A program made the position numbers and the translations under genes. DNA of 64,000 bases, taken from positions 1,338,501 to 1,402,500 of the forward strand of contig NZ_CP007029.1 of assembly GCF_000227685.2 (NCBI RefSeq). The letters are read 5' to 3'. Below, in pieces: positions 1-64,000 of this stretch. The notes under the pieces are model-generated. The model saw only the letters and a program-made list of their open reading frames with translations. It did not search any database and had not been told where the DNA came from. This stretch comes from Thioalkalivibrio paradoxus ARh 1. GTDB taxonomy: Bacteria > Pseudomonadota > Gammaproteobacteria > Ectothiorhodospirales > Ectothiorhodospiraceae. Numbering within the stretch: the stretch's first letter is position 1; every line of letters begins with the position of its first letter.

Positions 1-621
1 GCCATGGGCTGGCATCTCGCCGCGGCGGGTATTCGCATCGCCGTCGTAGTTGATCCCGTGCAGGATGGTCGTCTTGATGTCGTCCGGGCTGCCGCCCCAC
101 TGCCAGACACCGTTGGCGAGGTCCGGGAACCCGTGGGCCCCGCGCGCATCGGAACCGTGACAGATCGCGCAGTAGTTCAGGTACAGGCGGCGGCCAGTGG
201 TCAGGGCCTCAAAGTCGCGGGAGAGCGCAGTGATTTCGCGATCGGCCATTGCCGCGAAGATCGGCTGGTAGCGTTCTTCGGCACGTTGCATCTCGCGCTG
301 GTACTGGCTGTCCTCGACGTTCAGCATGTTGCCCGAGTGCCAGCCCAGCAGCCCCGCGAAGCGGCCAAGCCCCGGGTACAGGATCAGGTAGATCACCGCA
401 AACACGATGCTGATCCAGAACAGGTACAGCCACCAGCGCGGCAGCGGGTTGTTGTATTCGGACAGGCCGTCCCAGGTATGGCCCATTTCCTCGCCCTGCG
501 CCACTTCGCCGGGGCGCTTCTTGGCCGTCCAGAGGATCAGCCAGGCCATGCCCAGGATGTTGGCGACGGTGAGCCCCACAACCCACCAGTGCCAGAAGGT
601 ACTCATGTCGTGTTCGTTCAT
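1..621 (-). CDS. ccoP: cbb3-type cytochrome c oxidase subunit III CcoP (3' end cut by window)
   Basis: Di-haem cytochrome c subunit of the cbb3 terminal oxidase, which carries electrons from soluble cytochromes towards CcoO and CcoN at the cytoplasmic membrane. The 207 visible codons show a membrane segment at about residues 10-32, a second around 55-75, and the first haem-c site CAICH followed by GSDARG. The second CxxCH and the C-terminus lie beyond base 1. The ATG at 621 overlaps the ccoQ stop in an ATGA, which fixes the start and shows translational coupling. It is the last gene of ccoNOQP. A long open frame on the opposite strand is only its shadow. Confidence 0.95.
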   Translation of the reverse strand, partial: MNEHDMSTFWHWWVVGLTVANILGMAWLILWTAKKRPGEVAQGEEMGHTWDGLSEYNNPLPRWWLYLFWISIVFAVIYLILYPGLGRFAGLLGWHSGNMLNVEDSQYQREMQRAEERYQPIFAAMADREITALSRDFEALTTGRRLYLNYCAICHGSDARGAHGFPDLANGVWQWGGSPDDIKTTILHGINYDGDANTRRGEMPAHG

Positions 622-800
622 TTCTTGTCTCCTTCGTGCGACCGCTTCGGGGCCGGGTGGTTGTCGTCATCGGCAAACGGAAGATTGGCGGCTTCTTCGA
701 AACGCTCTTTGTTCCGCCTGCTGAAGGCCCACCAGATGATCCCCGCGAAGAGGATCATCAGCAGGACCGTCATCAGGCCGTGGATCCATCCAAAGCTCAT
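618..800 (-). CDS. ccoQ: cbb3-type cytochrome oxidase small subunit CcoQ
   Basis: Sixty-residue single-span protein that stabilises the cbb3 complex. It starts MSFGWIHGLMTVLLM, has one membrane helix at about residues 8-26, then a charged tail rich in Arg, Glu and Asp, as is usual for CcoQ/FixQ. It lies 3 bp after ccoO and overlaps ccoP by 4 bp, so it is part of one operon. No haem motif is present, as expected for this subunit. Confidence 0.9.
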   Translation of the reverse strand: MSFGWIHGLMTVLLMILFAGIIWWAFSRRNKERFEEAANLPFADDDNHPAPKRSHEGDKK

Positions 801-803
801 CCG

Positions 804-1412
804 CTATCTCCAGTGCGCGAGGACGGTGCCCAGACCCTGCAGATACGCGATCATCGCGTCCATCTCGGTCTTGCCGCGGACCTCGTCGGCGGCCGCTTCG
901 ATCTGCTCATCGGTGTAGGGGACACCGAGACGTTGCAGCGCACGCATCTTGCGGGGGGTCACATCCGCGTTGATCTCGCGATCTTCGAGGAAGGCGTAGG
1001 CCGGCATGTTCGACTCCGGCACCACCGCGCGCGGGTCGATCAGGTGCAGGCGGTGCCACTCGTCGCTGTAGCGGCCGCCAACCCGGGCGAGATCCGGGCC
1101 GGTGCGCTTGGAGCCCCACTGGAAGTTGTGATCCCAGACGAACTCCCCGGCCACCGAGTAATGGCCGTAGCGCTCGGTCTCCGCGCGGAACGGACGGATC
1201 ATCTGCGAGTGGCAGGTGTAACAGCCCTCGCGGATGTAGATATCGCGCCCCTCCAGTTCCAGCGCGGATCGCGGTTCCATCCCCTCGATCGGCTGCGTGG
1301 TGCTGTTCAGGTAGAACAGCGGCACGATCTGCACCAGGCCTGCGATGCTGATCACGATGATGATCAGCACGATCATCAGGCCGATGTTTTTCTCGACGAC
1401 TTCATGACTCAT
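804..1412 (-). CDS. ccoO: cbb3-type cytochrome c oxidase subunit II CcoO
   Basis: Mono-haem membrane-anchored cytochrome c of the cbb3 oxidase, accepting electrons from CcoP and passing them to the CcoN haems. The 202-residue product has an N-terminal anchor (about residues 10-33), the haem site CYTCHSQM near residue 65 and a downstream Met-containing segment (ESNMPAY) likely to supply the axial ligand. Length is typical of the family. It starts 18 bp after the ccoN stop. Confidence 0.95.
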
Positions 1413-1430
1413 GGTGTGTTCTCCCCCTGA

Positions 1431-2897
1431 TCAATGTGCAGTCTGCGGCACGGTGTGCACGACCGGCTTGGTTCCGGAGATGGTCTTCCAGACGTTCCAG
1501 ATCATGAAGAACATGCCGACGAAGAAGATCGCGCCGCCCAGGAACCGCAGGAAGTAGTACGGATACATCTGCACCAGAGTCTCGACGAAGTTGTACGTCA
1601 GCGTTCCGTCGGGGTTCACCGCCCGCCACATCAGGCCCTGCATCACGCCCGAGATCCACATCGAGACGATGTACATCACGGTGCCGATGGTCGAAAGCCA
1701 GAAATGCCACTCGATCGCCTTGATCGAGTACATGCGCTCCTTGCCGAACAGCACCGGGATCAGCGCGTACAGCGAGCCGATCGAGATCATCGCCACCCAG
1801 CCGAGCGCACCCCCGTGCACGTGGCCGATGGTCCAGTCGGTGTAATGCGACAGCGCGTTCACGGTCTTGATCGACATCATCGGGCCCTCGAACGTGGCCA
1901 GACCGTAGAACGACAGCGCGACGATCAGGAAGCGCAGAATCGGATCCGTGCGCAGTTTGTGCCAGGCCCCGGACAGGGTCATGATCCCGTTGATCATGCC
2001 GCCCCAGGACGGCGCCAGCAGCATCAGCGAGAACACCATGCCGAGGGACTGCACCCAGTCAGGCAGCGCGGTGTAGTGCAGGTGGTGGGGGCCGGCCCAC
2101 ATGTACAGCGAGATCAGCGCCCAGAAGTGCACGATCGACAGCCGGTAGGAGAAGATCGGGCGTCCAGCCTGTTTGGGAACGAAATAGTACATCATCCCCA
2201 GGAACGCCGCGGTCAGGAAGAAGCCGACCGCATTGTGCCCGTACCACCACTGGATCATCGCGTCCATCGTTCCGGGGTAGAGCGAGTAGGACTTGAACGG
2301 CGTCACCGGGATCGCCATGTTGTTGACGATGTGCAGCATCGCGATGGTGATGATGTAGGCGCCGAAGAACCAGTTCGCGACGTAGATGTGCTTGGCCTTG
2401 CGCTTGATGATCGTGCCGAAGAACACGATCGCGTAGGCGACCCAGACCACCGCGATCAGGATCGCGATCGGCCACTCGAGTTCGGCATATTCCTTGCCCA
2501 TGGTCATGCCGAGTGGCAGCGTGATCGCGGCCAGCACGATGACGAGCTGCCAGCCCCAGAAGGTGAAGCCCACCAGCGCCCCCCCGAACAGCCGTGTCTG
2601 GCAGGTCCGCTGGACGATGTAGTACGAGGTGGCGAACAGCGCGGAGCCGCCGAAGGCGAAGATCACCGCGTTGGTGTGCAGCGGGCGCAGACGCCCGAAG
2701 CTGAGCCACTCGTGGACGTTGAGCTGCGGCCAGACCAGCTGCGCCGCAATGATTACCCCGACCAGCATTCCGACCACACCCCATACGATGGTCATGATCG
2801 CGAACTGCCGGACGACCTTGTAGTTGTAGGTCTCCTGTGTCGCTTCCGCCTTGTGGGTACCTGCGCCTGCCTTGTGAGTATCTGCGGTTGTTTCCAT
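1431..2897 (-). CDS. ccoN: cbb3-type cytochrome c oxidase subunit I CcoN
   Basis: Catalytic haem-copper subunit of the high-affinity cbb3 oxidase, which reduces O2 to water and pumps protons. The 488-residue product is a polytopic membrane protein with the CuB-site motif [10 protein letters not shown], the paired histidines of [13 protein letters not shown] and the haem-ligand region [12 protein letters not shown], all typical of CcoN. The ATG at 2897 (METTADTHK) is chosen because a GGGGGAA ribosome site lies just before it; the open frame continues upstream to 3008 without such support. An FNR/Anr box centred about 100 bp upstream suggests induction at low oxygen. Confidence 0.95.
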
Positions 2898-2991
2898 GGA
2901 TTTCCCCCATCGGTGACAAAACCAGCCCGACCGGGGCCGCCACCCCGCTCGCGCTGCTCTGCGGAGTGTAGGCGAAGAAACGCGGTTTGGG

Positions 2992-3005
2992 TTGATCCAG
3001 GTCAA
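2992..3005. promoter_or_regulatory. FNR/Anr box upstream of ccoNOQP
   Basis: TTGATCCAGGTCAA is a near-perfect match to the FNR/Anr consensus TTGAT-N4-ATCAA, with a single departure in the right half (GTCAA). It sits about 95 bp before the ccoN ATG, in the gap between ccoN and metY. A gene for a four-cysteine FNR protein lies 2 kb away. cbb3 operons are known Anr/FNR targets. Confidence 0.75.
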
Positions 3006-3295
3006 CACTTTTCATCCGCGCGGGCGTTTTCGCGGGAACCAACAGGCCCGTGGAACGGTCGATATCCCGAATGGGTTATACCCATCGTTGCAGGCAGGCG
3101 GCCGGGAGGGGGTGTCGCCCGCGTGCTTGCGCCGTGCTCCCCGTGTCCCCATCGAGTCGCCGTGTGGCGCTCGCCGGGTGCTGTTGCCCCCCGGCCGGGT
3201 GCAGTATCCTCGGCGCGCCGGTTCCACGCGGCCCAATCGGGCATCAGAACCCGAAGGACTGCGCCGTGCCCCCCACCGAACGAGGAGACGCAACG

Positions 3296-4579
3296 ATGAA
3301 ATTCGAGACGCAGGCGATCCACGCCGGTTTCAGTCCGGATCCGACCACCCGGGCGGTAGCCGTGCCGATCTACCAGACGACGTCCTACGCCTTCGACGAC
3401 ACCCAGCACGGCGCGGATCTGTTCGACCTGAAGGTGCCCGGCAACATCTACACCCGGATCATGAACCCGACCACCGACGTGCTCGAGCAGCGCGTCGCGG
3501 CACTCGAAGGCGGCGTCGGAGCGCTCGCATTCGCGTCGGGGATGGCTGCGATCACTGCCTCGCTGATGACCCTGGCCGAGGCCGGCCACAACGTGGTGAC
3601 GACCAGCACGCTGTACGGCGGTACCTATAACCTGTTCGCGCACACGCTGCCGCGCTACGGTATCGAGGTGCGGTTTGCGCCTCCCGGCGATATCGACGCG
3701 ATGCGTGGACTGATCGACCAGGACACGCGGGCGGTGTTCTGCGAATCGATCGGCAACCCGGCCGGCAACGTGGCCGACCTCGCGGCGCTCGCGGACCTGG
3801 CGCACGGGCACGGGATCCCGCTGATCGTCGACAACACCGTGCCTTCCCCGTACCTCTGCCGACCGTTCGAGCACGGAGCCGATGTCGTCGTGCATTCGCT
3901 GACCAAGTACATGGGCGGGCATGGCACCACCATCGGCGGAGTGCTGGTCGATTCGGGGCGCTTCCCCTGGGCGGATCACGCCGAGCGCTTTCCGGGTCTG
4001 ACCCAGCCGGATCCGTCGTATCACGGCGTGACCTACACCGAGGCGTTCGGCCCGGCGGCCTACATCGGCCGCGCGCGGGTGGTGCCGCTGCGCAACATGG
4101 GCGCCGCGATTTCGCCGTTCAACAGCTTCCAGGTGCTGCAGGGGATCGAGACGCTGGCGTTGCGGATGGACCGTCACTGCGAGAACGCGCTGGCAGTGGC
4201 CCAGTTCCTCGACCGGCATGCCGCCGTGAGCTGGGTGGCCTATGCGGGGCTGCCCGACCATCCCGACCACCCGCTGGCGCGACGCTACATGGGCGGCCGC
4301 GCCGCGGGCATTCTCAGTTTCGGAATCCGCAGCCCGCACGGAGGCAGGGCGGCAGGTGCGAAGTTCATCGATGCATTGCAGCTGGTGACGCGGCTGGTGA
4401 ACATCGGCGACGCCAAGAGCCTGGCCTGCCATCCGGCGACGACCACGCACCGGCAGCTCTCGGCGCAGGAGCTGGAACGGGCGGGGGTCCGCGAAGACAT
4501 GGTGCGTCTGTCGGTCGGCATCGAACATGTCGACGACATCCTGGGCGACCTGGAACAGGCGCTCGCAGCCGCGGTCTGA
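3296..4579 (+). CDS. metY: O-acetylhomoserine aminocarboxypropyltransferase (O-acetylhomoserine sulfhydrylase)
   Basis: PLP enzyme of the Cys/Met metabolism family that condenses O-acetylhomoserine with sulfide (or a thiol) to give homocysteine in methionine synthesis. The 427 residues start MKFETQAIHAGFSPDPTTRA, as in MetY, and carry the PLP-lysine motif SLTKYMGGHG near residue 205, the family signature around VDNTVPSPYLCRPFEHGAD and a C-terminal PLP-fold domain. The length fits MetY rather than the shorter MetB/MetC. The start has a good GAGGAG site about 9 bp upstream. It is transcribed away from ccoN and appears monocistronic. Confidence 0.93.
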   Translation: MKFETQAIHAGFSPDPTTRAVAVPIYQTTSYAFDDTQHGADLFDLKVPGNIYTRIMNPTTDVLEQRVAALEGGVGALAFASGMAAITASLMTLAEAGHNVVTTSTLYGGTYNLFAHTLPRYGIEVRFAPPGDIDAMRGLIDQDTRAVFCESIGNPAGNVADLAALADLAHGHGIPLIVDNTVPSPYLCRPFEHGADVVVHSLTKYMGGHGTTIGGVLVDSGRFPWADHAERFPGLTQPDPSYHGVTYTEAFGPAAYIGRARVVPLRNMGAAISPFNSFQVLQGIETLALRMDRHCENALAVAQFLDRHAAVSWVAYAGLPDHPDHPLARRYMGGRAAGILSFGIRSPHGGRAAGAKFIDALQLVTRLVNIGDAKSLACHPATTTHRQLSAQELERAGVREDMVRLSVGIEHVDDILGDLEQALAAAV

Positions 4580-4610
4580 TCCGAAGGTCGGGTTCGTACG
4601 CGCCCGGACG

Positions 4611-4647
4611 CCGCGCACCGGCCTTGCGCGGTCGGCCCGGTGCGCGG
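4611..4647. terminator. GC-rich hairpin between convergent metY and the DUF2390-type gene
   Basis: An 11-bp perfect inverted repeat (CCGCGCACCGG at 4611-4621, CCGGTGCGCGG at 4637-4647) with a 15-nt loop lies about 30 bp after the metY stop and just after the end of the convergent gene. No T-run follows, so it is a candidate bidirectional transcription end rather than a textbook terminator. Confidence 0.4.
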
Positions 4648-4678
4648 TACCTGCGGGCCGCCAGCCGGACCGCGCGAA

Positions 4679-5179
4679 TCAGCATTCGCCGAGTGCGTTC
4701 AGCAGCTCCTCGATTTCCGTTGCCGGCAGCCGCGGGAACAGGCGTGCCAGCCGGAACCGGCGATCGATCGGCAAGGTGTTCTCCGGTGCCGGGCACGCCC
4801 TGGTGGCGAGCCAGGCGGCCTCCACGCGTTCGGCTTCGAGTTCCAGCAGCTGCAGGGCGCGATAACCCCCTGGCCAGTCCAGGTGTCGCGCGCGCCGCCG
4901 GAGGCTCCGGATGCGTCGGGTCACGCGCGAGTTCCACCGATCGGAGGCCTGCTTCAGCGCCGCCCACTGCGCGGGCGCGAGGCGCGCCGGGTACCAGCAG
5001 GCGAACAGCGCGAACAGCACCACGATCCGATCCCGATCCTGCCAACGCAGCAGACGCTCGCGGACCACGGGGTGCTGCCAGGCGGACAGCGCAAACGACC
5101 AGAAAGCGTCGCGCTCCGGTCGCGGGGTGCGGGGTGGGTCAGGCGATCCGGGAGAGGGGCTCAAACCGGATGCCGGCAA
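4679..5179 (-). CDS. TIGR02444/DUF2390 family protein
   Basis: Conserved cytoplasmic protein of unknown function. After a proline-rich start the sequence runs DAFWSFALSAW, WQDRDRIVVLFALFACWYP and ends in an Arg-rich helical region, the pattern of the TIGR02444 family. No ATG is available: the frame opens with TTG at 5179 inside the 3' end of fnr, with another TTG at 5164, so the start is uncertain and translation is probably coupled to fnr. The family assignment is from memory of its N-terminal motif. Confidence 0.7.
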   Translation of the reverse strand: MPASGLSPSPGSPDPPRTPRPERDAFWSFALSAWQHPVVRERLLRWQDRDRIVVLFALFACWYPARLAPAQWAALKQASDRWNSRVTRRIRSLRRRARHLDWPGGYRALQLLELEAERVEAAWLATRACPAPENTLPIDRRFRLARLFPRLPATEIEELLNALGEC

Positions 5180-5870
5180 TCCGATGCAGGCTGTCCATGT
5201 CGAGCAGGGTCAGATCCCGCGTGTGGATCTCGACCAGCCCCTGTTTGCGAAACTGGGTGAACAGCCGGCTGATCGTCTCCTGCGTCAGCCCGAGGTGGCT
5301 CGCAATGTCGGCGCGCGACATGCTCAGCGCGAAGTGGTCGGCCATCAGGCCGCGTGCGCGGAACCGTGTCGACAGGCTCAGCAGGAACGCCGACAAGCGC
5401 TGTTCCGCGTTGCGCTGGCCCAGCAGTGCCAGCAGCGATTCGTCGGACGCGATCTCGCGGCTCATCGTCCGCATCAGGTGTTGCCGGAAGCTCGGCAAGT
5501 GGCCCGCCAGCAGGTCGAGCTTTTCGAACGGGATCTCGCACAAACTGGTTGATTCCAGGGCCACCGCGCTGACCGGGTGGCGGCCCCGGTTGATCGCATC
5601 GAGTCCCAGCATCTCGCCGGCCAAGGTAAAGCCGGTCACTTGCTCGGTGCCGTCGTCGGCGAGCAGCACGGTCTTCAGCGAGCCGGTCCGTACCGCGTAG
5701 ACCGAGGTGAACGGTGCGCCCATGCGGAACAGCAGCTGCCCCTTCGCAATCGGCCGGCGCCGCTGGACGATTTCATCGAGTTGCCAGAGCTCGTTCTCCG
5801 GCAGGCCCACGGGCAGGCAGAGAAGCTTCAGCGAGCACTGGTCACAGGAACCCGAAGCATGAATCGTCAT
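5139..5870 (-). CDS. fnr: FNR/Anr-type oxygen-sensing transcriptional regulator
   Basis: CRP/FNR regulator of 243 residues. It has the N-terminal cluster cysteines C9, C12 and C18 (CDQCSLKLLC) and a fourth at C111 (TSLCEIPF), the four ligands needed for an oxygen-labile [4Fe-4S] cluster. A cyclic-nucleotide-binding-like barrel spans about residues 30-140 and a C-terminal helix-turn-helix contains ETISRLF, whose E..SR residues read FNR-type TTGAT sites. Two such sites are in the window, before ccoN and before the soluble hydrogenase. It is divergent from hydB and overlaps the downstream DUF2390-type gene. Confidence 0.93.
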   Translation of the reverse strand: MTIHASGSCDQCSLKLLCLPVGLPENELWQLDEIVQRRRPIAKGQLLFRMGAPFTSVYAVRTGSLKTVLLADDGTEQVTGFTLAGEMLGLDAINRGRHPVSAVALESTSLCEIPFEKLDLLAGHLPSFRQHLMRTMSREIASDESLLALLGQRNAEQRLSAFLLSLSTRFRARGLMADHFALSMSRADIASHLGLTQETISRLFTQFRKQGLVEIHTRDLTLLDMDSLHRIAGIRFEPLSRIA

Positions 5871-5975
5871 GGATCCCGATGTAAGCAGAAACCGCTCCCG
5901 AAGGAAAGAGGACCGGTGCCGGGGATGGGTTCTGTGTGCCCTTGCGTGGCCGGGGTCTGTGCAACGGCGGCGTTT

Positions 5976-5989
5976 CTGATCCAGGTCAT
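5976..5989. promoter_or_regulatory. FNR/Anr-like box upstream of the group 3b hydrogenase operon
   Basis: CTGATCCAGGTCAT shares the central 12 bases TGATCCAGGTCA with the ccoN box and lacks only the outer T:A pair of the consensus. It lies 36 bp before the hydB ATG in the fnr-hydB divergent region, so it could activate hydB or autoregulate fnr. The position close to the start codon could also fit repression. Confidence 0.6.
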
Positions 5990-6025
5990 CGCCTTGTCAC
6001 GGCGGATGGTCTACCCTCTTGCGCT

Positions 6026-7144
6026 ATGACGATTTCCCCCCAGTTTCTGCCGCGGGAAGCGCTGGATGCCTTCCTGTCGGCGTTGCGCGACGCTGGATTC
6101 GGGCGGATTCTGGGGCCGATGGCTCGCGATGGGGCGATCACCATCCGCGAGATCGCTGCAGCGGCGGATCTGCCCGTAGGCATGGGAGACCATCAGCGAC
6201 CCGGGCACTACCGGTTGACCGACGCCGGGCACGGTCGCTGTTTCGCCTGGGCGAACGGGCCGCAGGCGCTGAAGCCGCTGACCTTTGCCCCGCGCGAAAC
6301 GCTTTGGCGTTGCGAGCGCGATGACGAGGGCCGGCTGGTTTTCCGCGACGCCGGCGCGCGGCATGTGCCGACCGCGGTCATCGGCGTCCGGGCCTGCGAT
6401 CTGGCGGCATTGCGGATTCAGGAGCGGCATTTCCTGCGGGAACCCAGTCCCGATTCGCACTATGCCGCACGCCGCGACAGCCTGCTGCTGGTTGCGGTGC
6501 ACTGCAGTCACCCGGCCGATACCTGTTTCTGCGCTTCGACCGGCGATGGGCCGAGGGCGGAATCCGGATTCGATATCGCGTTGTCCGAGCTCGACGAGGG
6601 GTTTCTCGCCACCGCCGATACCGAGCGCGGGCGCGAGATTCTCGCGCGTCTGAATCTTGCACCGGCGACGCCCGGACAACGCCAACAGGCCGATGCCGAG
6701 ATCGACGCGGCCGCGCAACGCCAGACGCGGAGCTTGCCCGGGCGGAACCTGAAGGACGCGCTGTATGCGCGCCTCGAACACCCACACTGGGACGACATCG
6801 GCCGCCGCTGTCTGTCCTGCGGGAATTGCACCGCGGTCTGCCCGACCTGCTTCTGCCATGCCGAGCAGGACGAGCCGGCGCTGGACGCGGGCGCTAGCGA
6901 TCACCTGCGCCAGTGGGACAGTTGTTTCACTGCCGTGCACAGCTACATGGGGCATTTCCTGGTGCGCGAGGAGACCCGGCTGCGCTACCGCCAGTGGCTG
7001 ACGCACAAGCTGGCGTCCTGGCACGAACAGTACGGGCGCTCCGGCTGCGTCGGCTGCGGGCGCTGCATTGCCTGGTGCCCGGTGGGGATCGATATCACCG
7101 CCGAGGTCGCGGCGCTACTGGAGTCCGGCGATGCGCAGTCCTGA
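6026..7144 (+). CDS. hydB: Group 3b [NiFe] hydrogenase (sulfhydrogenase) beta subunit, 4Fe-4S electron transfer
   Basis: Iron-sulfur subunit relaying electrons between the hydrogenase pair and the flavin subunit of a cytoplasmic NAD(P)-linked hydrogenase. The 372 residues have a conserved N-terminal region ([16 protein letters not shown], then HPADTCFC) and two clusters of ferredoxin-type cysteines, [16 protein letters not shown] from residue 262 and [14 protein letters not shown] from residue 341. The ATG at 6026 is preferred because the FNR-like box lies just upstream; the frame is open further back. It overlaps the next gene by 14 bp. Confidence 0.88.
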
Positions 7145-7964
7145 CCGGCCGGTCGAGGTCGAGGTGGTGGAGCGGATCGAGGAAACACCGACGATCTACA
7201 CCTTGCACCTGCGTTTCACCGATCCCGAGATCGAGCGGGAGTACCGATGCCAGCCGGGACAGTTCAACATGCTGTACCTCTACGGCGTTGGCGAGATCCC
7301 GATCTCGATCGTGTCCGATCCCGATGTGCAGGGGCCGGTGGAGCACACGATCCGGTCGGTGGGCCGGGTCACGCGGGGCATGGAACGGCTGAAGGTCGGT
7401 GACCGCATGGGTCTGCGCGGTCCCTACGGTCGCGGCTGGCCGCTCGAGGAAGCCGAGGGACGCGATGTCGTGTTCGTGACCGGGGGGCTGGGCTGCGCGC
7501 CGCTGGTTTCGCTGATCCGGTATGTGATCGAGCGCCGCGAGCGCTTTCGGCGGATCGTGATCCTGCAGGGCGTGAAGCATACCGACGACCTGATCTGGCG
7601 CCGCCAGTACGAGCGCTGGGAGATGCTTTCGGACGTGCAGGTGCTGCTTGCGTCCGATGTCGGCGGCCCGAACTGGCCGTACAGCGTCGGCAAGGTCACC
7701 GTGCTGTTCAGCCAGGCGGCGATCGATCCCGAGCGCAGCATCGTGATGCTCTGCGGCCCCGAGATCATGATGAAGTCGTCGATCGAGCGCCTGCTGGCGC
7801 TGCATGTGCCGCCGGAGGCGATCTGGCTCAGCATCGAGCGCAACATGCAGTGCGGGATCGGCCATTGCGGGCACTGCCAGCTCGGACCGTACTTCGTCTG
7901 CCACGACGGGCCTGTATTCCACTACCCGGCGCTGCGCCCCTGGCTCGGCGTGACCGGCTTCTGA
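7131..7964 (+). CDS. hydG: Group 3b [NiFe] hydrogenase gamma subunit, FAD/NAD(P)-binding reductase
   Basis: Diaphorase subunit of the soluble hydrogenase, exchanging electrons with NAD(P)H. It has a ferredoxin-reductase fold: an FAD-binding barrel ([11 protein letters not shown]), a nucleotide-binding half with [10 protein letters not shown], and a C-terminal [2Fe-2S] site [17 protein letters not shown] at about residues 241-257. This architecture matches HydG of sulfhydrogenases and related dihydroorotate-dehydrogenase electron-transfer subunits; the neighbours decide for HydG. The ATG at 7131 lies inside the hydB end. Confidence 0.88.
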
Positions 7965-7976
7965 CCGGAGGCGAAC

Positions 7977-8819
7977 ATGGCGACCAGCGAACGGATTCTG
8001 CCGATCAGCGCACTGGACCGGTTCAATGCGCGTGCGCAGCCGCGCCCCCGGGTTGCAGTGCACAAGTTCAGTTCCTGCGATGGCTGTCAGCTTGCGTTCC
8101 TGAACGCGGGCGAGGCGCTGTTGCAGCTCGCGGAACAGGTCGACATCGTGCATTTCGCCGAGGCCGGGCCAGTCGATCCCGAGGGCGCGGTCGACCTGGC
8201 CTTCGTCGAAGGCAGCATCTCGACCGCAGAGGAGGCCGAGCGCATCCGCAAGGTGCGGGAGAACAGCCGGTACCTGGTCAGCATCGGCGCCTGTGCGACC
8301 TCCGGCGGGTTGCAGGCACTGCGGAACTTCAATGCCGCGGGTGTCGCCGAATGGACCGACGCGATCTATGCCCAACCCGAGTTCATCCAGAGCCTGGATA
8401 TGGCAACGCCGGTCGCCGAGCACGTGAAGGTCGATCTCGAGCTGTGGGGCTGCCCGGTGAATGCACGCCAGGTGTTCCAGGCACTGCGCCAACTGCTGTT
8501 CGGGGTCGCGCCGGTGGTCGACAAGGACAAACTCTGCGTCGAATGCAAGCGCCAGCAGCACGTCTGCGTGCTGGTCGCGCAGGGCAAACCCTGCCTGGGT
8601 CCGGTCACGCACACCGGCTGCGGGGCGCTGTGCCCGGCGTTCGGACGCGACTGCTACGCCTGTTTCGGCCCGGCCGAAAACCCGAATACCGCCGCACTGG
8701 CGCGCCGCTTCGAGGGGCTGGGCCTGCTGCCCGAGGCAGTCTCCCGGCGCTTCCGTTTCATCAACAGCCATGCGCCATCGTTCCGTGCCGAGTGGCTGAA
8801 ATGGCAGGCGCCGGAATGA
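7977..8819 (+). CDS. hydD: Group 3b [NiFe] hydrogenase small (delta) subunit
   Basis: Electron-transfer small subunit that partners the Ni-Fe large subunit. The 280 residues contain the proximal-cluster motif SSCDGCQLAF (C34, C37), IGACATSGG and WGCPVN, then a Cys-rich C-terminal part (CVECKRQQHVC, GKPCLGP, TGCGALCP, CYACFGP) for further Fe-S clusters. There is no twin-arginine signal, so the enzyme is cytoplasmic, as in group 3. A GGAGG site precedes the ATG and the stop overlaps the hydA start (ATGA). Confidence 0.92.
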   Translation: MATSERILPISALDRFNARAQPRPRVAVHKFSSCDGCQLAFLNAGEALLQLAEQVDIVHFAEAGPVDPEGAVDLAFVEGSISTAEEAERIRKVRENSRYLVSIGACATSGGLQALRNFNAAGVAEWTDAIYAQPEFIQSLDMATPVAEHVKVDLELWGCPVNARQVFQALRQLLFGVAPVVDKDKLCVECKRQQHVCVLVAQGKPCLGPVTHTGCGALCPAFGRDCYACFGPAENPNTAALARRFEGLGLLPEAVSRRFRFINSHAPSFRAEWLKWQAPE

Positions 8820-10114
8820 GCGACCAGCGCGAGATTCGCATCGAAGTGCCGGTTCTGGCGCGAGTCGAGGGCGAGGGTGCGCTGGAGTTGACGGCCTCCG
8901 GCGGCAGGATCGAGGAACTGCGCCTGCGCATCTTCGAGCCGCCGCGCTACTTCGAGAAGTTCCTGGAGGGCCGGGGGGCTGACGAAGTCCTCGACGTGGT
9001 GGCACGGATCTGCGGGATCTGCCCGGTCGCCTACCAGATGACCGCGGTTCAGGCGCTGGAGAACGCCTTCGGGGTCGAGCCTTCGACCTGGGTCCGTGAT
9101 CTGCGCCGGCTGATGTACTGCGGCGAGTGGCTGCAGAGCCATGCGCTGCACATCCACCTGCTGGCGCTGCCCGATTTCCTCGGCTTCGACAACGCGATCG
9201 CGATGGCGGAGAAGCACCCGGAAGCAGTGCGCCGGGGTCTGCGCCTGCAGCGCCTGGGCAACGATCTGATCCGGTTGTTCGGGGGGCGTTCGGTGCACCC
9301 GGTGGGGATGCGCATGGGCGGCTTCCACCGGGCACCCGACCCGGAACGCGCCGCCGGGGTGCTGGCGGAACTCCGCGACGCGTTGCCGGACGCCGAGGCG
9401 CTGGTGGCGTTCACCGCCGGTCTCGAGCTGCCCGACGATATGCAGGACTTCACTTCAGTGGCGCTGCGCCACGAGAACGAATACCCGATGTACTCGGGCC
9501 GGATCGTATCGGACCGCGGGCTGGATCTCGCGGTGCACGAGTACCCCGAGCATTTCGAGGAATCCCATGTCGCGCATTCGACCGCGCTGTACGCCCACCT
9601 GCACGGGCAGCCCTATCTGGTCGGGCCGCTGGCGCGGCTGAACCTGAATCACGACCGGCTGTCGCCGCCGGCGCGAGCCGCGCTCGCGGCCACCGGCCTG
9701 CGTATGCCGAGCCGCAACATGTTTCATTCAGTGATCGCGAGGGCGGTCGAACTGCACGAAGCGGTGCTGCAGGCGATCGAGCTGCTGGAACGGTACCGGC
9801 CGCGGGAGCCCGCCTTTAGCCCCGTCGCCCCCGGGGCCGGGCAGGGAAGCGGGGCGACCGAGGCGCCGCGCGGCCTCCTCTGGCACCAGTACCGGCTCGA
9901 TGCCCAGGGCAAGGTCGCGCACGCGCAGATCGTCCCGCCGACGTCGCAGAACCAGGCGCGCATCGAGGACGACCTGCGCCGTTCACTCGAGCACTTCGGG
10001 CTGCACCACGACGACGATGCGTTGCGCCTGCATGGCGAAATGGTGATCCGCAACTACGATCCCTGCATCTCCTGCGCGACGCACTTCCTGAAGGTCCGCG
10101 TCCGGCGGAGGTGA
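8816..10114 (+). CDS. hydA: Group 3b [NiFe] hydrogenase large (alpha) subunit
   Basis: Catalytic Ni-Fe subunit of the soluble hydrogenase. The 432 residues carry both nickel-binding motifs, RICGICP (C66, C69) and DPCISCATH (residues 415-423), plus the early LARVEGEG segment. A nine-residue tail after the final His (FLKVRVRRR) should be removed by the protease encoded next. Length and motifs fit group 3b enzymes, which are bidirectional and couple H2 to NADP(H) and, in archaea, sulfur. It overlaps hydD by 4 bp. Confidence 0.92.
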   Translation: MSDQREIRIEVPVLARVEGEGALELTASGGRIEELRLRIFEPPRYFEKFLEGRGADEVLDVVARICGICPVAYQMTAVQALENAFGVEPSTWVRDLRRLMYCGEWLQSHALHIHLLALPDFLGFDNAIAMAEKHPEAVRRGLRLQRLGNDLIRLFGGRSVHPVGMRMGGFHRAPDPERAAGVLAELRDALPDAEALVAFTAGLELPDDMQDFTSVALRHENEYPMYSGRIVSDRGLDLAVHEYPEHFEESHVAHSTALYAHLHGQPYLVGPLARLNLNHDRLSPPARAALAATGLRMPSRNMFHSVIARAVELHEAVLQAIELLERYRPREPAFSPVAPGAGQGSGATEAPRGLLWHQYRLDAQGKVAHAQIVPPTSQNQARIEDDLRRSLEHFGLHHDDDALRLHGEMVIRNYDPCISCATHFLKVRVRRR

Positions 10115-10588
10115 ATGGGGCGTTCGAGCGGCACGATGCCCGTGCGGCCGCCGGCGCAGCGCTGGCGGATCCTGGGGGTGGGGTCGCCGGCCGCCGGCGA
10201 CGACCTCGGCTGGGCGGCAATCGAACGGTTGCGCGACGCGGGTCTCGACCGTCGGGCCGAGCTCGAAGCGCTGGACCGTCCGGGTCCGGCACTGATCGAC
10301 CGTTTCGAGCCCTCGACGAACGTGATCCTGATCGACGCGATCCAGGCCGGCCTGCCGCCCGGCAGCGTGCGGGAATTGAGCGTCGACGAGGTGATCGCAC
10401 GCGCACGCGTCGCGTCGACCCACGATCTCGGTCTGGCCGAAACCCTGCTGCTTGCCCGAGCGCTGGGTGTACTTCCGGCGCGACTGCATCTGATCGGCAT
10501 CGAGGCGGGTGCGGCCAACGGGGACCGCGGATGGCGCGCCAAGGCGTTGCGTGACGTGCTCGACCGTGTCCGCGTGCTGCTTTTCTGA
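10115..10588 (+). CDS. Hydrogenase maturation protease (HycI/HyaD type)
   Basis: Endopeptidase that trims the C-terminal tail of the large subunit after nickel insertion. The 157 residues contain the family features GVGSPAAGDDLGW (nickel-sensing acidic residues), ILIDAIQAG and HDLGLAETLLLA. The ATG directly abuts the hydA stop, so the gene is the fifth of the operon and very likely acts on HydA. A later in-frame ATG (10136) is an alternative start. Confidence 0.88.
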   Translation: MGRSSGTMPVRPPAQRWRILGVGSPAAGDDLGWAAIERLRDAGLDRRAELEALDRPGPALIDRFEPSTNVILIDAIQAGLPPGSVRELSVDEVIARARVASTHDLGLAETLLLARALGVLPARLHLIGIEAGAANGDRGWRAKALRDVLDRVRVLLF

Positions 10589-10706
10589 GCGCACGATCTG
10601 ACGGCGCCGGCCGATACATCCCCCCGCAGCCGTGGGGTGGCGTCGCCTGTGGTCGGTAGCGTCTGCTATCTTCGCGTCATTGGCCCCGCGATCACGGAAC
10701 CAGCTC

Positions 10707-11015
10707 ATGAGCGAACACGAACCCTCCGAAGCCGAACTGACCAAGGAACAGCGCATCCTCGCGATGGTGAAGAAGGTGCTGACCGATGTGGCCCGCGACA
10801 CCCACGCTCCGCCCGGCATTCAGCATCCGCTGACGGACCGGACCATCGAGGGTATCCGCGACTGCCTGTCGCTGATCGTCGCGCGGGAGCAGGAACTGGC
10901 CGACGCCCTGGGCCAGGAAATGAACATGCGGCCCCGCTATGTCGACGAGCCGCGCCAGAACACGGTCGTCCCGATCAACATCGACGCGTTGCGCAAGAAG
11001 CCGAAAGGCGACTGA
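10707..11015 (+). CDS. Conserved hypothetical protein, 102 aa
   Basis: Small soluble protein, acidic at the N-terminus and basic at the C-terminus (LRKKPKGD). It has two predicted helical stretches around KEQRILAMVKKVLTDVARD and IEGIRDCLSLIVAREQELADAL, and no signal peptide or membrane segment. I do not recognise the family. It lies between the hydrogenase operon and the glycosyltransferase cluster, separated from the protease gene by 118 bp, so it may have its own promoter. Confidence 0.7.
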   Translation: MSEHEPSEAELTKEQRILAMVKKVLTDVARDTHAPPGIQHPLTDRTIEGIRDCLSLIVAREQELADALGQEMNMRPRYVDEPRQNTVVPINIDALRKKPKGD

Positions 11016-11093
11016 GAATTGGGATCCGGCATCGGCGGCGCGGCCTCGGCGCAGTCCCGGCTGCCGCGGGACGGTGCGCGGACAGGCGATGGG

Positions 11094-12170
11094 ATGGACA
11101 CGAAGACCGCCTGTCAACGGCTGTTGGTGGTCCGCAACGACCGCCTCGGGGATTTCATGCTCGCCTGGCCGGCACTGGCGCTGCTGCGGTCCTCGTTGCC
11201 GGATACCCGGATCGCAGTGCTGGTGCCCGCCTATACCGAGCCGGTGGCCCGCGAATGCCCCTGGATCGATGACGTGCTCGTCGATCCGGGGCCGAACGCC
11301 GGTGCGGGTGCCGGGCGGGCGCTGCTGGCCGAACTCCGGCGCCGGCGTTTCGACGCGATGCTCACCCTGTTTTCGACCGCGCGAATCGGCTGGCTTGGCC
11401 TGCGGTCGCGGATCCCGCTGCGGCTGGCCCCGGCCACCAAGCCCGCGCAGTTCCTGTACCCGTTGCGGGTGCCCCAGCGCCGGTCGCGCTCGCTGAAGCC
11501 CGAGTATGTGTACAACGAGGATCTGGCCCGGGCGTTGCTGGGAAGGCTGGGTGCCGGAGTAAAGCCGGTGGCGCCGCCGTATTGGCCGCTGTCGCCTCAG
11601 GAGCGCGCAGCGGAACGCTCGGGTCTGGCCGATCGGCTCCGGATCCCTCCCGAGCGGCCGTGGTTCTTCGTGCATGCCGGGTCCGGCGGTTCGTCGAACA
11701 ACCTGAATGTCGCCCAGTACGCACAGCTGGTACACGCGGTGCATTCCCGACTGGCGGACGAGCCCGCACACGATGCGCCCGTCTGGATTCTGACCGCCGG
11801 CCCCGGCGAGGAACCGCGAACCCGCGAACTGGCCGCGATGCTGCTGGTACGCGGTCGCGAAACCGTCGTGTACGCCTCGCAGGCCGGGCTGGCGCGGTTC
11901 GCGCGCAGTCTGGGCGCGGCGGACCTGTTCCTGTCCGGGTCGACCGGGCCGCTGCACATCGCCGGCTGCCTGGATGTGCCTACGGTCGGTTTCTTTCCTT
12001 CGAAGCGTTCGTCGACCGCGTTGCGCTGGCGCCCCTGCAACTCGGAGGGGCGCACCGTGGGCCTGGAGCCGCCGCCGGGTGCGGGCGACACCGAGATGTC
12101 GCGCATCGACCCCGACCTGGCCGCGGACCGCGTCGCCGATTTCTGGCGCCGGCTGCGGATGGAGCGATGA
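11094..12170 (+). CDS. Glycosyltransferase family 9 (heptosyltransferase-like)
   Basis: Cytoplasmic sugar transferase probably acting in LPS inner-core assembly. The 358-residue product has the GT9 N-terminus RLLVVRNDRLGDFMLAWPAL and the C-terminal nucleotide-sugar site with SGSTGPLHIAGCLDVPTVGFF, both typical of WaaC/WaaF-like enzymes. The ATG at 11094 begins MDTKTACQRLL; the open frame extends upstream with no better signal. It heads a run of same-strand genes (kinase, methyltransferase, GT2, GT4) linked by overlapping start and stop codons. Confidence 0.85.
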   Translation: MDTKTACQRLLVVRNDRLGDFMLAWPALALLRSSLPDTRIAVLVPAYTEPVARECPWIDDVLVDPGPNAGAGAGRALLAELRRRRFDAMLTLFSTARIGWLGLRSRIPLRLAPATKPAQFLYPLRVPQRRSRSLKPEYVYNEDLARALLGRLGAGVKPVAPPYWPLSPQERAAERSGLADRLRIPPERPWFFVHAGSGGSSNNLNVAQYAQLVHAVHSRLADEPAHDAPVWILTAGPGEEPRTRELAAMLLVRGRETVVYASQAGLARFARSLGAADLFLSGSTGPLHIAGCLDVPTVGFFPSKRSSTALRWRPCNSEGRTVGLEPPPGAGDTEMSRIDPDLAADRVADFWRRLRMER

Positions 12171-12247
12171 CCGCGGTGCTTCTTCACACTTGGCGGCGTC
12201 TCGGCGCAGCCGTGTGGTTCTGGCTGCGGGGAGGGTGGCGGGCGTGA
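12167..12247 (+). CDS. Possible 26-residue membrane peptide overlapping both neighbours
   Basis: A tiny frame whose ATG overlaps the GT9 stop (ATGA at 12167-12170) and whose TGA overlaps the GTG of the kinase gene (GTGA at 12244-12247). The peptide is hydrophobic and rich in Trp and Arg (RRLGAAVWFWLRGGWRA). The double overlap is what a translational bridge would look like, but the same bases hold the kinase ribosome-binding site, so chance is possible. Confidence 0.25.
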   Translation: MTAVLLHTWRRLGAAVWFWLRGGWRA

Positions 12248-12996
12248 AAGCGCGGCGGCCGCCGGAGTTCGCGCTGCGCCAGCTGAAAAACGACGCGCCC
12301 CGGATCGTGTGGCTGATCCGTCCGCCCGGTGAGTCGCCGCAGGTGCTCAAGATCCTGCCGCTCAGCCCGCGCCGGTTTCTGACCTACCTGCTGGGGATCA
12401 GCGCACCCCAGCGCGCGGTTCGGGGCAGCGGCTTGCTGCGCCGCGCGGGCGTTGCGGTGCCCGAGGTGCTGTCCGGGCCCGAGATCGTGTTCGGCCGTGA
12501 GGGCTCGCGTATCGAGCTCCGAGTTTCCTACGTTCCTGGCGTATCTGGCTGGGAAGTTCTGCAGCGGGTTGTGCAGGATCCCTTCGCAGATCCACGGAAG
12601 CTGCGCGCGGTTGCGCGTTCTCTCGGGAGGGTCGTGGGCTGCCTGATCCGGAATGCGCTGTTCCATCGCGATCTCAAGATCGAGAACTTCGTGATCGACG
12701 CGGCCGGCCAGGTGTGGATCGTCGACACCGACGGTGTGCGGCCGATGCGCAACCGCGTCAGGGAAATCGAGAGGATGCTGGGCCGGCTCGCGGTACAGTC
12801 GCAGGAGGCCGGGATACACATTCCGTTCGGGGTGCGGTTCAGCCTGCTGCGTGAGGCGTTGCGTCCGCTTGGCCGCGAGGATCGCAGCGCGGTGATCGCC
12901 CGTCTCCGGGACCAGTTCTGGGTCCCCGGTCTCCATCGCTTGCCGATGCATCCGGGCCGCGATCCCGGCCGGCGGATCGTGCCGAAGACGCCGTGA
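12244..12996 (+). CDS. Lipopolysaccharide core kinase (WaaP/Kdo kinase-like)
   Basis: Predicted kinase phosphorylating LPS core heptose or Kdo. The 250-residue protein has a small kinase fold with the catalytic loop FHRDLKIENFVID and the metal-binding VDTDGVR, as in the RIO/WaaP group. The GTG at 12244 is chosen because GGGGAGG lies 8 bp before it; no in-frame ATG is well placed. It follows the GT9 gene closely, supporting a role in core modification. Substrate cannot be told from sequence. Confidence 0.8.
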   Translation: MKARRPPEFALRQLKNDAPRIVWLIRPPGESPQVLKILPLSPRRFLTYLLGISAPQRAVRGSGLLRRAGVAVPEVLSGPEIVFGREGSRIELRVSYVPGVSGWEVLQRVVQDPFADPRKLRAVARSLGRVVGCLIRNALFHRDLKIENFVIDAAGQVWIVDTDGVRPMRNRVREIERMLGRLAVQSQEAGIHIPFGVRFSLLREALRPLGREDRSAVIARLRDQFWVPGLHRLPMHPGRDPGRRIVPKTP

Positions 12997-13114
12997 TCCC
13001 GCCGGCACCCTCCGATGCCCGGGCGGCAGGCGGTCCGAATGGTGCCGTCAAACCGGTGCTCCGCATGGTGTGTCGGGGTACCCTGTGTCCCTGTTGCGCT
13101 GACGGGTGAACGGG

Positions 13115-13846
13115 ATGGCCCTCAATCGAGCTTTCTACCTGCGAGCCACCGCGACCGGCCATCGATTCGACCATGTCGCCGAGGTCGGTGTGTACCATCC
13201 GGAAACGTCGAACGTGCACGATTTCATCCTGGACGGTATCCGGGCTACATTGGTGGAGCCGGAGCCTGCGTCGGTGGAACTGATCCGGGCGTACTTCCAG
13301 GGGCGGTCGAACGTCGAGCTGCACGCCTGTGCGCTCTGTGATTTCGACGGGGAAGTGAAACTGCTCTACCGGGGCAGCTCGACCCATGTCGCGACCCTGG
13401 ACAGCAGCCCGGCGCTGGTCAACGACGGTTCCGGCCGGGACGAAGCACAGGCGTTCACGGCACCCTGCACGCGGTTCAGCACCATCGACGACGGTAGCAT
13501 CGACCTGCTGTCGGTCGACACCGAAGGCAGCGAGTGGTTCGTGCTGAAGCACATGACCAGTCGGCCCACGATCATCTCCGTCGAGACCCATGGCGGCGCC
13601 TACACGAATCCGTATCTCCGGGAAATCCGCCACTGGATGGAGCGCAACGGCTACACGATCTGGTACAAGGACCGGAGCGATTCGGTCTACGTGCGCCGCG
13701 GCGAGATCGCGGTGACCCCGCTGGATCGGTTGCGGGTATGGGGCATGGATGCGCGCATCCGCGCGGGTGCGCTGGCCAAGCGGATGAAGCAGTGGATCCG
13801 CGGCGGGGCGGGTGCGCGTTCCGGTCGGGGGAGGGAAGCCGGATGA
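13115..13846 (+). CDS. FkbM family methyltransferase
   Basis: SAM-dependent O-methyltransferase, probably modifying a glycan sugar given its neighbours. The 243-residue product shows the FkbM pattern: a SAM-binding strand (HVAEVGVYHPETSN), TLVEPEPASVELI, SIDLLSVDTEGSEWFVL and a C-terminal basic tail. ATG 13115 (MALNRAFYL) is taken; a GTG three codons upstream (13106) is equally possible because neither has a clear ribosome site. Its stop overlaps the GT2 start. Confidence 0.8.
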   Translation: MALNRAFYLRATATGHRFDHVAEVGVYHPETSNVHDFILDGIRATLVEPEPASVELIRAYFQGRSNVELHACALCDFDGEVKLLYRGSSTHVATLDSSPALVNDGSGRDEAQAFTAPCTRFSTIDDGSIDLLSVDTEGSEWFVLKHMTSRPTIISVETHGGAYTNPYLREIRHWMERNGYTIWYKDRSDSVYVRRGEIAVTPLDRLRVWGMDARIRAGALAKRMKQWIRGGAGARSGRGREAG

Positions 13847-14613
13847 CGCCGTTGCCGATTACCGCGACCGTGATCACGCTCAACGAGGAGGCAATGATCG
13901 CCGGCTGTATCCGGTCGCTGCGCCCGGTCTGCGACGAGATCATCGTTGTCGATTCGCTGAGTGCCGACCGCACCCGGGAGATCGCCGCGGCCGAGGGCGC
14001 GCGGGTGATCGAACAGGCCTACCTCGGGGACGGGCCGCAGAAGGCGCATGGCGTGCCGTTCGCAAGGAACGACTGGATCCTGTCGCTCGATGCCGACGAA
14101 CGCCTCGAGGACGATGCGGTCGCGCTGATCCGCGGGCTGCCGCTCGACGACCCGCGCACCGCCTATGCGCTGCGGCGCCGGAACTTCGTCGGCAACCACT
14201 GGATCCGCGCGGCCGGGTTCTACCCGGATTCGGTCGTGCGCCTGTACCACCGTGGCACCTCGGGGTATTTGCCGCGCAAGCATCATTCGCGGGTCGAGGC
14301 GCCGCGCGTGCGGCGGCTGAAGGGCCATATCCGGCATTTCACCTACGAAGATCTGTCGCACTGGATCCGGCGCATCGACGAACTGTCGGCACTCGATGCC
14401 TGGGCGATGAAGGACCGTGGCGTGCGCCCATCGGGCTGGCGGCCTGCCGTGCACGCGCTGGTGGCGTTGCTGCGCAAGCTGGTGTTCAAGGGTGGCGTAT
14501 TTCAGGGAGCGGACGGAATGACCGTCGCGGTCACGACAGCGTTCAACGCCTACATGAAATACGCGAAGCTGAACGAACTCTACGAGCGCGAGCAGGGCGG
14601 GCCGCGGGAGTGA
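13843..14613 (+). CDS. Glycosyltransferase family 2 (WaaE/KdtX-like LPS core transferase)
   Basis: GT-A fold sugar transferase of 256 residues. It begins with ITATVITLNEEAMIAGCIRS, then DEIIVVDSLSADRT and WILSLDADERLEDD (metal-binding DAD), and has the C-terminal region with KHHSRVEAP and a long basic helix, all as in the WaaE/lgtF-type core beta-glucosyltransferases. A GGGGGAGG site precedes the ATG. It is linked by overlaps to the FkbM gene before and the GT4 gene after. Confidence 0.85.
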   Translation: MTPLPITATVITLNEEAMIAGCIRSLRPVCDEIIVVDSLSADRTREIAAAEGARVIEQAYLGDGPQKAHGVPFARNDWILSLDADERLEDDAVALIRGLPLDDPRTAYALRRRNFVGNHWIRAAGFYPDSVVRLYHRGTSGYLPRKHHSRVEAPRVRRLKGHIRHFTYEDLSHWIRRIDELSALDAWAMKDRGVRPSGWRPAVHALVALLRKLVFKGGVFQGADGMTVAVTTAFNAYMKYAKLNELYEREQGGPRE

Positions 14614-15671
14614 ACCTGCTGTTCGTCGATCCCAAGTCCTCGACCCCGTACGACGGCCCAAGCCTGAAGCGGGGTGCGGTGGGCGGTACCGAGGCGTCGC
14701 TGGTCGCGGTCGCCGAGGGTCTGGCCAGTGCGCATGCGGTGGCGGTCGAGCAACTCGGCCGTTCCCGGCCGACCGAAATCGCGCCGGGCCTGCGCTATCT
14801 GCCTCTGGACACGCCGGAGCCGTTTGGCGGGGAACCGGCCGACGCAGTGGTGGTCCTGCGCCGCATCCGGCTCGCCGCCCGGTACCGCCAGCGTTTCCCC
14901 GATAGCCGGCTCCATGTCTGGATTCACAACTGGCAGCGCCCGGAGGTGATGCTGAAGAGAGCGGTGCTCGCGCGCAGCCGGTGTTCGGTGATCGCGGTGT
15001 CGGATGCGCTGGCGCAGGCCAGCGATCGCCTGATCAACGGCGTGCCTGCGCGCCTGCTCGGCACGCTGGTCGGGGGTGGAGCGCGGGTGCCGATCCGGCG
15101 CATCTACAATCCCGTGGACGACAGCCTGCAGGTCGAGACGGCACCCGTCGACCGCGACCGGATGATCTTTTTCAGTACGCCGAACAAGGGCCTGCGCCGC
15201 GTACTGCAGGCTTTCCTGGCGGTGCAGCGGGCGCTACCCGCAATGCAGCTCGCGATCGCGGGAAGTACCCCGGAGGTTCTGGAGCAGTACGTGCCCGGCT
15301 GCACGACCCGGCCAGGGATCCGCGTGCTCGGCCGGCTGCCGCGCGACGAGGTGCTGCGCCACGTGCGTGAATCGCTGTGCGTGTTCTACCCGCAGGACGA
15401 GCATCCCGAAACCTTCGGTCTGGTGTTTGCGGAGGCCCACGCCGTAGGAACCCCGGTTCTGGCCCATGATTTCGGCGCTGCCGCCGAGATCATCGACGAC
15501 CCGGCGCAACTGGTCGATGCGCGCGATCATGCTGCGATCGTCGCTCGGGTGGCCGACTGGCGTTCGGGCGGGCGGCCGAGGGTCGTCGGCCGTCCCGCCC
15601 TGCGCAGGTCGGCGGTGCTCGGCGAGTGGCGCCGGCTGCTCGAAACGCCGGCTGATTGCGATCGACCCTGA
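14610..15671 (+). CDS. Glycosyltransferase group 1 (GT4 family)
   Basis: GT-B fold sugar transferase of 353 residues, last gene of the surface-glycan run. It starts on GTG overlapping the GT2 stop (GTGA). The N-terminal part contains GGTEASLVAVAEGLA, and the C-terminal nucleotide-sugar domain contains the GT4 signature EHPETFGLVFAEAHAVGTPV with the donor-binding glutamates. The sugar transferred is unknown; context points to LPS core or a related surface glycan. Confidence 0.82.
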   Translation: MNLLFVDPKSSTPYDGPSLKRGAVGGTEASLVAVAEGLASAHAVAVEQLGRSRPTEIAPGLRYLPLDTPEPFGGEPADAVVVLRRIRLAARYRQRFPDSRLHVWIHNWQRPEVMLKRAVLARSRCSVIAVSDALAQASDRLINGVPARLLGTLVGGGARVPIRRIYNPVDDSLQVETAPVDRDRMIFFSTPNKGLRRVLQAFLAVQRALPAMQLAIAGSTPEVLEQYVPGCTTRPGIRVLGRLPRDEVLRHVRESLCVFYPQDEHPETFGLVFAEAHAVGTPVLAHDFGAAAEIIDDPAQLVDARDHAAIVARVADWRSGGRPRVVGRPALRRSAVLGEWRRLLETPADCDRP

Positions 15672-15752
15672 GGCCGCGCCGGGTCCTGCACGGCACTCGA
15701 GCGGGGGACAGGCCGCGCCCGGAAGGACCCGGGATGGTTTCGGAATCCGGCT

Positions 15753-16907
15753 CTAACCGCGGAACGCGGCTTGCCGCGCGTTGGCACTGGTGTACTCCCG
15801 GGTCAGCGCATCGACATGGGTGCGCAGGCTGAACCGCTCGCAGGCGCGCTGGTGTGCCGCCAACCCCAGGCGATCGCGTAGCTCAGGATCGGCGGCCAGC
15901 TCGGCGATGGCTGCTGCCCAGGCGGACGGATCCGACGGATCGGCGAGCCGCCCCGTATGGGTGTCGAGGATCTCCGGAATCGCCCCGCTGTTCGACCCGA
16001 TCACCGGCCGCGCCGCCGCCATCGCCTCGATCACCGTCAGGCCGAAGGCCTCGTTCAGCGACGGGACACAGACGATGTCCAGCGCTTCGAGCACGCGCGG
16101 CAGGTCGGAACGGAAACCGGTGAAATGGACCCGCGCCGCGAGGCCATGAGCTTGGACATATCGCTGCAGTTCCTGCACGAAATCCGGGTCGCTGCCTTCG
16201 TCAGCGTGCAGCCCTCCAGCGATCACGCCGTGGATCTCCAGCTCCTGCGAATCCCGCTCGAGCCGTTGCAGGGTCTCGAGGAACAGCCGCTGTCCCTTTG
16301 CGGGGGTCAGGCGTCCGGGCAGCCCGACCGCGAGCGCCCCTTCAGGAATCTCCAGGGACCGGCGCATCGCCGTGCGTGCGGCAGGATCGAGTCGCGGCCG
16401 GTAGGGCTCGGGGTCGATGCCGAGGTATAGACGCCGTATCCGCTCGGGCGGCAGCGGAAAGGCCTTCAGGTTGCGCGCCCGCGTCGCGTCGCTGATCGAG
16501 AACAGCCGGTCGAGCCGGCGGTAGATCCAGCGATGCAACAGATCCTTCTTGGGCCGGGTCACGCCCATGTGATCGGTGAAAAACAGCCCGATCTCCGGCC
16601 GGAACGCCTTCAGCAGAGCGCCCACTCGCAGATCCGAGGACTTGTGACAATGGACGGTGCGGATGTCCTCCCGTTGCATGCAGCGCAGCAAGCGCGGCAG
16701 GGCCAGCAGGGCCCCGGCCCGCGACGACACCGTCAGCGGCGTGTCACCGGCTGCCTCGAGGCTCGATGCCACGCGCGACCCGCTCAGGGCGAGGCCTCGC
16801 GGCTGCCAGCCCTGCCGGCGCAATTCCGGGAACACGCGCGCCGGATACATCTCCAGCCCACCCCAGCCCTCCGACAGGCAGATTTGCAGAACCTTCTGCG
16901 AGGACAC
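15753..16907 (-). CDS. Glycosyltransferase group 1 (GT4 family)
   Basis: Second GT4 enzyme, 384 residues, convergent with the preceding cluster. It begins VSSQKVLQICLSEGWGGLEMYP, has GLPGRLTPAKGQRLFLETL in the donor domain and the signature NEAFGLTVIEAMAAARPVIG. The GTG at 16907 is chosen for the GGGAGG site 5-6 bp upstream; the frame stays open further back without a start signal. Likely part of the same LPS/surface polysaccharide pathway. Confidence 0.85.
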   Translation of the reverse strand: MSSQKVLQICLSEGWGGLEMYPARVFPELRRQGWQPRGLALSGSRVASSLEAAGDTPLTVSSRAGALLALPRLLRCMQREDIRTVHCHKSSDLRVGALLKAFRPEIGLFFTDHMGVTRPKKDLLHRWIYRRLDRLFSISDATRARNLKAFPLPPERIRRLYLGIDPEPYRPRLDPAARTAMRRSLEIPEGALAVGLPGRLTPAKGQRLFLETLQRLERDSQELEIHGVIAGGLHADEGSDPDFVQELQRYVQAHGLAARVHFTGFRSDLPRVLEALDIVCVPSLNEAFGLTVIEAMAAARPVIGSNSGAIPEILDTHTGRLADPSDPSAWAAAIAELAADPELRDRLGLAAHQRACERFSLRTHVDALTREYTSANARQAAFRG

Positions 16908-17189
16908 TTCGCCTCCCTGGTGGCAAGGGTTCGGTGCGGGCGGCCCCGCGATGGCCGTGATTCTAGCGGCGCTGGCGCGCCGATGCCCGATCGGGCGGCG
17001 TGCAGGCGATTGGGGGGTAGCGGCCCAGGTGAGGCTCTTGCGGCCAGCGACCGCAGGGGCACTTCCGCCGGCGCGCGTAGCGTTGTACCCTCGCCGATCG
17101 TGGGGGAGACTTGCGCTCACCTGCACGGCCTCTGCAGCGGGCGCACAACCAACGGTGGGTCCGCCATCCCTCTAGAAGGAGTATCGACC

Positions 17190-19649
17190 TTGCGAAGCCA
17201 CTTCAAACCGTTCGCCACCCTGCTTCTTGGGGTTCTGCTCGGTACGGGCGCCGCTACTGCAGCGGATCATGCCACCGTGATGGTGTTCGATGCCTCGGGA
17301 TCGATGTGGAACCGGATCGACGGCGACATTACCCGGATCGAGGTGGCCCGTGACGTGATGGAGGAGTTCTTCGCGGGCCGGGACGCTGGCGCGCCGATCT
17401 CGGTGATCGCCTATGGCCACCGGCGCCGTGGCGACTGCGGGGATATCGAGGTGCTGGCCCCGCTCGGGGTGCATGACCCGGCCGAGCTCACGGCCATGAT
17501 GCGAGCGCTGAACCCGCAGGGCATGACGCCGCTGACCGATAGCCTCGAGCTGGCGCGCACCCAGATTCCGCGTACTGCGGAATCGGCCGACATCATCCTG
17601 GTGACCGATGGCCTCGAGAACTGCGGCGGCGACCCCTGTGCACTGGCCGCGCAGCTTGCGGCCGAGGGCAATTCGATTCGTGCCCACGTGGTCGGCTTCG
17701 GGATGACCTCCGAGGAAGTGAACAGTCTCTCCTGCGTTCCGGAGCAGACCGGGGGGCAATTGTTCCATACCAGCTCGGGTGCGGAGCTGGCTCAGGCCCT
17801 TGCCGCGGTGTCGGTGCCACAGCCTGTCGAGCTGGTGTTCCGCGCGGTCGATGCACGTACCAAGGAACCTCTCGGCCCGAGCGACTGGCAGGTAGTCGAT
17901 GCGCAGAGCGGAGCACAGGTCGCTGCAGCAGCCGCGACGGCGTCGTTCTCGGCGGCGCTGGAGGACGGGCGCTACCGCATTGCTGCTACGCACCCGGGCT
18001 ACGAAGGGGCACTCGAACTGGCGGTGGACGATGCGCTCTCGGGCGTTGTCGATGTTCCGCTGCATAAGGTGCTGGCCACGGTGTCACTCGAGGGGGTCGA
18101 TGCCCGTACCGGGGCACCGGTTTCCGATGTCCAGTGGACCTGGATCGACCTCGAGAGCGAGGCTGCGGAAACCGGGCGCGGTTCAGGCGAACGACATCGG
18201 ATTCTCGTTGCGCCCGGGGATTACCGTATCGAGGGGGTGGTCGGGGCAATGTCCGGTGGCAGCACCATCGCTGCGACGCTGGAGCACGAAGTGACCGCGC
18301 GTGTGGAGCTGGCCGAGGCTCTGCCGGAAGCCAGCGTGTCTGCCCCGGGCGAAGTGACCAGCGGTGCGCGATTTCCGGTGGAATGGTTCGGACCCGACGA
18401 CCGAAATGACTACATCGCGATCGTCGAGGCCGGGGCACCGGAGGGCACCCACATCAGCCAGATCCGGACTCGCTTCGGCTCGCCCGCGCAGGTGACCGCA
18501 CCGGACGCGCTGGGTGCATACGAAGTCCGCTATGTGCACCAAGGGTCGGGCCGCACACTGGCCAGCCAGGCTGTCACATTGGTGGCGGCCAGCGCGGGCC
18601 TGCAGGCGCCGGACGAGGCGGTGGCCGGTGCCGCGATCGAGGTGGCCTGGGAGGGGCCGGACAACCCGGGCGACTACATCGCGGTGGTCGAGGCCGGCGC
18701 GCCGGAGGGGACGAGCATCAGCCAAGCGCGGACCCGTTTCGGTTCACCGGCGCGGGTCACGCTGCCGGACGCGTTGGGCAACTACGAGCTGCGCTATGTG
18801 ATCAACCAGTCGGGGCGGACGCTGGCCAGCCGGCCGATCACACTGGTGGCGGCCAGTGCGGGCCTGCAGGCGCCGGACGAGGCGGTGGCTGGGGCCGCGA
18901 TCGAGGTGGCCTGGGAGGGGCCCGACAACCCGGGCGACTACATCGCGGTGGTCGAGGCCGGCGCGCCGGAGGGGACGAGCGTCAGTTATGCCCGGACCCG
19001 TTTCGGTTCGCCGGCGCGGATCACGCTGCCGGACGCGCTGGGCAACTACGAGCTGCGCTATGTGATCAACCAGTCGGGGCGGACGCTGTCGAGTCGGCCG
19101 ATCACGCTGGTGGCGGCCAGCGCCAGCCTCGAAGGTCCGGAGATCATCGTTCCCGGTGGTCAGATCGAGGTGGTCTGGCAGGGGCCGGATAACCCGGGCG
19201 ACTACATCACCGTTGTGGAGCGTGGCGCTGTCGAGGGCAGCCGTGGCGATATCTGGCGCAGCAACAGGGGGACTCCCGCACGGCTGCGCGCACCAGAGGT
19301 CGAGGGCGAATATGAACTGCGCTACGTGATCAACCAGTCGGGGCGCACACTGGCGTCGCTGCCGGTCACCGTCGGTGCTGGCGAGGTGTCGCTCGCAGTC
19401 GAAGGCGATGTAAGGGCCGGGGGCGTGTTGACTGTAGCTTGGCAGGGCCCGGGGCGGTTCGAGGACTTCATCCAGGTGGTGAACGAAGGTGCTGCCGATG
19501 ACGCGCCTGCGCTGCGTGAGGTGCGGGCGTCTCAGGGAAACCCGGTCCAGCTGTTCGCTCCCGCGTCGCCAGGCCGCTACGAAGTCCGGTATCGCGCGTC
19601 CGATAGCGCGGAGGTGCTCGCGCGCATGCCGCTCATCGTGGCCGAATAG
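17190..19649 (+). CDS. Exported VWA-domain protein with five 88-residue repeats
   Basis: Periplasmic or surface protein of 819 residues. A signal peptide (residues 1-26, ending in GTGAATAA) is followed by a von Willebrand A domain with an intact MIDAS start (VMVFDASGSMW) and ILVTDGLENCGG, then two carboxypeptidase-regulatory-like segments (about 210-375). From about residue 381 to the end come five copies of an 88-residue module with the core GPDNPGDYIAVVEAGAPEG and YELRYVINQSGRTLAS. Copies 2 and 3 are nearly identical in DNA. The TTG start is chosen because AGAAGGAG precedes it by 8 bp. Function unknown; metal-dependent adhesion is plausible. Confidence 0.8.
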   Translation: MRSHFKPFATLLLGVLLGTGAATAADHATVMVFDASGSMWNRIDGDITRIEVARDVMEEFFAGRDAGAPISVIAYGHRRRGDCGDIEVLAPLGVHDPAELTAMMRALNPQGMTPLTDSLELARTQIPRTAESADIILVTDGLENCGGDPCALAAQLAAEGNSIRAHVVGFGMTSEEVNSLSCVPEQTGGQLFHTSSGAELAQALAAVSVPQPVELVFRAVDARTKEPLGPSDWQVVDAQSGAQVAAAAATASFSAALEDGRYRIAATHPGYEGALELAVDDALSGVVDVPLHKVLATVSLEGVDARTGAPVSDVQWTWIDLESEAAETGRGSGERHRILVAPGDYRIEGVVGAMSGGSTIAATLEHEVTARVELAEALPEASVSAPGEVTSGARFPVEWFGPDDRNDYIAIVEAGAPEGTHISQIRTRFGSPAQVTAPDALGAYEVRYVHQGSGRTLASQAVTLVAASAGLQAPDEAVAGAAIEVAWEGPDNPGDYIAVVEAGAPEGTSISQARTRFGSPARVTLPDALGNYELRYVINQSGRTLASRPITLVAASAGLQAPDEAVAGAAIEVAWEGPDNPGDYIAVVEAGAPEGTSVSYARTRFGSPARITLPDALGNYELRYVINQSGRTLSSRPITLVAASASLEGPEIIVPGGQIEVVWQGPDNPGDYITVVERGAVEGSRGDIWRSNRGTPARLRAPEVEGEYELRYVINQSGRTLASLPVTVGAGEVSLAVEGDVRAGGVLTVAWQGPGRFEDFIQVVNEGAADDAPALREVRASQGNPVQLFAPASPGRYEVRYRASDSAEVLARMPLIVAE
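18591..19118 (+). repeat. Two near-identical 264-bp tandem units inside the VWA gene
   Basis: Bases 18591-18854 and 18855-19118 encode repeat modules 2 and 3 of the VWA protein and differ at only a few positions, mostly around codons for SISQA versus SVSYA. The flanking modules 1, 4 and 5 are much more diverged, so this pair reflects recent duplication or gene conversion and could expand or contract between strains. Confidence 0.85.
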
Positions 19650-19690
19650 ACGCCGGCCATGCCGGTGAGCGGGGCAGCGTATCCGTAACG

Positions 19691-19706
19691 CCGCGCATTC
19701 GCGCGG
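19691..19706. terminator. Short hairpin after the VWA gene
   Basis: CCGCGC-ATTC-GCGCGG forms a 6-bp stem about 40 bp after the VWA stop and 31 bp from the convergent gene end. There is no T-tract, so it is a weak candidate for a shared transcription end. Confidence 0.3.
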
Positions 19707-19736
19707 AATCCGTGATGCGCGTGCGCGGATCGCGTG

Positions 19737-20189
19737 TCAGGGCAAACGCGTGATCGTGACCCGAAGCGGGCCGCCGCGCTGCGCGGTCAACGCGCGGTTG
19801 TTCCAATACATCCAGCGCCAGTCGTTGGCGAACAGGTAGAGTGCAAGGCCGTCCGGGTCAGCGGCGTCGGGCACCTCCCAGTCACGCGCCGTCCCCACCG
19901 CGAACGCATGCTGGTCGTTGCGCCCCGGGCATCCGCAGAGCAGGAAGAACGGTTGGCCCGGCAGGCGATTGAAGCGAGTCGGCCAACCACGCCCCCAGCC
20001 CTCGGGCCCGCAGGTGACGAAGCCGTCCCGCCATTTTCCGTCGGCCGTCAGGCGGTACCGTTCGCCGGCGCCGAGTACGAGGCCCGTCGGTACGTACAGC
20101 GCACGCGGGTCGACGTCGATCGTGAGCGACATCCCCGGCTCAAGCCGCCGCAGGCGGGGGTCGGGGGCAGGTTGCGGATCCACGTTCAT
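19737..20189 (-). CDS. Hypothetical protein, 150 aa, possible beta-sandwich
   Basis: Soluble protein without a signal peptide. It is rich in Gly, Trp and Arg, with segments such as LGAGERYRLTADGKWRDG, GWGRGWPTRFNRLPGQPF and LALYLFANDWRWMYWNN that suggest a beta-sandwich, loosely like PA-IL-type sugar-binding domains. That resemblance is weak and I assign no function. ATG 20189 has an AGGAG site. It is convergent with the VWA gene and divergent from the transpeptidase gene. Confidence 0.65.
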   Translation of the reverse strand: MNVDPQPAPDPRLRRLEPGMSLTIDVDPRALYVPTGLVLGAGERYRLTADGKWRDGFVTCGPEGWGRGWPTRFNRLPGQPFFLLCGCPGRNDQHAFAVGTARDWEVPDAADPDGLALYLFANDWRWMYWNNRALTAQRGGPLRVTITRLP

Positions 20190-20406
20190 CGGGGTCTCCT
20201 TGCGGCCACGGGCTCCGCCACGTTGATCGCCGATTCCGGTGCAGGACAGTGTAGACGCGTCGGCCCAGGTGCGAGCGTCGTCACGTCATCGCTTGGGGAG
20301 GCGTTGTATCATGGAACCAGCTCCAGCCGGGCGCCGGAATGGGGCTTGCTCCCCGCAGGGGTCACGGCTCCGCGGCCGCGGAGCGCCGGAAACGAGAGGA
20401 CGGTGG

Positions 20407-21381
20407 ATGTTGGTTTCGCGATTCTGGTCAAGCGTTGTGCGCCGTGTGTGGTTGCCGGGCCTGTGCGCGTGGCTGGTGCTGGCTGCTGCCGCGGGGGCTG
20501 AAGCGTGGCCTCCCGGCCACCATCCGCTGCCCGAAACCGGCGACGTGATCGGCGAGATCCAGGTGGTCAGGGTTCGCGGCGACGAAACGCTGATCGACGT
20601 CGCGCGCAGGCACAACGTCGGGTACGAAGAGATCCGGATGGCCAACCCGGATGTCAGCATCTGGGCGCCGGAACCCGGCACCGAGGTGGTGATTCCCGGG
20701 CGCTACATTCTGCCCGACGCGCCGCGCGAGGGTATCGTGGTCAACCTCTCGGAAATGCGGCTCTACTACTATTCCAGCGAGGAGGTGGTAGAAACCTACC
20801 CGATCAGCGTGGGCCGGGACGGTTTCGCGACACCCGTGGGGCTGACCCGCACGACCATCAAGGTGAAGGATCCGTCGTGGAATCCGCCGCGCTCGGTGCG
20901 CGAGGAGGCCGCCGCCCGTGGCGAGCCGCCGCCGGAAGTGGTGCCGCCGGGGCCGGACAACCCGCTGGGGCGCCACGCGATCCTGCTCGGATTGCCCAGC
21001 TACCTGATCCATGGAACCAATCGGCCCGACGGTGTGGGCATGCGTGTCAGCCGTGGCTGCATCCGCATGTTTCCGGAGGATATCGAATCGCTGTTCGAGC
21101 GCGTGCCTGCGGGGACTCCGGTCAATATCATCGACCAGCCGTTCAAGGCGGGGCGAACCGAGGACGGCAGGATTTTCGTCCAGTCGTTTCCACAACTGGA
21201 GGAGAACGTTGGGAGTTTCGAGCCGCTGAACAATGCGGTCGAAATCTTGAGGAGGGTGTCCGGCGGCGAGGATCTCAGTCCGGTCGCCTATGCTCGCCTG
21301 CGGGCGCTGGTGGACGAACCCGACGGGCTGGCCGTGCCACTGGAACGTCCGGTCGCCAGGCTGCTGTCGGTGCCAGAGTGA
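20407..21381 (+). CDS. L,D-transpeptidase with LysM-like domain (ErfK/YbiS family)
   Basis: Periplasmic cross-linking enzyme acting on peptidoglycan, able in this family to form 3-3 cross-links or attach Lpp-type lipoproteins. The 324-residue protein has a signal peptide (about residues 1-30, LCAWLVLAAAAGAEA), a LysM-like segment (IDVARRHNVGYEEIRMANPD, about 60-95) and a YkuD domain with the catalytic pattern HGTNRPDGVGMRVSRGCIRM (Cys nucleophile in SRGC). ATG 20407 follows GAGAGGAC; upstream in-frame codons lack a signal peptide. An Lpp-like gene and a second transpeptidase lie immediately beyond. Confidence 0.88.
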   Translation: MLVSRFWSSVVRRVWLPGLCAWLVLAAAAGAEAWPPGHHPLPETGDVIGEIQVVRVRGDETLIDVARRHNVGYEEIRMANPDVSIWAPEPGTEVVIPGRYILPDAPREGIVVNLSEMRLYYYSSEEVVETYPISVGRDGFATPVGLTRTTIKVKDPSWNPPRSVREEAAARGEPPPEVVPPGPDNPLGRHAILLGLPSYLIHGTNRPDGVGMRVSRGCIRMFPEDIESLFERVPAGTPVNIIDQPFKAGRTEDGRIFVQSFPQLEENVGSFEPLNNAVEILRRVSGGEDLSPVAYARLRALVDEPDGLAVPLERPVARLLSVPE

Positions 21382-21466
21382 GTGCTGGGGGCGGAAGATC
21401 CCGCGTCTCGTCGCTTTGCCGGTCTGCCCGGAGTACCGCGGGCATTCGCTGGTGACCCTGCGCGAA

Positions 21467-21492
21467 CGGCCGCCACCTACCGGTGGCGGCCG
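21467..21492. terminator. Strong hairpin between the transpeptidase and lpp-like genes
   Basis: A perfect 11-bp stem (CGGCCGCCACC / GGTGGCGGCCG) with a TACC loop ends 6 bp beyond the lpp-like stop codon and 85 bp after the convergent transpeptidase gene. No long T-run follows on either strand. Best read as a shared end of transcription. Confidence 0.55.
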
Positions 21493-21498
21493 GCGGCA

Positions 21499-21786
21499 TC
21501 ACTTCTGCATCGTGCGCTGGAACATGCGATTCATCTCTTCGCGATTCTGATCCGCGGTCCGGCGGGCGGTTTCGGCATCCGCCTTGGCCTCATTGGCCGT
21601 GGTCAGCGCCTGGTCGGCGGTCCCCTGGGCCTGGGTGGCGATGCTGCGCGCCTCGGCCGCTTCGGCTTGTGCGGCCTCGGCGGTCAGGCGCACCTCTTCC
21701 AGCGCGCTGGTGGAAGCGCAGCCTCCCAGGATCGCAAGAGAAGCGGCTACGGCACTGAGCTTGAGGGTCGTGATCTTCGGGTTCAT
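21499..21786 (-). CDS. Lpp/OprI-like murein lipoprotein ending in lysine
   Basis: Small outer-membrane lipoprotein of 95 residues. The signal peptide ends in a lipobox (LAILGGC, Cys about residue 24), followed by an Ala-rich heptad helix (AEAAQAEAAEARSIATQAQ) like OprI/Lpp trimeric coiled coils, and the chain ends RMFQRTMQK. In Lpp a C-terminal Lys is the residue bonded to peptidoglycan by L,D-transpeptidases, and two such enzymes flank this gene. The ATG at 21786 is preferred over 21792 because AAGGAG is then spaced by about 6 bp. Confidence 0.85.
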   Translation of the reverse strand: MNPKITTLKLSAVAASLAILGGCASTSALEEVRLTAEAAQAEAAEARSIATQAQGTADQALTTANEAKADAETARRTADQNREEMNRMFQRTMQK

Positions 21787-21961
21787 GGTCATCTCCTTGC
21801 ACCTTGCTGGGTACGACGTGGGTAAGGCCGGCCTCCGGGCGCCCTGCGTATCCCGCACCGGCACTGCTGCCCGGAACGCGGGTGCGGGCTCCCGCAGATA
21901 GGGTGTACTGCAGTCACTCGCGGGTGTCCATACCGGGCGCGGGTTCGCCCGCAAATAATGT

Positions 21962-22576
21962 TCACCGGATCACAATGCGGGTTCCGATGTCCACCAGTTC
22001 CGCCAACCGCTCGATCTGCTCGTTGGTGACCGCAACGCAGCCCTGGGTCCAGTGAAAGCGGCTGTGTATCTCCGGGTCGCCTCTGCCGATCCCGTGGATG
22101 CCGATCGCCCCGCCCAGGGCCGTGTTCTGCGGCGGCTGGCCATGGCGGGCGAGATGGCGCATGAAGTCCTCGTAGTCGCCTTCGGTGAAAACGCCGGACT
22201 CCAATGCCATCCGGGCGTGGGCCGCTGTGGGGTAATCGATTCCGATAAAGATGTGCCAATGGCTGTCGTGGTTGAAGCGGTTTACCCGGAACTCGCCCAG
22301 CGGCGTGACATTGCCGCCGCGCAGCCGCTGGGGTTTTGCGCCGCTGCGTCCCAGCGAGACCGGGAAGAAACGCTCGATCAGGGCGTGGCCGCGATAGACG
22401 CTCAGCGTGGCCTCCGCGTCGTCCACCAGTACCCACAACTCGTTGCTGTGCCGAGGGGCCTGGGCGCTCGCCAGCAACGCTTCGATCGGGTTGGAACGGG
22501 CGGGCATCGCAACCAGCAACGCCAGCGGCATGCCCAGCATCATCCGGGTGAAACGGCGGCGGGACCATGGGCTCAT
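21962..22576 (-). CDS. L,D-transpeptidase family protein (YkuD domain)
   Basis: Exported YkuD-fold enzyme of 204 residues: N-terminal signal (RRRFTRMMLGMPLALLVAMPARS), a strand ELWVLVDDAEATLSVYRG and the catalytic region GIHGIGRGDP then HWTQGCVAVTN with the active-site Cys. Such proteins either make or cut peptidoglycan-tail bonds (YbiS-like or YafK/DpaA-like), and which applies cannot be decided here. It lies on the same strand as, and upstream of, the lpp-like gene, 175 bp apart. Confidence 0.82.
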   Translation of the reverse strand: MSPWSRRRFTRMMLGMPLALLVAMPARSNPIEALLASAQAPRHSNELWVLVDDAEATLSVYRGHALIERFFPVSLGRSGAKPQRLRGGNVTPLGEFRVNRFNHDSHWHIFIGIDYPTAAHARMALESGVFTEGDYEDFMRHLARHGQPPQNTALGGAIGIHGIGRGDPEIHSRFHWTQGCVAVTNEQIERLAELVDIGTRIVIR

Positions 22577-22620
22577 CGTATGCTCGACCAGTTCCGTGGA
22601 GAACGAAGTATTGGGCGCTC

Positions 22621-22788
22621 TTATAGCGCATCCCGGGCCGGGATGACATCTTCCGGCCGACTCCCGGGCGCGTCGAACCCGGCCAGCAAGATCCGCGACG
22701 CCGCCCCCTTGCCGCGCACCTTGTTGCGATCCTTCTCCTGGCCGGTGTCGGGGCAGAAGGGGCAGCACCTCTGATCGCCGCCGTTCAG
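22621..22788 (-). CDS. Possible small Cys-rich ORF without a standard start
   Basis: Between the lipoprotein gene and the transpeptidase gene a frame of about 55 codons has the strongly GC-biased third positions of real genes here and reads DQRCCPFCPDTGQEKDRNKV. The only codon at the natural place is CTG, overlapping the lipoprotein stop as CTGA; GTG codons further up lie deep inside that gene. It may be a translationally coupled small protein, the tail of a frameshifted longer gene, or chance. Family not recognised. Confidence 0.25.
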   Translation of the reverse strand: MNGGDQRCCPFCPDTGQEKDRNKVRGKGAASRILLAGFDAPGSRPEDVIPARDAL

Positions 22789-23249
22789 CGCCCACCGCTC
22801 CGAGAACCGCCCGGGGCAAAGTCCGGCAGACCCGACGCAAGCCACCAGTTCTTCGACGCGTCGTCCCAGTGCCACTCCTGGCGGTCGGTCAGGCGTTGTA
22901 CGACCTGGTTGTATTCGTAGACGTACTCGATCGCTGCGGTCTGCGTGGCGCGGTCGTCGGTATGAATCACGGGCGGCCGCACGATCTCGTACCGGGTGAT
23001 GCGAAGGTCCAGGAAGGCGTCGGGCAATTCGTCGGCGAGGTGTCGATCCGGAGACAGCATCGCCATCGCCGCCGCATAATCACCCCAGCGCAGCGCTGCC
23101 TGATAGCTGTTCGCCGCGGCATCCAGGCCCTGGGCGCGCCGATCCTTCTGGGTCGTTGCGCAACCCGCCGCCAGCACGCCCGCGAGCACGCACGCGAACA
23201 CCCATCGGCCGGCGCTCCGGATGCCTGTGCGATCGCCTGAGCGTTTCAT
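22785..23249 (-). CDS. Putative lipoprotein, 154 aa
   Basis: Exported lipoprotein with a basic N-terminus and lipobox LAGVLAAGCATT (Cys near residue 30). The mature part (LDAAANSYQAALRWGDYAAAMAML, then EYVYEYNQVVQRLTDRQEWHWDD) resembles the NTF2-like or tetratricopeptide-adjacent small lipoproteins common in gammaproteobacteria. Its exact role is unknown. GGGGGAG precedes the ATG by 3 bp. Confidence 0.75.
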   Translation of the reverse strand: MKRSGDRTGIRSAGRWVFACVLAGVLAAGCATTQKDRRAQGLDAAANSYQAALRWGDYAAAMAMLSPDRHLADELPDAFLDLRITRYEIVRPPVIHTDDRATQTAAIEYVYEYNQVVQRLTDRQEWHWDDASKNWWLASGLPDFAPGGSRSGGR

Positions 23250-23767
23250 GACTCCCCCAATGCTGCGATGCCCATCGTGACCCGAATCCGGTCCGTGGAT
23301 CGTTCATGCCCCGAGATGCGAAGCTCCGAGTCGAGTGTACCGGCCCGGCCGCGCGCGGATTCCCGCATCTCGCGCCGCGGCGGGTGTGCCCCGAACGGTC
23401 CTCGCGGCCGCAAACGCATTCTTGCACGTCCGGGGGTGCGGCGCATCGGCCCGTTGCTGCCATCGGCTATCGGCCCGGCCCGGTTGCCGACGAGGTCCAG
23501 GGGCGCGGTCACGCGACGTCAGGATGCTGGCCGCACCCATCGTGTCGCGAACGGCCGCTGGCCGCGACGGCGCTGCGGCCACCCCTGGCGATGAATCCTT
23601 GCCGCACCCGCTTCCGGGTGTAGGAGGTCTCCCTGCGCGCAACGTGCGACTCTTGCAGTAACCTAGCGCTTCCCGGATGGCCGGCGGGAACATCAGCAAG
23701 GCCGGCGTCCCGGCGAACGGGGACCGCATCGCGTTGCGAGCAGGGTTTTTCGCAAAGGGGGAAGGGG
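23250..23767. other. Intergenic region, 518 bp, no gene supported
   Basis: No frame here has a ribosome site, a recognisable domain or convincing composition. A small hairpin CACCCG-CTTC-CGGGTG lies at 23605-23620 without a T-run. The promoters of the minus-strand lipoprotein gene and the plus-strand patatin gene must both lie in this gap, which probably explains its length. Confidence 0.5.
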
Positions 23768-26725
23768 ATGGACCGATTGGACGTGTCCGGGCTGGAAGCG
23801 GACGGGGATCCGGAGGCGCAATCCGGAGGCGCGTGGGAGCTTGCCTATCCGCGTGCTCTGCGCGATCGCGAGCAGGCATTGCTGCGGCGCCGGCGCAAGG
23901 GCGCGGGTGTCGCTGGGGACGACCCCGCCGTAGGCTTGGCGCTGTCCGGGGGCGGGATCCGCAGCGCTACTTTCGCGCTGGGCGTATTGCAGGGGTTGGC
24001 ACGGCGCCGCCACCTGGGTGCGATCGACTATCTCTCGACGGTATCGGGCGGCGGCTACATCGGTGCTTTCCTGGGGCGACTGTATACCCGGGAACAGGTC
24101 ACCGATATCGATGACGTGCGTGCGGTGCTCGAGTGTGACGAGGTCGTGGACGCGGCCAGCAGGGGATCCGGGGTCGCCGGCAAGGCGGCAGCAGCGGGCG
24201 AAGGCCGCTTTGCCGCCGGGCAAGTGTTCCGGTGGCTGCGGGAAAACGGTCGGCACCTGGCGCCGAATGGGTCGGGGGACCTCGTGCTCGGCGGTGCAGT
24301 GATCCTGCGCAATTTCCTGGCGCTACAGATCGTGATGCTGGTGCTGGTCACGCTGCTGTTCCTGGTCCTGCAGGGGCCGCGGCTTGCTGCGGAACTCGGC
24401 ATGCCGGGCTCCTGGGCTGCGATCGACTCTGCTCTGGCCCTGCTGCCACTGGGGCCTGCCGGGATCCTCTGGTGGAGCCCGTGGGTGCTGCTGGCACTGG
24501 GGTGGCTGATTCTGGCGGTGATCCCACTGGGTTGGTCCTACTGGGTGCTGGCGGGGGATTTCACCGGCGGGCCCGAGGGTCCCAGCGGCCTTGGCCACAA
24601 TCTGCGGCCCCTGTGGGGGCTACTGCTCGTGCTCGCCGTATTTCTGGTGGCCGGAATCTGGGCAGCGTTACCGGTGGTGAGGGTGAACCCGGGGGTTGCG
24701 CTGTTCTGCCTCGCTGTGTCCGTGATCGCAGCGGCTACAGTGATGCTGCAGGCGATCGTGCGCCGACGGGCCTGGACCGGTTACCGGCCGGAGCGGCAGC
24801 AGCTCCCGCGCGAGACGCCGGACGGACCCTTGTGGTTGGCCCGGCTGCCCGCCGGTTCCGAGCATCAGGCCCGGCGCGAGGTGTCGGACTGGTTGCGCAA
24901 TGGCCTGATCGTGTTCGCGGTCGTGCTCGGCGTGGCGGTAATCGATACCTTCGGCCAAACCTTGTACCGGGTCGTGGCGGAAGGGCAGCTTCTGGCATGG
25001 CTGGGAATGCTGATCGGCGCGCTGGCCATGGCAGGCGCGGCCGGACGCCGGCTCGCGTTGCTGTTCGGGGGTACCCCCGGCGGCGAGCGACCATCGCTGC
25101 CGATGGGTGTGGCCGCGGCACTGGCCGCAGCGGCACTGTACCTGTCGGTGCTGACGCTGGTTTCGGCGCTTGCACATGGCGTGGCCTGGGGCTTCGGGGA
25201 TCCCGGGGTAGCGCAGCGGTCGCCGATGCTGCTGATCGGTGCGGTGTTCGTGGCTCTGCTGCTGTCCTGGCTGTTCGGAGGTACCTGGTCGTTTCTGAAC
25301 CGCTCCACGCTGCACGCGATGTACACCGCCCGGCTGGCCAGGGCCTATCTGGGCGCGTCGAATCCGCGGCGTGTTCCGACTGTCAACGGGAAACCGCAGG
25401 TCGAGGCGAGAGGCGGCGATGTGACGCATCCGCTGCCCGACGACGATCTGTCGCTCGACGCCTATTTCGACCGCAACGACACGGTACGCAGCACTTCGCC
25501 TTGGGACAAGGGCGCGCCTCTGCACCTGATCAACGTGACCGTGAACGAGACCGTCGACGGTCGCTCCAACATCCAACAGAATGATCGCAAGGGAATGGGG
25601 CTCGCGGTGGGGCCGGCCGGGATCAGCACCGGGGTGCGCCACCACGTGTATATAGGTCCCGATGGCCTGGTGAAGAATGCCTACCCGTTGGCGCTCGACG
25701 GTGGCTTCCGCGTGTTCGAGTCGGCGCGCCCGAGTGTCCGGTATCCTGGCGAAGACCTCAGTCTTGGTGCCTGGGTCGGGATCTCCGGGGCGGCGTTCTC
25801 GACCGGCCTTGGTTCGCGAACCAACCTCGCGATGAGCCTGCTGGCCGGTTTCTTCAACCTGCGCCTGGGCTACTGGTGGGACTCGGGTATGCCACCGGAG
25901 AAACGCTCAGACCCACTTGCAGTCGCGGGCGGCAACGAGGTGTCCGAGGCTGGTGCGCAACCTGCGGGAACGGCGGCGCGACACCGGCTTACCCGCGCGT
26001 TCGAATCGCTGTTCCCGGTGCAGAGCTACCTGGTCGACGAGTTCCTGGCCCGGTTCCGCGGTGTCGCGCGACGCTGGTGGTACCTCTCCGACGGCGGACA
26101 TTTCGAGAACCTGGGCGGGTACGAACTGATTCGCCGTCGGTTGCCGCTGATCCTGATCGTCGACGCGGAGGCCGACCCCGATTACGGATTCCAGGGACTT
26201 GCGAATCTGGTGCGCAAGGCGCGGCTAGACTTCGGTGCCGAGGTGCATTTCCTCGATGACCACGAGATTGCGCAGACCACGCTGCCAGACCAGGTGAAGA
26301 CGCAGCTCGGCAGCCTGGAAATGCTGCGGCGCGGACCGTGGCAGGATGAACCCGTTCCGGACAGCACCGGGCGCAGCCGTCGGCGACGTGTGTTTGGTCC
26401 CCCGCAGCGGGCCGGGCGGTCGCTGGCCTGTGCCGCGCTGGCACGGGTCCGCTACGACCACGACCCGGAGCGCGTCTCCTGGCTGTTGTACCTGAAGCCG
26501 GCGCTGGTCGGCGACGAGCCGGCCGACGTGCAGCACTACCAGTCACACCACCCGGACTTCCCGCACGAGACCACCGCCGACCAGTTCTTCGACGAGGCCC
26601 AGTGGGAAAGCTACCGGCGCCTGGGCCTGCATATCGCCGAGAAGATTTGCGGGCCGGAGCGCGATGGTCTCACGCGGTTTGTTGATCCGCTGTCCGACGA
26701 GCAACCGACCCCTGAGAAGGCGTGA
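23768..26725 (+). CDS. Large membrane-spanning patatin-like phospholipase
   Basis: Patatin-fold serine lipase of 985 residues with the oxyanion loop LALSGGGIRSATFALGVLQG (about 57-76), nucleophile motif STVSGGGYIGAF and the catalytic-Asp motif LSDGGHFENLGGYE near residue 775. The two halves of the lipase are split by about 350 residues holding roughly eight hydrophobic helices (about 180-520), so the enzyme is embedded in the inner membrane. GGGGGAAGGGG precedes the ATG. Members of this large patatin type occur in many proteobacteria, but their substrate is unknown. Confidence 0.82.
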   Translation: MDRLDVSGLEADGDPEAQSGGAWELAYPRALRDREQALLRRRRKGAGVAGDDPAVGLALSGGGIRSATFALGVLQGLARRRHLGAIDYLSTVSGGGYIGAFLGRLYTREQVTDIDDVRAVLECDEVVDAASRGSGVAGKAAAAGEGRFAAGQVFRWLRENGRHLAPNGSGDLVLGGAVILRNFLALQIVMLVLVTLLFLVLQGPRLAAELGMPGSWAAIDSALALLPLGPAGILWWSPWVLLALGWLILAVIPLGWSYWVLAGDFTGGPEGPSGLGHNLRPLWGLLLVLAVFLVAGIWAALPVVRVNPGVALFCLAVSVIAAATVMLQAIVRRRAWTGYRPERQQLPRETPDGPLWLARLPAGSEHQARREVSDWLRNGLIVFAVVLGVAVIDTFGQTLYRVVAEGQLLAWLGMLIGALAMAGAAGRRLALLFGGTPGGERPSLPMGVAAALAAAALYLSVLTLVSALAHGVAWGFGDPGVAQRSPMLLIGAVFVALLLSWLFGGTWSFLNRSTLHAMYTARLARAYLGASNPRRVPTVNGKPQVEARGGDVTHPLPDDDLSLDAYFDRNDTVRSTSPWDKGAPLHLINVTVNETVDGRSNIQQNDRKGMGLAVGPAGISTGVRHHVYIGPDGLVKNAYPLALDGGFRVFESARPSVRYPGEDLSLGAWVGISGAAFSTGLGSRTNLAMSLLAGFFNLRLGYWWDSGMPPEKRSDPLAVAGGNEVSEAGAQPAGTAARHRLTRAFESLFPVQSYLVDEFLARFRGVARRWWYLSDGGHFENLGGYELIRRRLPLILIVDAEADPDYGFQGLANLVRKARLDFGAEVHFLDDHEIAQTTLPDQVKTQLGSLEMLRRGPWQDEPVPDSTGRSRRRRVFGPPQRAGRSLACAALARVRYDHDPERVSWLLYLKPALVGDEPADVQHYQSHHPDFPHETTADQFFDEAQWESYRRLGLHIAEKICGPERDGLTRFVDPLSDEQPTPEKA

Positions 26726-26920
26726 CCGGTTGCGGACGCCGGCGGCTATCCGTCGTCCGATGGCGGCGTGGGGCCGGCCGGGTCGGTTTGCGTTGGCTTC
26801 ACTGCGAGTTGAGCACAGGTTGCCCGGCAAGCTGGACGCGCGCTGCACCCAGGAGCGCACGATGCTTCTGGCCGGACTGTCGATGCAGCGGCAGCGGATC
26901 CTTACTCATCCCGACGATGC

Positions 26921-27143
26921 TAACTGCCATGACCCGTGTGGCCACCCCCGATGATGAAAGGGGTGTAGGGTGGAAAAGGCCGAAGGCCGTCATCCGCCAT
27001 CCGGCGCCCGGGATGCCGCGGGCGCCTGGGCACTGCGAACGCCGTGTGGCGGATGACGCTGCGCTCTTCCGCCCTACGGGTCGCCAGGGACACCTTCCGC
27101 CCTACGGGTCGCCAGGGACACGAGGAAGGCCGTGACTTTCACG
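26921..27143 (+). repeat. Palindromic repeat element, copy A
   Basis: Member of a roughly 190-bp repeat family found four times here. It opens with TAACTGCCATGACC and GCCACCCCCGATGATGAAAG, has an imperfect inverted repeat (GTAGGGTGGAAAAGGCC...CGTCATCCGCCA against TGGCGGATGACGCTGCGC...TTCCGCCCTAC) and ends TTTCACG. This copy is longer because a 28-bp segment (27066-27093) is repeated exactly at 27094-27121. No coding potential; the rest of the 26726-27326 gap holds the serS leader. Confidence 0.85.
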
Positions 27144-27158
27144 CGAACTCGCGGATGA

Positions 27159-28613
<1,455 letters not shown>

Positions 28614-28807
28614 GAGTGCGCGTGGCCGCCCGCGAGGAACCGCCGGTGCTTGGGCGTTGCCGCGACCCGCGTGTCGCCCGGGTGCTGGAGTCCGGTACGG
28701 CGGGTCGCGCTGAGATGGGGGCGCCCGCGGCTCCAGATGTTGCGAGCGCACGCGCCGGGCAGGCCAGCGCTCCGCCCCGTGGTATGGCAACTCGTGGAGA
28801 TTCGACG

Positions 28808-29854
28808 ATGGTTCGAGCAGAGCGTCTTCCGGTCGGTAACTGGATCCGCAGCGTGATCCTGCTGACCGGATCCTTGTGGTTCACAAGTGTTGCCCCGATG
28901 GCCACCGGCTCGGACTTCCCGAGCATCGACGACACCCCACGGGAGATCGGACTGCACACGCCGGAGTGGTTCGAACTGAGTTTCCTGGATTTCACAGAGG
29001 ATCTGGAACGCGCGGTCGAGCGGGGCAGGAACGGTCTGGCGATCTATTTCGGGATGGATGACTGTCCCTACTGCGAGGCGATGATCCACGAGAACCTCGC
29101 ACAGCCCGATATCCGGCAGTATTTTTCCGAGCACTTCGATGTGATCGCGCTCGATGTCCAGGGCAGTCGCGACGTCGTGACCCTGGACGGCGATGTCGTC
29201 AGCGAGCGCACGTTCGCGGTGGAGCGGCGGCTGAACTTCACCCCGGCATTCACGTTTTTCGACGCCGAAGGCAACGAGATCCACCGGATTCGCGGCTACT
29301 ACCCGCCGTATCGCTTCCGCGCCGCACTCGAGTACGTGATCGACCGGCACGACCGCGACGGCAGTTTCCGCGACTACCTGGATCGCGCCGATCCTCCGCC
29401 CAAGTTCGATGTCGACGACATCAACGTGCGCGATTTCTTCCAGAGCCCGCCGCACATGCTGGATCGTTCGCGGATCCCGGCGCAGCGTCCGCTGGTGGTC
29501 TTCTTCGAACGCCGCGCCTGCCATGCCTGCGACGTGCTGCACTCCGAGCCGTTGCAGGACGATAGCGTGCTCGACCTGATCCGGTTGTTCGATGCGGTGC
29601 AGCTCGATCTCGATGCCGACACCCCGGTCATCACCCCGGCCGGCGAGCGCACGACCGCGGAGGAATGGGGTCGGGAGCTGGATATCCACTGGGCGCCGAC
29701 GATGGTCTTCTACGACGAACGAGGGCAGGAGATCATCCGGATCGATTCGGTGGTGGCGCTGACGCGCCTGCGCAACGTGATGAACTACGTGCTCACGCGT
29801 GCCTACGAGGAATACCCGACCTTCGAACGCTGGCGCGCTGCCGGCGCCGAGTGA
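28808..29854 (+). CDS. Exported protein with two thioredoxin-like domains (SoxW-like)
   Basis: Periplasmic thioredoxin-family protein of 348 residues. After an N-terminal signal or anchor (about 14-34) it has two thioredoxin folds, the first with CPYC (MDDCPYCEAMIHE, near residue 90) and the second with CHAC (ERRACHACDVLHSE, near 240), each followed by the usual cis-Pro region (NFTPAFTFF and HWAPTMVFY). Single-domain relatives include SoxW and thioredoxin_2 proteins of sulfur oxidisers; a tandem form is less usual. Possible role: reducing periplasmic disulfides. The ATG follows GGAG. Confidence 0.75.
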   Translation: MVRAERLPVGNWIRSVILLTGSLWFTSVAPMATGSDFPSIDDTPREIGLHTPEWFELSFLDFTEDLERAVERGRNGLAIYFGMDDCPYCEAMIHENLAQPDIRQYFSEHFDVIALDVQGSRDVVTLDGDVVSERTFAVERRLNFTPAFTFFDAEGNEIHRIRGYYPPYRFRAALEYVIDRHDRDGSFRDYLDRADPPPKFDVDDINVRDFFQSPPHMLDRSRIPAQRPLVVFFERRACHACDVLHSEPLQDDSVLDLIRLFDAVQLDLDADTPVITPAGERTTAEEWGRELDIHWAPTMVFYDERGQEIIRIDSVVALTRLRNVMNYVLTRAYEEYPTFERWRAAGAE

Positions 29855-29989
29855 TCGTGGCTGCAGCGGGGTGGCGCGGCGCAGCCGGGGACCGGCGCGC
29901 TGCCGACGGCGTTGGGTTCCGCGTTCATTGCCGCCGACCCGGCTGGCTTATACTGCGGCCGCCAATGGCGAGACAGCGGGGTGGTGGGC

Positions 29990-30355
29990 GTGTATTTCGA
30001 GCGTGAGTTCGTGGTGGAGCATCGGGTCGTTGTGGAGGAGCTGATCGCGAGAACCCACCGGGCCGCATTCGCGATCTTCGTGGGCACCTTCGCAGGCTAC
30101 GGGGTCGCGATCTGGGTCTGGTTTTCCGGAAACATGTGGGCCGCGCTGATCATCGCCACGCTCAGCTACCTGTTCTTCCGCCAGTTCCGCACGCTGTCGT
30201 TTGCACTGGCACGGACGCAGCTGCGCGGCCGTGCGGTGGCGTTGCCCGTGGTGAAACGGGTCGAGCAGGCGCTGGAGAAGGGTGCCGCCACCGACGTGAT
30301 GGCCGAACTCGAAGCCCACCTGCATGCGATGGGTCAGGACCCGGCTGGCGATTGA
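29990..30355 (+). CDS. Hypothetical membrane protein, 121 aa
   Basis: Small protein with two closely spaced membrane helices (AAFAIFVGTFAGYGVAIWVW and MWAALIIATLSYLFF), a basic loop and an amphipathic C-terminal helix (VVKRVEQALEKGAATDVMAELEAHL). GTG 29990 is taken; GTG 29984 is as likely. The family is not recognised. It lies between the thioredoxin gene and a convergent DUF423 gene. Confidence 0.6.
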   Translation: MYFEREFVVEHRVVVEELIARTHRAAFAIFVGTFAGYGVAIWVWFSGNMWAALIIATLSYLFFRQFRTLSFALARTQLRGRAVALPVVKRVEQALEKGAATDVMAELEAHLHAMGQDPAGD

Positions 30356-30415
30356 ACCCCGCCTGCGGCGCGCGGAGGACGCGATTCGGCAACGCAGAGG
30401 GGCGTGACCGGATCC

Positions 30416-30793
30416 TCAAGCGCCCTGGCGCAGCGCCGCGATCGCCAGCGCAATCCAGCCCAGGATGAACAGCGTGCCGCCGATCGGCGCGACGGCGCCG
30501 AGGACCCGGGGCGCGCCCAGCGCCAGTCCATAGAGGCTGCCGGAGAACAAGAGTATTCCCGCGAGTAGTGCCAGCGCCGCGGCGATGCCCCAGCCGGGAT
30601 CGAGGCGGGTCCACAGGGCTGCGATCAACACGAGCGCCAATGCGTGGATGAACTGGTATTGCACGGCCGTCTGCCAGGTTGCCAGCGCCCGTTCCGACAG
30701 CCGGGCTTCCAGACCGTGCGCGCCGAACGCGCCAAGGCCCACGGCCAGCGCGGCCAGCAGGGCTCCGGTTACAATCAGTGCCGAAATCGCCAC
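30416..30793 (-). CDS. DUF423 family membrane protein
   Basis: Protein of 125 residues with four membrane helices and the family hallmarks LAVGLGAFGAHGLEARL near the start, TAVQYQFIHALALVL in the middle and GGTLFILGWIALA at the end, as in YgdD/YwdK. Function unknown in all members. It is divergent from yajQ with only 31 bp between, so the two promoters must overlap. Confidence 0.88.
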   Translation of the reverse strand: MAISALIVTGALLAALAVGLGAFGAHGLEARLSERALATWQTAVQYQFIHALALVLIAALWTRLDPGWGIAAALALLAGILLFSGSLYGLALGAPRVLGAVAPIGGTLFILGWIALAIAALRQGA

Positions 30794-30824
30794 GAGATTC
30801 AGTCCTTACAACGGGAGGTTTTGC

Positions 30825-31307
30825 ATGCCGTCCTTCGACGTAGTGTCCGAGGTCGAACAGCCGGAACTGCGCAACGCCGTCGACCAGGCGCGCCGCGAGA
30901 TCGACAACCGCTTCGACTTCAAGGGGACGTCCGCCGCGGTGGAGCTGAGCGAGACGACGATCCAGTTGCGCGGGGACGCCGAGTTCCAGCTCGAGCAGGT
31001 GCTCGATATTGTACGCATGAAACTGGCCAAGCGCGGAATCGACGTCGCCTGCATGGATCCGCAGGAAGTCGCCAAGTCCGGAACCGGGGTGAAGCAGGAC
31101 GTGCTGATCCGGCAGGGGATCGATGCCGACCTCGCGAAGAAGATCCAGCGGCTGATCAAGGACTCGAAGATCAAGGTCCAGGCCAGCCTGCAGGGCGACC
31201 AGGTCCGGGTGACCGGAAAGAAGCGCGACGACCTGCAGCAGGTGATCGCATTGCTGCGTGCGGAGACCTTCGACCGGCCACTGCAGTACATCAATTTCCG
31301 CGATTGA
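30825..31307 (+). CDS. yajQ: YajQ family nucleotide-binding protein
   Basis: Cytoplasmic protein of 160 residues, beginning MPSFDVVSEVEQPELRNAVD and ending RPLQYINFRD as in YajQ. The family binds nucleotides or tRNA, and members in Xanthomonas bind c-di-GMP and act as transcription cofactors. GGGAGG lies 8 bp before the ATG. Together with the GGDEF-EAL gene at 43-46.6 kb it gives a possible, unproven, c-di-GMP link. Confidence 0.95.
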   Translation: MPSFDVVSEVEQPELRNAVDQARREIDNRFDFKGTSAAVELSETTIQLRGDAEFQLEQVLDIVRMKLAKRGIDVACMDPQEVAKSGTGVKQDVLIRQGIDADLAKKIQRLIKDSKIKVQASLQGDQVRVTGKKRDDLQQVIALLRAETFDRPLQYINFRD

Positions 31308-31337
31308 CCGGGGGCGGTCGGATCGCCGCGGGCCGGC

Positions 31338-31703
31338 TCAGCGTGGTGCGTCGGGCGGGAGTTCGTCGTCCTCGCGCATCTCGCTGTCCAGATCGGCGCC
31401 CGGGCGCCAGCCGAGTTCGCGTGCGCGTTCGATTGCCGCGCTGTGAATGCGGTTGTGGCGTTCGCGCAGCTCCGGCGGCAGATTGCCGACGAGCAGGCCG
31501 TACTTGTCCCACTCGGCGGCGACCTGGTCGTGGAGGTTCTGCAGCTGCGATGTCTGCCAGCCCTCGCAGGTCTGCTCTTCGGGGAGCAGGCCGAAAACCC
31601 AGGCATCCTTGATGATGCCGCCGACCGGTGTCATGCCACCGTACAGATCGTTGTGAATGCCGGCGTAGCCGGTATCGGGAGACAGGGATGTTCTGCGGCT
31701 CAT
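31338..31703 (-). CDS. Conserved hypothetical protein, 121 aa
   Basis: Soluble acidic protein with no signal peptide or helix for membrane insertion. Distinctive stretches are GYAGIHNDLYGGMTPVGGII and WDKYGLLVGNLPPELRERHN, and it ends in an acidic tail (REDDELPPDAPR). I do not recognise a characterised family. It converges on yajQ and is divergent from the Rieske-like gene. Confidence 0.7.
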   Translation of the reverse strand: MSRRTSLSPDTGYAGIHNDLYGGMTPVGGIIKDAWVFGLLPEEQTCEGWQTSQLQNLHDQVAAEWDKYGLLVGNLPPELRERHNRIHSAAIERARELGWRPGADLDSEMREDDELPPDAPR

Positions 31704-31940
31704 GGTGCGGTTTCTACGGGGTCGTGACGGCCCGCCAGTATATCAGCAGGCAGCGGAATCCCGCGTGGTTTCCCGTGCGCAGATTGGCGTTCCGGGCGTC
31801 GCGATTTCTCCGCGAATTCCGCTTCCGGCCTTTCGGGCCAGGATGGACCCGGTATGCCAGTCCAGGGTTCCCGCGCGAGAACGGTCGGGTATGGGTTCGG
31901 TGAACGGCTGAGGGTGAGGGGGCAGGTGGCTCGGGACAAC

Positions 31941-32477
31941 ATGCTGCGGCTTCGGCTGCGGGTGGCATTGAAGCTGATGGCGCTGCTCGCGCTCGGCACC
32001 TTTGCGTTGGTGCTGCTACTGGCCCTGTTGTCGCCACCCGGGGGCAAGGTCGATCTGCCGCTCGAGGTCGATCTGACCGGGATCGAGCCCGGTGCACTGC
32101 GGGAGATCGAATGGAAGGGTCGCCGCGTGCTGATCGTCCACCGAAGCCCGGAAATGCTCGACGCATTGCCCCCGGACGATGCCTTGTACGATCCGGCTTC
32201 ACGACTCGATCGGCGGCCTCGCGGGCTGACCGAGGCGCATCGCGGCTTCCGGGAACAGTGGCTGGTCGTGTTTGGCGAGAGCACCGACCTCGGCTGTCCG
32301 CTGGAGCTGGTGCCGCCAGGCAGCGATCCCGATTGGGCGGGCGGATTCCGCGACCGCTGCCGGGGCGGGCGCTACGACTTTGCCGGCCGCGTATACCGCG
32401 GACAGCCGGCCATGCGCAACCTCGAGATCCCGCGCCACCGCATCGAGCGGGAGCGCCTGATCCTCGGCGGATCCTGA
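31941..32477 (+). CDS. Rieske-fold protein lacking all Fe-S cluster ligands
   Basis: Membrane-anchored protein of 178 residues with an N-terminal helix (about 8-30) and a C-terminal domain following the Rieske pattern: LTGIEPGALREIEWKGRRVLIVHR, box I STDLGC (114-119), box II DRCRGGRYDFAGRVYRG (138-154), then MRNLEIP. In a true Rieske protein box I is CTHLGC and box II CPCHG; here the four cluster ligands are replaced (Ser114, Asp116, Asp138, Arg141), while the two disulfide cysteines (119, 140) remain. ATG 31941 is taken; GTG 31926 behind GAGGGGG is an alternative. Probably a structural or assembly relative of the cytochrome bc1 iron-sulfur subunit. Confidence 0.7.
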   Translation: MLRLRLRVALKLMALLALGTFALVLLLALLSPPGGKVDLPLEVDLTGIEPGALREIEWKGRRVLIVHRSPEMLDALPPDDALYDPASRLDRRPRGLTEAHRGFREQWLVVFGESTDLGCPLELVPPGSDPDWAGGFRDRCRGGRYDFAGRVYRGQPAMRNLEIPRHRIERERLILGGS

Positions 32478-32652
32478 GCGTCCCGGGGCCGCGCAGGACG
32501 GGGCGAGTTCGCTGGCCGGGCCGGTGCGCGGTGTCGCGATACGCGGCGCGAGCGCGGCATCGTGCAAGGGTGTCGGGAACCGTCGCCGGGGTCTGGCCTC
32601 AGGGGTATCGCGGTCGCACATGCCCGCCGTGCCGTATTCGTGTCGGCGCAGC

Positions 32653-32704
32653 CAACTGCCATGGCCTTTGTGGTCACCCCCGATGATGAAATAGGCGTAG
32701 GGCG
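32653..32704 (+). repeat. Palindromic repeat element, copy B, left part
   Basis: CAACTGCCATGG, then CACCCCCGATGATGAAATAG and GCGTAGGGCG, matching the first 52 bp of copies A and C. It stops abruptly where the IS element begins and resumes at 34093, so the IS interrupts one repeat copy. Confidence 0.85.
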
Positions 32705-32791
32705 ATGAGATGGTCTCCTCCCCTCTGTACTCGGCGTCGCGATGCGCCACGATACAGGTATCGGAGTATCGGCAGGAGAAAGGAGGAGACC

Positions 32792-33817
32792 GTGTCCCAG
32801 ATTACGATTGTTGGTGTGGATTTAGCAAAGAACAGCTTTGCTCTGGTGGCCCTGGATGTGCACGGGAAGGAAGTGCAGCGCAAGACCCTGCGGCGCAAGC
32901 AGTGGTTGACGTACCTGGCGCAGCTGCCGCCGTGCACGGTGGCGATGGAGGCCTGTGCCAGCGCGCATCACTGGGCGCGGCGGTTGCAGGCGTTGGGGCA
33001 TACGCCGGTGCTGTTGCCGCCGCAACATGTAAAGGCCTATCAGCGCGGGCAGAAGAACGACGGCAACGATGCCCGGGCGGTGGCCGAGGCGCAGCGGCAC
33101 GGGGCGATCCGGCCGGTGCCGATCCAGACGGTGGCGCAGCAGGACGCGCGCATGTTTCTGAACTTCCGGCGCCAGGTGCTGGCGACGCGCACACGGCTGG
33201 TCAACCAGACCCGGGGGGTCTTGGCCGAGTACGGGATCGTGGTGCCGCGGGGCATCGCGGCGCTGCGCCGGGCGCTGCCCGAGATCCTGGAGGATGCCGA
33301 GAACGAGCTGAGTCCGGCGATGCGCGCCTTGCTCGAGCGCCAGCGGCAGCGGCTGGTCGAGCTCGACGCCGAGGTGGCGTGGTATGACGCCCAGGTCAAA
33401 CAACGTGTGCAGGAGGAACCGGCATGCAAACGTCTGCTGGCGCTTCCCGGCGTGGGCCCCCTTGTGGGCCTGGCACTGAAGACCTGGATGGGGGATGGCC
33501 GGCAGTTCGACCGTGGTCGTGCGGCCTCGGCGGCACTCGGCATGGTGCCACGGCAACACAGTACCGGCGGGCGTTCGGTGCTGCTGGGGATCAGCAAGCG
33601 CGGCGACCCCTGGGTGCGCGCTCTGGTGATCCATGGCGCCCGGGCGGTGGTCAGCCGCGTCGCGGGCAAGGACGACCCGCTGAGTCGGTGGATCCAGCGC
33701 TTGGTGGCGACGCGCGGCTTCAACAAGGCCGTGGTCGCGCTGGCCAACAAGATTGTGCGCATGGCCTGGGTGGTGATCGCGCGGGGTGAGGAGTACCAAC
33801 CACGTACCGCTGCCTGA
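32792..33817 (+). CDS. IS110/IS1111 family transposase (DEDD recombinase)
   Basis: Transposase of 341 residues. The N-terminal RuvC-like DEDD domain shows VGVDLAKNSFALV, the acidic AMEACASAHHWAR and KNDGNDARAVAEA. The C-terminal Transposase_20 part shows RLLALPGVGPLVGLAL and the serine motif RQHSTGGRSVLLG. The GTG at 32792 follows an excellent AAAGGAGGAG site. No stop or frameshift is seen, so it is probably active. IS110 enzymes act with a guide RNA encoded in the element. Confidence 0.93.
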   Translation: MSQITIVGVDLAKNSFALVALDVHGKEVQRKTLRRKQWLTYLAQLPPCTVAMEACASAHHWARRLQALGHTPVLLPPQHVKAYQRGQKNDGNDARAVAEAQRHGAIRPVPIQTVAQQDARMFLNFRRQVLATRTRLVNQTRGVLAEYGIVVPRGIAALRRALPEILEDAENELSPAMRALLERQRQRLVELDAEVAWYDAQVKQRVQEEPACKRLLALPGVGPLVGLALKTWMGDGRQFDRGRAASAALGMVPRQHSTGGRSVLLGISKRGDPWVRALVIHGARAVVSRVAGKDDPLSRWIQRLVATRGFNKAVVALANKIVRMAWVVIARGEEYQPRTAA

Positions 33818-34074
33818 GGCCGGCTACAGGAACGAACCCAAGAACCGATCGAGTCACAAACCCACCCGAGGTTGCGAAGGCGACAGCCCAAGATGACACA
33901 CAGGTCAGACCTGCCTATCGGAAACCTGCTTTTTCCGCCGGTCCTTGAGGCCGTTAGGGCGATGAGGACGGTAGGCGCGGAACTGCATCAAGGCCAGAAG
34001 CCGCGAGCTTCGACAACAGGCCGGATATACGACAGCAACCTGTCCCTGCCATCCCGAACTGGAGCCTTGCAAAC
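33818..34074 (+). ncRNA. Candidate bridge/seek RNA region of the IS1111 element
   Basis: This 257-bp non-coding right end is where IS1111-group elements are reported to encode their guide RNA. It contains TAGGGCGATGAG (33955-33966), identical to the left junction (32698-32709), of which TAGGGCG is host target. It also contains CTTTTTCCGCC (33929-33939), which can pair throughout with the target's right side GGCGGAAGAGG, allowing two G:U pairs. The boundaries and fold of the RNA are not determined. Confidence 0.5.
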
Positions 34075-34092
34075 GGGGAGGAGACCATATAC

Positions 34093-34239
34093 GGAAGAGG
34101 CCGAAGGCCGTCATCCGCCATTCCCACGCCGGGGTTGCCGCAGGCCGTGCGGGGCGATCCGAACGCCGTATGGCGGATGACGCTGCGCTTTTCCGCCCTA
34201 CGGGTCGCCCGGGACACGAGACAGGCCGTGGTTTTCACG
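34093..34239 (+). repeat. Palindromic repeat element, copy B, right part
   Basis: Resumes with GGAAGAGGCCGAAGGCCGTC and continues through the second arm (TGGCGGATGACGCTGCGC, TTTTCCGCCCTAC) to the terminal TTTCACG at 34233-34239. The next three bases are the stop codon of the convergent rsmJ gene, so the element sits exactly against a gene end. Confidence 0.85.
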
Positions 34240-35058
34240 TCAACGCGGCCGTGGACTCGCTGCGGCGGATTCGCCGGAGCCGGAGAGCGGCAGGTAGACG
34301 TCGAAGCGGATGCTGCGCCCGCGCAGCGCATGGGCAGGCGTTTCGTCCCCCACGGGCGGGGCATGTAACGGGCGCTTCACCACCACGCGGCGGCGCACAT
34401 GGCGGCGCAGCGCCGCAAGCGTCTCCGGTGCATCCGGGTCCGGGTCCGCGCCGATCAGTTGCTGCAATACCTGCATCTCTTTCTTCACCGCCGCGTCCTT
34501 GGCGCGAGCCGGAAACATCGGGTCGAAGATGGCGGCTTCGGCAACGGGTTCCAGGCCGCCAAGCGCCATGCGCGCGTCCTCGGCGCGGAGGTCGATGCGA
34601 TCGAGGATCGGCCGCAGTGATGCAGACGCCCGGGCTCGATGCAACGCATCGTCCAGCAGGGCGGCGAGCACGGGGTGCCGTTCGAACGCCAGCACGCGGA
34701 AGCCCCGTGCCGCGAGCACCAGCGCATCGCGGCCCAGGCCGGCCGAGGCGTCGATGATGCGGCTCGCGGCGGGCAGGGGGCCGAGCGCGCGCAGCAGATC
34801 CTCGCGCGCGTGACCGGCGCGCGCCAACCGGTAGGCCTGGCGGCCCCGGGTGAAGTCGAGGCGAAGCTCGAGTGGGCGCGGGTGCGGGGCAAACAGGGAC
34901 AGGCCCTCGGGGCCACAATGGAGCTGCAGGCCGGTCGCATCATCCGGGTGCGGGGCCTCGGTCAGCTGGCCGCCGGCAAGCAGCGCCTGCACGCGCGCCT
35001 GTCCGTGGCCGCTGCAAGCAGCGCTTCGAACCAGTTGCACGGGCCGGCCGACACTCAA
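34240..35058 (-). CDS. rsmJ: 16S rRNA (guanine-1516-N2) methyltransferase RsmJ
   Basis: SAM-dependent methyltransferase of 272 residues that modifies G1516 of 16S rRNA. Visible features are LRLDFTRGRQAYRLARA, the SAM site IIDASAGLGRDALVLAARG and the catalytic AIFDPMFPARAKDAAVKKE, all typical of RsmJ/YhiQ. It starts on TTG overlapping the slyX stop (TTGA); GTG six codons in is an alternative. Its stop codon directly abuts repeat copy B. Confidence 0.9.
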   Translation of the reverse strand: MSVGRPVQLVRSAACSGHGQARVQALLAGGQLTEAPHPDDATGLQLHCGPEGLSLFAPHPRPLELRLDFTRGRQAYRLARAGHAREDLLRALGPLPAASRIIDASAGLGRDALVLAARGFRVLAFERHPVLAALLDDALHRARASASLRPILDRIDLRAEDARMALGGLEPVAEAAIFDPMFPARAKDAAVKKEMQVLQQLIGADPDPDAPETLAALRRHVRRRVVVKRPLHAPPVGDETPAHALRGRSIRFDVYLPLSGSGESAAASPRPR

Positions 35059-35279
35059 TAGTGCGGAGGGGGCGGTTCGTCGGCAGGATCGGCGGCCGGG
35101 CGGTCGGCGAGGGCCTGTACGCGGTCGGCCAGTTCCTGCAATCGCCGTGTGAGCAGCGTGTTGGCCTGCTGGAGCCGCAGCAACTCCTGGCCCTGCTGTT
35201 CCAATGCGTATTCCTGATGCGCCGCACGGATCTCGAGCTCCTCGATCCGGCGCAGCAACGGTTGTTCGGAATCGCTCAC
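35055..35279 (-). CDS. slyX: SlyX family protein
   Basis: Small coiled-coil protein of 74 residues with the SlyX pattern: LLRRIEELEIRAAHQEYALE, then a Gln/Leu-rich heptad region and a Pro-rich end PPPPHY (SlyX proteins end in PPHY). Function unknown. The GTG start overlaps the stop of the upstream dehydrogenase (GTGA) and its own stop overlaps rsmJ, so the three genes are coupled. Confidence 0.9.
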   Translation of the reverse strand: MSDSEQPLLRRIEELEIRAAHQEYALEQQGQELLRLQQANTLLTRRLQELADRVQALADRPAADPADEPPPPHY

Positions 35280-36238
35280 GCTGCCACCACGTTGCGCGGA
35301 TGCCCAGCGCGAAAGGCCTCGATGTTGGCGCGAACCTCGTCGAGCACGTTCTGCCGGGCGCCTCGTGCTGCCCAGGCCGTGTGCGGGGTCAGCACGAGGT
35401 TCGGGATGTCGGGGGCGAGCAGCGGGTGGTCGGGCGGGGGCGGTTCGGGTTCGAGCACGTCGATTCCGGCGCCGCCGAGGTGTCCGGCACGCAGGCTCTC
35501 GGCGAGCGCGCCGGGTTCGACGAGGCCGCCGCGGGCGGTGTTGATCAGCAGGCTTCCGGCGGGCATCCGGGCGAGCCGGCGGGCATCGATCAGATTCCGG
35601 GTCGATTCGGTCAGCGGCAGGTGCAGGCTCAGCACGTCGATTTCCGGAAGCAGGTCGTCGAGTTCCAGGCGGTTGTCCGTCGCCGGCACGTCAGGACGCA
35701 GGCTGCGCGCGAAGCTGACCTGCATGCCGAAGGCTTCCGCGAGTCGCCCGGTGGCCTGCCCGAGTACCCCCTGGCCGACGATACCGAGGTGCATCCCCGC
35801 GAGCGTGCGGATCGGGTGATCGAGCAGGCAGAACTGATCGGATTCGCTCCAGCGACCGGCGCGGATGTCGGCCCGATAGGCGTCGAGGCGCGTCGCCAGT
35901 GTGAGCAGCAGCGCGAACACGTGTTGCACCACCGAGTCGGTCGCGTAATCCCTGGCGTTGCAGACCGGGATCCCGCGCTGGGCGGCAGCGCCGATGTCGA
36001 TGTTGTTGGTGCCGGTCGCGGCGGCGCAGATCAGCCGCAGGCGCGGCGCTTCGGCCAGTAGGTTTCGATCCAGTGCCACCTTGTTGGTGACCACGACCTC
36101 GGCGTGATGGATGCGATCCGCGGTTTCCTGCGGCCGGGTGGTGTCGAAGAACGCCCATTCCGGCAGTGCCCGGCGCAGCGGTTCGAGGTCGAGATCGCCG
36201 CGATCGACCGTATTCAGATCCAGGAAAACGCCCTTCAT
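35276..36238 (-). CDS. D-2-hydroxyacid dehydrogenase (glycerate dehydrogenase/HprA-like)
   Basis: NAD(P)-dependent oxidoreductase of 320 residues, likely reducing hydroxypyruvate or glyoxylate. It shows LICAAATGTNNIDIGAA, a Rossmann motif LGIVGQGVLGQA, the substrate Arg in NTARGGLVEPGAL, the catalytic Glu region GIDVLEPEPP and the catalytic His in LTPHTAWAA. The domain order and length match HprA/LdhA-type enzymes. GGAG precedes the ATG by about 9 bp. It is first in an operon with slyX and rsmJ. Confidence 0.87.
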   Translation of the reverse strand: MKGVFLDLNTVDRGDLDLEPLRRALPEWAFFDTTRPQETADRIHHAEVVVTNKVALDRNLLAEAPRLRLICAAATGTNNIDIGAAAQRGIPVCNARDYATDSVVQHVFALLLTLATRLDAYRADIRAGRWSESDQFCLLDHPIRTLAGMHLGIVGQGVLGQATGRLAEAFGMQVSFARSLRPDVPATDNRLELDDLLPEIDVLSLHLPLTESTRNLIDARRLARMPAGSLLINTARGGLVEPGALAESLRAGHLGGAGIDVLEPEPPPPDHPLLAPDIPNLVLTPHTAWAARGARQNVLDEVRANIEAFRAGHPRNVVAA

Positions 36239-36267
36239 CTCAGGTTTCTCCGAACCCGGAACGGCAA

Positions 36268-36290
36268 CAGGCCCCGCGGGGCGGGGCCTG
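36268..36290 (-). terminator. Hairpin after the BI-1/YccA gene
   Basis: A perfect 10-bp stem (CAGGCCCCGC / GCGGGGCCTG) with a GGG loop lies 20 bp beyond the stop of the minus-strand YccA-type gene and 30 bp before the dehydrogenase start. Only a short TT follows on the minus strand, so termination may be partial. Confidence 0.5.
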
Positions 36291-36309
36291 TACCGTAGGG
36301 CGTGCCGGC

Positions 36310-36990
36310 TCAGTTGTCGCCGGTGAAGGCATGGAACAGGTTCAGCAGATGCAGGAACATCACATACAGGTTGGCGTACAGAGACACCGTCATCACGATG
36401 TAGTTCGCGTCCGGATCGTGGATCATCCGGCTGGTGTCGAACAGGATTGCTGCCGACAGCAGCAGCACGACCGCGGCCGAGATCGCCAGCGACAACGCCG
36501 GGATCGCGAGGAAGATGTTCGCGACGATGGCGACCAGCGCGAGCACCAGGCCCACGATCAGGAAGCCGCCCAGGAAGCTGAAGTCCTTGCGGGTGGCGAG
36601 CGCATAGCCGGACAGCGCGACGAACGCGACGGCGGTCGTCGCGAGGGCGTTGCCGACGATCTGGGGGCCATTCGGCAGGCCGAGGTAGGCGGTCAGGATC
36701 GGACCGAGAAAGAAGCCCAGCAGGCCCGTGAACGCGAAGGTCAGCAGCAATGCCCAAGCGGAGTTGCGCACGGCATGGATCGCAAACGGGCCGCCGATCA
36801 GCACCGCGATCATCACGATCCAGTGCACCGGGGGCGCGTTGATCGCCATGGCCACGAAGGCGGTGACCGCACTGAAGGCCAGGGTCAGCGACAGCAGCAG
36901 GTAGGTACTGCGGATGACTTTATTGGTGCGGATGGTTTCGGTAACCGACGTGGTGCCGGTACGCGCGTGGGCGAGGCGTTGTTCGGACAC
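36310..36990 (-). CDS. Bax inhibitor-1/YccA family membrane protein
   Basis: Inner-membrane protein of 226 residues with seven hydrophobic helices and the BI-1 pattern (VIRSTYLLLSLTLAFSAVTA at the start, GFFLGPILTAYL, ILFDTSRMI and the C-terminal YVMFLHLLNLF). YccA modulates FtsH protease and BI-1 proteins are pH-sensitive Ca2+ leak channels; the role here is unknown. The GTG at 36990 is chosen because AGGAG lies 8-9 bp before it. Confidence 0.88.
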   Translation of the reverse strand: MSEQRLAHARTGTTSVTETIRTNKVIRSTYLLLSLTLAFSAVTAFVAMAINAPPVHWIVMIAVLIGGPFAIHAVRNSAWALLLTFAFTGLLGFFLGPILTAYLGLPNGPQIVGNALATTAVAFVALSGYALATRKDFSFLGGFLIVGLVLALVAIVANIFLAIPALSLAISAAVVLLLSAAILFDTSRMIHDPDANYIVMTVSLYANLYVMFLHLLNLFHAFTGDN

Positions 36991-37112
36991 GGATGGTTTC
37001 TCCTGTTGAGACGACAGACGGAGCACAGTGTAGCGGCAGGCTGCGCGGCATGCAGCCTGCCCGCTTTCGATCGTGGTTGGTGATCGGGGTTCCCGGCCGG
37101 CAGCGCGCTGCG

Positions 37113-39200
37113 TCAGTCCTTGGCCTGTTCCGTTTCCTTCTCGGCCGCCACGCGTGCCTGGACCGCGGCGATGGAGGCATCGGTCGAGCGGAAGATGTTC
37201 TCCTTGCCGATCACCTCGTCCAGCCCCGTGCGCTCCATCACCTCCAGCACCTGCGCCTTCAGGCCGGCGAACACCAGCGTGACGCCCCGGGCCTTCAGTC
37301 GGTCGACCAGCGAGTGAATGACCTCTTCCCCCGAAGCGTCGATCTCGTTGATGCCCTTGGTGACCACCACCAGGTATTTCGCGTTGGGGTGCCGCGCAGC
37401 CAGTTCCAGCACTGCGTCCTCGAAGTACGGCACGTTGGCGAAATACAGCGAGCGGTCGAAACGCAGCAGGCCGATATCCTCGCTGGCCTTGAGCCCGTAG
37501 CGCTGGGCTTCGCGCAATGTCCCGTCGGAATAGCGCGCGAGTTCGGAGACGCGGGGGCGCATGCTGCGGTACAGGAACAGCGCGACCGCGAGCCCGACGC
37601 CGATGAGGATTCCGATATCCAGCTGCGGCGCGACCGCGAGCGTCGCGACGAAGGTCACGATCGCGGCCGCGCCGTCGTGTCGGCTGGCGAGCCAGGCGTG
37701 GTGGATCGCCTTGAAGTTGATCAGGCCGATCACCGCCATCATGATGATCGCCGCCAGCACCGCCTCGGGCAGGTGGTAGAACAGCGGTGTCAGGAACAAC
37801 AGCACTAGCACGATCAGCAGCGCCGTGAACACCGATGACAGGCCGGTACGTGCCCCGGCGTTCAGGTTCACCGCTGAGCGCGAGAACGAGCCGCTGACCG
37901 GATAGGCTTGCGTGAAGCTGCCCGCGAGGTTGCCGAGTCCCTGGCCGATCAGTTCCTGGTTCGGGTTCAGGCGCTGCCCGGTGCGGCCGGCGATTGCCCG
38001 GGCGATCGCGATCGCTTCGGTGAATCCGACCAGCGCGATCACGAACGCGGCGGTGAACAGCGCCGCGACGGTGGTGAAACTGAGATCCGGAACCGCGAAT
38101 GTGGGCAGGCCCGCGGGGATGTCGCCCACGACCCGGCCGCCCGCGTTCATCTGCACCGATTCGCCGTCGACACCGTCGACGCGCCAGGAGCGTCCGTCCG
38201 TCTGCTGTTCGGGTTCCAGCGCTTCGTCGGTGACGAAACGCAGGGGTTGTTCGTCGGTGGCGGTCACCATCCGGAAGCGGACGTCGCGTAGCGAGCGGCG
38301 CACCTGGTCGAACTCGTTCCGGACCTGCTCGGCCTCGATCCGAAGCAGATCCGCTTCGTAGCGCAGTTCAACGGCGTCGCGGGGCTCGGCGCGTTCGATC
38401 GCCGCCTCGCGTTCGCGGATCTCGCGGTCGATCGCGCCTTTCCGATCCTGCAGTTGCCGCCAGGATTCGATCTGCTGGGCGGCGGCTTCGGGTGCGATCT
38501 GCGCGACCGACACCTCGGCCTTGCGTTCGAAACCGACCATCCAGCTCAGCAATGTGGTGATCACCACCGCCGCGAGCACCGCCGGCACCTTCGGCATGAT
38601 CCGCTTCAGCCCGACCATGATCGCGATCGCCCCCAGGCCGAACGCAAGTGTCGGCCAGTGCAGCCGGCCGATCTCCGCGAGCATGCCGAACAGCCCAACC
38701 AGGAAGTGCCCGCTGGTGTCGATCGGCACGCCCAGCAGCTTGTTCAGCTGGGACAGGCCGATGATCAGTGCCGCCGCGTTGGTGAAGCCCACGATCACCG
38801 GGTGCGAGATGAAGCTGACCAGCGCCCCCATTTTCAGCACGCCCATCGATAACTGGATGAGCCCGACCAGGAACGCCAGGGCGATCGCCAGCACGATGAA
38901 CTCGCCGGAACCGGGGGAGGCGAGCGGGATCAGCGCGGTGGCAGTTAGCAACGACACCACCGCCACCGGGCCCGTGGCCAGCTGGTTCGACGAGCCCCAG
39001 AGCGCGGCCAGCACCACCGGCAGCAGCGATGCGTACAGCCCGTACACCGGCGGGAGCCCGGCCAGCTGTGCGTAGGCCATGGACTGAGGCACCAGCACCA
39101 GCGCAACCGCGATGCCCGCGGACAGGTCGGCCTTCAGGGTGTCCTGATTCGGCCGTTGCCAGCGCATGAACGGGAAGAAACGCAGCAGAAGCGGATTCAT
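37113..39200 (-). CDS. SulP family anion transporter with STAS domain and coiled-coil insert
   Basis: Inner-membrane SLC26/SulP transporter of 695 residues for sulfate, bicarbonate or related anions. It begins with the conserved DLSAGIAVALVLVPQSMAYAQ and PPVYGLYASLLP, has about 11-12 membrane helices and a C-terminal STAS domain (about 570-680, KGINEIDASGEEVIHSL). Unusually, about 135 residues (226-362), including a charged coiled coil (IDREIREREAAIERAEPRDA), are inserted between membrane helices. The anion cannot be assigned from sequence; HCO3- is attractive for an autotroph. Confidence 0.87.
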   Translation of the reverse strand: MNPLLLRFFPFMRWQRPNQDTLKADLSAGIAVALVLVPQSMAYAQLAGLPPVYGLYASLLPVVLAALWGSSNQLATGPVAVVSLLTATALIPLASPGSGEFIVLAIALAFLVGLIQLSMGVLKMGALVSFISHPVIVGFTNAAALIIGLSQLNKLLGVPIDTSGHFLVGLFGMLAEIGRLHWPTLAFGLGAIAIMVGLKRIMPKVPAVLAAVVITTLLSWMVGFERKAEVSVAQIAPEAAAQQIESWRQLQDRKGAIDREIREREAAIERAEPRDAVELRYEADLLRIEAEQVRNEFDQVRRSLRDVRFRMVTATDEQPLRFVTDEALEPEQQTDGRSWRVDGVDGESVQMNAGGRVVGDIPAGLPTFAVPDLSFTTVAALFTAAFVIALVGFTEAIAIARAIAGRTGQRLNPNQELIGQGLGNLAGSFTQAYPVSGSFSRSAVNLNAGARTGLSSVFTALLIVLVLLFLTPLFYHLPEAVLAAIIMMAVIGLINFKAIHHAWLASRHDGAAAIVTFVATLAVAPQLDIGILIGVGLAVALFLYRSMRPRVSELARYSDGTLREAQRYGLKASEDIGLLRFDRSLYFANVPYFEDAVLELAARHPNAKYLVVVTKGINEIDASGEEVIHSLVDRLKARGVTLVFAGLKAQVLEVMERTGLDEVIGKENIFRSTDASIAAVQARVAAEKETEQAKD

Positions 39201-39435
39201 CGGCGGTGTTCACTCCGAGCCGGGGCCCGCCAGGCCCGGCGGGCTGAGGGTTCCAGCGTTCGGCCCGTCAGCGCCGAGTGTCAGGGCGGTGTCGGGGCTG
39301 GCGTTCCCAATCTGGACGCATAACCCAGGGTCAATGAATGGCCGCGGAAGTATATCGGTCCCCAGACCCATGACTCCAATGGGAAATAATGATGCGAAGC
39401 ATAGCGCGCTTGCAATGAATTGCCGGGATCAACGA

Positions 39436-39464
39436 TTGCCAAACGGCAGGGCACTCCCGAGAAT
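39436..39464 (+). promoter_or_regulatory. Predicted sigma-70 promoter of tRNA-Ser
   Basis: TTGCCA (39436-39441) and GAGAAT (39459-39464) are separated by 17 bp, matching the consensus at 5/6 and 4/6 positions. Transcription would start near 39471, a few bases before the tRNA. Rest of the 39201-39435 gap shows nothing but a weak GGGCCCGCC hairpin. Confidence 0.5.
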
Positions 39465-39475
39465 AGGGATCCTGT

Positions 39476-39565
39476 GGAGAAGTGGCAGAGCGGTTGAATG
39501 CACCGGTCTTGAAAACCGGCAGGGGCGAAAGTCCCTCGTGGGTTCGAATCCCACCTTCTCCGCCA
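39476..39565 (+). tRNA. tRNA-Ser (UGA anticodon)
   Basis: A 90-nt class II tRNA. The acceptor stem GGAGAAG (39476-39482) pairs with CTTCTCC (39555-39561), followed by discriminator G and encoded CCA. The anticodon arm CCGGT-CTTGAAA-ACCGG gives anticodon TGA at 39510-39512. A long variable arm follows and the T-arm contains GGTTCGAATCC. No integrase gene or duplicated tRNA end lies nearby. Confidence 0.97.
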
Positions 39566-39894
39566 GCACATCTTGGAAAACAGTCGATTGAGCGCTACTC
39601 GTTCATTGCTCCCACCAACGGCCCGGCAACGGAAGAGCGGCCGGCCAGCAGGGGCATGCGATGCCGGGCTGGCGGCGAGCTCAAGCAGCGCCCGACGATC
39701 GCGCCGCCAGTGACTCCCGGCGGCTTGATCGCTCGAGGTTCAGCGCCCGCAGGCGGGACAGCGTCTCCGCTGCGGGCACGTCGGCGACGCAGTGCTGTGT
39801 CGCGAGAAAAACGGGCGCTGCGTTCCGAGCGGAATCGTTACCGACCAGCAGGCTGGGGGCGACTCCACAGGGCGCGCCGGGTGATTTCGGAAGC
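39566..39894. other. Intergenic region, about 330 bp, no feature supported
   Basis: Between tRNA-Ser and repeat copy C. No frame has a start signal or recognisable product, and no clear terminator with a T-run follows the tRNA. The base composition resembles the surroundings. Confidence 0.4.
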
Positions 39895-40083
39895 TAACTG
39901 TCATGGCCAGCGGCCACCCCCGATGATGAAAGAGGCGTAGGGCGGAAGAGGCCGAAGGCCATCATCCGCCATCCGGCGCCCGGGTTGCCGCGGGCGCCTG
40001 GGCACTGCGAACGCCGTACGGCGGATGACGCTGCGCTATTCCGCCCTACGGGACACCCGGGACGCGACGCGGGTTCTTTCACG
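39895..40083 (+). repeat. Palindromic repeat element, copy C
   Basis: The cleanest copy, 189 bp. It opens TAACTGTCATGGCC, then CACCCCCGATGATGAAAG, first arm GTAGGGCGGAAGAGGCCGAA, second arm CGGCGGATGACGCTGCGC and TTCCGCCCTACGGG, and ends TTCTTTCACG. It provides the unoccupied version of the site hit by the IS in copy B. Confidence 0.88.
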
Positions 40084-40177
40084 CTATAAATAAGGGGGAA
40101 TGCACGGCATCCGCGCCTGGATCGCGAATGCCCAGGGCTGGCGGCGCTGGCCCTGCCGAGTAGGTCTGGAGGAACGC

Positions 40178-40999
40178 ATGTTCGAACATATCCTGGTGGC
40201 AGTGGATTTCTCTCCGGCATGGCAGCGGCTGCAGACGCAGCCGGAACGGCTGCGGTCACTGGGTTGCAACCGGCTGACTCTGGTCCATGTGCGCGGGGGG
40301 GCGCGGGACGAAGAGGAAGCCGAGAGGGACGAGGGGGCGGCGAAGCAGCTTGATGAGGCCGCGGCGACACTGCAAGGCAAGGGCTTCGAGTTGGACACGG
40401 TGGTTGGAACCGGGCCCGTGGTCGAAGAACTCGTGCGCGTGGCACAGGAGCGGGGCGCTGGCGTGATTCTGGCCGGTGCGCACGGCCACCGCACCCTGGA
40501 TGATCTGCTGTTGGGATGCACGGCTCAGGACCTTATCCGCGGGGCCGACCGTCCGGTGCTGCTGGCACCGACCGACCCCTCGGTGGAGCTGCCGGCGGTC
40601 CCGGTCTCGCGATTGCTGCTGGCGACCGATGGTTCGCCGGCCGCCGGTGGCGCCGAAGCCGTCTTTCTGGAATTGCTTCGGCACTGTGACAGCGCGGTGG
40701 TGGTTTCGGTCGGCGGCTGGGTGGACCAGCGCGAGTATGCCGCGGAGCGCCAGGCGATCGAGGACCATGTGTCGGCGTTGGCCGAACGGGCCGGGAAGCA
40801 CGATTTCGATGCGGAACTGCTGGGCCGCGGCCGGCCCTCGGCGGAGATCGCGCGGGTGGCGCAGGAACACGATGTGGATCTGGTGATTCTCGGGCGGCGC
40901 GGCCACAGTTTGTTGGCGGAGCGGCTGCTGGGCAGCACCGCGGAGGCCGTCTGCCAGCAGGCGCGGCGCCTGACGCTGGTGGTACCCGACAACGGCTGA
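40178..40999 (+). CDS. Tandem universal stress protein (two UspA domains)
   Basis: Cytoplasmic protein of 273 residues with two UspA folds. The first starts MFEHILVAVDFSPAWQRLQ and ends with GAHGHRTLDDLLLG; the second starts VSRLLLATDGSPAAGGAEA and ends with GRRGHSLLAERLLGSTAEAV. The second domain keeps the nucleotide-binding G-x2-G-x9-G-[S/T] pattern (GRRGH...GST), while the first reads GAHGH...GCT. GGAGG lies 6 bp before the ATG. Role: stress survival, ligand probably ATP. Confidence 0.88.
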   Translation: MFEHILVAVDFSPAWQRLQTQPERLRSLGCNRLTLVHVRGGARDEEEAERDEGAAKQLDEAAATLQGKGFELDTVVGTGPVVEELVRVAQERGAGVILAGAHGHRTLDDLLLGCTAQDLIRGADRPVLLAPTDPSVELPAVPVSRLLLATDGSPAAGGAEAVFLELLRHCDSAVVVSVGGWVDQREYAAERQAIEDHVSALAERAGKHDFDAELLGRGRPSAEIARVAQEHDVDLVILGRRGHSLLAERLLGSTAEAVCQQARRLTLVVPDNG

Positions 41000-41237
41000 C
41001 GAAGGTCGGGCCGGGGTCGGATGCTCGGCTGGAGGCCGGTACCCGGCTGCACCGACTTCGGGCGCGGGTACCGGAACCGGCACAGGCGCCGCAAACGCAG
41101 GGGTGCGGCGAGTAGCCGCGCCCTGGGAGCTGTATCCGGCCGGATGCCAGCGGGGGAGGTATGGCAATCCTACTCACCAAACGTTGTTCCTTTGTGGGAC
41201 TGGTGGCGAGCGTTGTACCAATGCCGGTCAGGCTGTG

Positions 41238-42107
41238 ATGAAGCATAAGGGGAACATTCGACAGTGGGCCGCCCTGCTGCTGGTCGTGCCCTTGTTGTCG
41301 GCGACGGTCGTGCTCGGGCAGGAATTGGCGCCGCAGGCACGGCATGCGGAGATGCTCGAGCGCATCGAGCGCTCGCCGCTCCCAGGGAGCATCAAGCTCG
41401 TGTCCACCGAGGGCAACCGGGAGATCCTGGGGCAAGTTCATGCACTGGTGCCGCACGGCTTGGAACAGGTCTCCGGTGCGCTCGGATCGGCAGCGAGCTG
41501 GTGTGAGATCACGTTTCTGCACCCGAACGTCAAGGCCTGTACCCACGACGAGGGTGTCGACGACACATCGACGCTACAGCTATATCTGGGGCGCCGGTTT
41601 TTTGAGCCGCCCGATGAGGCCACGGCGCTGCAACTGCGGTTCGAGGCCATCCGCGTCGACGATGATCACTTCGAGGTGTCGGTCGGTGGCGCCCGGGGTC
41701 CTCATGGTACCCGCAATTTCCGGATGCAGCTCGAGGCGTTTCCGCTTCATGCGGACGAGACGCTGGTGCAGCTCCGGTACTCGGTGGAAATCGGGGCGCT
41801 GGCGCGCTTTGCGCTGCGGGTTTATTTCGCGACCGGAGGGCGGCATCGCATCGGTTTCAGCCTGGACGACGACGGGGAGCCGGTACGCGGCCTGCGTGGG
41901 ATGATCGAGCGCAACGTGATGCGTTTCCACCTCGGTCTGAAAGCCTACCTGGAAACCCGGGATGAGCCGCAAGTACGGCGCCTGCAGGCGCGCCTCGAAC
42001 GCTGGTTCGAGCTGAGCGAACGGTACCCGGAGCAGCTGCGCGAACTGGACCGCGACCGCTACCTCGACCAGAAACAGCGCGAGTGGAGACAGCAGCAAAG
42101 GCTGTGA
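41238..42107 (+). CDS. Exported protein of unknown function, 289 aa
   Basis: A signal peptide (residues 1-28, ALLLVVPLLSATVVLGQ) precedes a soluble domain with a mixed pattern (LEQVSGALGSAASWCEITFL, LQLYLGRRFFEPPDEA, MIERNVMRFHLGLKAYLE) and a charged helical C-terminus (ELDRDRYLDQKQREWRQQQ). It contains two Cys in the first half (WCEITF, KACTHD) that may form a disulfide. No known family is recognised. The upstream 238-bp gap to the Usp gene shows nothing notable. Confidence 0.72.
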   Translation: MKHKGNIRQWAALLLVVPLLSATVVLGQELAPQARHAEMLERIERSPLPGSIKLVSTEGNREILGQVHALVPHGLEQVSGALGSAASWCEITFLHPNVKACTHDEGVDDTSTLQLYLGRRFFEPPDEATALQLRFEAIRVDDDHFEVSVGGARGPHGTRNFRMQLEAFPLHADETLVQLRYSVEIGALARFALRVYFATGGRHRIGFSLDDDGEPVRGLRGMIERNVMRFHLGLKAYLETRDEPQVRRLQARLERWFELSERYPEQLRELDRDRYLDQKQREWRQQQRL

Positions 42108-42149
42108 CGGCGAGGAGTCGTTTTCGGTGACGACCCAGCCCGCCGGCTT

Positions 42150-43106
42150 TCACAGCGCACAGACCGCGTCGCCGCCGTGTTCGATCCAGCCGTGGACCAG
42201 GTGCGGGGTGGTCGTGCCGGCGGCGCAGCGGCCATGGGCGTCGATGCAGATCACGCCACCCTGGCCGGCGAATCTTGCACGCAGCCGGCGGATGCCAAAC
42301 TCGACCGCGGCAGCCGCGTCGAGGCCACGGAACTCGATCGCCGCCGCGATGGTTCCGGCGATCAGGCCGCGCAGGAGATCCTCGCCGTGGCCGGTCGCCG
42401 AAACCGCGCAGGTGGCGTCGTCCGCATAGAAACCTGCGCCCACGATCGGCGAGTCCCCGACCCGGCCCAGACGCTTGTTCACGGTGCCCCCAGTCGACGT
42501 AGCAGCGGCCAGATGGCCGTACCGGTCCCGGGCGATGGCACCGATGGTTCCCTGAGGCGATGGATCCCCAGGCGGATGCCCTGAGGAACGGCCGCGGGCC
42601 CGAGCCCGCTGCAGTTCCTGCTGGCGCACACCGGTAACGAAGTACCCATCCGGGCGGGTCAGGATGCCGCAGCGTTGTGCGAAGCGCAGCGCACCATCCC
42701 CCGCCAGAAGCACGTGCTCGCCATCGTCCATCAGCTTGCGTGCCAGCCGGATCGGGTTGGCAATGCCACGAACCGCGGCCACCGCTCCTGCAGCCAGCAC
42801 ACGCCCGTCCATGATCCCGGCATCGCATTCGACTCGGCCGTCTTCGTTCAGCGCCGACCCGCGACCGGCGTTGAACAGGGCATCGTCCTCCAGACATGCT
42901 GCACAGGCTTCGACCGTGTCGATCGCGCTCCCGCCACGCGCGAGGATCCCCCTGCCGAGTTCGAGGGCGGCCCGGATGCCTTCCTGCAGGGCTGCGGCGA
43001 ACCGTGGATCTCGGTCGGCTCGTGATAGCGTGCCCGCGCCGCCATGCACCATCAGCGAGTAGGTCGGGGTCGGCCGACGATTGGCCGGAGGGGCTCCCGC
43101 TGCCAT
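42150..43106 (-). CDS. Isoaspartyl peptidase/L-asparaginase (Ntn hydrolase)
   Basis: Threonine-type N-terminal nucleophile hydrolase of 318 residues that cleaves isoaspartyl dipeptides or asparagine after self-cleavage. It shows LMVHGGAGTLSR near the start, NAGRGSALNEDGRVECDAGI, the autocleavage site PQGTIGAIARD (nucleophile Thr), STGGTVNKRLGRVGDSP and GAGFYADD, all as in IaaA/plant-type asparaginases. The ATG begins 1 bp after the GGDEF-EAL stop, so it is co-transcribed with that signalling gene, an unusual pairing. Confidence 0.88.
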   Translation of the reverse strand: MAAGAPPANRRPTPTYSLMVHGGAGTLSRADRDPRFAAALQEGIRAALELGRGILARGGSAIDTVEACAACLEDDALFNAGRGSALNEDGRVECDAGIMDGRVLAAGAVAAVRGIANPIRLARKLMDDGEHVLLAGDGALRFAQRCGILTRPDGYFVTGVRQQELQRARARGRSSGHPPGDPSPQGTIGAIARDRYGHLAAATSTGGTVNKRLGRVGDSPIVGAGFYADDATCAVSATGHGEDLLRGLIAGTIAAAIEFRGLDAAAAVEFGIRRLRARFAGQGGVICIDAHGRCAAGTTTPHLVHGWIEHGGDAVCAL

Positions 43107-43107
43107 G

Positions 43108-46100
43108 TCAGCCGGCCGGGATCCCGATCGCGGATTCGGTTCGGGCCGCCAGCCACTCCCGAAGTTCTTGCGCGCGAACCGGTCGGTTGGCCAGGTATCC
43201 CTGGTAGAAACCACAGTCCTGATTGCGCAGGAACTCCAGCTGTGCAGCGGTTTCCACGCCTTCGGCGACGACCCCCAGACCGAGGTTGCGCCCCATCGCG
43301 ATGATGGTCGCCGCAATTTCGGCGGCCCCCAACGTGTCGGGTATCTTCTGTACGAAGCTCTGGTCGATTTTCAGCTTGTCGACCGGGAATTGCTGCAGGT
43401 AGGCGAGCGAAGAATAGCCCGTGCCGAAGTCGTCGATCGAGATGCGGACGCCGAGCGCTTTCAGGTCATGCAGAATGCGGGCCGCGTCCGGGCCTTGTTC
43501 CATCAGTGCCGTCTCGGTGATCTCCAGGTCGAGGTGTCGGCCTGCCAAACCGGTCGATTGCAGGATGCTGCCGACCAGTGCCGGCATGTCTTGCAGCTGG
43601 AACTGCCGTGGCGAAAGGTTTACCGCCACTGTGTCCGGGCCATTTCGGTCGGCAAGCCATTGCCGCATCTGGCGGCAGGCGGTACGCAACACCCATTCTC
43701 CCACCTGGGTGATCAGACCGGTTTCCTCCGCAACGGGAATGAACTCGTCCGGGGGAATGAGCCCGAGGTCGGGATCCTGCCAGCGCAGCAGGGCTTCCAC
43801 GCCGACGACACGGCCATCGGAAATTCGCACCTGGGGCTGGTAGTGCAGCACGAACTCATCGCTCTTTACCGCGCGGCGCAGCCGCGTCTCCAGCGACAGC
43901 CGGCGGACCGCTGCCTGTGTGAGCGCCTCGGTATAGAACTGGAAGGTATTGCGGCCCAGTTCCTTGGCCTTGAACATCGCCGAGTCGGCATTTCGCAGCA
44001 GAGCCTCCGGATCGGTTCCATCCTCCGGACACAGGCTGATGCCGATGCTGGCGGTCACGAAAACCTCGCGGCTCTGATCCAGGCGAATCGGTTCCCGTAG
44101 CCACGCGAGTGTGTCGCCGGCGATCGCGGCCGCATGTTCGGGCCGGTCGACCGATGCCATCAGAATCACGAACTCGTCGCCACCGGTACGCGCGAGGTCA
44201 TGGCCCTTGGGCAAGCGTTCCTTGAGCCGTTCGGCGACCAGCACCAGCAGCCGATCCCCCATCGACAGCCCGAGACTGTCGTTCACGTGCTTGAATCCGT
44301 CGATGTCGATCAATAGCACGGCGGCATGACCGCCGTGCTGCTGGATCCGTTCGGCGATCCTGGTCAGCCGGGACTCGAGCAGCGTCCGGTTGGCGAGCCC
44401 AGTCAGTGAGTCATGGTGGGCCAGATACTCCACGCGTCGCTGGCTTTCCCGCAACTCGGCGAGATCGGTAAACACGCCGACGTAGAACTCCGGCGAACCG
44501 TCCGCACCAGGGACGGCGTCGATGGTGAGCAGTACCGGGTAGATCTTCCCATCCCGTCGGCGGTTGCGGATTTCCCCCTGCCAGTGGCCCGTTTCGAGCA
44601 GCTGCTGCCACATGTGGCGATAAAAGGCCTTGTCCTGGTAGCCGCTCTGCAGTATCGCCGGGCTCTTGCCCAGCGCTTCCGAGGCGGGGTAACCCGTGAT
44701 CTGACTGAACGCTCGATTGACTGCGATGATGATCGCTTGCGAGTCGGTAATGGTCACGCCGTCGCGCGTGTTTTCGAATACCATGGCGGAACGGCGCAGC
44801 GCGTCTTCGGCTTCCTTGCGGTCGGTGATGTCCTGGAACACGCCGTTGAGCCGGGTCACCCGGCCTGCTGACTGTTCCGGGACACAGATCGTGCGTGCCC
44901 AGATCGTTTCACCGTCCGCGGTAATCCAGCGGAATTCCCGATCATAGGCATCCCCGCGGGTCATCGCGTCGTGCAGAAGCCGTTCCAGCTCTGCTCGATT
45001 CTGCGGATGGCAATGGCGCGTCGTCTCGTCCAAGGTGGGCCGATGGTCGTCCGGGAGGCCCAGGATCCGGGGCATTTCGGGTGTCCACACCAGCGTCTCG
45101 TTCGCGAGGTCGTATTCCCAGCCGCCGACCCCGGCGATGTGTCCGGTCGTGCGCAGCAGCGCCTCGCTTCGGCGCAGCGCGTCCTGAATGGCCCGCCGCT
45201 GGGTGACATCGCTCAGGTACCCATGCCATAGCGTGCCTCCGTCCGGCAGGCGTTCGGGCGTCGAGTGGGTCTCGACCCAGATCAGGCCTCGGTCCGGATG
45301 CCGGACGCGCAATTCCTCGTGCCAATCGGTCAGATCGCGGGCCGACCGCTGCAGGGACTCGACGAACCGGGCGCGATCCTCGGGGTGGATCAGGGAGACC
45401 ACCAGCTCGGCGTCCCGGAGCACGGACTCGGGGTCGCGCCCGAACAGCGCCCGGGCACCGGCGCTGAGATAGCGGAAACGCGGGGTTCCGTCGGGCAGCA
45501 TCTGGAACTGATAGACCATGCCCGGGATCTGCGCGGTGGTCTTGCGCAGCAGGAGGCTGCCGGCTTCGGTGCGCCGGCGCTGTTCGCGCAGCCGCAGGTT
45601 CTGGATCCAGGCCAGCACCAGCAGTGCGAGCACGACTGCGGCCGCAGCCGCTCCGGTGATGACCAGCAGCTGGTGCTGTCGCCAGAGGTCGTCCAGCGTA
45701 ATGGCCGGAGGACGGTCGTAGGGGGGCAGACCCAGTTCGCGCAGCAGTTCGTCGACCACGTGGTAGTCAGAAGGAACCTTGAACCCATACAGGCCGGCCG
45801 CCTGGGCTGCCCGATGTTCCGGACGCAGCGACAACAGCGCGATGCTGAGATCGGTGAGCAGGCGCTCGTCGAGATGTGGCAACGCGACCACCGGCCATTC
45901 CGGGTACAGCCGCGTCGAGACCGCAAACGGGAACCCGGGAAGATCCTGACGCCGGATCACGCGCAGGCGGTCGATCCCCGGAACTCCCGTTTCCTGCAGG
46001 CGCTCCAGCACGCCGCTACGGAGGAACCCCGCGTCGGCGCGACCCTCGAGCACGGCATGCACCACGTGGTCGTGGTCAGGCAGTTCGACCACGTTCGAAA

Positions 46101-46620
46101 AGGCGCCCGGTATCGGCATCCCTTCGGCGATCAACTCGCGCTGAATCGCCTGATAACCGCCGAGAAAGTCGGTTCCCGGCACGGCCACGGTTCGGTCCCG
46201 GAGATCGTGCAGGCTGGTGATGTCGTCCCGGGTCTGAAGCGCGATCACGGTTCCGCCCAGCAACGCCACCGGCTCTCCCCGGTGCTGTCGAATCACTGTG
46301 GCGATGGCGCCTGCCAGCGAGTGGTATTGGCGCAGCAGCTCGAAGTGGACCGGATTGGTCAGCAGCAGATCGAGCTGGTGCAGCCGAACGGCCTCGTCCA
46401 GTTGCTCCCGGTCGAGCACGCGTATTTCCACGCGGTGTCCTGGCAGTTGCTGTTCCAGGTAGTCCGCGAGGGGTCCGTACGCTTGTTCGACCACCTCCAC
46501 TGGCCGATACGCGAAGACGCCGAGCACCAGTGTTTCCTCGCCGTGGGATTGGGGCAGGGCCGGGTTGAGCAAGAGCAATAACGCGAGCCCGAGCCAGTGC
46601 AGGCGCGGTCTAGCGCTCAT
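43108..46620 (-). CDS. PhnD-like sensor with PAS, GGDEF and EAL domains
   Basis: Membrane c-di-GMP signalling protein of 1170 residues. A signal helix is followed by a periplasmic phosphonate-binding-like (PhnD) domain (about 30-290, VLGVFAYRPVEVVEQAYGPL, DLLLTNPVHFELLRQ), a membrane helix (about 315-340), three PAS/PAC units (about 350-735), GGDEF (TGGDEFVILM, intact) and EAL (GVEALLRWQDPDLGL, DDFGTGYSSLAYLQQFPVD). Both catalytic signatures look intact. Its start overlaps the substrate-binding lipoprotein gene by 11 bp, so the two probably sense together. Confidence 0.9.
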   Translation of the reverse strand: MSARPRLHWLGLALLLLLNPALPQSHGEETLVLGVFAYRPVEVVEQAYGPLADYLEQQLPGHRVEIRVLDREQLDEAVRLHQLDLLLTNPVHFELLRQYHSLAGAIATVIRQHRGEPVALLGGTVIALQTRDDITSLHDLRDRTVAVPGTDFLGGYQAIQRELIAEGMPIPGAFSNVVELPDHDHVVHAVLEGRADAGFLRSGVLERLQETGVPGIDRLRVIRRQDLPGFPFAVSTRLYPEWPVVALPHLDERLLTDLSIALLSLRPEHRAAQAAGLYGFKVPSDYHVVDELLRELGLPPYDRPPAITLDDLWRQHQLLVITGAAAAAVVLALLVLAWIQNLRLREQRRRTEAGSLLLRKTTAQIPGMVYQFQMLPDGTPRFRYLSAGARALFGRDPESVLRDAELVVSLIHPEDRARFVESLQRSARDLTDWHEELRVRHPDRGLIWVETHSTPERLPDGGTLWHGYLSDVTQRRAIQDALRRSEALLRTTGHIAGVGGWEYDLANETLVWTPEMPRILGLPDDHRPTLDETTRHCHPQNRAELERLLHDAMTRGDAYDREFRWITADGETIWARTICVPEQSAGRVTRLNGVFQDITDRKEAEDALRRSAMVFENTRDGVTITDSQAIIIAVNRAFSQITGYPASEALGKSPAILQSGYQDKAFYRHMWQQLLETGHWQGEIRNRRRDGKIYPVLLTIDAVPGADGSPEFYVGVFTDLAELRESQRRVEYLAHHDSLTGLANRTLLESRLTRIAERIQQHGGHAAVLLIDIDGFKHVNDSLGLSMGDRLLVLVAERLKERLPKGHDLARTGGDEFVILMASVDRPEHAAAIAGDTLAWLREPIRLDQSREVFVTASIGISLCPEDGTDPEALLRNADSAMFKAKELGRNTFQFYTEALTQAAVRRLSLETRLRRAVKSDEFVLHYQPQVRISDGRVVGVEALLRWQDPDLGLIPPDEFIPVAEETGLITQVGEWVLRTACRQMRQWLADRNGPDTVAVNLSPRQFQLQDMPALVGSILQSTGLAGRHLDLEITETALMEQGPDAARILHDLKALGVRISIDDFGTGYSSLAYLQQFPVDKLKIDQSFVQKIPDTLGAAEIAATIIAMGRNLGLGVVAEGVETAAQLEFLRNQDCGFYQGYLANRPVRAQELREWLAARTESAIGIPAG

Positions 46621-47614
46621 GCTGGGGGAGATAAGCGGCTGTGAACAGATCCTGTAAGTCGGAGGCTTCGGGCAGGAGCCCCGATTCGACCATGATGTCG
46701 GACAGGGTGGCGGCCGCCTGCGCCATGCGTGGATTGCGTCCCGAAAGGTAGCGTTCGTTCGCGAGCCGGTTGGGCAGTTCAAGACCGCGCATCCCGTCCA
46801 GCACGTGCCGGGCCGGAACCCCCATCCGGGCGGCCATGCGGAACGACGCATCGTCCCGGTTGCGCCGAAGGTGGGCCAACGCCTCGAAATGGCCGCGGAT
46901 CAGTTCCCGCAACGCACTTCGCTGTACGCGGGACAGCCGGCTTTCGTGCACGGCCAGCACGTCGAAGATCGTATCCGGGATCTGCCGGCTGTCGAAGATT
47001 ACGTCGGCGCCTTCGCTTCGCAGTTGACTGACGATGGGCTCGAAGGTGATCAATGCATCGATTTCGCCCGAGTGCCAGGCCTCGAGGTGGTGGTCGTACG
47101 TCATCGGCACGACCTCGACCGCTGACCGCGGCAGTCCGGCGGCGTCGAGCAGCATGTGGAGGACCAAGGCTCCAAGCGCCGAGCGCTCGGCACCGATGCG
47201 CTTGTCTCTGAGGTCGGCCAGCGACTCGATGCCTGGCCGTGCGAGCACCGCATCGGCACCGATGGACACATTGAATACCAGCACCGCCGTGAGCGGTTGC
47301 CCCTCGGCCCGCGCCCTCAGGACTTCGTCGAGGGTCAGGGCGGCGCCGTGAACCTTGCCGGTCGCCAGTGCCTCGAGCGACTCGGTCGCCGACCCCGTCT
47401 CGACCAGCGATACTCCGGCGTGCTGCACGAACCCCATGTCGCGCGCCATGAACATCGGTTCATAGCCGATCCAGGTGTGTGCAGCGATGGTCAGCGGATC
47501 ACGGCGCCCGCAGCCCGACGGTAGGATCGAAAGGAACAGACCCGCGGCCGAGGCTGCGATCAGAGTTCGGCGCTGATGGTTCACCGACGCCTGCGCGTGC
47601 CCCTTCCAGATCAT
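46610..47614 (-). CDS. NMT1/SsuA-like substrate-binding lipoprotein
   Basis: Periplasmic binding protein of 334 residues of the nitrate/sulfonate/thiamine-precursor type. It has a signal with lipobox LSILPSGC (Cys about residue 35) and the fold motifs IAAHTWIGYEPMFMARDMGF, SATESLEALATGKVHGAALT and LITFEPIVSQLR. No ABC permease or ATPase is adjacent; instead the next gene encodes a PhnD-PAS-GGDEF-EAL sensor, so it likely delivers a ligand to signalling rather than transport. ATG 47614 is preceded by AAAGAAG. Confidence 0.8.
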   Translation of the reverse strand: MIWKGHAQASVNHQRRTLIAASAAGLFLSILPSGCGRRDPLTIAAHTWIGYEPMFMARDMGFVQHAGVSLVETGSATESLEALATGKVHGAALTLDEVLRARAEGQPLTAVLVFNVSIGADAVLARPGIESLADLRDKRIGAERSALGALVLHMLLDAAGLPRSAVEVVPMTYDHHLEAWHSGEIDALITFEPIVSQLRSEGADVIFDSRQIPDTIFDVLAVHESRLSRVQRSALRELIRGHFEALAHLRRNRDDASFRMAARMGVPARHVLDGMRGLELPNRLANERYLSGRNPRMAQAAATLSDIMVESGLLPEASDLQDLFTAAYLPQHER

Positions 47615-47773
47615 CGTGGCTTCTTTGCTCGGGCTGTTGGACGTTCCGGGCGCCGTGGATCTGCGGCCCGATACCCTGCTCACTGTACCGCTTTTTCCAA
47701 CGTTTCCGGAAGCCCGGGTCCGGGCGGTTCGCGAGCGCGCCGATCCCCGTTGCCAGTGGCATCGCCGGCGCGG

Positions 47774-48172
47774 TCATCGGATCGGCTGGCCGCTCATCCG
47801 CTCCAGCATGCGTTGCCGGAAGGCCTCGCGGGTATCGCTGGGTTCGGTGCTGCGGAAACGACCGTCGTCCGGAGCACGGTCGAAGCGGCTTCGGCCGCCA
47901 AGAGACGGGCCGGTGGTGTTGCGTTGTACGGTGATGTCGGTGTTGTGGCCATCGCGGGTGATGACCTTGTGTCCGTCCGGGTAACGGATCACTCGCGACT
48001 CGGTGATGTACCGACTGGAGCCATGATGGTGGATGACCGTCGTCGAGCCGCTGGGTGTTTGCACGTCGGCTGTGGCGCAGCCCGCATTCGCGCTGGCCGC
48101 TGCCAGTATCGCGGCAATCATGAGCGCTGGTCCGACGAGCGGAGCGCTGCTAGCCTGGTTTCGGTGGTTCAT
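47774..48172 (-). CDS. Small secreted protein in the curlin-repeat cluster, 132 aa
   Basis: A signal peptide (LMIAAILAAASANAGC, possibly lipidated at Cys32) leads to a polar mature part, TTVIHHHGSSRYITESRVIR, then YPDGHKVITRDGHNTDITVQ and an Arg-rich tail. It lacks regular Q/N repeats but follows three curlin-repeat genes on the same strand. Possibly an accessory or nucleating protein; that is inferred from position only. GAGAGG lies before the ATG. Confidence 0.65.
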   Translation of the reverse strand: MNHRNQASSAPLVGPALMIAAILAAASANAGCATADVQTPSGSTTVIHHHGSSRYITESRVIRYPDGHKVITRDGHNTDITVQRNTTGPSLGGRSRFDRAPDDGRFRSTEPSDTREAFRQRMLERMSGQPIR

Positions 48173-48321
48173 CGGATTTCCTCTCGTGTGCGAACGGGTC
48201 ACGCCGGTCGTCTGGGCGACACTGCCCGGAAACCGGTGCATCGGCCGCGGCCGGATCCAGGGAGCTCCGGCCTCTCGGCCATCGGTGGTGCAGTCGGCCC
48301 GGGGACGAGCCGGGGGGCGGT

Positions 48322-48636
48322 TCACCGGTGCGCCCGGGAGACGGCGGCCGGGTGGCCGGTGCGCCGAGCCGCTTGCCCGCGCTGGGTGTCGCCGGAACGG
48401 CCGTAGGCATGGCCCTTGCCGCCGCACCCGCCCTGGACGGTCTGATTGATGTTGATGCGTCCGTCCTGGTGGGTCGTGTTGTCATTGCTGTCGCCGCACT
48501 GCACCGTACGGTTGATGTTGACCTGTCCGGTCTGGACGGTGGTGTTGGTGTTGTCGCGCGCGGAGGCGGTGGCGAGTACGGCTGGAAGAAGTGCCAGGAT
48601 CAGGATCAGGCGGGTTGGGGCGGTCGGTTTGCGCAT
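48322..48636 (-). CDS. Secreted curlin-repeat protein, 104 aa (two Cys)
   Basis: Signal peptide (LILILALLPAVLATASA, cleavage near residue 27) and then repeats with Gln at 35, 46, 57 and 68, an exact 11-residue period following QxGxxNxNxTx (QTGQVNINRTV, QCGDSNDNTTH, QDGRININQTV). This is the half-repeat of curlin-type amyloid subunits (Curlin_rpt). Cys47 and Cys71 are unusual for curlins. The C-terminal 35 residues are basic and non-repetitive. Confidence 0.75.
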   Translation of the reverse strand: MRKPTAPTRLILILALLPAVLATASARDNTNTTVQTGQVNINRTVQCGDSNDNTTHQDGRININQTVQGGCGGKGHAYGRSGDTQRGQAARRTGHPAAVSRAHR

Positions 48637-48817
48637 CGGGGGTACCTCGGCAATCGGGATGCAAAATGGTGATTGGTTTCCAGTAGCGAACCCCTGGCGC
48701 CTCCTGCGTCTGGGGCATCTGGACGGGTGCCAAGTGCAGGGCAGCCGGTGGCACGGAACCACCGTATCCGATGGCCCGCGCCATGGCCGGAACTAGCAGC
48801 CCAAGTCCGATAGGCTG

Positions 48818-49108
48818 CTAGCGCCCCGACGGTTGCCGGATCCTCGTCCAGTCGTGCTGGTATTGGCGCACCTTGTTGTCGTTAATCCGCCCCGTCTGGA
48901 CCGTTTCTACCGAGTTGTGCTGCCCAGCCTGCACGGTTCGGCTGAAGTTCATGTCGCAGTCCTGCCGTATCCGGGCATCGTTGACCCGGTCGCCCTGGAC
49001 AGTCACGTTGAAGCAGGGCCCATGGCTACGTTCGCGCGGCGTGTCGCCGAATGCGGTCGGTGCGGCCAGCAGCAGGGCGAGCCCGCTGGAGATCAGAATG
49101 CCTTTCAT
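48818..49108 (-). CDS. Secreted curlin-repeat protein, 96 aa
   Basis: Signal peptide (GLALLLAAPTAFG, cleavage near residue 21), then five units with Gln at 38, 49, 60, 71 and 82 and Asn five residues after the first four (43, 54, 65, 76): QDCDMNFSRTV, QAGQHNSVETV, QTGRINDNKVR. Curlin-like beta-solenoid strands are expected. Cys32 and Cys51 could form a disulfide. GGAGG lies 9 bp upstream of the ATG. Middle gene of three. Confidence 0.75.
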   Translation of the reverse strand: MKGILISSGLALLLAAPTAFGDTPRERSHGPCFNVTVQGDRVNDARIRQDCDMNFSRTVQAGQHNSVETVQTGRINDNKVRQYQHDWTRIRQPSGR

Positions 49109-49173
49109 CGTTGGAGGCCTCCGGTGGTGTTCGGGAAGATGCCGGTGCCCGGAGTCGGGCACCGTCGCACGGT

Positions 49174-49491
49174 TCAGTCGCGACCCCGGCCGCGGGTGAG
49201 GCTGCTACGGTTGGCAACGCCGGTCTGGCGCGTCTCGTTGTAGTTGAACCGGCCGAACTGCCCGGTCTGGTTCCAGTTCTCGGTGCCGCGCTGGTGGGTG
49301 CGGTTGGCATTGTCGCGGCCTTCCTGGTAGGTCGCGTTGTCGTTGTACCGCCCCGTCTGATGGGTATCGTTGGTGTTGATATGCCCCTCCTGGATGGTCG
49401 TGTTGAAATTGGTTTGTGCCGAGGCAGTACCACCGAAGGCGAGAAGGGCGGCGGCGATGGCCAGGGACAGGAGCTTGGCGTGGTTTTTCAT
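49174..49491 (-). CDS. Secreted curlin-repeat protein, 105 aa
   Basis: Signal peptide (LAIAAALLAFGGTASA, cleavage after residue 25), then the most regular repeat of the group: Gln at 34, 45, 56, 67, 78 and 89 and Asn at 39, 50, 61, 72, 83 and 94. Units read QEGHINTNDTH, QTGRYNDNATY, QEGRDNANRTH. The chain ends in a basic tail (RGRGRD). No Cys in the mature part. First gene of the cluster by transcription direction and the most likely major subunit. Confidence 0.78.
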   Translation of the reverse strand: MKNHAKLLSLAIAAALLAFGGTASAQTNFNTTIQEGHINTNDTHQTGRYNDNATYQEGRDNANRTHQRGTENWNQTGQFGRFNYNETRQTGVANRSSLTRGRGRD

Positions 49492-50110
49492 GTGATGATC
49501 CTCATTGGTTGGTACAGCGTATTGTGGTTGTGCCGTCGGGATTCGCCGATGGGATCTCTGCGTCATCATCGGGCAAATCCTTCCAGCCGTTCCGGGTCCG
49601 GCATCCCGGTTCCCGGTGACGTTCGGGATGCGTCGCTTTCCCGTCGTCGAGGCCAGACTATCCGGGGGATCTGAACAACCACTGAACGCCCGAACGGGCT
49701 ATGTGCACGAGTTCACATTCGGTGCTGCAGCCCGAAAGGGCGGCGTCTGGACGACAGCGAGTGGGGCGTCTGCCAAGCCGGCGGGGCCTGCGTTGCGGGT
49801 TCTGGGGGGGCGGAATACGGCGTCCCCCGACCGGTGCGTTCAATGCACGATCAAGCCGGGAGCGGGGTGGCGCCACCGCCGCCTGCGTTGACGGTAGGCA
49901 CCCGAGCGTCTAGATTGCCCGGGCAGGGCCGTGGGTTCCCCAGGTGCGGCGTGCCGACCCCGGCCGGTCGCCCGTTCGCCGCATGGGGTATCGGCGGGTT
50001 CAGGTGCGCGGCGGAGGGTCGTGCGCGAGCGCTGTCAGGGCACTACGGCTCTCGATTGGGAGGCCCATGCAGTCACCGGCACCGAAACCGACCTCGAGGC
50101 GATCTTAGGG
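49492..50110. other. Intergenic region, 619 bp, divergent promoters expected
   Basis: No convincing gene. Promoters for the curlin-repeat genes (minus) and the Met-rich gene (plus) must lie here. The part after 50020 is open in the frame of the Met-rich gene and may be coding if that gene starts at GTG 50021. No repeat or hairpin of note. Confidence 0.4.
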
Positions 50111-50737
50111 ATGTTTGAGAAAGACCCACGAACCTTCTCCCCCGAATACCAGAATCTGTCGCCGGAGCAGAAGGCGATGGTGAAGCTGGAGATCGCGCTG
50201 AGTAATTTCTTCCGCGCGTTCGAAGGCAGTGTACGTAGATGGGAGCGCATGGTGTACCCGTCGATGCTGATCATGGGTGTCTTGGTGCTGTCCGGGTTCT
50301 ACCTGATCTACAACCTGACCGGCGACATGGCCCGGATGTCCCGTGCCGTGGATCCGCAAATGGAGCAGAACATGCTCGCGATGTCCGACAACATCGCCCA
50401 GCTCTCCAGCAACATCGCGACGATGACGGGCGAGATCTCGACCCTGGTCGGCGTGATCCACGCGATGCAGTCGAGCGTCGCGAACCTCGACGGCAACATC
50501 ACCGGCATGACGGCTTCCCTGGACATGGTGCAGAAGGACATGGCGCTGATGACCCCGAGCGTCGTCGAGATGAACGACAGCATGACCGAAATGACGAAGC
50601 AGATGACCCACATGAACCAGAACATGGGTGCGATGAACCAGAGCATGGGTCGGATGGGGCAGGATATGAGCCGCATGGCGCACGACATGAACCGGTTCAC
50701 GCGTCCCGAGAGCATCATGATGCCGTTCATGCGCTGA
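50111..50737 (+). CDS. Methionine-rich single-span membrane protein
   Basis: Protein of 208 residues with a membrane helix at about 53-73 (MVYPSMLIMGVLVLSGFYLI) and a long helical C-terminal domain in which Met recurs every three to four residues (MNDSMTEMTKQMTHMNQNMG, then MNQSMGRMGQDMSRMAHDMN). The middle part (NIAQLSSNIATMTGEISTL) looks like a coiled coil. No family recognised. ATG 50111 is used; GTG 50021 after GGAGGG would add 30 residues. Met-rich coiled coils could bind Cu+ or simply pack; function unknown. Confidence 0.7.
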   Translation: MFEKDPRTFSPEYQNLSPEQKAMVKLEIALSNFFRAFEGSVRRWERMVYPSMLIMGVLVLSGFYLIYNLTGDMARMSRAVDPQMEQNMLAMSDNIAQLSSNIATMTGEISTLVGVIHAMQSSVANLDGNITGMTASLDMVQKDMALMTPSVVEMNDSMTEMTKQMTHMNQNMGAMNQSMGRMGQDMSRMAHDMNRFTRPESIMMPFMR

Positions 50738-50820
50738 CGGCAGCGGCTGCGGCCTACCGGCGGCGGGCCCCCCCCAAGCTGCCGGGAGAGGAACGGAACC
50801 GGATGCGGCTTTCCGGTTAA

Positions 50821-51011
50821 CGTGAAAGAACCCGCGGCGCGCGTCCGGGGTGACCTGTAGGGCGGAAAAGCGCAGCGTCATCCGCCGCTCGGCGTTCGCG
50901 CCTGCCCGGCGCCTGCGGCAACCCCGGCGCTGGATGGCGGATGACGGCCTTCGGCCTTTTCCGCCCTACGCGTCTTTCATCATCGGGGGTGGCCGCTGGC
51001 CATGACAGTTA
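50821..51011 (-). repeat. Palindromic repeat element, copy D (inverted orientation)
   Basis: Reverse-oriented copy of 191 bp: it begins CGTGAAAGAACCC, carries GTAGGGCGGAAAAGCGCAGC and GATGACGGCCTTCGGCC, and ends GGCCATGACAGTTA. The terminal TTA (51009-51011) is the stop codon (TAA) of the convergent LEA-type gene, so the element boundary falls on a gene end. Confidence 0.87.
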
Positions 51012-51482
51012 GCGCCCGAGGGCCGCAAGCGAGAGTTCGCCCGCTTCTTCCAGCGTCAGGAATCGCCGCAGGCCACCGGTGTCGAGCCGTGCGCGCAGGT
51101 TGTAGCGGAAACGCTCGCGGTGCGGATCGCTCAGCAGGTCGTTGAACAGTCGCACGCCGCTGAGCAGATCAAGGCCGGCCTGGACCTCGATCACAGACTC
51201 CCCGTAGGCTGGCACGCTCGACAGGTCCCCGGCGACGCCCGTGATCAACCGGTGTCCTTCGAATTCGACGTTGTAGCTCATTCCGCGTAACGGCAGTGCC
51301 GAGGGGTTGGGGTTCACCACTCGCAGGCCGATGGCAAAGCGCGGCGACAGGCCCTCCGAGGGTACGGCCCGGAACGAGTCGAGCATCAGCGAGGGCTGTT
51401 CGTATCCGGGACGTACGCCGGCGCAACCTGCCGCAAGGGCCGCGGTCGCGGCAAACAGAAACAGGCGTCGGGAAGGAAGCAT
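51009..51482 (-). CDS. LEA type 2 (WHy domain) lipoprotein
   Basis: Exported lipoprotein of 157 residues with lipobox ATAALAAGC (Cys near residue 18) and a LEA14/WHy-type beta-sandwich: FAIGLRVVNPNPSALPLRGM, YNVEFEGHRLITGVA, then a hydrophobic C-terminal part. The family is linked to desiccation and envelope stress. Its stop codon is supplied by the end of repeat copy D, so the original 3' end may have been altered by that insertion. Confidence 0.8.
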   Translation of the reverse strand: MLPSRRLFLFAATAALAAGCAGVRPGYEQPSLMLDSFRAVPSEGLSPRFAIGLRVVNPNPSALPLRGMSYNVEFEGHRLITGVAGDLSSVPAYGESVIEVQAGLDLLSGVRLFNDLLSDPHRERFRYNLRARLDTGGLRRFLTLEEAGELSLAALGR

Positions 51483-51669
51483 CGCTGGACTCTCCGGGTT
51501 GAAGGCCGCGCCGCAATCGGCAGCCTGCGAATGCCCGACTTTGAAACATTGCTGGAACCCCTGCAACCTTTCTGCGTCGCGGAGCGTCGCTGCGGATCCG
51601 GAATCGGCGGGCGGGATTCGGGACAATTCGGGTATGCTTCGGGCAGGCCCGATCTGCCGGAACCTTGCG

Positions 51670-51975
51670 ATGCTGCTGACCTTTCATACGCCCGCCTACG
51701 CCGATATCACGATGTTCGGCGATGTGGCGCAGACCCTCATCGAACGGATGGGGCATATGCCGACGGTGCCCGGTGCGATCGCGGCGGAAGACGTCCCCGA
51801 AGCGCTGGAGCGGTTGCGCCGGTCGATCGAGGAAGAGCGGCTCCGGACCGTTGCGAAGCCCCGTCCGGATGCGGACGACGAGGATCGGGTCAGCCTCGCG
51901 CACCGCGCGTTGCCATTGATCGAGTTGCTCGAGGCTGCGGCCGGCGCCCAGGACTACGTGATGTGGGATCGATAG
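51670..51975 (+). CDS. DUF1840 family protein
   Basis: Small cytoplasmic protein of 101 residues beginning MLLTFHTPAYADITMFGDVA, the hallmark of DUF1840 (a short barrel then an acidic helical half, ending ALPLIELLEAAAGAQDYVMW). Function unknown throughout the family. The ATG at 51670 is defined by this N-terminus. Confidence 0.85.
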   Translation: MLLTFHTPAYADITMFGDVAQTLIERMGHMPTVPGAIAAEDVPEALERLRRSIEEERLRTVAKPRPDADDEDRVSLAHRALPLIELLEAAAGAQDYVMWDR

Positions 51976-52029
51976 GGCGGCGCGTCGGTCGGCGATCCCG
52001 GAAAGCAACACCAACAACGGAGACGACGG

Positions 52030-52284
52030 ATGAGCCTGACACAGCTGGCGGTGATCCTGGTGGTCGGTGGCCTGGCGGGGTGGGTGGCCGGCATCCTGGT
52101 CCATGGCGGGGGACAGGGAATCGTGATCAATGTCGTGGTCGGGATCCTCGGGGCGCTGCTGGGCGGCTGGGTGGTCGGCGCGCTCGGGATCGCCGTTACC
52201 GGCGGGCTGGGGAGCCTGTTCCTGACGGCCACTCTCGGCGCGGTGATCCTGCTTTCGATCCTGCGGCTCGTGACCCGGCGTTGA
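52030..52284 (+). CDS. GlsB/YeaQ/YmgE family membrane protein
   Basis: Very hydrophobic protein of 84 residues with three membrane helices and Gly-rich turns (VGGLAGWVAGILVHGGGQGI, VVGILGALLGGWVVG), the pattern of the transglycosylase-associated protein family. These are stress-induced inner-membrane proteins of unknown activity. GGAGACGACGG precedes the ATG. Confidence 0.88.
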   Translation: MSLTQLAVILVVGGLAGWVAGILVHGGGQGIVINVVVGILGALLGGWVVGALGIAVTGGLGSLFLTATLGAVILLSILRLVTRR

Positions 52285-52311
52285 ACCCGGGCTCCGCGAA
52301 CCCGCAAAGCG

Positions 52312-53064
52312 TCAATCCGTCGTGGCTTGTGCAGTCGACTCCGCTTCGGACTGCGCGACATGCAGCCGGTAGTGTGTATTGACGCGCTCGACGTAGTTGC
52401 GCGTCTCGCGAAACGGTGGAATCCCGTTGTACCGCTCAACCGCCCCGGGGCCGGCGTTGTATGCGGCCAGCGCCAGGTCCAGCTGCTGATCGAAGCGGTC
52501 GAGCATCTGGGACAGGTAGGTTACGCCCCCCCGGATGTTCTGCGCCGGGTCGAAGCGGTCGGTCACGCCGAGTTCCCCCGCCGTCGCCGGCATCAGCTGC
52601 ATCAGTCCGTGCGCGCCGACCGGCGACACCGCCTTCGGGTCGAAGCAGGACTCGACCCAGATCACGGATTTCACCAGCAGCGGGTCGAGTTCCCGGGCAG
52701 CCGCCTCCTGCACGATGATGTCGTCGTACGGACCCGAACCGACCGGCATCACGTCTTCGGCCCTGAGACGGCAGCGCACGCTGGCAGTCGGACGGCCATA
52801 GGTCGCGATCAGCGTCAGGGCATGGTCCTGCTGGCGCTGATTGGTGACCAGCCGCTTGCCGTCGGCCCCCTGGTACACGAAGAGCTGGCTGCTCGAGCGC
52901 GCGGCAGCCGATCCGGGAACGGAAACCTGCCGGTAACTCACGCCCGATGGCGGCCGGTCGGTGTACACTCGCGTGCCATGTGCGTCGACATAGGTATACA
53001 GCTGGGCCCCCGCAATAGGCGCCCAGGCGATCAGCCCGAGGAGCAGAAATCGGATCAGGGTCAT
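52312..53064 (-). CDS. Lytic transglycosylase with DUF4124 N-terminus
   Basis: Periplasmic murein lytic enzyme of 250 residues. A signal peptide (1-20) is followed by a DUF4124-like segment (LYTYVDAHGTRVYTDRPPSG) and an SLT domain with catalytic Glu in VIWVESCFDPKAVSPVGAHG, LMQLMPATAGELG and ALAAYNAGPGAVERYNGIPP. It is divergent from birA with the start codons only a few tens of bases apart. Confidence 0.9.
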   Translation of the reverse strand: MTLIRFLLLGLIAWAPIAGAQLYTYVDAHGTRVYTDRPPSGVSYRQVSVPGSAAARSSSQLFVYQGADGKRLVTNQRQQDHALTLIATYGRPTASVRCRLRAEDVMPVGSGPYDDIIVQEAAARELDPLLVKSVIWVESCFDPKAVSPVGAHGLMQLMPATAGELGVTDRFDPAQNIRGGVTYLSQMLDRFDQQLDLALAAYNAGPGAVERYNGIPPFRETRNYVERVNTHYRLHVAQSEAESTAQATTD

Positions 53065-53107
53065 GCCGGACGCTCTTTTGTGGCTCAGTTCACAATATTA
53101 CCGTTTC

Positions 53108-53932
53108 GTGGTTGAAGATTCACCAGTCGCAGGGGTGCCGGCCTTGGCCGACCTGGCGATCCGGCTGGAAGAAGCCTGTCCGCGGCGCTGGGGCGGGGTC
53201 GAACTGCTGCCATCGGTAGACTCGACCAATCGCTGGCTTCTGGACAGCCCGGTCCTGGTCCCCGACCGGTTCCAGGTCTGCGTCGCGCAGCACCAGACGG
53301 CCGGGCGCGGGCGGCGGGGACGTGCCTGGGTTTCGGCCGGGCGAGCGAGCCTGACCTTCTCGGTTGCCCGCGCGTTACGGCCCCGCGAGCGGCCGAACCC
53401 CGCACTCGCGCTCGCTGCCGGCGTGGGGCTGGCCCGGGGACTCGCGGCCTGCGGGGTAAGCGGCTTCGAATTGAAATGGCCCAATGACCTGGTGACGCCC
53501 GCAGGCGCCAAGCTGGGCGGCATCCTGGTCGAGGCGAGGAACCCCTCTGCAGAACGGGCAGCGGCGATCGTGGTGGGGGTCGGCCTGAACCTTGCGGATG
53601 CCGCAGCACTGGGAGTCGACCGGCCGGTCGCGAATCTAAGCCAGTTCTCGGGTGCCCCCGGGGTCCCTGTGTCGGGTCTGCTGGCGTCGATCCTGTGCGC
53701 GCTCGCCGACGCCTGGGACGGTTTCGCGCAATCGGGCCTGGCTCCCTTCGTGCAGGAATATGCGCGGATGGACCACCTCGCCGGTCGCAGGGTCCGGGTC
53801 GCGGACAGCGGCGAGGAGGGCAGGGTCGTCGGCATCGAAGTTCGGGACGGAGCGCTGCTGCTGGAGCGGGCCGGGCGGCGCAGTCGGCTGTATTCCGGCG
53901 ATGTCTCGGTCCGGGTGGTCGCCGATGGCTAA
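53108..53932 (+). CDS. birA: Biotin-[acetyl-CoA-carboxylase] ligase BirA (no HTH domain)
   Basis: Biotin protein ligase of 274 residues. It shows the biotin/ATP site QTAGRGRRGRAWVS (GRGRRG), LKWPNDLV and KLGGILVEA, then the C-terminal beta domain (GEEGRVVGIEVRDGALLL). The N-terminal DNA-binding domain of E. coli BirA is absent, so it probably does not regulate biotin genes. GTG 53108 is a guess; the frame is open from ATG 53063, which would overlap the divergent gene start. It overlaps coaX by 8 bp. Confidence 0.87.
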   Translation: MVEDSPVAGVPALADLAIRLEEACPRRWGGVELLPSVDSTNRWLLDSPVLVPDRFQVCVAQHQTAGRGRRGRAWVSAGRASLTFSVARALRPRERPNPALALAAGVGLARGLAACGVSGFELKWPNDLVTPAGAKLGGILVEARNPSAERAAAIVVGVGLNLADAAALGVDRPVANLSQFSGAPGVPVSGLLASILCALADAWDGFAQSGLAPFVQEYARMDHLAGRRVRVADSGEEGRVVGIEVRDGALLLERAGRRSRLYSGDVSVRVVADG

Positions 53933-54725
53933 TACCTGGTTGCTCGATCTGGGAAGCAGTCGGTTGAAGTGGCAGGTGCGCTCCGATTCCGGCGAAATCC
54001 TGGCCCGCGGCGGCAGTGCCTGGCCGGGATCCTCGCCGCGGCCCGAGTTGCCGTCCCTGGCGCCGGATCGCATCTGGATCTCCCATGTCGGACCTGCCGA
54101 ACGGGCGCAGGCGCTGCTTGCCTGGGTTCGACCGCGCTTTGCGCCGGTGCCCGTACAGTACGTGCGCGCGGAACCCCATGGGCCAGCAGGGTTGCGACTG
54201 GACTATGACCACCGGCAATTGGGTGCCGACCGATTCTGCGCGCTGCTGGGCGTGCTGGCCCGCGGGCGCGAGCCGGCCGTGGTGATCGATGCAGGCACCG
54301 CGCTGACCGTCGACGTCCTCGGCGCGGATGGGCGACACCTGGGCGGGTACATCGCGCCGGGGCTGAGGCCCGGGTGGTCCGCGGTGACGCGCCTGCTGCC
54401 CGGAACGCTGCGCGAGCAGATCGCCACGACGCTGTCGGGCCCGGCGCAGCGAGACGCGGCAGCCGATGCGGGGGCGCCGGGCCATGGCACGGCGGCCGCG
54501 CTGGAACGGGGCTGGATGCTCGGGCTGGAGGGTGCTGTTGAACGCCTGGGCGCCGCCGCAGAGACCGCGGCCGGTGCCGGCGCGCAGTGGTGGCTGACTG
54601 GAGGCGACGCACCCTGGCTGGCCGAGTCCCTGGGGCCTGCGGTGCGGGTCGAGCCCGACCTCGTGCTCGACGGTCTCTGGTTGTATGCCTGCTGGTCGGG
54701 CGTCGGCACCGGGGGGCAGCGATGA
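53925..54725 (+). CDS. coaX: Type III pantothenate kinase
   Basis: First enzyme of CoA synthesis (pantothenate to 4'-phosphopantothenate), ASKHA fold, 266 residues. Motifs are WLLDLGSSRLKWQ (phosphate 1), LGADRFCALLG, AVVIDAGTALTVDVL (phosphate 2) and GGYIAPGLRPGWSAV. The gene pair birA-coaX is common in bacteria. Its ATG overlaps the birA end and its stop overlaps the next ATG. Confidence 0.93.
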   Translation: MANTWLLDLGSSRLKWQVRSDSGEILARGGSAWPGSSPRPELPSLAPDRIWISHVGPAERAQALLAWVRPRFAPVPVQYVRAEPHGPAGLRLDYDHRQLGADRFCALLGVLARGREPAVVIDAGTALTVDVLGADGRHLGGYIAPGLRPGWSAVTRLLPGTLREQIATTLSGPAQRDAAADAGAPGHGTAAALERGWMLGLEGAVERLGAAAETAAGAGAQWWLTGGDAPWLAESLGPAVRVEPDLVLDGLWLYACWSGVGTGGQR

Positions 54726-54973
54726 TGCGCTGGGTGCTGCTTCTGCTGGTGTCGCTGAACCTGCTCTATTTCGCGTTCAGCCTGTATCGGAGCGATATGC
54801 CCGATCCATATTCCAATGTGCCGCCGATCGAGGTCTTTCCGGACGCGGTGATCCTGGAACTGCTCGATTCCGAGCTGGATCCGGCAGACCCGGCACCGGA
54901 TCCGGTTACGCCGCCGGAGACGGGCGAAACCGGCACTGCCCGCGCCGGGCCGGGCGTCGTCGACGCCCGGTGA
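54722..54973 (+). CDS. Small membrane-anchored hypothetical protein, 83 aa
   Basis: One N-terminal membrane helix (MRWVLLLLVSLNLLYFAFSL) followed by an acidic, Pro-rich tail (DPADPAPDPVTPPETGETGT). In many gammaproteobacteria the gene after coaX encodes a SPOR-domain protein; this one keeps the anchor and linker but lacks the SPOR domain, so it may be a shortened remnant. The ATG overlaps the coaX stop. Confidence 0.65.
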   Translation: MMRWVLLLLVSLNLLYFAFSLYRSDMPDPYSNVPPIEVFPDAVILELLDSELDPADPAPDPVTPPETGETGTARAGPGVVDAR

Positions 54974-54992
54974 ACGGCGGCGGCGCCGAGGA

Positions 54993-56588
54993 TCAGTCCG
55001 CTGGCGTTACCGCAGGCGCGGGAGAAACACGGTCCAGGGCCCAGAACCCCAATGCGGCGTCGTCCGGATCGGCGCCCGGCACCAGGCGCAGCTGCGCATG
55101 GACCCGGTCCGGCTCGATCCCGGCGGCCGTAACCATCTCGTCCGGCAGCCCGGCCAGCCACCAGGCCAGCGCGGCCTGGGTGCGAACTTCCACCCACGGA
55201 TCGAGCTCGCTGCCGATGCGTTCGCGGTAGCCCCCGAGTTCGGGATCCAGGAACGCGGCGATCCCGGCGAGGATGTCCTGTTCGCGCGTGTCGTCCGCGC
55301 CGGCGTTCATGCCGCGGTACAAATGCCAGGCGATGCCCGGCCAGACCTGTGCGGGGAGGTAGCCTTCGAGTTCGGCGGGGCCCTCGTCGGGCAATGCATG
55401 CAGGTACCCGTCGCCCGAGCGCAGGTGTTCGTCCAGCCCTTCCAGCGCCTCGCGCGCCCATGAGACCAGCGCCGGGTCGTCCAGCGCACGCGCCGCCCGC
55501 AGCAACGCGGCGATCGCCTGTCCCGAGGCGTCCGCGTAGGTCGTGCGGTCCACCGGAGGCGGTGGCAGGTTGCTGCGCACCGCTGCAGGCTGGGCGTAGT
55601 AGAAGTTGTCCGAATACTGGCTGGTGTAGAACCGGCGTTCCTCGGCGTTCCAGAGGTGCTGCTGCAGGTAGTCCAGGCTGCGCTCGACGACCGCCCGGTA
55701 ACGTTCCTTTCCAAACACGGCGTAGGCGTCGGAGAACAGCCACAGGAATGCGGCATTCTGCTCCAGGCGCTTGGAGGTCTCGCGCGCGCGGTCCGGGTCG
55801 GTCTGATCCGGGTCGTAGAAAAAGAAGAATCCACCGTCTTCGAGATCGCCCAGGTCCGCGACCGCGCGATCCAGCAATCCGGGCATGCGCTCGCGCCAGG
55901 CGTCCTGATGCAGCAGGACGCTGTAGGTCCAGGGCTGCGGACGCTTGCTCAGGGTGCCGAACATCGCGCTGCCGCTCAGTCGGTCGGCATCGGGATCGTA
56001 GACCTCGTCAAGCATGGCCAAAAAGCCTTCGAGCGTGTCGATCGGCTCGTCGTCCGGGGTCAGTTCGCGCCCGGTAACCGAGATCTGGAGTCGCCGTTCG
56101 GCAAGTACCCGGGCCAGGTCGTTCGGCCCCACGTGCCCGGTAAAACGGCCCCGCACGTCCTCGTTCGCGTCGAGGATCACCACGAATGGCAGCCCCCGGC
56201 CGCCGTAGCGGGTGAAGAGGTCCCGGCGGCGGTCCAGGTCGATCAGCACCGGAATGTAGTCGCGTTCCAGGACCTTGACCACGGTCGGGTGTTCCAGACT
56301 GTCATCCTGGAAATCCCGGCACCAGGTGCACCACTGCCCGTGGAAATACAGAAACAGCGGTCGGTTCTCGGCGCGTGCCCGGGTGAACAGCGCGGGTTCG
56401 AACGACTGCCAGCCGATCTGCGAACCGCGCGGATAGTCGTCCTCCGGCAGTGCGGCCCGGCCGGCCGCCGCCAGACTGGCCAGCAACAGCGTGAGCAACA
56501 GCCACACGGCGGCCGTGGTGGCGCGGGGGAAGGCGCTCTGCCCGGTCGTCGTGTGCCCGGGCGTGGCGAGTGGTCTGCGTGCTCTCAT
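54993..56588 (-). CDS. Exported thioredoxin-fold protein of the DUF255/YyaL type
   Basis: Protein of 531 residues with a membrane or signal helix (about 23-43), a thioredoxin domain with active site CTWC (FHGQWCTWCRDFQDDSLEHP) and LPFVVILDANEDV, then a long alpha-helical region like the (alpha/alpha)6 glycan-hydrolase fold in YyaL/SSP411 proteins (DGGFFFFYDPDQTDPDR, YADASGQAIAALLRAARALD). Role unknown; possibly redox quality control in the periplasm. ATG 56588 is used; ATG 56618 is an alternative. Confidence 0.78.
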   Translation of the reverse strand: MRARRPLATPGHTTTGQSAFPRATTAAVWLLLTLLLASLAAAGRAALPEDDYPRGSQIGWQSFEPALFTRARAENRPLFLYFHGQWCTWCRDFQDDSLEHPTVVKVLERDYIPVLIDLDRRRDLFTRYGGRGLPFVVILDANEDVRGRFTGHVGPNDLARVLAERRLQISVTGRELTPDDEPIDTLEGFLAMLDEVYDPDADRLSGSAMFGTLSKRPQPWTYSVLLHQDAWRERMPGLLDRAVADLGDLEDGGFFFFYDPDQTDPDRARETSKRLEQNAAFLWLFSDAYAVFGKERYRAVVERSLDYLQQHLWNAEERRFYTSQYSDNFYYAQPAAVRSNLPPPPVDRTTYADASGQAIAALLRAARALDDPALVSWAREALEGLDEHLRSGDGYLHALPDEGPAELEGYLPAQVWPGIAWHLYRGMNAGADDTREQDILAGIAAFLDPELGGYRERIGSELDPWVEVRTQAALAWWLAGLPDEMVTAAGIEPDRVHAQLRLVPGADPDDAALGFWALDRVSPAPAVTPAD

Positions 56589-56646
56589 ACCGCTGGGACG
56601 TTTCCGCGGCCCGGGCATTCCCCGGGCACGCGGGATCCTGCCCGGC

Positions 56647-57072
56647 TCAGGCCCCTCCGGAGGCCAGTTGCCGGTGCACGCGGCGCAGGACCTCCGTGCT
56701 GATGCGGCGCACGATCGGGCCAGCCACCCGGCCGACGGTATGGTCCAGCAACCGGCTGTTCAGGCTGTAGTCGATTACCAGTGTGACGTCGGTGCCTCCC
56801 GGCGCCGGCGTCAGCCGGTAGCGGCCGGTATTGGCGATGCCGGTCAGGGACCGCCAAGCCAGGCGCCGGGGCGGCTCGCACTGGATCACCTCGACATCCC
56901 ATTCGTAGACGACCCCGCTGACACGAACCTCCCAGTGATAGCGTTCCGGCCCGATCGCGGTCACACGCTCGACCGCGCTGGTATAGCGGGGAAAGTCTTC
57001 GACCTTGCGGATCATCCCGAATACCGTGTCCGGGTCTGCGGGCAACAGGGCGCGGGTTTCGATCGAGGGCAT
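56647..57072 (-). CDS. SRPBCC-fold protein (coenzyme Q-binding/cyclase-like)
   Basis: START-like protein of 141 residues: MPSIETRALLPADPDTVFGM, YTSAVERVTAI and TDVTLVIDYSLNSRLLDHTV are typical of polyketide cyclase/Coq10-type small ligand-binding proteins. No catalytic residues can be named. It is divergent from the cyclic-nucleotide-binding gene, 156 bp apart. Confidence 0.8.
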   Translation of the reverse strand: MPSIETRALLPADPDTVFGMIRKVEDFPRYTSAVERVTAIGPERYHWEVRVSGVVYEWDVEVIQCEPPRRLAWRSLTGIANTGRYRLTPAPGGTDVTLVIDYSLNSRLLDHTVGRVAGPIVRRISTEVLRRVHRQLASGGA

Positions 57073-57228
57073 CAACGGGCCTCCCGTGTGCATTCCTGAA
57101 TGGACCGTGCGGCGCTGGGGTCGCAGGGCGGCTTTCTGCGGCGCTCGGCGGCGTGGCCCCTGGGCATTGAACTCTGCGTATCCGGATCGGATACTGTGGC
57201 CGGATGCATCACCGCACCAGGGGGCGAC

Positions 57229-57714
57229 ATGGGCGACACCGACAATTTCACGAGTCTGCGCAGTTCACGGCTGACGGCCGGCCTTACCGACGAGCAGGTG
57301 GAACGGCTGGCAGGCATTTCCCTGTGCCGCAGGCTCGAGGATAACGAGAAACTCTTCCAGGAGGGGGAAACCGACGACACCCTGTGCGTGATCACCTCGG
57401 GCCGGCTGGCCGTGACCCGCAACGTCGGCGGCGGCGGTGAGGTGACGCTGCATGTGATGCAGGCCGGAGATCTGGCCGGCGAGATGGGCTTCGTGGGCGG
57501 GCGTCCGCACAGTGCCTCGCTGCGGGCGATGGGGCGGCCCACCGTGTGTACCTTCACCCGGGCGGATTTCGAGGCGTTGGTCGACAGCGATCCCTGGCTG
57601 GTGTATCGAGTGATGAAGAACATTGTTCAGGTCGGCCATGACATCCTGCATCGCATGAATGCCCAGTTCGTGGAGATGTCGAACTACATTACCCACCAGC
57701 ACGGGCGTTACTGA
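57229..57714 (+). CDS. Cyclic-nucleotide-binding domain protein without HTH
   Basis: Protein of 161 residues consisting of one CAP-type barrel (EKLFQEGETDDTLCVITSGR, GDLAGEMGFVGGRPHSASL) and a C-terminal helix, with no DNA-binding domain. The phosphate-binding cassette GEMGFVGGRPHSAS resembles cNMP sites (usual form GELALL...RSA), so ligand binding is possible. AGGGGGCG precedes the ATG. Likely a stand-alone sensor module. Confidence 0.82.
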   Translation: MGDTDNFTSLRSSRLTAGLTDEQVERLAGISLCRRLEDNEKLFQEGETDDTLCVITSGRLAVTRNVGGGGEVTLHVMQAGDLAGEMGFVGGRPHSASLRAMGRPTVCTFTRADFEALVDSDPWLVYRVMKNIVQVGHDILHRMNAQFVEMSNYITHQHGRY

Positions 57715-59261
57715 CCGCCACAGGGGCCGGCGCCCGGTGGGCCGCGACGCCGGCCGCCGACGTCTCCCGCGCCGTGCTGCCGCGACCGTCGTTCGGCCCG
57801 GCGGGCAATGGCACGCGTCATCCCGGAGAAGATCACGAGGTGGGCCGGCACCAGCGCATACCAGTAGAGTAGACCCCAGACCCCTGCGGGGTGCCAGAAC
57901 GCGGTGGCGCGTATCCGGGTACCCGGGCCCTCGGGCGTCAGTTCGAATTCCAGCACCCCGGAACCCGGCGCCTTCATTCCGAAGAACAGCGTGAGTCGCC
58001 GCGGTGGTTCGATCCCGATCACGCGCCAGGAATCCACGGTATCTCCCAGCCGCAGCTCGTGCGGATGCCGGCGTCCCCGGTTCAGCCCCGGACCGCCAAG
58101 CATCCAGTCGAGCGTCTCCCGGATACTCCACAGGCCGTTCAGGTAGAAGTAGCGGTTGCGTCCACCGATCTTGCAGAGTTCGCTCCAGACGGCTTCGGGC
58201 TTCGCCCGCGCAAACGCACTGCCATCGGCGCGCTTGGCGTAATACGCGTACTCGGCGCGATAGTCGCGGAACTGGAACGCGCCCTCGGTCCAGCGAGCCG
58301 CCACGGTATGGCGGCGCTCGGCGTCGAACGCCGCGCGTACCGCGGTACGCACGTCCATCAGTTGCAGCGGGATGAGCCGTTGGATCTCGTCGGCATCTGC
58401 GACGAAATCCTGCCGCATGCCCTCGATCAGCGCGCGGGCGATCGGGGTGGGCACCGAGGTGACCAGCCGCAGCCACCAGGCGGACAGCCGCGGGGTCAAT
58501 ACCGGCACGGGGATGATCCATGGCGGACGCCGCCCGGCTTCTTCGGCGAGGATGCGCATCATCTCGGCATAGCTCAGGTATTGGGGTCCCGCTGCGTCGA
58601 GGATTCGCCCGGCGGTCTCGGTGAGTGCCGGGGCGCGTACCAGGTACTCGAGCAGGTTGTCGAGTGCGATCGGTGGCGATTTCGAGTCGACCCAGCGTGG
58701 AGTCAGCATCACCGGGAGGTGGAAAACCAGGTCGCGCATCACCTCGAACGCGGCCGATCCAGGTCCGATGATGATGCCGGCGCGGATCTCCGTGACCGGA
58801 ACCGCCCCGAGACGCAGCACGTCGCCGGTCTGTTGCCGGGACACGATGTGCTGGCTGTCGGCGGCCGGCGGCACCAGGCCGCCGAGATAGACGATGCGAC
58901 GGACGCCGGCCTTGGCTGCGGCATCGGCGAAATGTCCTGCGGCCTCGACGTCGATGGCCCCGAAACGGCGGCCTGAGGCCATTGAATGGACGAGGTAGTA
59001 GGCGGTGTCGACGCCTTTAAGCGCCCGGTCGAGCGTCTCCGGCCGCAGCGCGTCAGCGCCGACGCGTTCCACGCCCGGCCAATCCCGCGCTTCCAGCACC
59101 TCCAGCGACCGTGCCGCTGCGCGCACGGGCATGCCCGCGGCCAGCAGGCGCGGCACGAGGTGGGTGCCGATGTAGCCGGATGCTCCGAAGACCAGCGTCA
59201 GCGGGGCCGAGCTGCCGAACCGCGTGGATTTCACGGAGCCGTGAAGCGAAGGATCAGCCAT
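57708..59261 (-). CDS. DUF2867-type NAD(P)-binding oxidoreductase
   Basis: Protein of 517 residues with an N-terminal atypical SDR domain (LTLVFGASGYIGTHLVPRLL, GVDTAYYLVHSM, RRIVYLGGL) and a C-terminal DUF2867/START-like part (WRVIGIEPPRRLTLFFGMKA, then a membrane-like stretch GVWGLLYWYALVPAHLVIFS). The substrate is unknown. ATG 59261 lies inside the end of the upstream prenyltransferase gene; a GTG at 59234 that overlaps its stop (GTGA) is an alternative start. Confidence 0.82.
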   Translation of the reverse strand: MADPSLHGSVKSTRFGSSAPLTLVFGASGYIGTHLVPRLLAAGMPVRAAARSLEVLEARDWPGVERVGADALRPETLDRALKGVDTAYYLVHSMASGRRFGAIDVEAAGHFADAAAKAGVRRIVYLGGLVPPAADSQHIVSRQQTGDVLRLGAVPVTEIRAGIIIGPGSAAFEVMRDLVFHLPVMLTPRWVDSKSPPIALDNLLEYLVRAPALTETAGRILDAAGPQYLSYAEMMRILAEEAGRRPPWIIPVPVLTPRLSAWWLRLVTSVPTPIARALIEGMRQDFVADADEIQRLIPLQLMDVRTAVRAAFDAERRHTVAARWTEGAFQFRDYRAEYAYYAKRADGSAFARAKPEAVWSELCKIGGRNRYFYLNGLWSIRETLDWMLGGPGLNRGRRHPHELRLGDTVDSWRVIGIEPPRRLTLFFGMKAPGSGVLEFELTPEGPGTRIRATAFWHPAGVWGLLYWYALVPAHLVIFSGMTRAIARRAERRSRQHGAGDVGGRRRGPPGAGPCGGQ

Positions 59262-60097
59262 AGCGAATAACCCAGCGAGTAGAGGGCACTGTAGCCCAGC
59301 AGCGGGTTCAGTGCGCGGCCGTCCGCACGCCGCAGGCGCAGGTTCAGATGCACTGCGACGAGCAGGGCGAGCCCCCATGCAAGCCACGGCCAGAGCGCGG
59401 CGGCGACTGGTATCGACGCGAGCAAGGGCCCCAGGGTGAGCGCGGCGAACAGCCACCGTGTACCTTCCGGCCCGAGACGCACCGCGAGGGTGTATTTGCC
59501 AGCGCGCGCGTCGGTATGCCGGTCGCGTAGGTTGTTCACGACCAGGATGGCCGCCACCGGCAGACCGACCAGCGCGGCTGCGAACACGGCCTCGGGAGCG
59601 ATCGGGCTGCGCTGGGCAAGCAAGCCGCCGAGCACGGCCACCGGACCGAAGAACAGCCAGACCGCGACCTCGCCCAGCGCGCGGTTCGCGTAAGGCCGCC
59701 GCCCCCCGCTGTAGCCGAGCACCGCCAGCACCGCGAGAGCGCCGAGCAGCCAGAGCAGCCAGTGCCCGAACGCGATCAGCCAGAGCCCGGTCGCGACCGC
59801 GATGCCGAGGGTGACGATGAGCCCTGCGCGCAGTTCGCCCGCGCTCAGCAGGCCCGCCTGCAACGCTCGTACCGGCCCGAGACGGTCGGCCTGATCAACG
59901 CCCGAGAGACCGTCGAACAGGTCGTTCGCAATGTTTACCGCGAGTTGCAGCGCAACCGCGCAGACCACGCAGAGTACTGCGGTGATCCATGAGAAATGCC
60001 CGGCGGCGACCAGGGCCTGTCCGAGCACCACCGGGCCGATCGCTGCCGGCAGCGTACGCGGCCGCAGGGTTTGCCACCAGATCGTCGTCTTGTGCAC
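59231..60097 (-). CDS. UbiA-family prenyltransferase, MenA-like
   Basis: Integral membrane prenyltransferase of 288 residues with about eight or nine helices. The first aspartate motif is NIANDLFDGLSGVDQAD, as in MenA (1,4-dihydroxy-2-naphthoate polyprenyltransferase); the second is NNLRDRHTDARAGKYTLAVR. MenA would imply menaquinone synthesis; no other men gene is in the window, so this is unproven. GTG 60097 is chosen because GAGGG precedes it and the product then begins at the conserved WWQTLRPRTLPAA. Confidence 0.82.
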   Translation of the reverse strand: MHKTTIWWQTLRPRTLPAAIGPVVLGQALVAAGHFSWITAVLCVVCAVALQLAVNIANDLFDGLSGVDQADRLGPVRALQAGLLSAGELRAGLIVTLGIAVATGLWLIAFGHWLLWLLGALAVLAVLGYSGGRRPYANRALGEVAVWLFFGPVAVLGGLLAQRSPIAPEAVFAAALVGLPVAAILVVNNLRDRHTDARAGKYTLAVRLGPEGTRWLFAALTLGPLLASIPVAAALWPWLAWGLALLVAVHLNLRLRRADGRALNPLLGYSALYSLGYSLWLILRFTAP

Positions 60098-60318
60098 CAG
60101 GCCCTCGCGTCCAACGCAGCGGATCCCCGCAGGCCGGAAGGGCGAGCAAGTCGCCGCTTGCTGGCTGCGAAGGAGGACGGGCAATGGACCCCGGCCCCGC
60201 AGCCATGGTCAAGGTGCCGGCAGGGGTGGGTCAAGTGGCACAGGCAGGCGCTGCCCGGTCGCGATCGGAACGGTGTCGATGCGCGCGCCGGCGGCGCTTG
60301 CGGCCGCGGCAGGCTGCT

Positions 60319-60645
60319 TCAGGCGCGGTAGCGGATCTCGGTGTTCTGAATCTCGCCGGTGGTGTCCAGCGAGAGGGTATCGACGCTCGGCGCCCGGTTC
60401 AGGATGTAGGCCGCCATCATGCGGCCCACGTCATGGTTCTCCCGTTCCAGCGCGCTCAGCAGCCGGTCGCCCACCACGCGCAGGCGGTCTTCGATCCCGG
60501 GCTGGCGCACCCACTCGCGCCCCATCTGGCAGCCCGCATCCATGTCGCGGTCCATCCGGTCGAAGAAGTCGCTGGCACCGGTCACGATCTCGTCCGGAAC
60601 GGTCAGCGTGTACAGCTGGTCGTCGATGATCACATTCAGGTCCAT
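60319..60645 (-). CDS. Conserved hypothetical protein, 108 aa
   Basis: Small acidic cytoplasmic protein beginning MDLNVIIDDQLYTLTVPDEI, then FFDRMDRDMDAGCQMGREWV and a helical middle, ending in polar strands (TTGEIQNTEIRYRA). No characterised family recognised. It follows the terminator of the hydrogenase operon on the same strand, so it is probably transcribed separately. Confidence 0.7.
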   Translation of the reverse strand: MDLNVIIDDQLYTLTVPDEIVTGASDFFDRMDRDMDAGCQMGREWVRQPGIEDRLRVVGDRLLSALERENHDVGRMMAAYILNRAPSVDTLSLDTTGEIQNTEIRYRA

Positions 60646-60826
60646 GGGTTGACGAGTTCTCCGTGTCGCTTGCAGCAGTGTGTCAGAGTGACGGCGGACC
60701 CGGCTGCCGGTCAAGAAACGGCCGAGGTCCACGGTCGGGCCATCGCCCGCGAGCAAACCGACTGACTGCGCCTTCGCATCGGCCGCAAGCGGTGGGATTC
60801 GGGTGGGGGCGTTGAAGAAAACGGAA

Positions 60827-60857
60827 AGGGCCGGGGCGAGAAGATCGCCCCGGCCCT
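60827..60857 (-). terminator. Rho-independent terminator of the group 1e hydrogenase operon
   Basis: A perfect 13-bp GC-rich stem (AGGGCCGGGGCGA / TCGCCCCGGCCCT) with a 5-nt loop, followed on the minus strand by TTCCGTTTTCTTC. It lies 60 bp beyond the hynL stop codon. The strongest intrinsic terminator in the window; the remaining gap to 60645 shows nothing else. Confidence 0.85.
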
Positions 60858-60916
60858 CGGCTGGCCGGGTGGGCCAGCAAGGCCGGAAGCACGCAGGCGG
60901 CTCCCGGAGTTCGGCG

Positions 60917-62656
60917 TCAGCTCACCTTGACGGTGACTCCCGGTTTCCCGTCGGGTCCGACCATGTGCACCGCGCAGGCGAGGCAGGGGTCGAAGCTGTG
61001 GATGGTCCGCAGGATCTCGAGCGGCTGCCCTTCGACCGCCAACTGATGGTTGTCCATTAGAGCCGCCTCGTACGGACCGGGCTGTCCTTCCGGATCGCGT
61101 GGCCCCGCGTTCCAGGTGGTCGGAACCACGGCCTGGTAGTTGGTCAGTGTCTGATCGTCGATCACCGCATAGTGCAGCAGTGCGCCGCGCGGGGCCTCCA
61201 TGTAGCCCACGCCTTTTGCGTGCTTCGGCCAACTCCGCGGGTTCCAGAGCTCGTCGTTGAAGACTTTCTGGTCGCCCGCCTTCATGTTGGCTACGAGATT
61301 GTCGTACCAGACCATCATGTTGTCGGCGATGATCTTCGACTCCAGGGTACGGGCGGCGGTACGGCCCATGGTCGAGAACATCGCTTCGACCGGAAGATCC
61401 AGCTGCGTCAGCGCCATTGTGGCGAGCTCGCGGGTTGGTTCGTGTCCGCTCGCATAGAGCATCAGCACGCGTGCCAGCGGGCCGACTTCCATCGCACGGC
61501 CGCGCCAGCGCGGCGCCTTCAGCCAGGAGTAGTCGTTCTCGACATCGAGATGCGAGTACGGCGGCTTCGGACCCGTGTAGTTCAGCTTGGTCTCGCCGTC
61601 GTAGGGGTGCAGTCCGGCATCCTTGCCATCCTCGTAGTCGTACCAGGAGTGCGCGATGTACTCCTGCACCTGCTCCGGATCGTTCAGATCCAGCGGGTGG
61701 ATCGTCGACAGATCGCGGTCGAGGATCACGCCCGGCGGGATCAGATAGTCGGACACGTCTCCGTAACCGGACGCAGGGAAATCGCCACAGGTGAGGAAGT
61801 TGCCCACGCCTTCGCCACGCTCGAACCAGTCCTTGTAGAAGCTCGCGATCGCGAGGGTGTCGGGTACGTAGACCTGGTCGATGAATTCCTGCATCTGCAG
61901 GATCGCGTCGCGCGCGATGCTCAGACCGGTGTCGTTGAACGTCGTCTGGCCGCTACCACCTGGGCCGCCGCTGAACGGGGAGGGTGCACCCCCGACCACG
62001 AAATTGGGATGCGGGTTCTTGCCGCCGAACACCGCGTGCAGCTTCGAGACGTCACGCTGCCACGCGAGCGCGTCGAGGTAGTGCGCGACCGCCATCAGGT
62101 TGGCTTCCGCCGGCAGCTTGTACTCGGGATGTCCCCAGTAGGCGTTTGCGAAGATGCCGAGCTGGCCGGACTCGACCAGATTCTTCACCTTCTTCTGCAC
62201 GTCGGCGAAGTACCCCGGCGAGGAGTTCCGGTATTTCGAGATCGACTGCGCCAGTTCCGAGGTCGCCTTCGGGTCTGCGTCCAGCGCGGAAACCACGTCC
62301 ACCCAGTCGAGCGCGTGCAGGTGGTAGAAATGCATCACGTGGTCGAGCACGTACTGCGCGCCGCTCATCAGGTTGCGGATCAGCTGTGCGTTCGGTGGGA
62401 TCGGATAGTCCAGCGCGTTCTCGATCGAGCGGATCGACGCCATGCCGTGCACCAGCGTGCAGACCCCACAGATGCGCTGGGTGAACGCCCAGGCATCGCG
62501 CGGGTCGCGGCCTTGCATGATGATCTCCAGGCCGCGCACCATGGTCCCTGAGCTGTATGCGCTCTGGATGCGGCCCTCGGCGTCCGTTTCCGCCTCGATG
62601 CGCAGGTGGCCCTCGATGCGGGTGACGGGGTCAACAACGATTCGTTCCGAACTCAT
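60917..62656 (-). CDS. hynL: Group 1e (Isp-type) [NiFe] hydrogenase large subunit
   Basis: Catalytic subunit of a membrane-linked uptake hydrogenase, 579 residues. It has the conserved DPVTRIEGHLRIE start, the proximal nickel motif RICGVCTLVHG near residue 61, PYSHLDVENDYSWLKAPRWRG and the distal nickel motif DPCLACAVHM followed by a 14-15-residue tail for protease removal. Adjacent isp2 identifies the group: in purple sulfur bacteria the order is hynS-isp1-isp2-hynL. GAGGAGG precedes the ATG, which shares one base with the isp2 stop. Confidence 0.94.
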   Translation of the reverse strand: MSSERIVVDPVTRIEGHLRIEAETDAEGRIQSAYSSGTMVRGLEIIMQGRDPRDAWAFTQRICGVCTLVHGMASIRSIENALDYPIPPNAQLIRNLMSGAQYVLDHVMHFYHLHALDWVDVVSALDADPKATSELAQSISKYRNSSPGYFADVQKKVKNLVESGQLGIFANAYWGHPEYKLPAEANLMAVAHYLDALAWQRDVSKLHAVFGGKNPHPNFVVGGAPSPFSGGPGGSGQTTFNDTGLSIARDAILQMQEFIDQVYVPDTLAIASFYKDWFERGEGVGNFLTCGDFPASGYGDVSDYLIPPGVILDRDLSTIHPLDLNDPEQVQEYIAHSWYDYEDGKDAGLHPYDGETKLNYTGPKPPYSHLDVENDYSWLKAPRWRGRAMEVGPLARVLMLYASGHEPTRELATMALTQLDLPVEAMFSTMGRTAARTLESKIIADNMMVWYDNLVANMKAGDQKVFNDELWNPRSWPKHAKGVGYMEAPRGALLHYAVIDDQTLTNYQAVVPTTWNAGPRDPEGQPGPYEAALMDNHQLAVEGQPLEILRTIHSFDPCLACAVHMVGPDGKPGVTVKVS

Positions 62657-64000
62657 TACTTAGCCTCCTCTAGATTGTCCGCCACCAGTTCGAGCAGGCT
62701 GTTCATTTCCTTGCCCCAGTTCAGCTTCTCGCCGCTGTCGTCGAAGTTCTGACGGCAGTTGGAACAGCTCGTCACCATCAGTTCCGCACCGGTGGCATCC
62801 AGTTGCCGGAACTTCGCGCCCATGACCTTGTAGCGCAGCGTATCGGCACGGTGGATGGTGATCACGCCGCCGCCGCCGCCGCAACAGACGTTCATGTCGC
62901 CGCCGCTTTCCGATTCCTTCAGCTCCACGCCCAGGGCTTCGAGCACCTTGCGGGGTGCTGGCGTGGCGCCGCCCCGGCGCGAGACCTGGCAGGGGTCGTG
63001 GAACGCCACCGTCTTGCCGAGCTTCTTCAGCTTGATCGCACCGGACTCGAGGGCCTCGGCGAGGAACTCGGAGATGTGCTGTACCTTGAAGGGCAGGGGC
63101 TTGCCGGCCATGTTCGCCCCCTGCCAGCGCAGCGCCTGGTAGGCGTGGCCGCACTCGGGGAGGATCACCAGCTTCGCGCCGATCTTTTCGGCCGCATTGA
63201 TGATCTTCATCGACATGTCCTTCTGCCACGCGGTGTTGCCGGAAAGCATGCCGAAGTTGGTCGCCTCGTAGCCGTCGGTGCGGAAGGTCCAGGACTTGCC
63301 CATGTGGTTCAGGATCTTGGCGGTCGCCGCCATCGATTCAGGGTATTTCTGGATTTCGATCGATGACATCAGTACCAGCACATCCGCCTGGTCTTCGTCG
63401 ACGTGCATATCGACTTCGTGCTCGTCGCCCATCCACTCGATGCGGTCCTCGAACACCTGCGGAGTTGCACCGAGGGGGCTGCCTTCGCGGTACGCCTTCT
63501 CGGTCACCGTGTACAGCTCGTGCGGGACAAGACCGGCGTGGAACATCGCGTGACGCGCCATCCCGACCAGCGTGGCGATGTCGATGCTCATCGGACAGAT
63601 CAGCGTGCAGCGTCCGCACATCGTGCAGGTGTCGTACAGCAGTTCCTGCCATTCCTTCAGTTCGTTGACCGTGACTTTCGGCTTCAGATTGAAAGTCTTG
63701 TAGAAGAACGCCAACGGGCCCGCCTCGCGCTTGTACGCCTGCTTGAACGGCTCGATCTTCCAGATCGGCGTGTGCCGTGGATCGCCGCTGGCCTCGTAGA
63801 ACGGACAGGCGTGGGCGCAGGCGCCGCAGTGGATGCACGCTTCCATGTAAGTCGCGGATACGCGCCCGAAGTCCTTGGCGAAGTTCAGCATCGCCTTCTC
63901 GATGCGCTGCTCGTTGCTCATTTCACCCTGGACGTCGAAACGTTCCTCGGGCTTGCGTACCGAGAGGCGCTTGGACTCGAGGTCGAGTTCGATTTCGGTA
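62656..64000 (-). CDS. isp2: Isp2, HdrD-like iron-sulfur subunit of the group 1e hydrogenase (5' end beyond window)
   Basis: Cytoplasmic electron-transfer protein related to heterodisulfide reductase HdrD. It has two [4Fe-4S] motifs (CIHCGACAHACPF and CTMCGRCTLICPM) and two CCG domains (CGHAYQALRW region; NVCCGGGGGV and SCSNCRQNF) like those binding noncubane clusters. An ATG lies at 63921, but the frame stays open with coding-type base use to the window edge (EIELDLESKRLSVRKPEERF), so the true start is probably at or just beyond base 64000. Isp1 and HynS should follow. Confidence 0.88.
   Translation of the reverse strand, partial: TEIELDLESKRLSVRKPEERFDVQGEMSNEQRIEKAMLNFAKDFGRVSATYMEACIHCGACAHACPFYEASGDPRHTPIWKIEPFKQAYKREAGPLAFFYKTFNLKPKVTVNELKEWQELLYDTCTMCGRCTLICPMSIDIATLVGMARHAMFHAGLVPHELYTVTEKAYREGSPLGATPQVFEDRIEWMGDEHEVDMHVDEDQADVLVLMSSIEIQKYPESMAATAKILNHMGKSWTFRTDGYEATNFGMLSGNTAWQKDMSMKIINAAEKIGAKLVILPECGHAYQALRWQGANMAGKPLPFKVQHISEFLAEALESGAIKLKKLGKTVAFHDPCQVSRRGGATPAPRKVLEALGVELKESESGGDMNVCCGGGGGVITIHRADTLRYKVMGAKFRQLDATGAELMVTSCSNCRQNFDDSGEKLNWGKEMNSLLELVADNLEEAK

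Follow-up and report, generated by a model that had tools for sequence, protein, structure and literature searches.

The genome of Thioalkalivibrio paradoxus ARh 1 encodes, side by side and on one strand, four small proteins, A to D, which we regard, with a probability of about 0.5, as a conserved module from which a curlin-class amyloid-like fibre or coat is built outside the cytoplasm without CsgG. The genes lie in a window of 64,000 nucleotides (positions 1,338,501 to 1,402,500 of contig NZ_CP007029.1), the whole stretch of DNA that was analysed, and sister loci were found in other genomes (Table 1).

The gene cluster

A preliminary description of the region had proposed three adjacent genes for small secreted proteins with Gln at strict 11-residue steps, and both the direction of the genes and the register are borne out: A, B and C are all on the minus strand, and Gln recurs at residues 34-45-56-67-78-89 of A, 38-49-60-71-82 of B and 35-46-57-68 of C. 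Asn, said to stand at +5 from these Gln, does so for 13 of the 15 and fails for the final Gln of B and of C. Cysteines were rightly noted in two of the three proteins, B and C having two each and A none. As an inventory of the cluster the description stopped one gene short, because it overlooked D, a fourth conserved gene.

The gaps between A and B, B and C, and C and D measure 65, 181 and 149 bp, and a purine-rich ribosome-binding-like stretch lies 5' of the ATG in all four genes (GAGGA in the case of A). A scan for promoters and terminators gave no site for the cluster: the one promoter and the four terminator-like sites that it returned lie on the plus strand. Judged by eye, all four products begin with signal-peptide-like stretches. 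A, B and C are hydrophilic and rich in Asn and Gln (GRAVY -1.8, -1.4 and -1.2), and A ends in a basic tail. In D a Cys ends the signal-like stretch, the lipobox being atypical, and the protein is possibly a lipoprotein; one or two curlin-like strands can be made out in it by eye, and no match over the cut-off was obtained in Pfam, in NCBIfam or, with a D profile, in the PDB.

Table 1. Coordinates of the cluster genes, their neighbours and related features (window positions unless a locus is named).
Feature	Coordinates	Strand	Remarks
Gene A	49174-49491	minus	105 aa; six units N-x-N-x-T-x-Q-x-G-x-x in unbroken series (Gln 34-89)
Gene B	48818-49108	minus	96 aa; five 11-residue units; C32 and C51
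Gene C	48322-48636	minus	104 aa; four units; C47 and C71; basic tail
Gene D	47774-48172	minus	132 aa; C-terminal segment conserved
NMT1-like binding protein	46610-47683	minus	next downstream of D; likely ATG 47614
Sensor	43108-46851	minus	phosphonate-binding (periplasmic), PAS, GGDEF and EAL domains in one polypeptide
Gene divergent from A	49931-50737	plus	
Window ORF	52315-53097		away from cluster
Window ORF	39897-40532		away from cluster
Autotransporter in A-B-D operon	L061 6867-8336		curlin passenger by Pfam
Autotransporter in A-B-D operon	L057 1932-3401		curlin passenger by Pfam
Autotransporter in A-B-D operon	L101 6642-8141		
Tandem A copies, Thiorhodospira	L043 8192-8805		
Curlin pair near csgG (G043)	L051 7476-9329		control
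Weak CsgG-domain proteins of G006 and G015	L102 1150-2211; L103 4349-5467		away from cluster

When the mature sequences were shuffled, an equally long Gln run at any step from 4 to 30 arose 5 times for A, 134 times for B and 3,662 times for C in 100,000 shuffles, and an N-x5-Q count as high in 0, 0 and 38 of 20,000. Since 3.7% of the shuffles equal its length, the Gln run of C is weak when taken alone; the 11-residue unit is kept in all 11 C sequences compared. Among the stop-to-stop frames of at least 60 aa in the window, A and B have the longest equal-step Gln runs (6 and 5), and the run of C (4) is tied with 19 other entries. No 33-bp tandem repeat was detected in the DNA of the cluster. 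Measured against genome G010, dN/dS is approximately 0.17 for A, 0.26 for B, 0.31 for C and 0.27 for D: the four are real genes under purifying selection at the protein level. It is extremely improbable that they are chance, non-genic Asn/Gln-rich low-complexity ORFs, a reading to which the shuffles of C lend something and against which speak the orthologues, dN/dS values below 0.32, the ribosome-binding-like stretches and the exact register of A and B; it was rejected as ruled out in practice by conservation.

Relation to curlins

The view that the repeats are curlin-type units held up in several comparisons. A phmmer search of the PDB with the single sequence of A found the curlin-repeat chain 8c50 at 3.1e-4, followed by polyketide synthases at 0.13. 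With profiles, for which the repeats inflate E-values, 8c50 was the sole match of A at E <= 0.1 (1.1e-14) and was matched by B at 4e-20, with one more chain at 0.73; the single sequence of C had no match in the PDB. By hhalign, A was aligned with a profile of three curlins at a probability of 94.6 over 55 columns and with the autotransporter (barrel) alignment at just 54.4. The NCBIfam CsgB model gave 3.9e-6 for A, 0.0019 for B and 0.013 for C, and none of the three proteins reached the CsgA or CsgB cut-offs (the best, A, has 26.7 of 165 bits). Pfam Curlin_rpt, the profile that the preliminary description had named, went against it: there is no match to A, B or C at E <= 10 and none in the T. 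paradoxus genome. Against the same profile, the A protein of Thiorhodospira scores 13.7 of 20.7 bits. In plasmids, tblastn gave 33 records at E <= 10, of which 29 are from Rhizobium; the best E is 0.03. The matching genes are named curlin and csgH in one annotated record (H3), and a second region carries no annotation; phages gave no match to A.

In the curlin model the unit reads N-$-psi1-$-psi2-$-Q-x-G, where psi is one of A, I, V, L, F, S and T, and the inward-facing positions are 1, 3, 5 and 7 (PMC10192328, section 6). The core of A is Asn-Asn-Thr/Ser-Gln in 60 of 60 units from Thioalkalivibrio and Thiocapsa (Q7 is fixed by the choice of register), with N1 and T/S at psi2 throughout and, just as regularly, Asn at psi1, which is outside the published psi set. 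Hydrophobic residues at positions 3 and 5 number 0 of 120 in these ten A sequences; they number 8 of 70 in six A sequences of other genera (all eight are Ala at position 3), 46 of 142 in 14 B sequences and 0 of 90 in 11 C sequences, the units having been chosen by register for A and B and by the N-x5-Q pattern for C. Two control curlins encoded near csgG of genome G043 gave 41 of 48, with a looser pattern that by itself admits only small or mostly hydrophobic residues at position 3. Under a cruder pattern the counts rise to 19/138 (A), 37/88 (B) and 12/98 (C), because stretches of the signal peptide and tail are included. The control proteins, about 2 kb from csgG, are ordinary curli from the same class of bacteria. 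In Thiorhodospira, A is present as a near-identical tandem pair in which Ala or Ser replaces Asn at the first core position; these copies are nearer to classical curlin.

The cysteines have fixed places in the units. C32 of B stands at position 1 in the first unit and C51 at position 9 in the second, and neither varies among the 14 aligned sequences; because the two places should be side by side on a curlin arch, a disulfide between them would close the first arch. In C, C47 follows the Gln of unit 2, while the other Cys lies 2-3 residues past that of unit 4; both are kept in 11 of 11 sequences, and the pair should stack in neighbouring rungs.

Structure prediction by AlphaFold gave low-confidence models. 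That of A, made with 15 sequences, has a pLDDT of 52.8 and a pTM of 0.28, and its strands (27-35, 38-46, 50-57, 60-67, 72-79 and 82-88) are in step with the six units; that of B has a pLDDT of 49.1, with strands at three of the five units. For comparison, in a survey of CsgA only 237 of 2,686 models fell below 70 (PMC10192328, section 7). Foldseek with the model of A gave no hit at E <= 0.001, and the best 50 rows included no curli; this result was left out of account, the model being poor.

Distribution and two locus layouts

A, B and D occur together in 16 genomes whose loci were examined; C is also present in 11 of them and an autotransporter gene in the other five, and the two were never found at one locus. 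The layout with C between B and D is that of nine Thioalkalivibrio and two Thiocapsa genomes. The layout without C, where the autotransporter gene directly follows D, is that of two Thiocystis genomes, Thiorhodospira (with A twice), a metagenome-assembled genome (MAG) of Burkholderiaceae and genome G157. Thiocapsa and Thiocystis belong to the Chromatiaceae. Within the genus, A, B and C are present in nine of 30 genomes searched, T. paradoxus included, and D in all nine. Contig ends affect three genomes: the cluster of G023 is split across two contigs, C and D of G016 are at a contig start, and G003 has a fragment of A at a contig end. A pattern search for B in named genomes, the reach of which is limited to near relatives, found relatives at 14 loci, in Thioalkalivibrio, Thiocapsa, Thiocystis, Thiorhodospira and the one Burkholderiaceae MAG, and a survey of the class found B in two of 369 genomes, those of T. 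paradoxus and G157.

The autotransporters of the A-B-D loci are 490-500 aa long, and the autotransporter domain is matched at approximately 1e-32 in four proteins and in G157. Curlin_rpt is over the cut-off in both Thiocystis proteins (1.6e-7 and 4.9e-7) and slightly below it in that of Thiorhodospira (19.8 of 20.7 bits); there is no match at E <= 0.01 in the Burkholderiaceae protein and none at E <= 1e-5 in that of G157. Possibly, these autotransporters are a family of surface-displayed curlin nucleators. The autotransporter domain has no match in the T. paradoxus genome, and the barrel profile gave one weak match in the 30 genomes of the genus (2e-5, G018) and none in the remaining 29, T. 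paradoxus among them; the Thiocapsa genomes were checked for the barrel at the locus. Surveyed through the class, the barrel profile was matched at 1e-10 in 34 of 369 genomes, strongly only in G157 (7.9e-163). The other matches of this survey were taken, on their partial coverage, as ordinary autotransporters.

Export machinery

The absence of csgG and csgF that the preliminary description had noted for the window extends, in domain searches for CsgG and CsgF, to the whole T. paradoxus genome, which is a single contig. The CsgG domain had no match in 14 of 16 carriers tested, a set in which some assemblies are incomplete or give no figure for completeness. Besides G016, the set takes in every A-B-D carrier except G157; it comprises G000, G006, G010, G014, G015, G016, G017, G019, G023, G027, G032 and five more, with Thiorhodospira (G032/G062) counted once. 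A single weak match was obtained in G006 (1.6e-12) and another in G015 (5e-13), in proteins encoded on contigs other than that of the cluster. Hits to the Pfam CsgG model are not specific: in a published survey, 171 of 601 were true (PMC3521004). CsgF had no match in any of 17 genomes.

When the ORFs of 17 loci were compared all against all, with ORF lists for six, no shared exporter was revealed beside the clusters; the ORFs that recur are A to D and a gene for a GGDEF-EAL protein. Two window ORFs at a distance from the cluster also found counterparts: for the one at 52315 there are two loci with weak matches (45 bits), and four for its counterpart in G010; the one at 39897 has matches in two loci. 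The earlier suggestion that the proteins have different export needs is plausible, because in the T. paradoxus genome the autotransporter domain, like CsgG and CsgF, went unmatched while sister loci carry an autotransporter in the same operon.

Proposed model and alternative explanations

The model that we favour may be put as follows. A to D would be exported from the cytoplasm via Sec, as their N-termini suggest to the eye. A, B and C would share the curlin strand-arc-strand unit, to which A and B are tied by sequence relation and C by the unit itself, and would form beta-solenoids whose rungs each consist of two 11-residue strands and in which inward columns of Asn, Asn, Thr and Gln would replace the hydrophobic core. 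The positions of the units suggest that the cysteine-free A is the main subunit and B and C are minor ones, in which one disulfide would close the first arch in B or join two adjacent rungs in C and so provide a stable end or nucleus. D, with its conserved Cys after the signal-like stretch, could be a membrane-linked base or nucleator. At loci without C, the autotransporter with its curlin passenger may anchor or nucleate the fibre at the cell surface. In Thioalkalivibrio the searches brought up no dedicated outer-membrane exporter.

It is also conceivable, if rather unlikely, that the proteins are small beta-solenoids that do not polymerise and serve at the cell surface as adhesins or ligand-binding scaffolds for a surface or mineral. 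The subunits are short, with four to six units, the Cys pairs might act as caps, and polymerisation is absent in many beta-solenoid proteins (PMC10192328, as put in its discussion); yet the closest PDB chain by sequence is a curlin-repeat protein, and the register of A in Thioalkalivibrio is uninterrupted, with no obvious capping sequence. The least probable of the explanations weighed in this section is that a csg operon was lost and that these curlin genes are what survives of it, without export. In favour of this, neither CsgG nor CsgF is found in T. paradoxus; against it, purifying selection acts on A to D, and A-B-D is kept in 16 genomes of several genera, with no CsgF match in any of the 17 genomes searched. 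This reading was rejected.

A further explanation, also unlikely, places A to D permanently in the periplasm, where they would wrap the globules of stored sulfur in a family reportedly without the known sulfur globule proteins (Sgp) that form such a coat. Intracellular sulfur is described for T. paradoxus (PMC4653848), Sgp are reported as absent from Ectothiorhodospiraceae (PMC8877833, PMC10892978) and Chromatiaceae store sulfur in the periplasm (PMC8877833). Thiocapsa and Thiocystis, both carriers, are of the latter family. Moreover, no outer-membrane exporter was found in the T. paradoxus genome, and SoxB is over the cut-off in 11 of the 13 carriers searched for it. However, two carriers, the Burkholderiaceae MAG (G063) and Thiorhodospira (G062), have neither SoxB over the cut-off nor dsrA, which was searched in six genomes. 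According to the available part of PMC8877833, no studied Ectothiorhodospiraceae, Thiorhodospira included, store sulfur inside, and Thiocapsa bogorovii, a congener of two carriers, has Sgp genes (PMC10892978, in part). The GRAVY values of A, B and C mark a composition unlike that of Sgp, and sister loci encode an outer-membrane barrel. A narrower form of the idea, which we consider doubtful, is that a polar-core curlin-type amyloid encloses, within the periplasm, the sulfur stored by T. paradoxus and by those of its relatives that store it, the autotransporter layout being a surface-displayed sister. If true, curli chemistry would be used as an organelle-like mineral coat for which an outer-membrane exporter is unneeded.

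Comparison with known systems and significance

Like the curli subunits CsgA and CsgB, the proteins have 11-residue half-repeats N-x5-Q-x-G, signal-like starts and a profile match to 8c50. They differ from them in the Asn at the first inward core position, in the Cys pairs of B and C, in scores that stay short of the Curlin_rpt and CsgA/CsgB cut-offs, and in their setting, with no CsgG-domain match in 14 of 16 carriers and no CsgF in 17 of 17. The closest precedent is the CS class of curlins, which have a purely hydrophilic Ser/Thr core and are encoded outside csg operons, for example A0A249PTX6 of Sinorhizobium fredii (Sleutel 2023, PMC10192328, section 7). A resembles them in its strictly regular, near-identical units, its polar core and its place outside a csg operon; it differs in having Asn, not Ser or Thr, at psi1 (psi2 is T or S in 60 of 60 units), and B differs in that 46 of its 142 core positions are hydrophobic. 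The module as a whole is set apart from this class as a conserved multi-gene one, with two Cys-bearing paralogues and D, and with sister loci linked to an autotransporter. Since hydrophilic-core curlins outside csg operons are already in print (PMC10192328), novelty is limited, and for this reason and because the AlphaFold models are of low confidence the new amyloid system, which the preliminary description had put forward as a candidate, is not demonstrated.

The curlin-passenger autotransporters of loci L061 and L057 share curlin units with the module and belong to the same gene train as A-B-D there, but none was matched in the T. paradoxus genome. Sgp (SgpA-D of Chromatiaceae), like A to C, are small signal-peptide proteins of sulfur-storing bacteria with several per genome; compared by description, SgpA-C are extremely hydrophobic and Sgp are called rich in alternating Gly and Tyr (PMC8877833, in part), whereas A to C are hydrophilic and rich in Asn and Gln. 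In open-licence full text at PMC we found no description of the A-B-C-D module, no CsgG-independent curli, no pairing of curlin repeats with an autotransporter, no title relevant to amyloid in Thioalkalivibrio, amyloid together with sulfur globule proteins in one paper (a review on vesicles) and, among the matches listed, no curlin in connection with Thioalkalivibrio or purple sulfur bacteria; the 2012 curli survey, in the part of its text available, leaves the carrier genera unnamed (PMC3521004).

The CsgG pore is thought to be needed by curli subunits, and only 1,033 of 43,279 genomes with CsgA are without CsgG (PMC10192328, section 6). The module makes it testable whether curlin assembly requires this pore, whether CsgG is replaced by a curlin-passenger autotransporter, by a lipoprotein base or by retention in the periplasm, and whether an Asn/Thr/Gln zipper alone holds a functional amyloid. 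The Cys pairs offer a built-in handle to trap the fold.

Neighbouring genes

The NMT1-like gene stands beside the cluster only in G010 among the other loci compared. Of eight Thioalkalivibrio loci whose sequence continues for at least 4 kb downstream, seven have a GGDEF-EAL-like gene after D, whereas seven loci from other genera have none; three of these neighbours were checked with Pfam and show two different sensor ends. Control by c-di-GMP would fit a matrix component, but the Thioalkalivibrio loci share descent. Between genera the neighbours of the cluster vary, and include an AcrB-type pump and UvrA-like, WD40, FtsX, radical SAM and TauE proteins. The gene divergent from A, which has no match in the other loci compared, encodes a protein that is 96% identical in G010 and has Met at every third or fourth residue along much of a coiled-coil-like tail.
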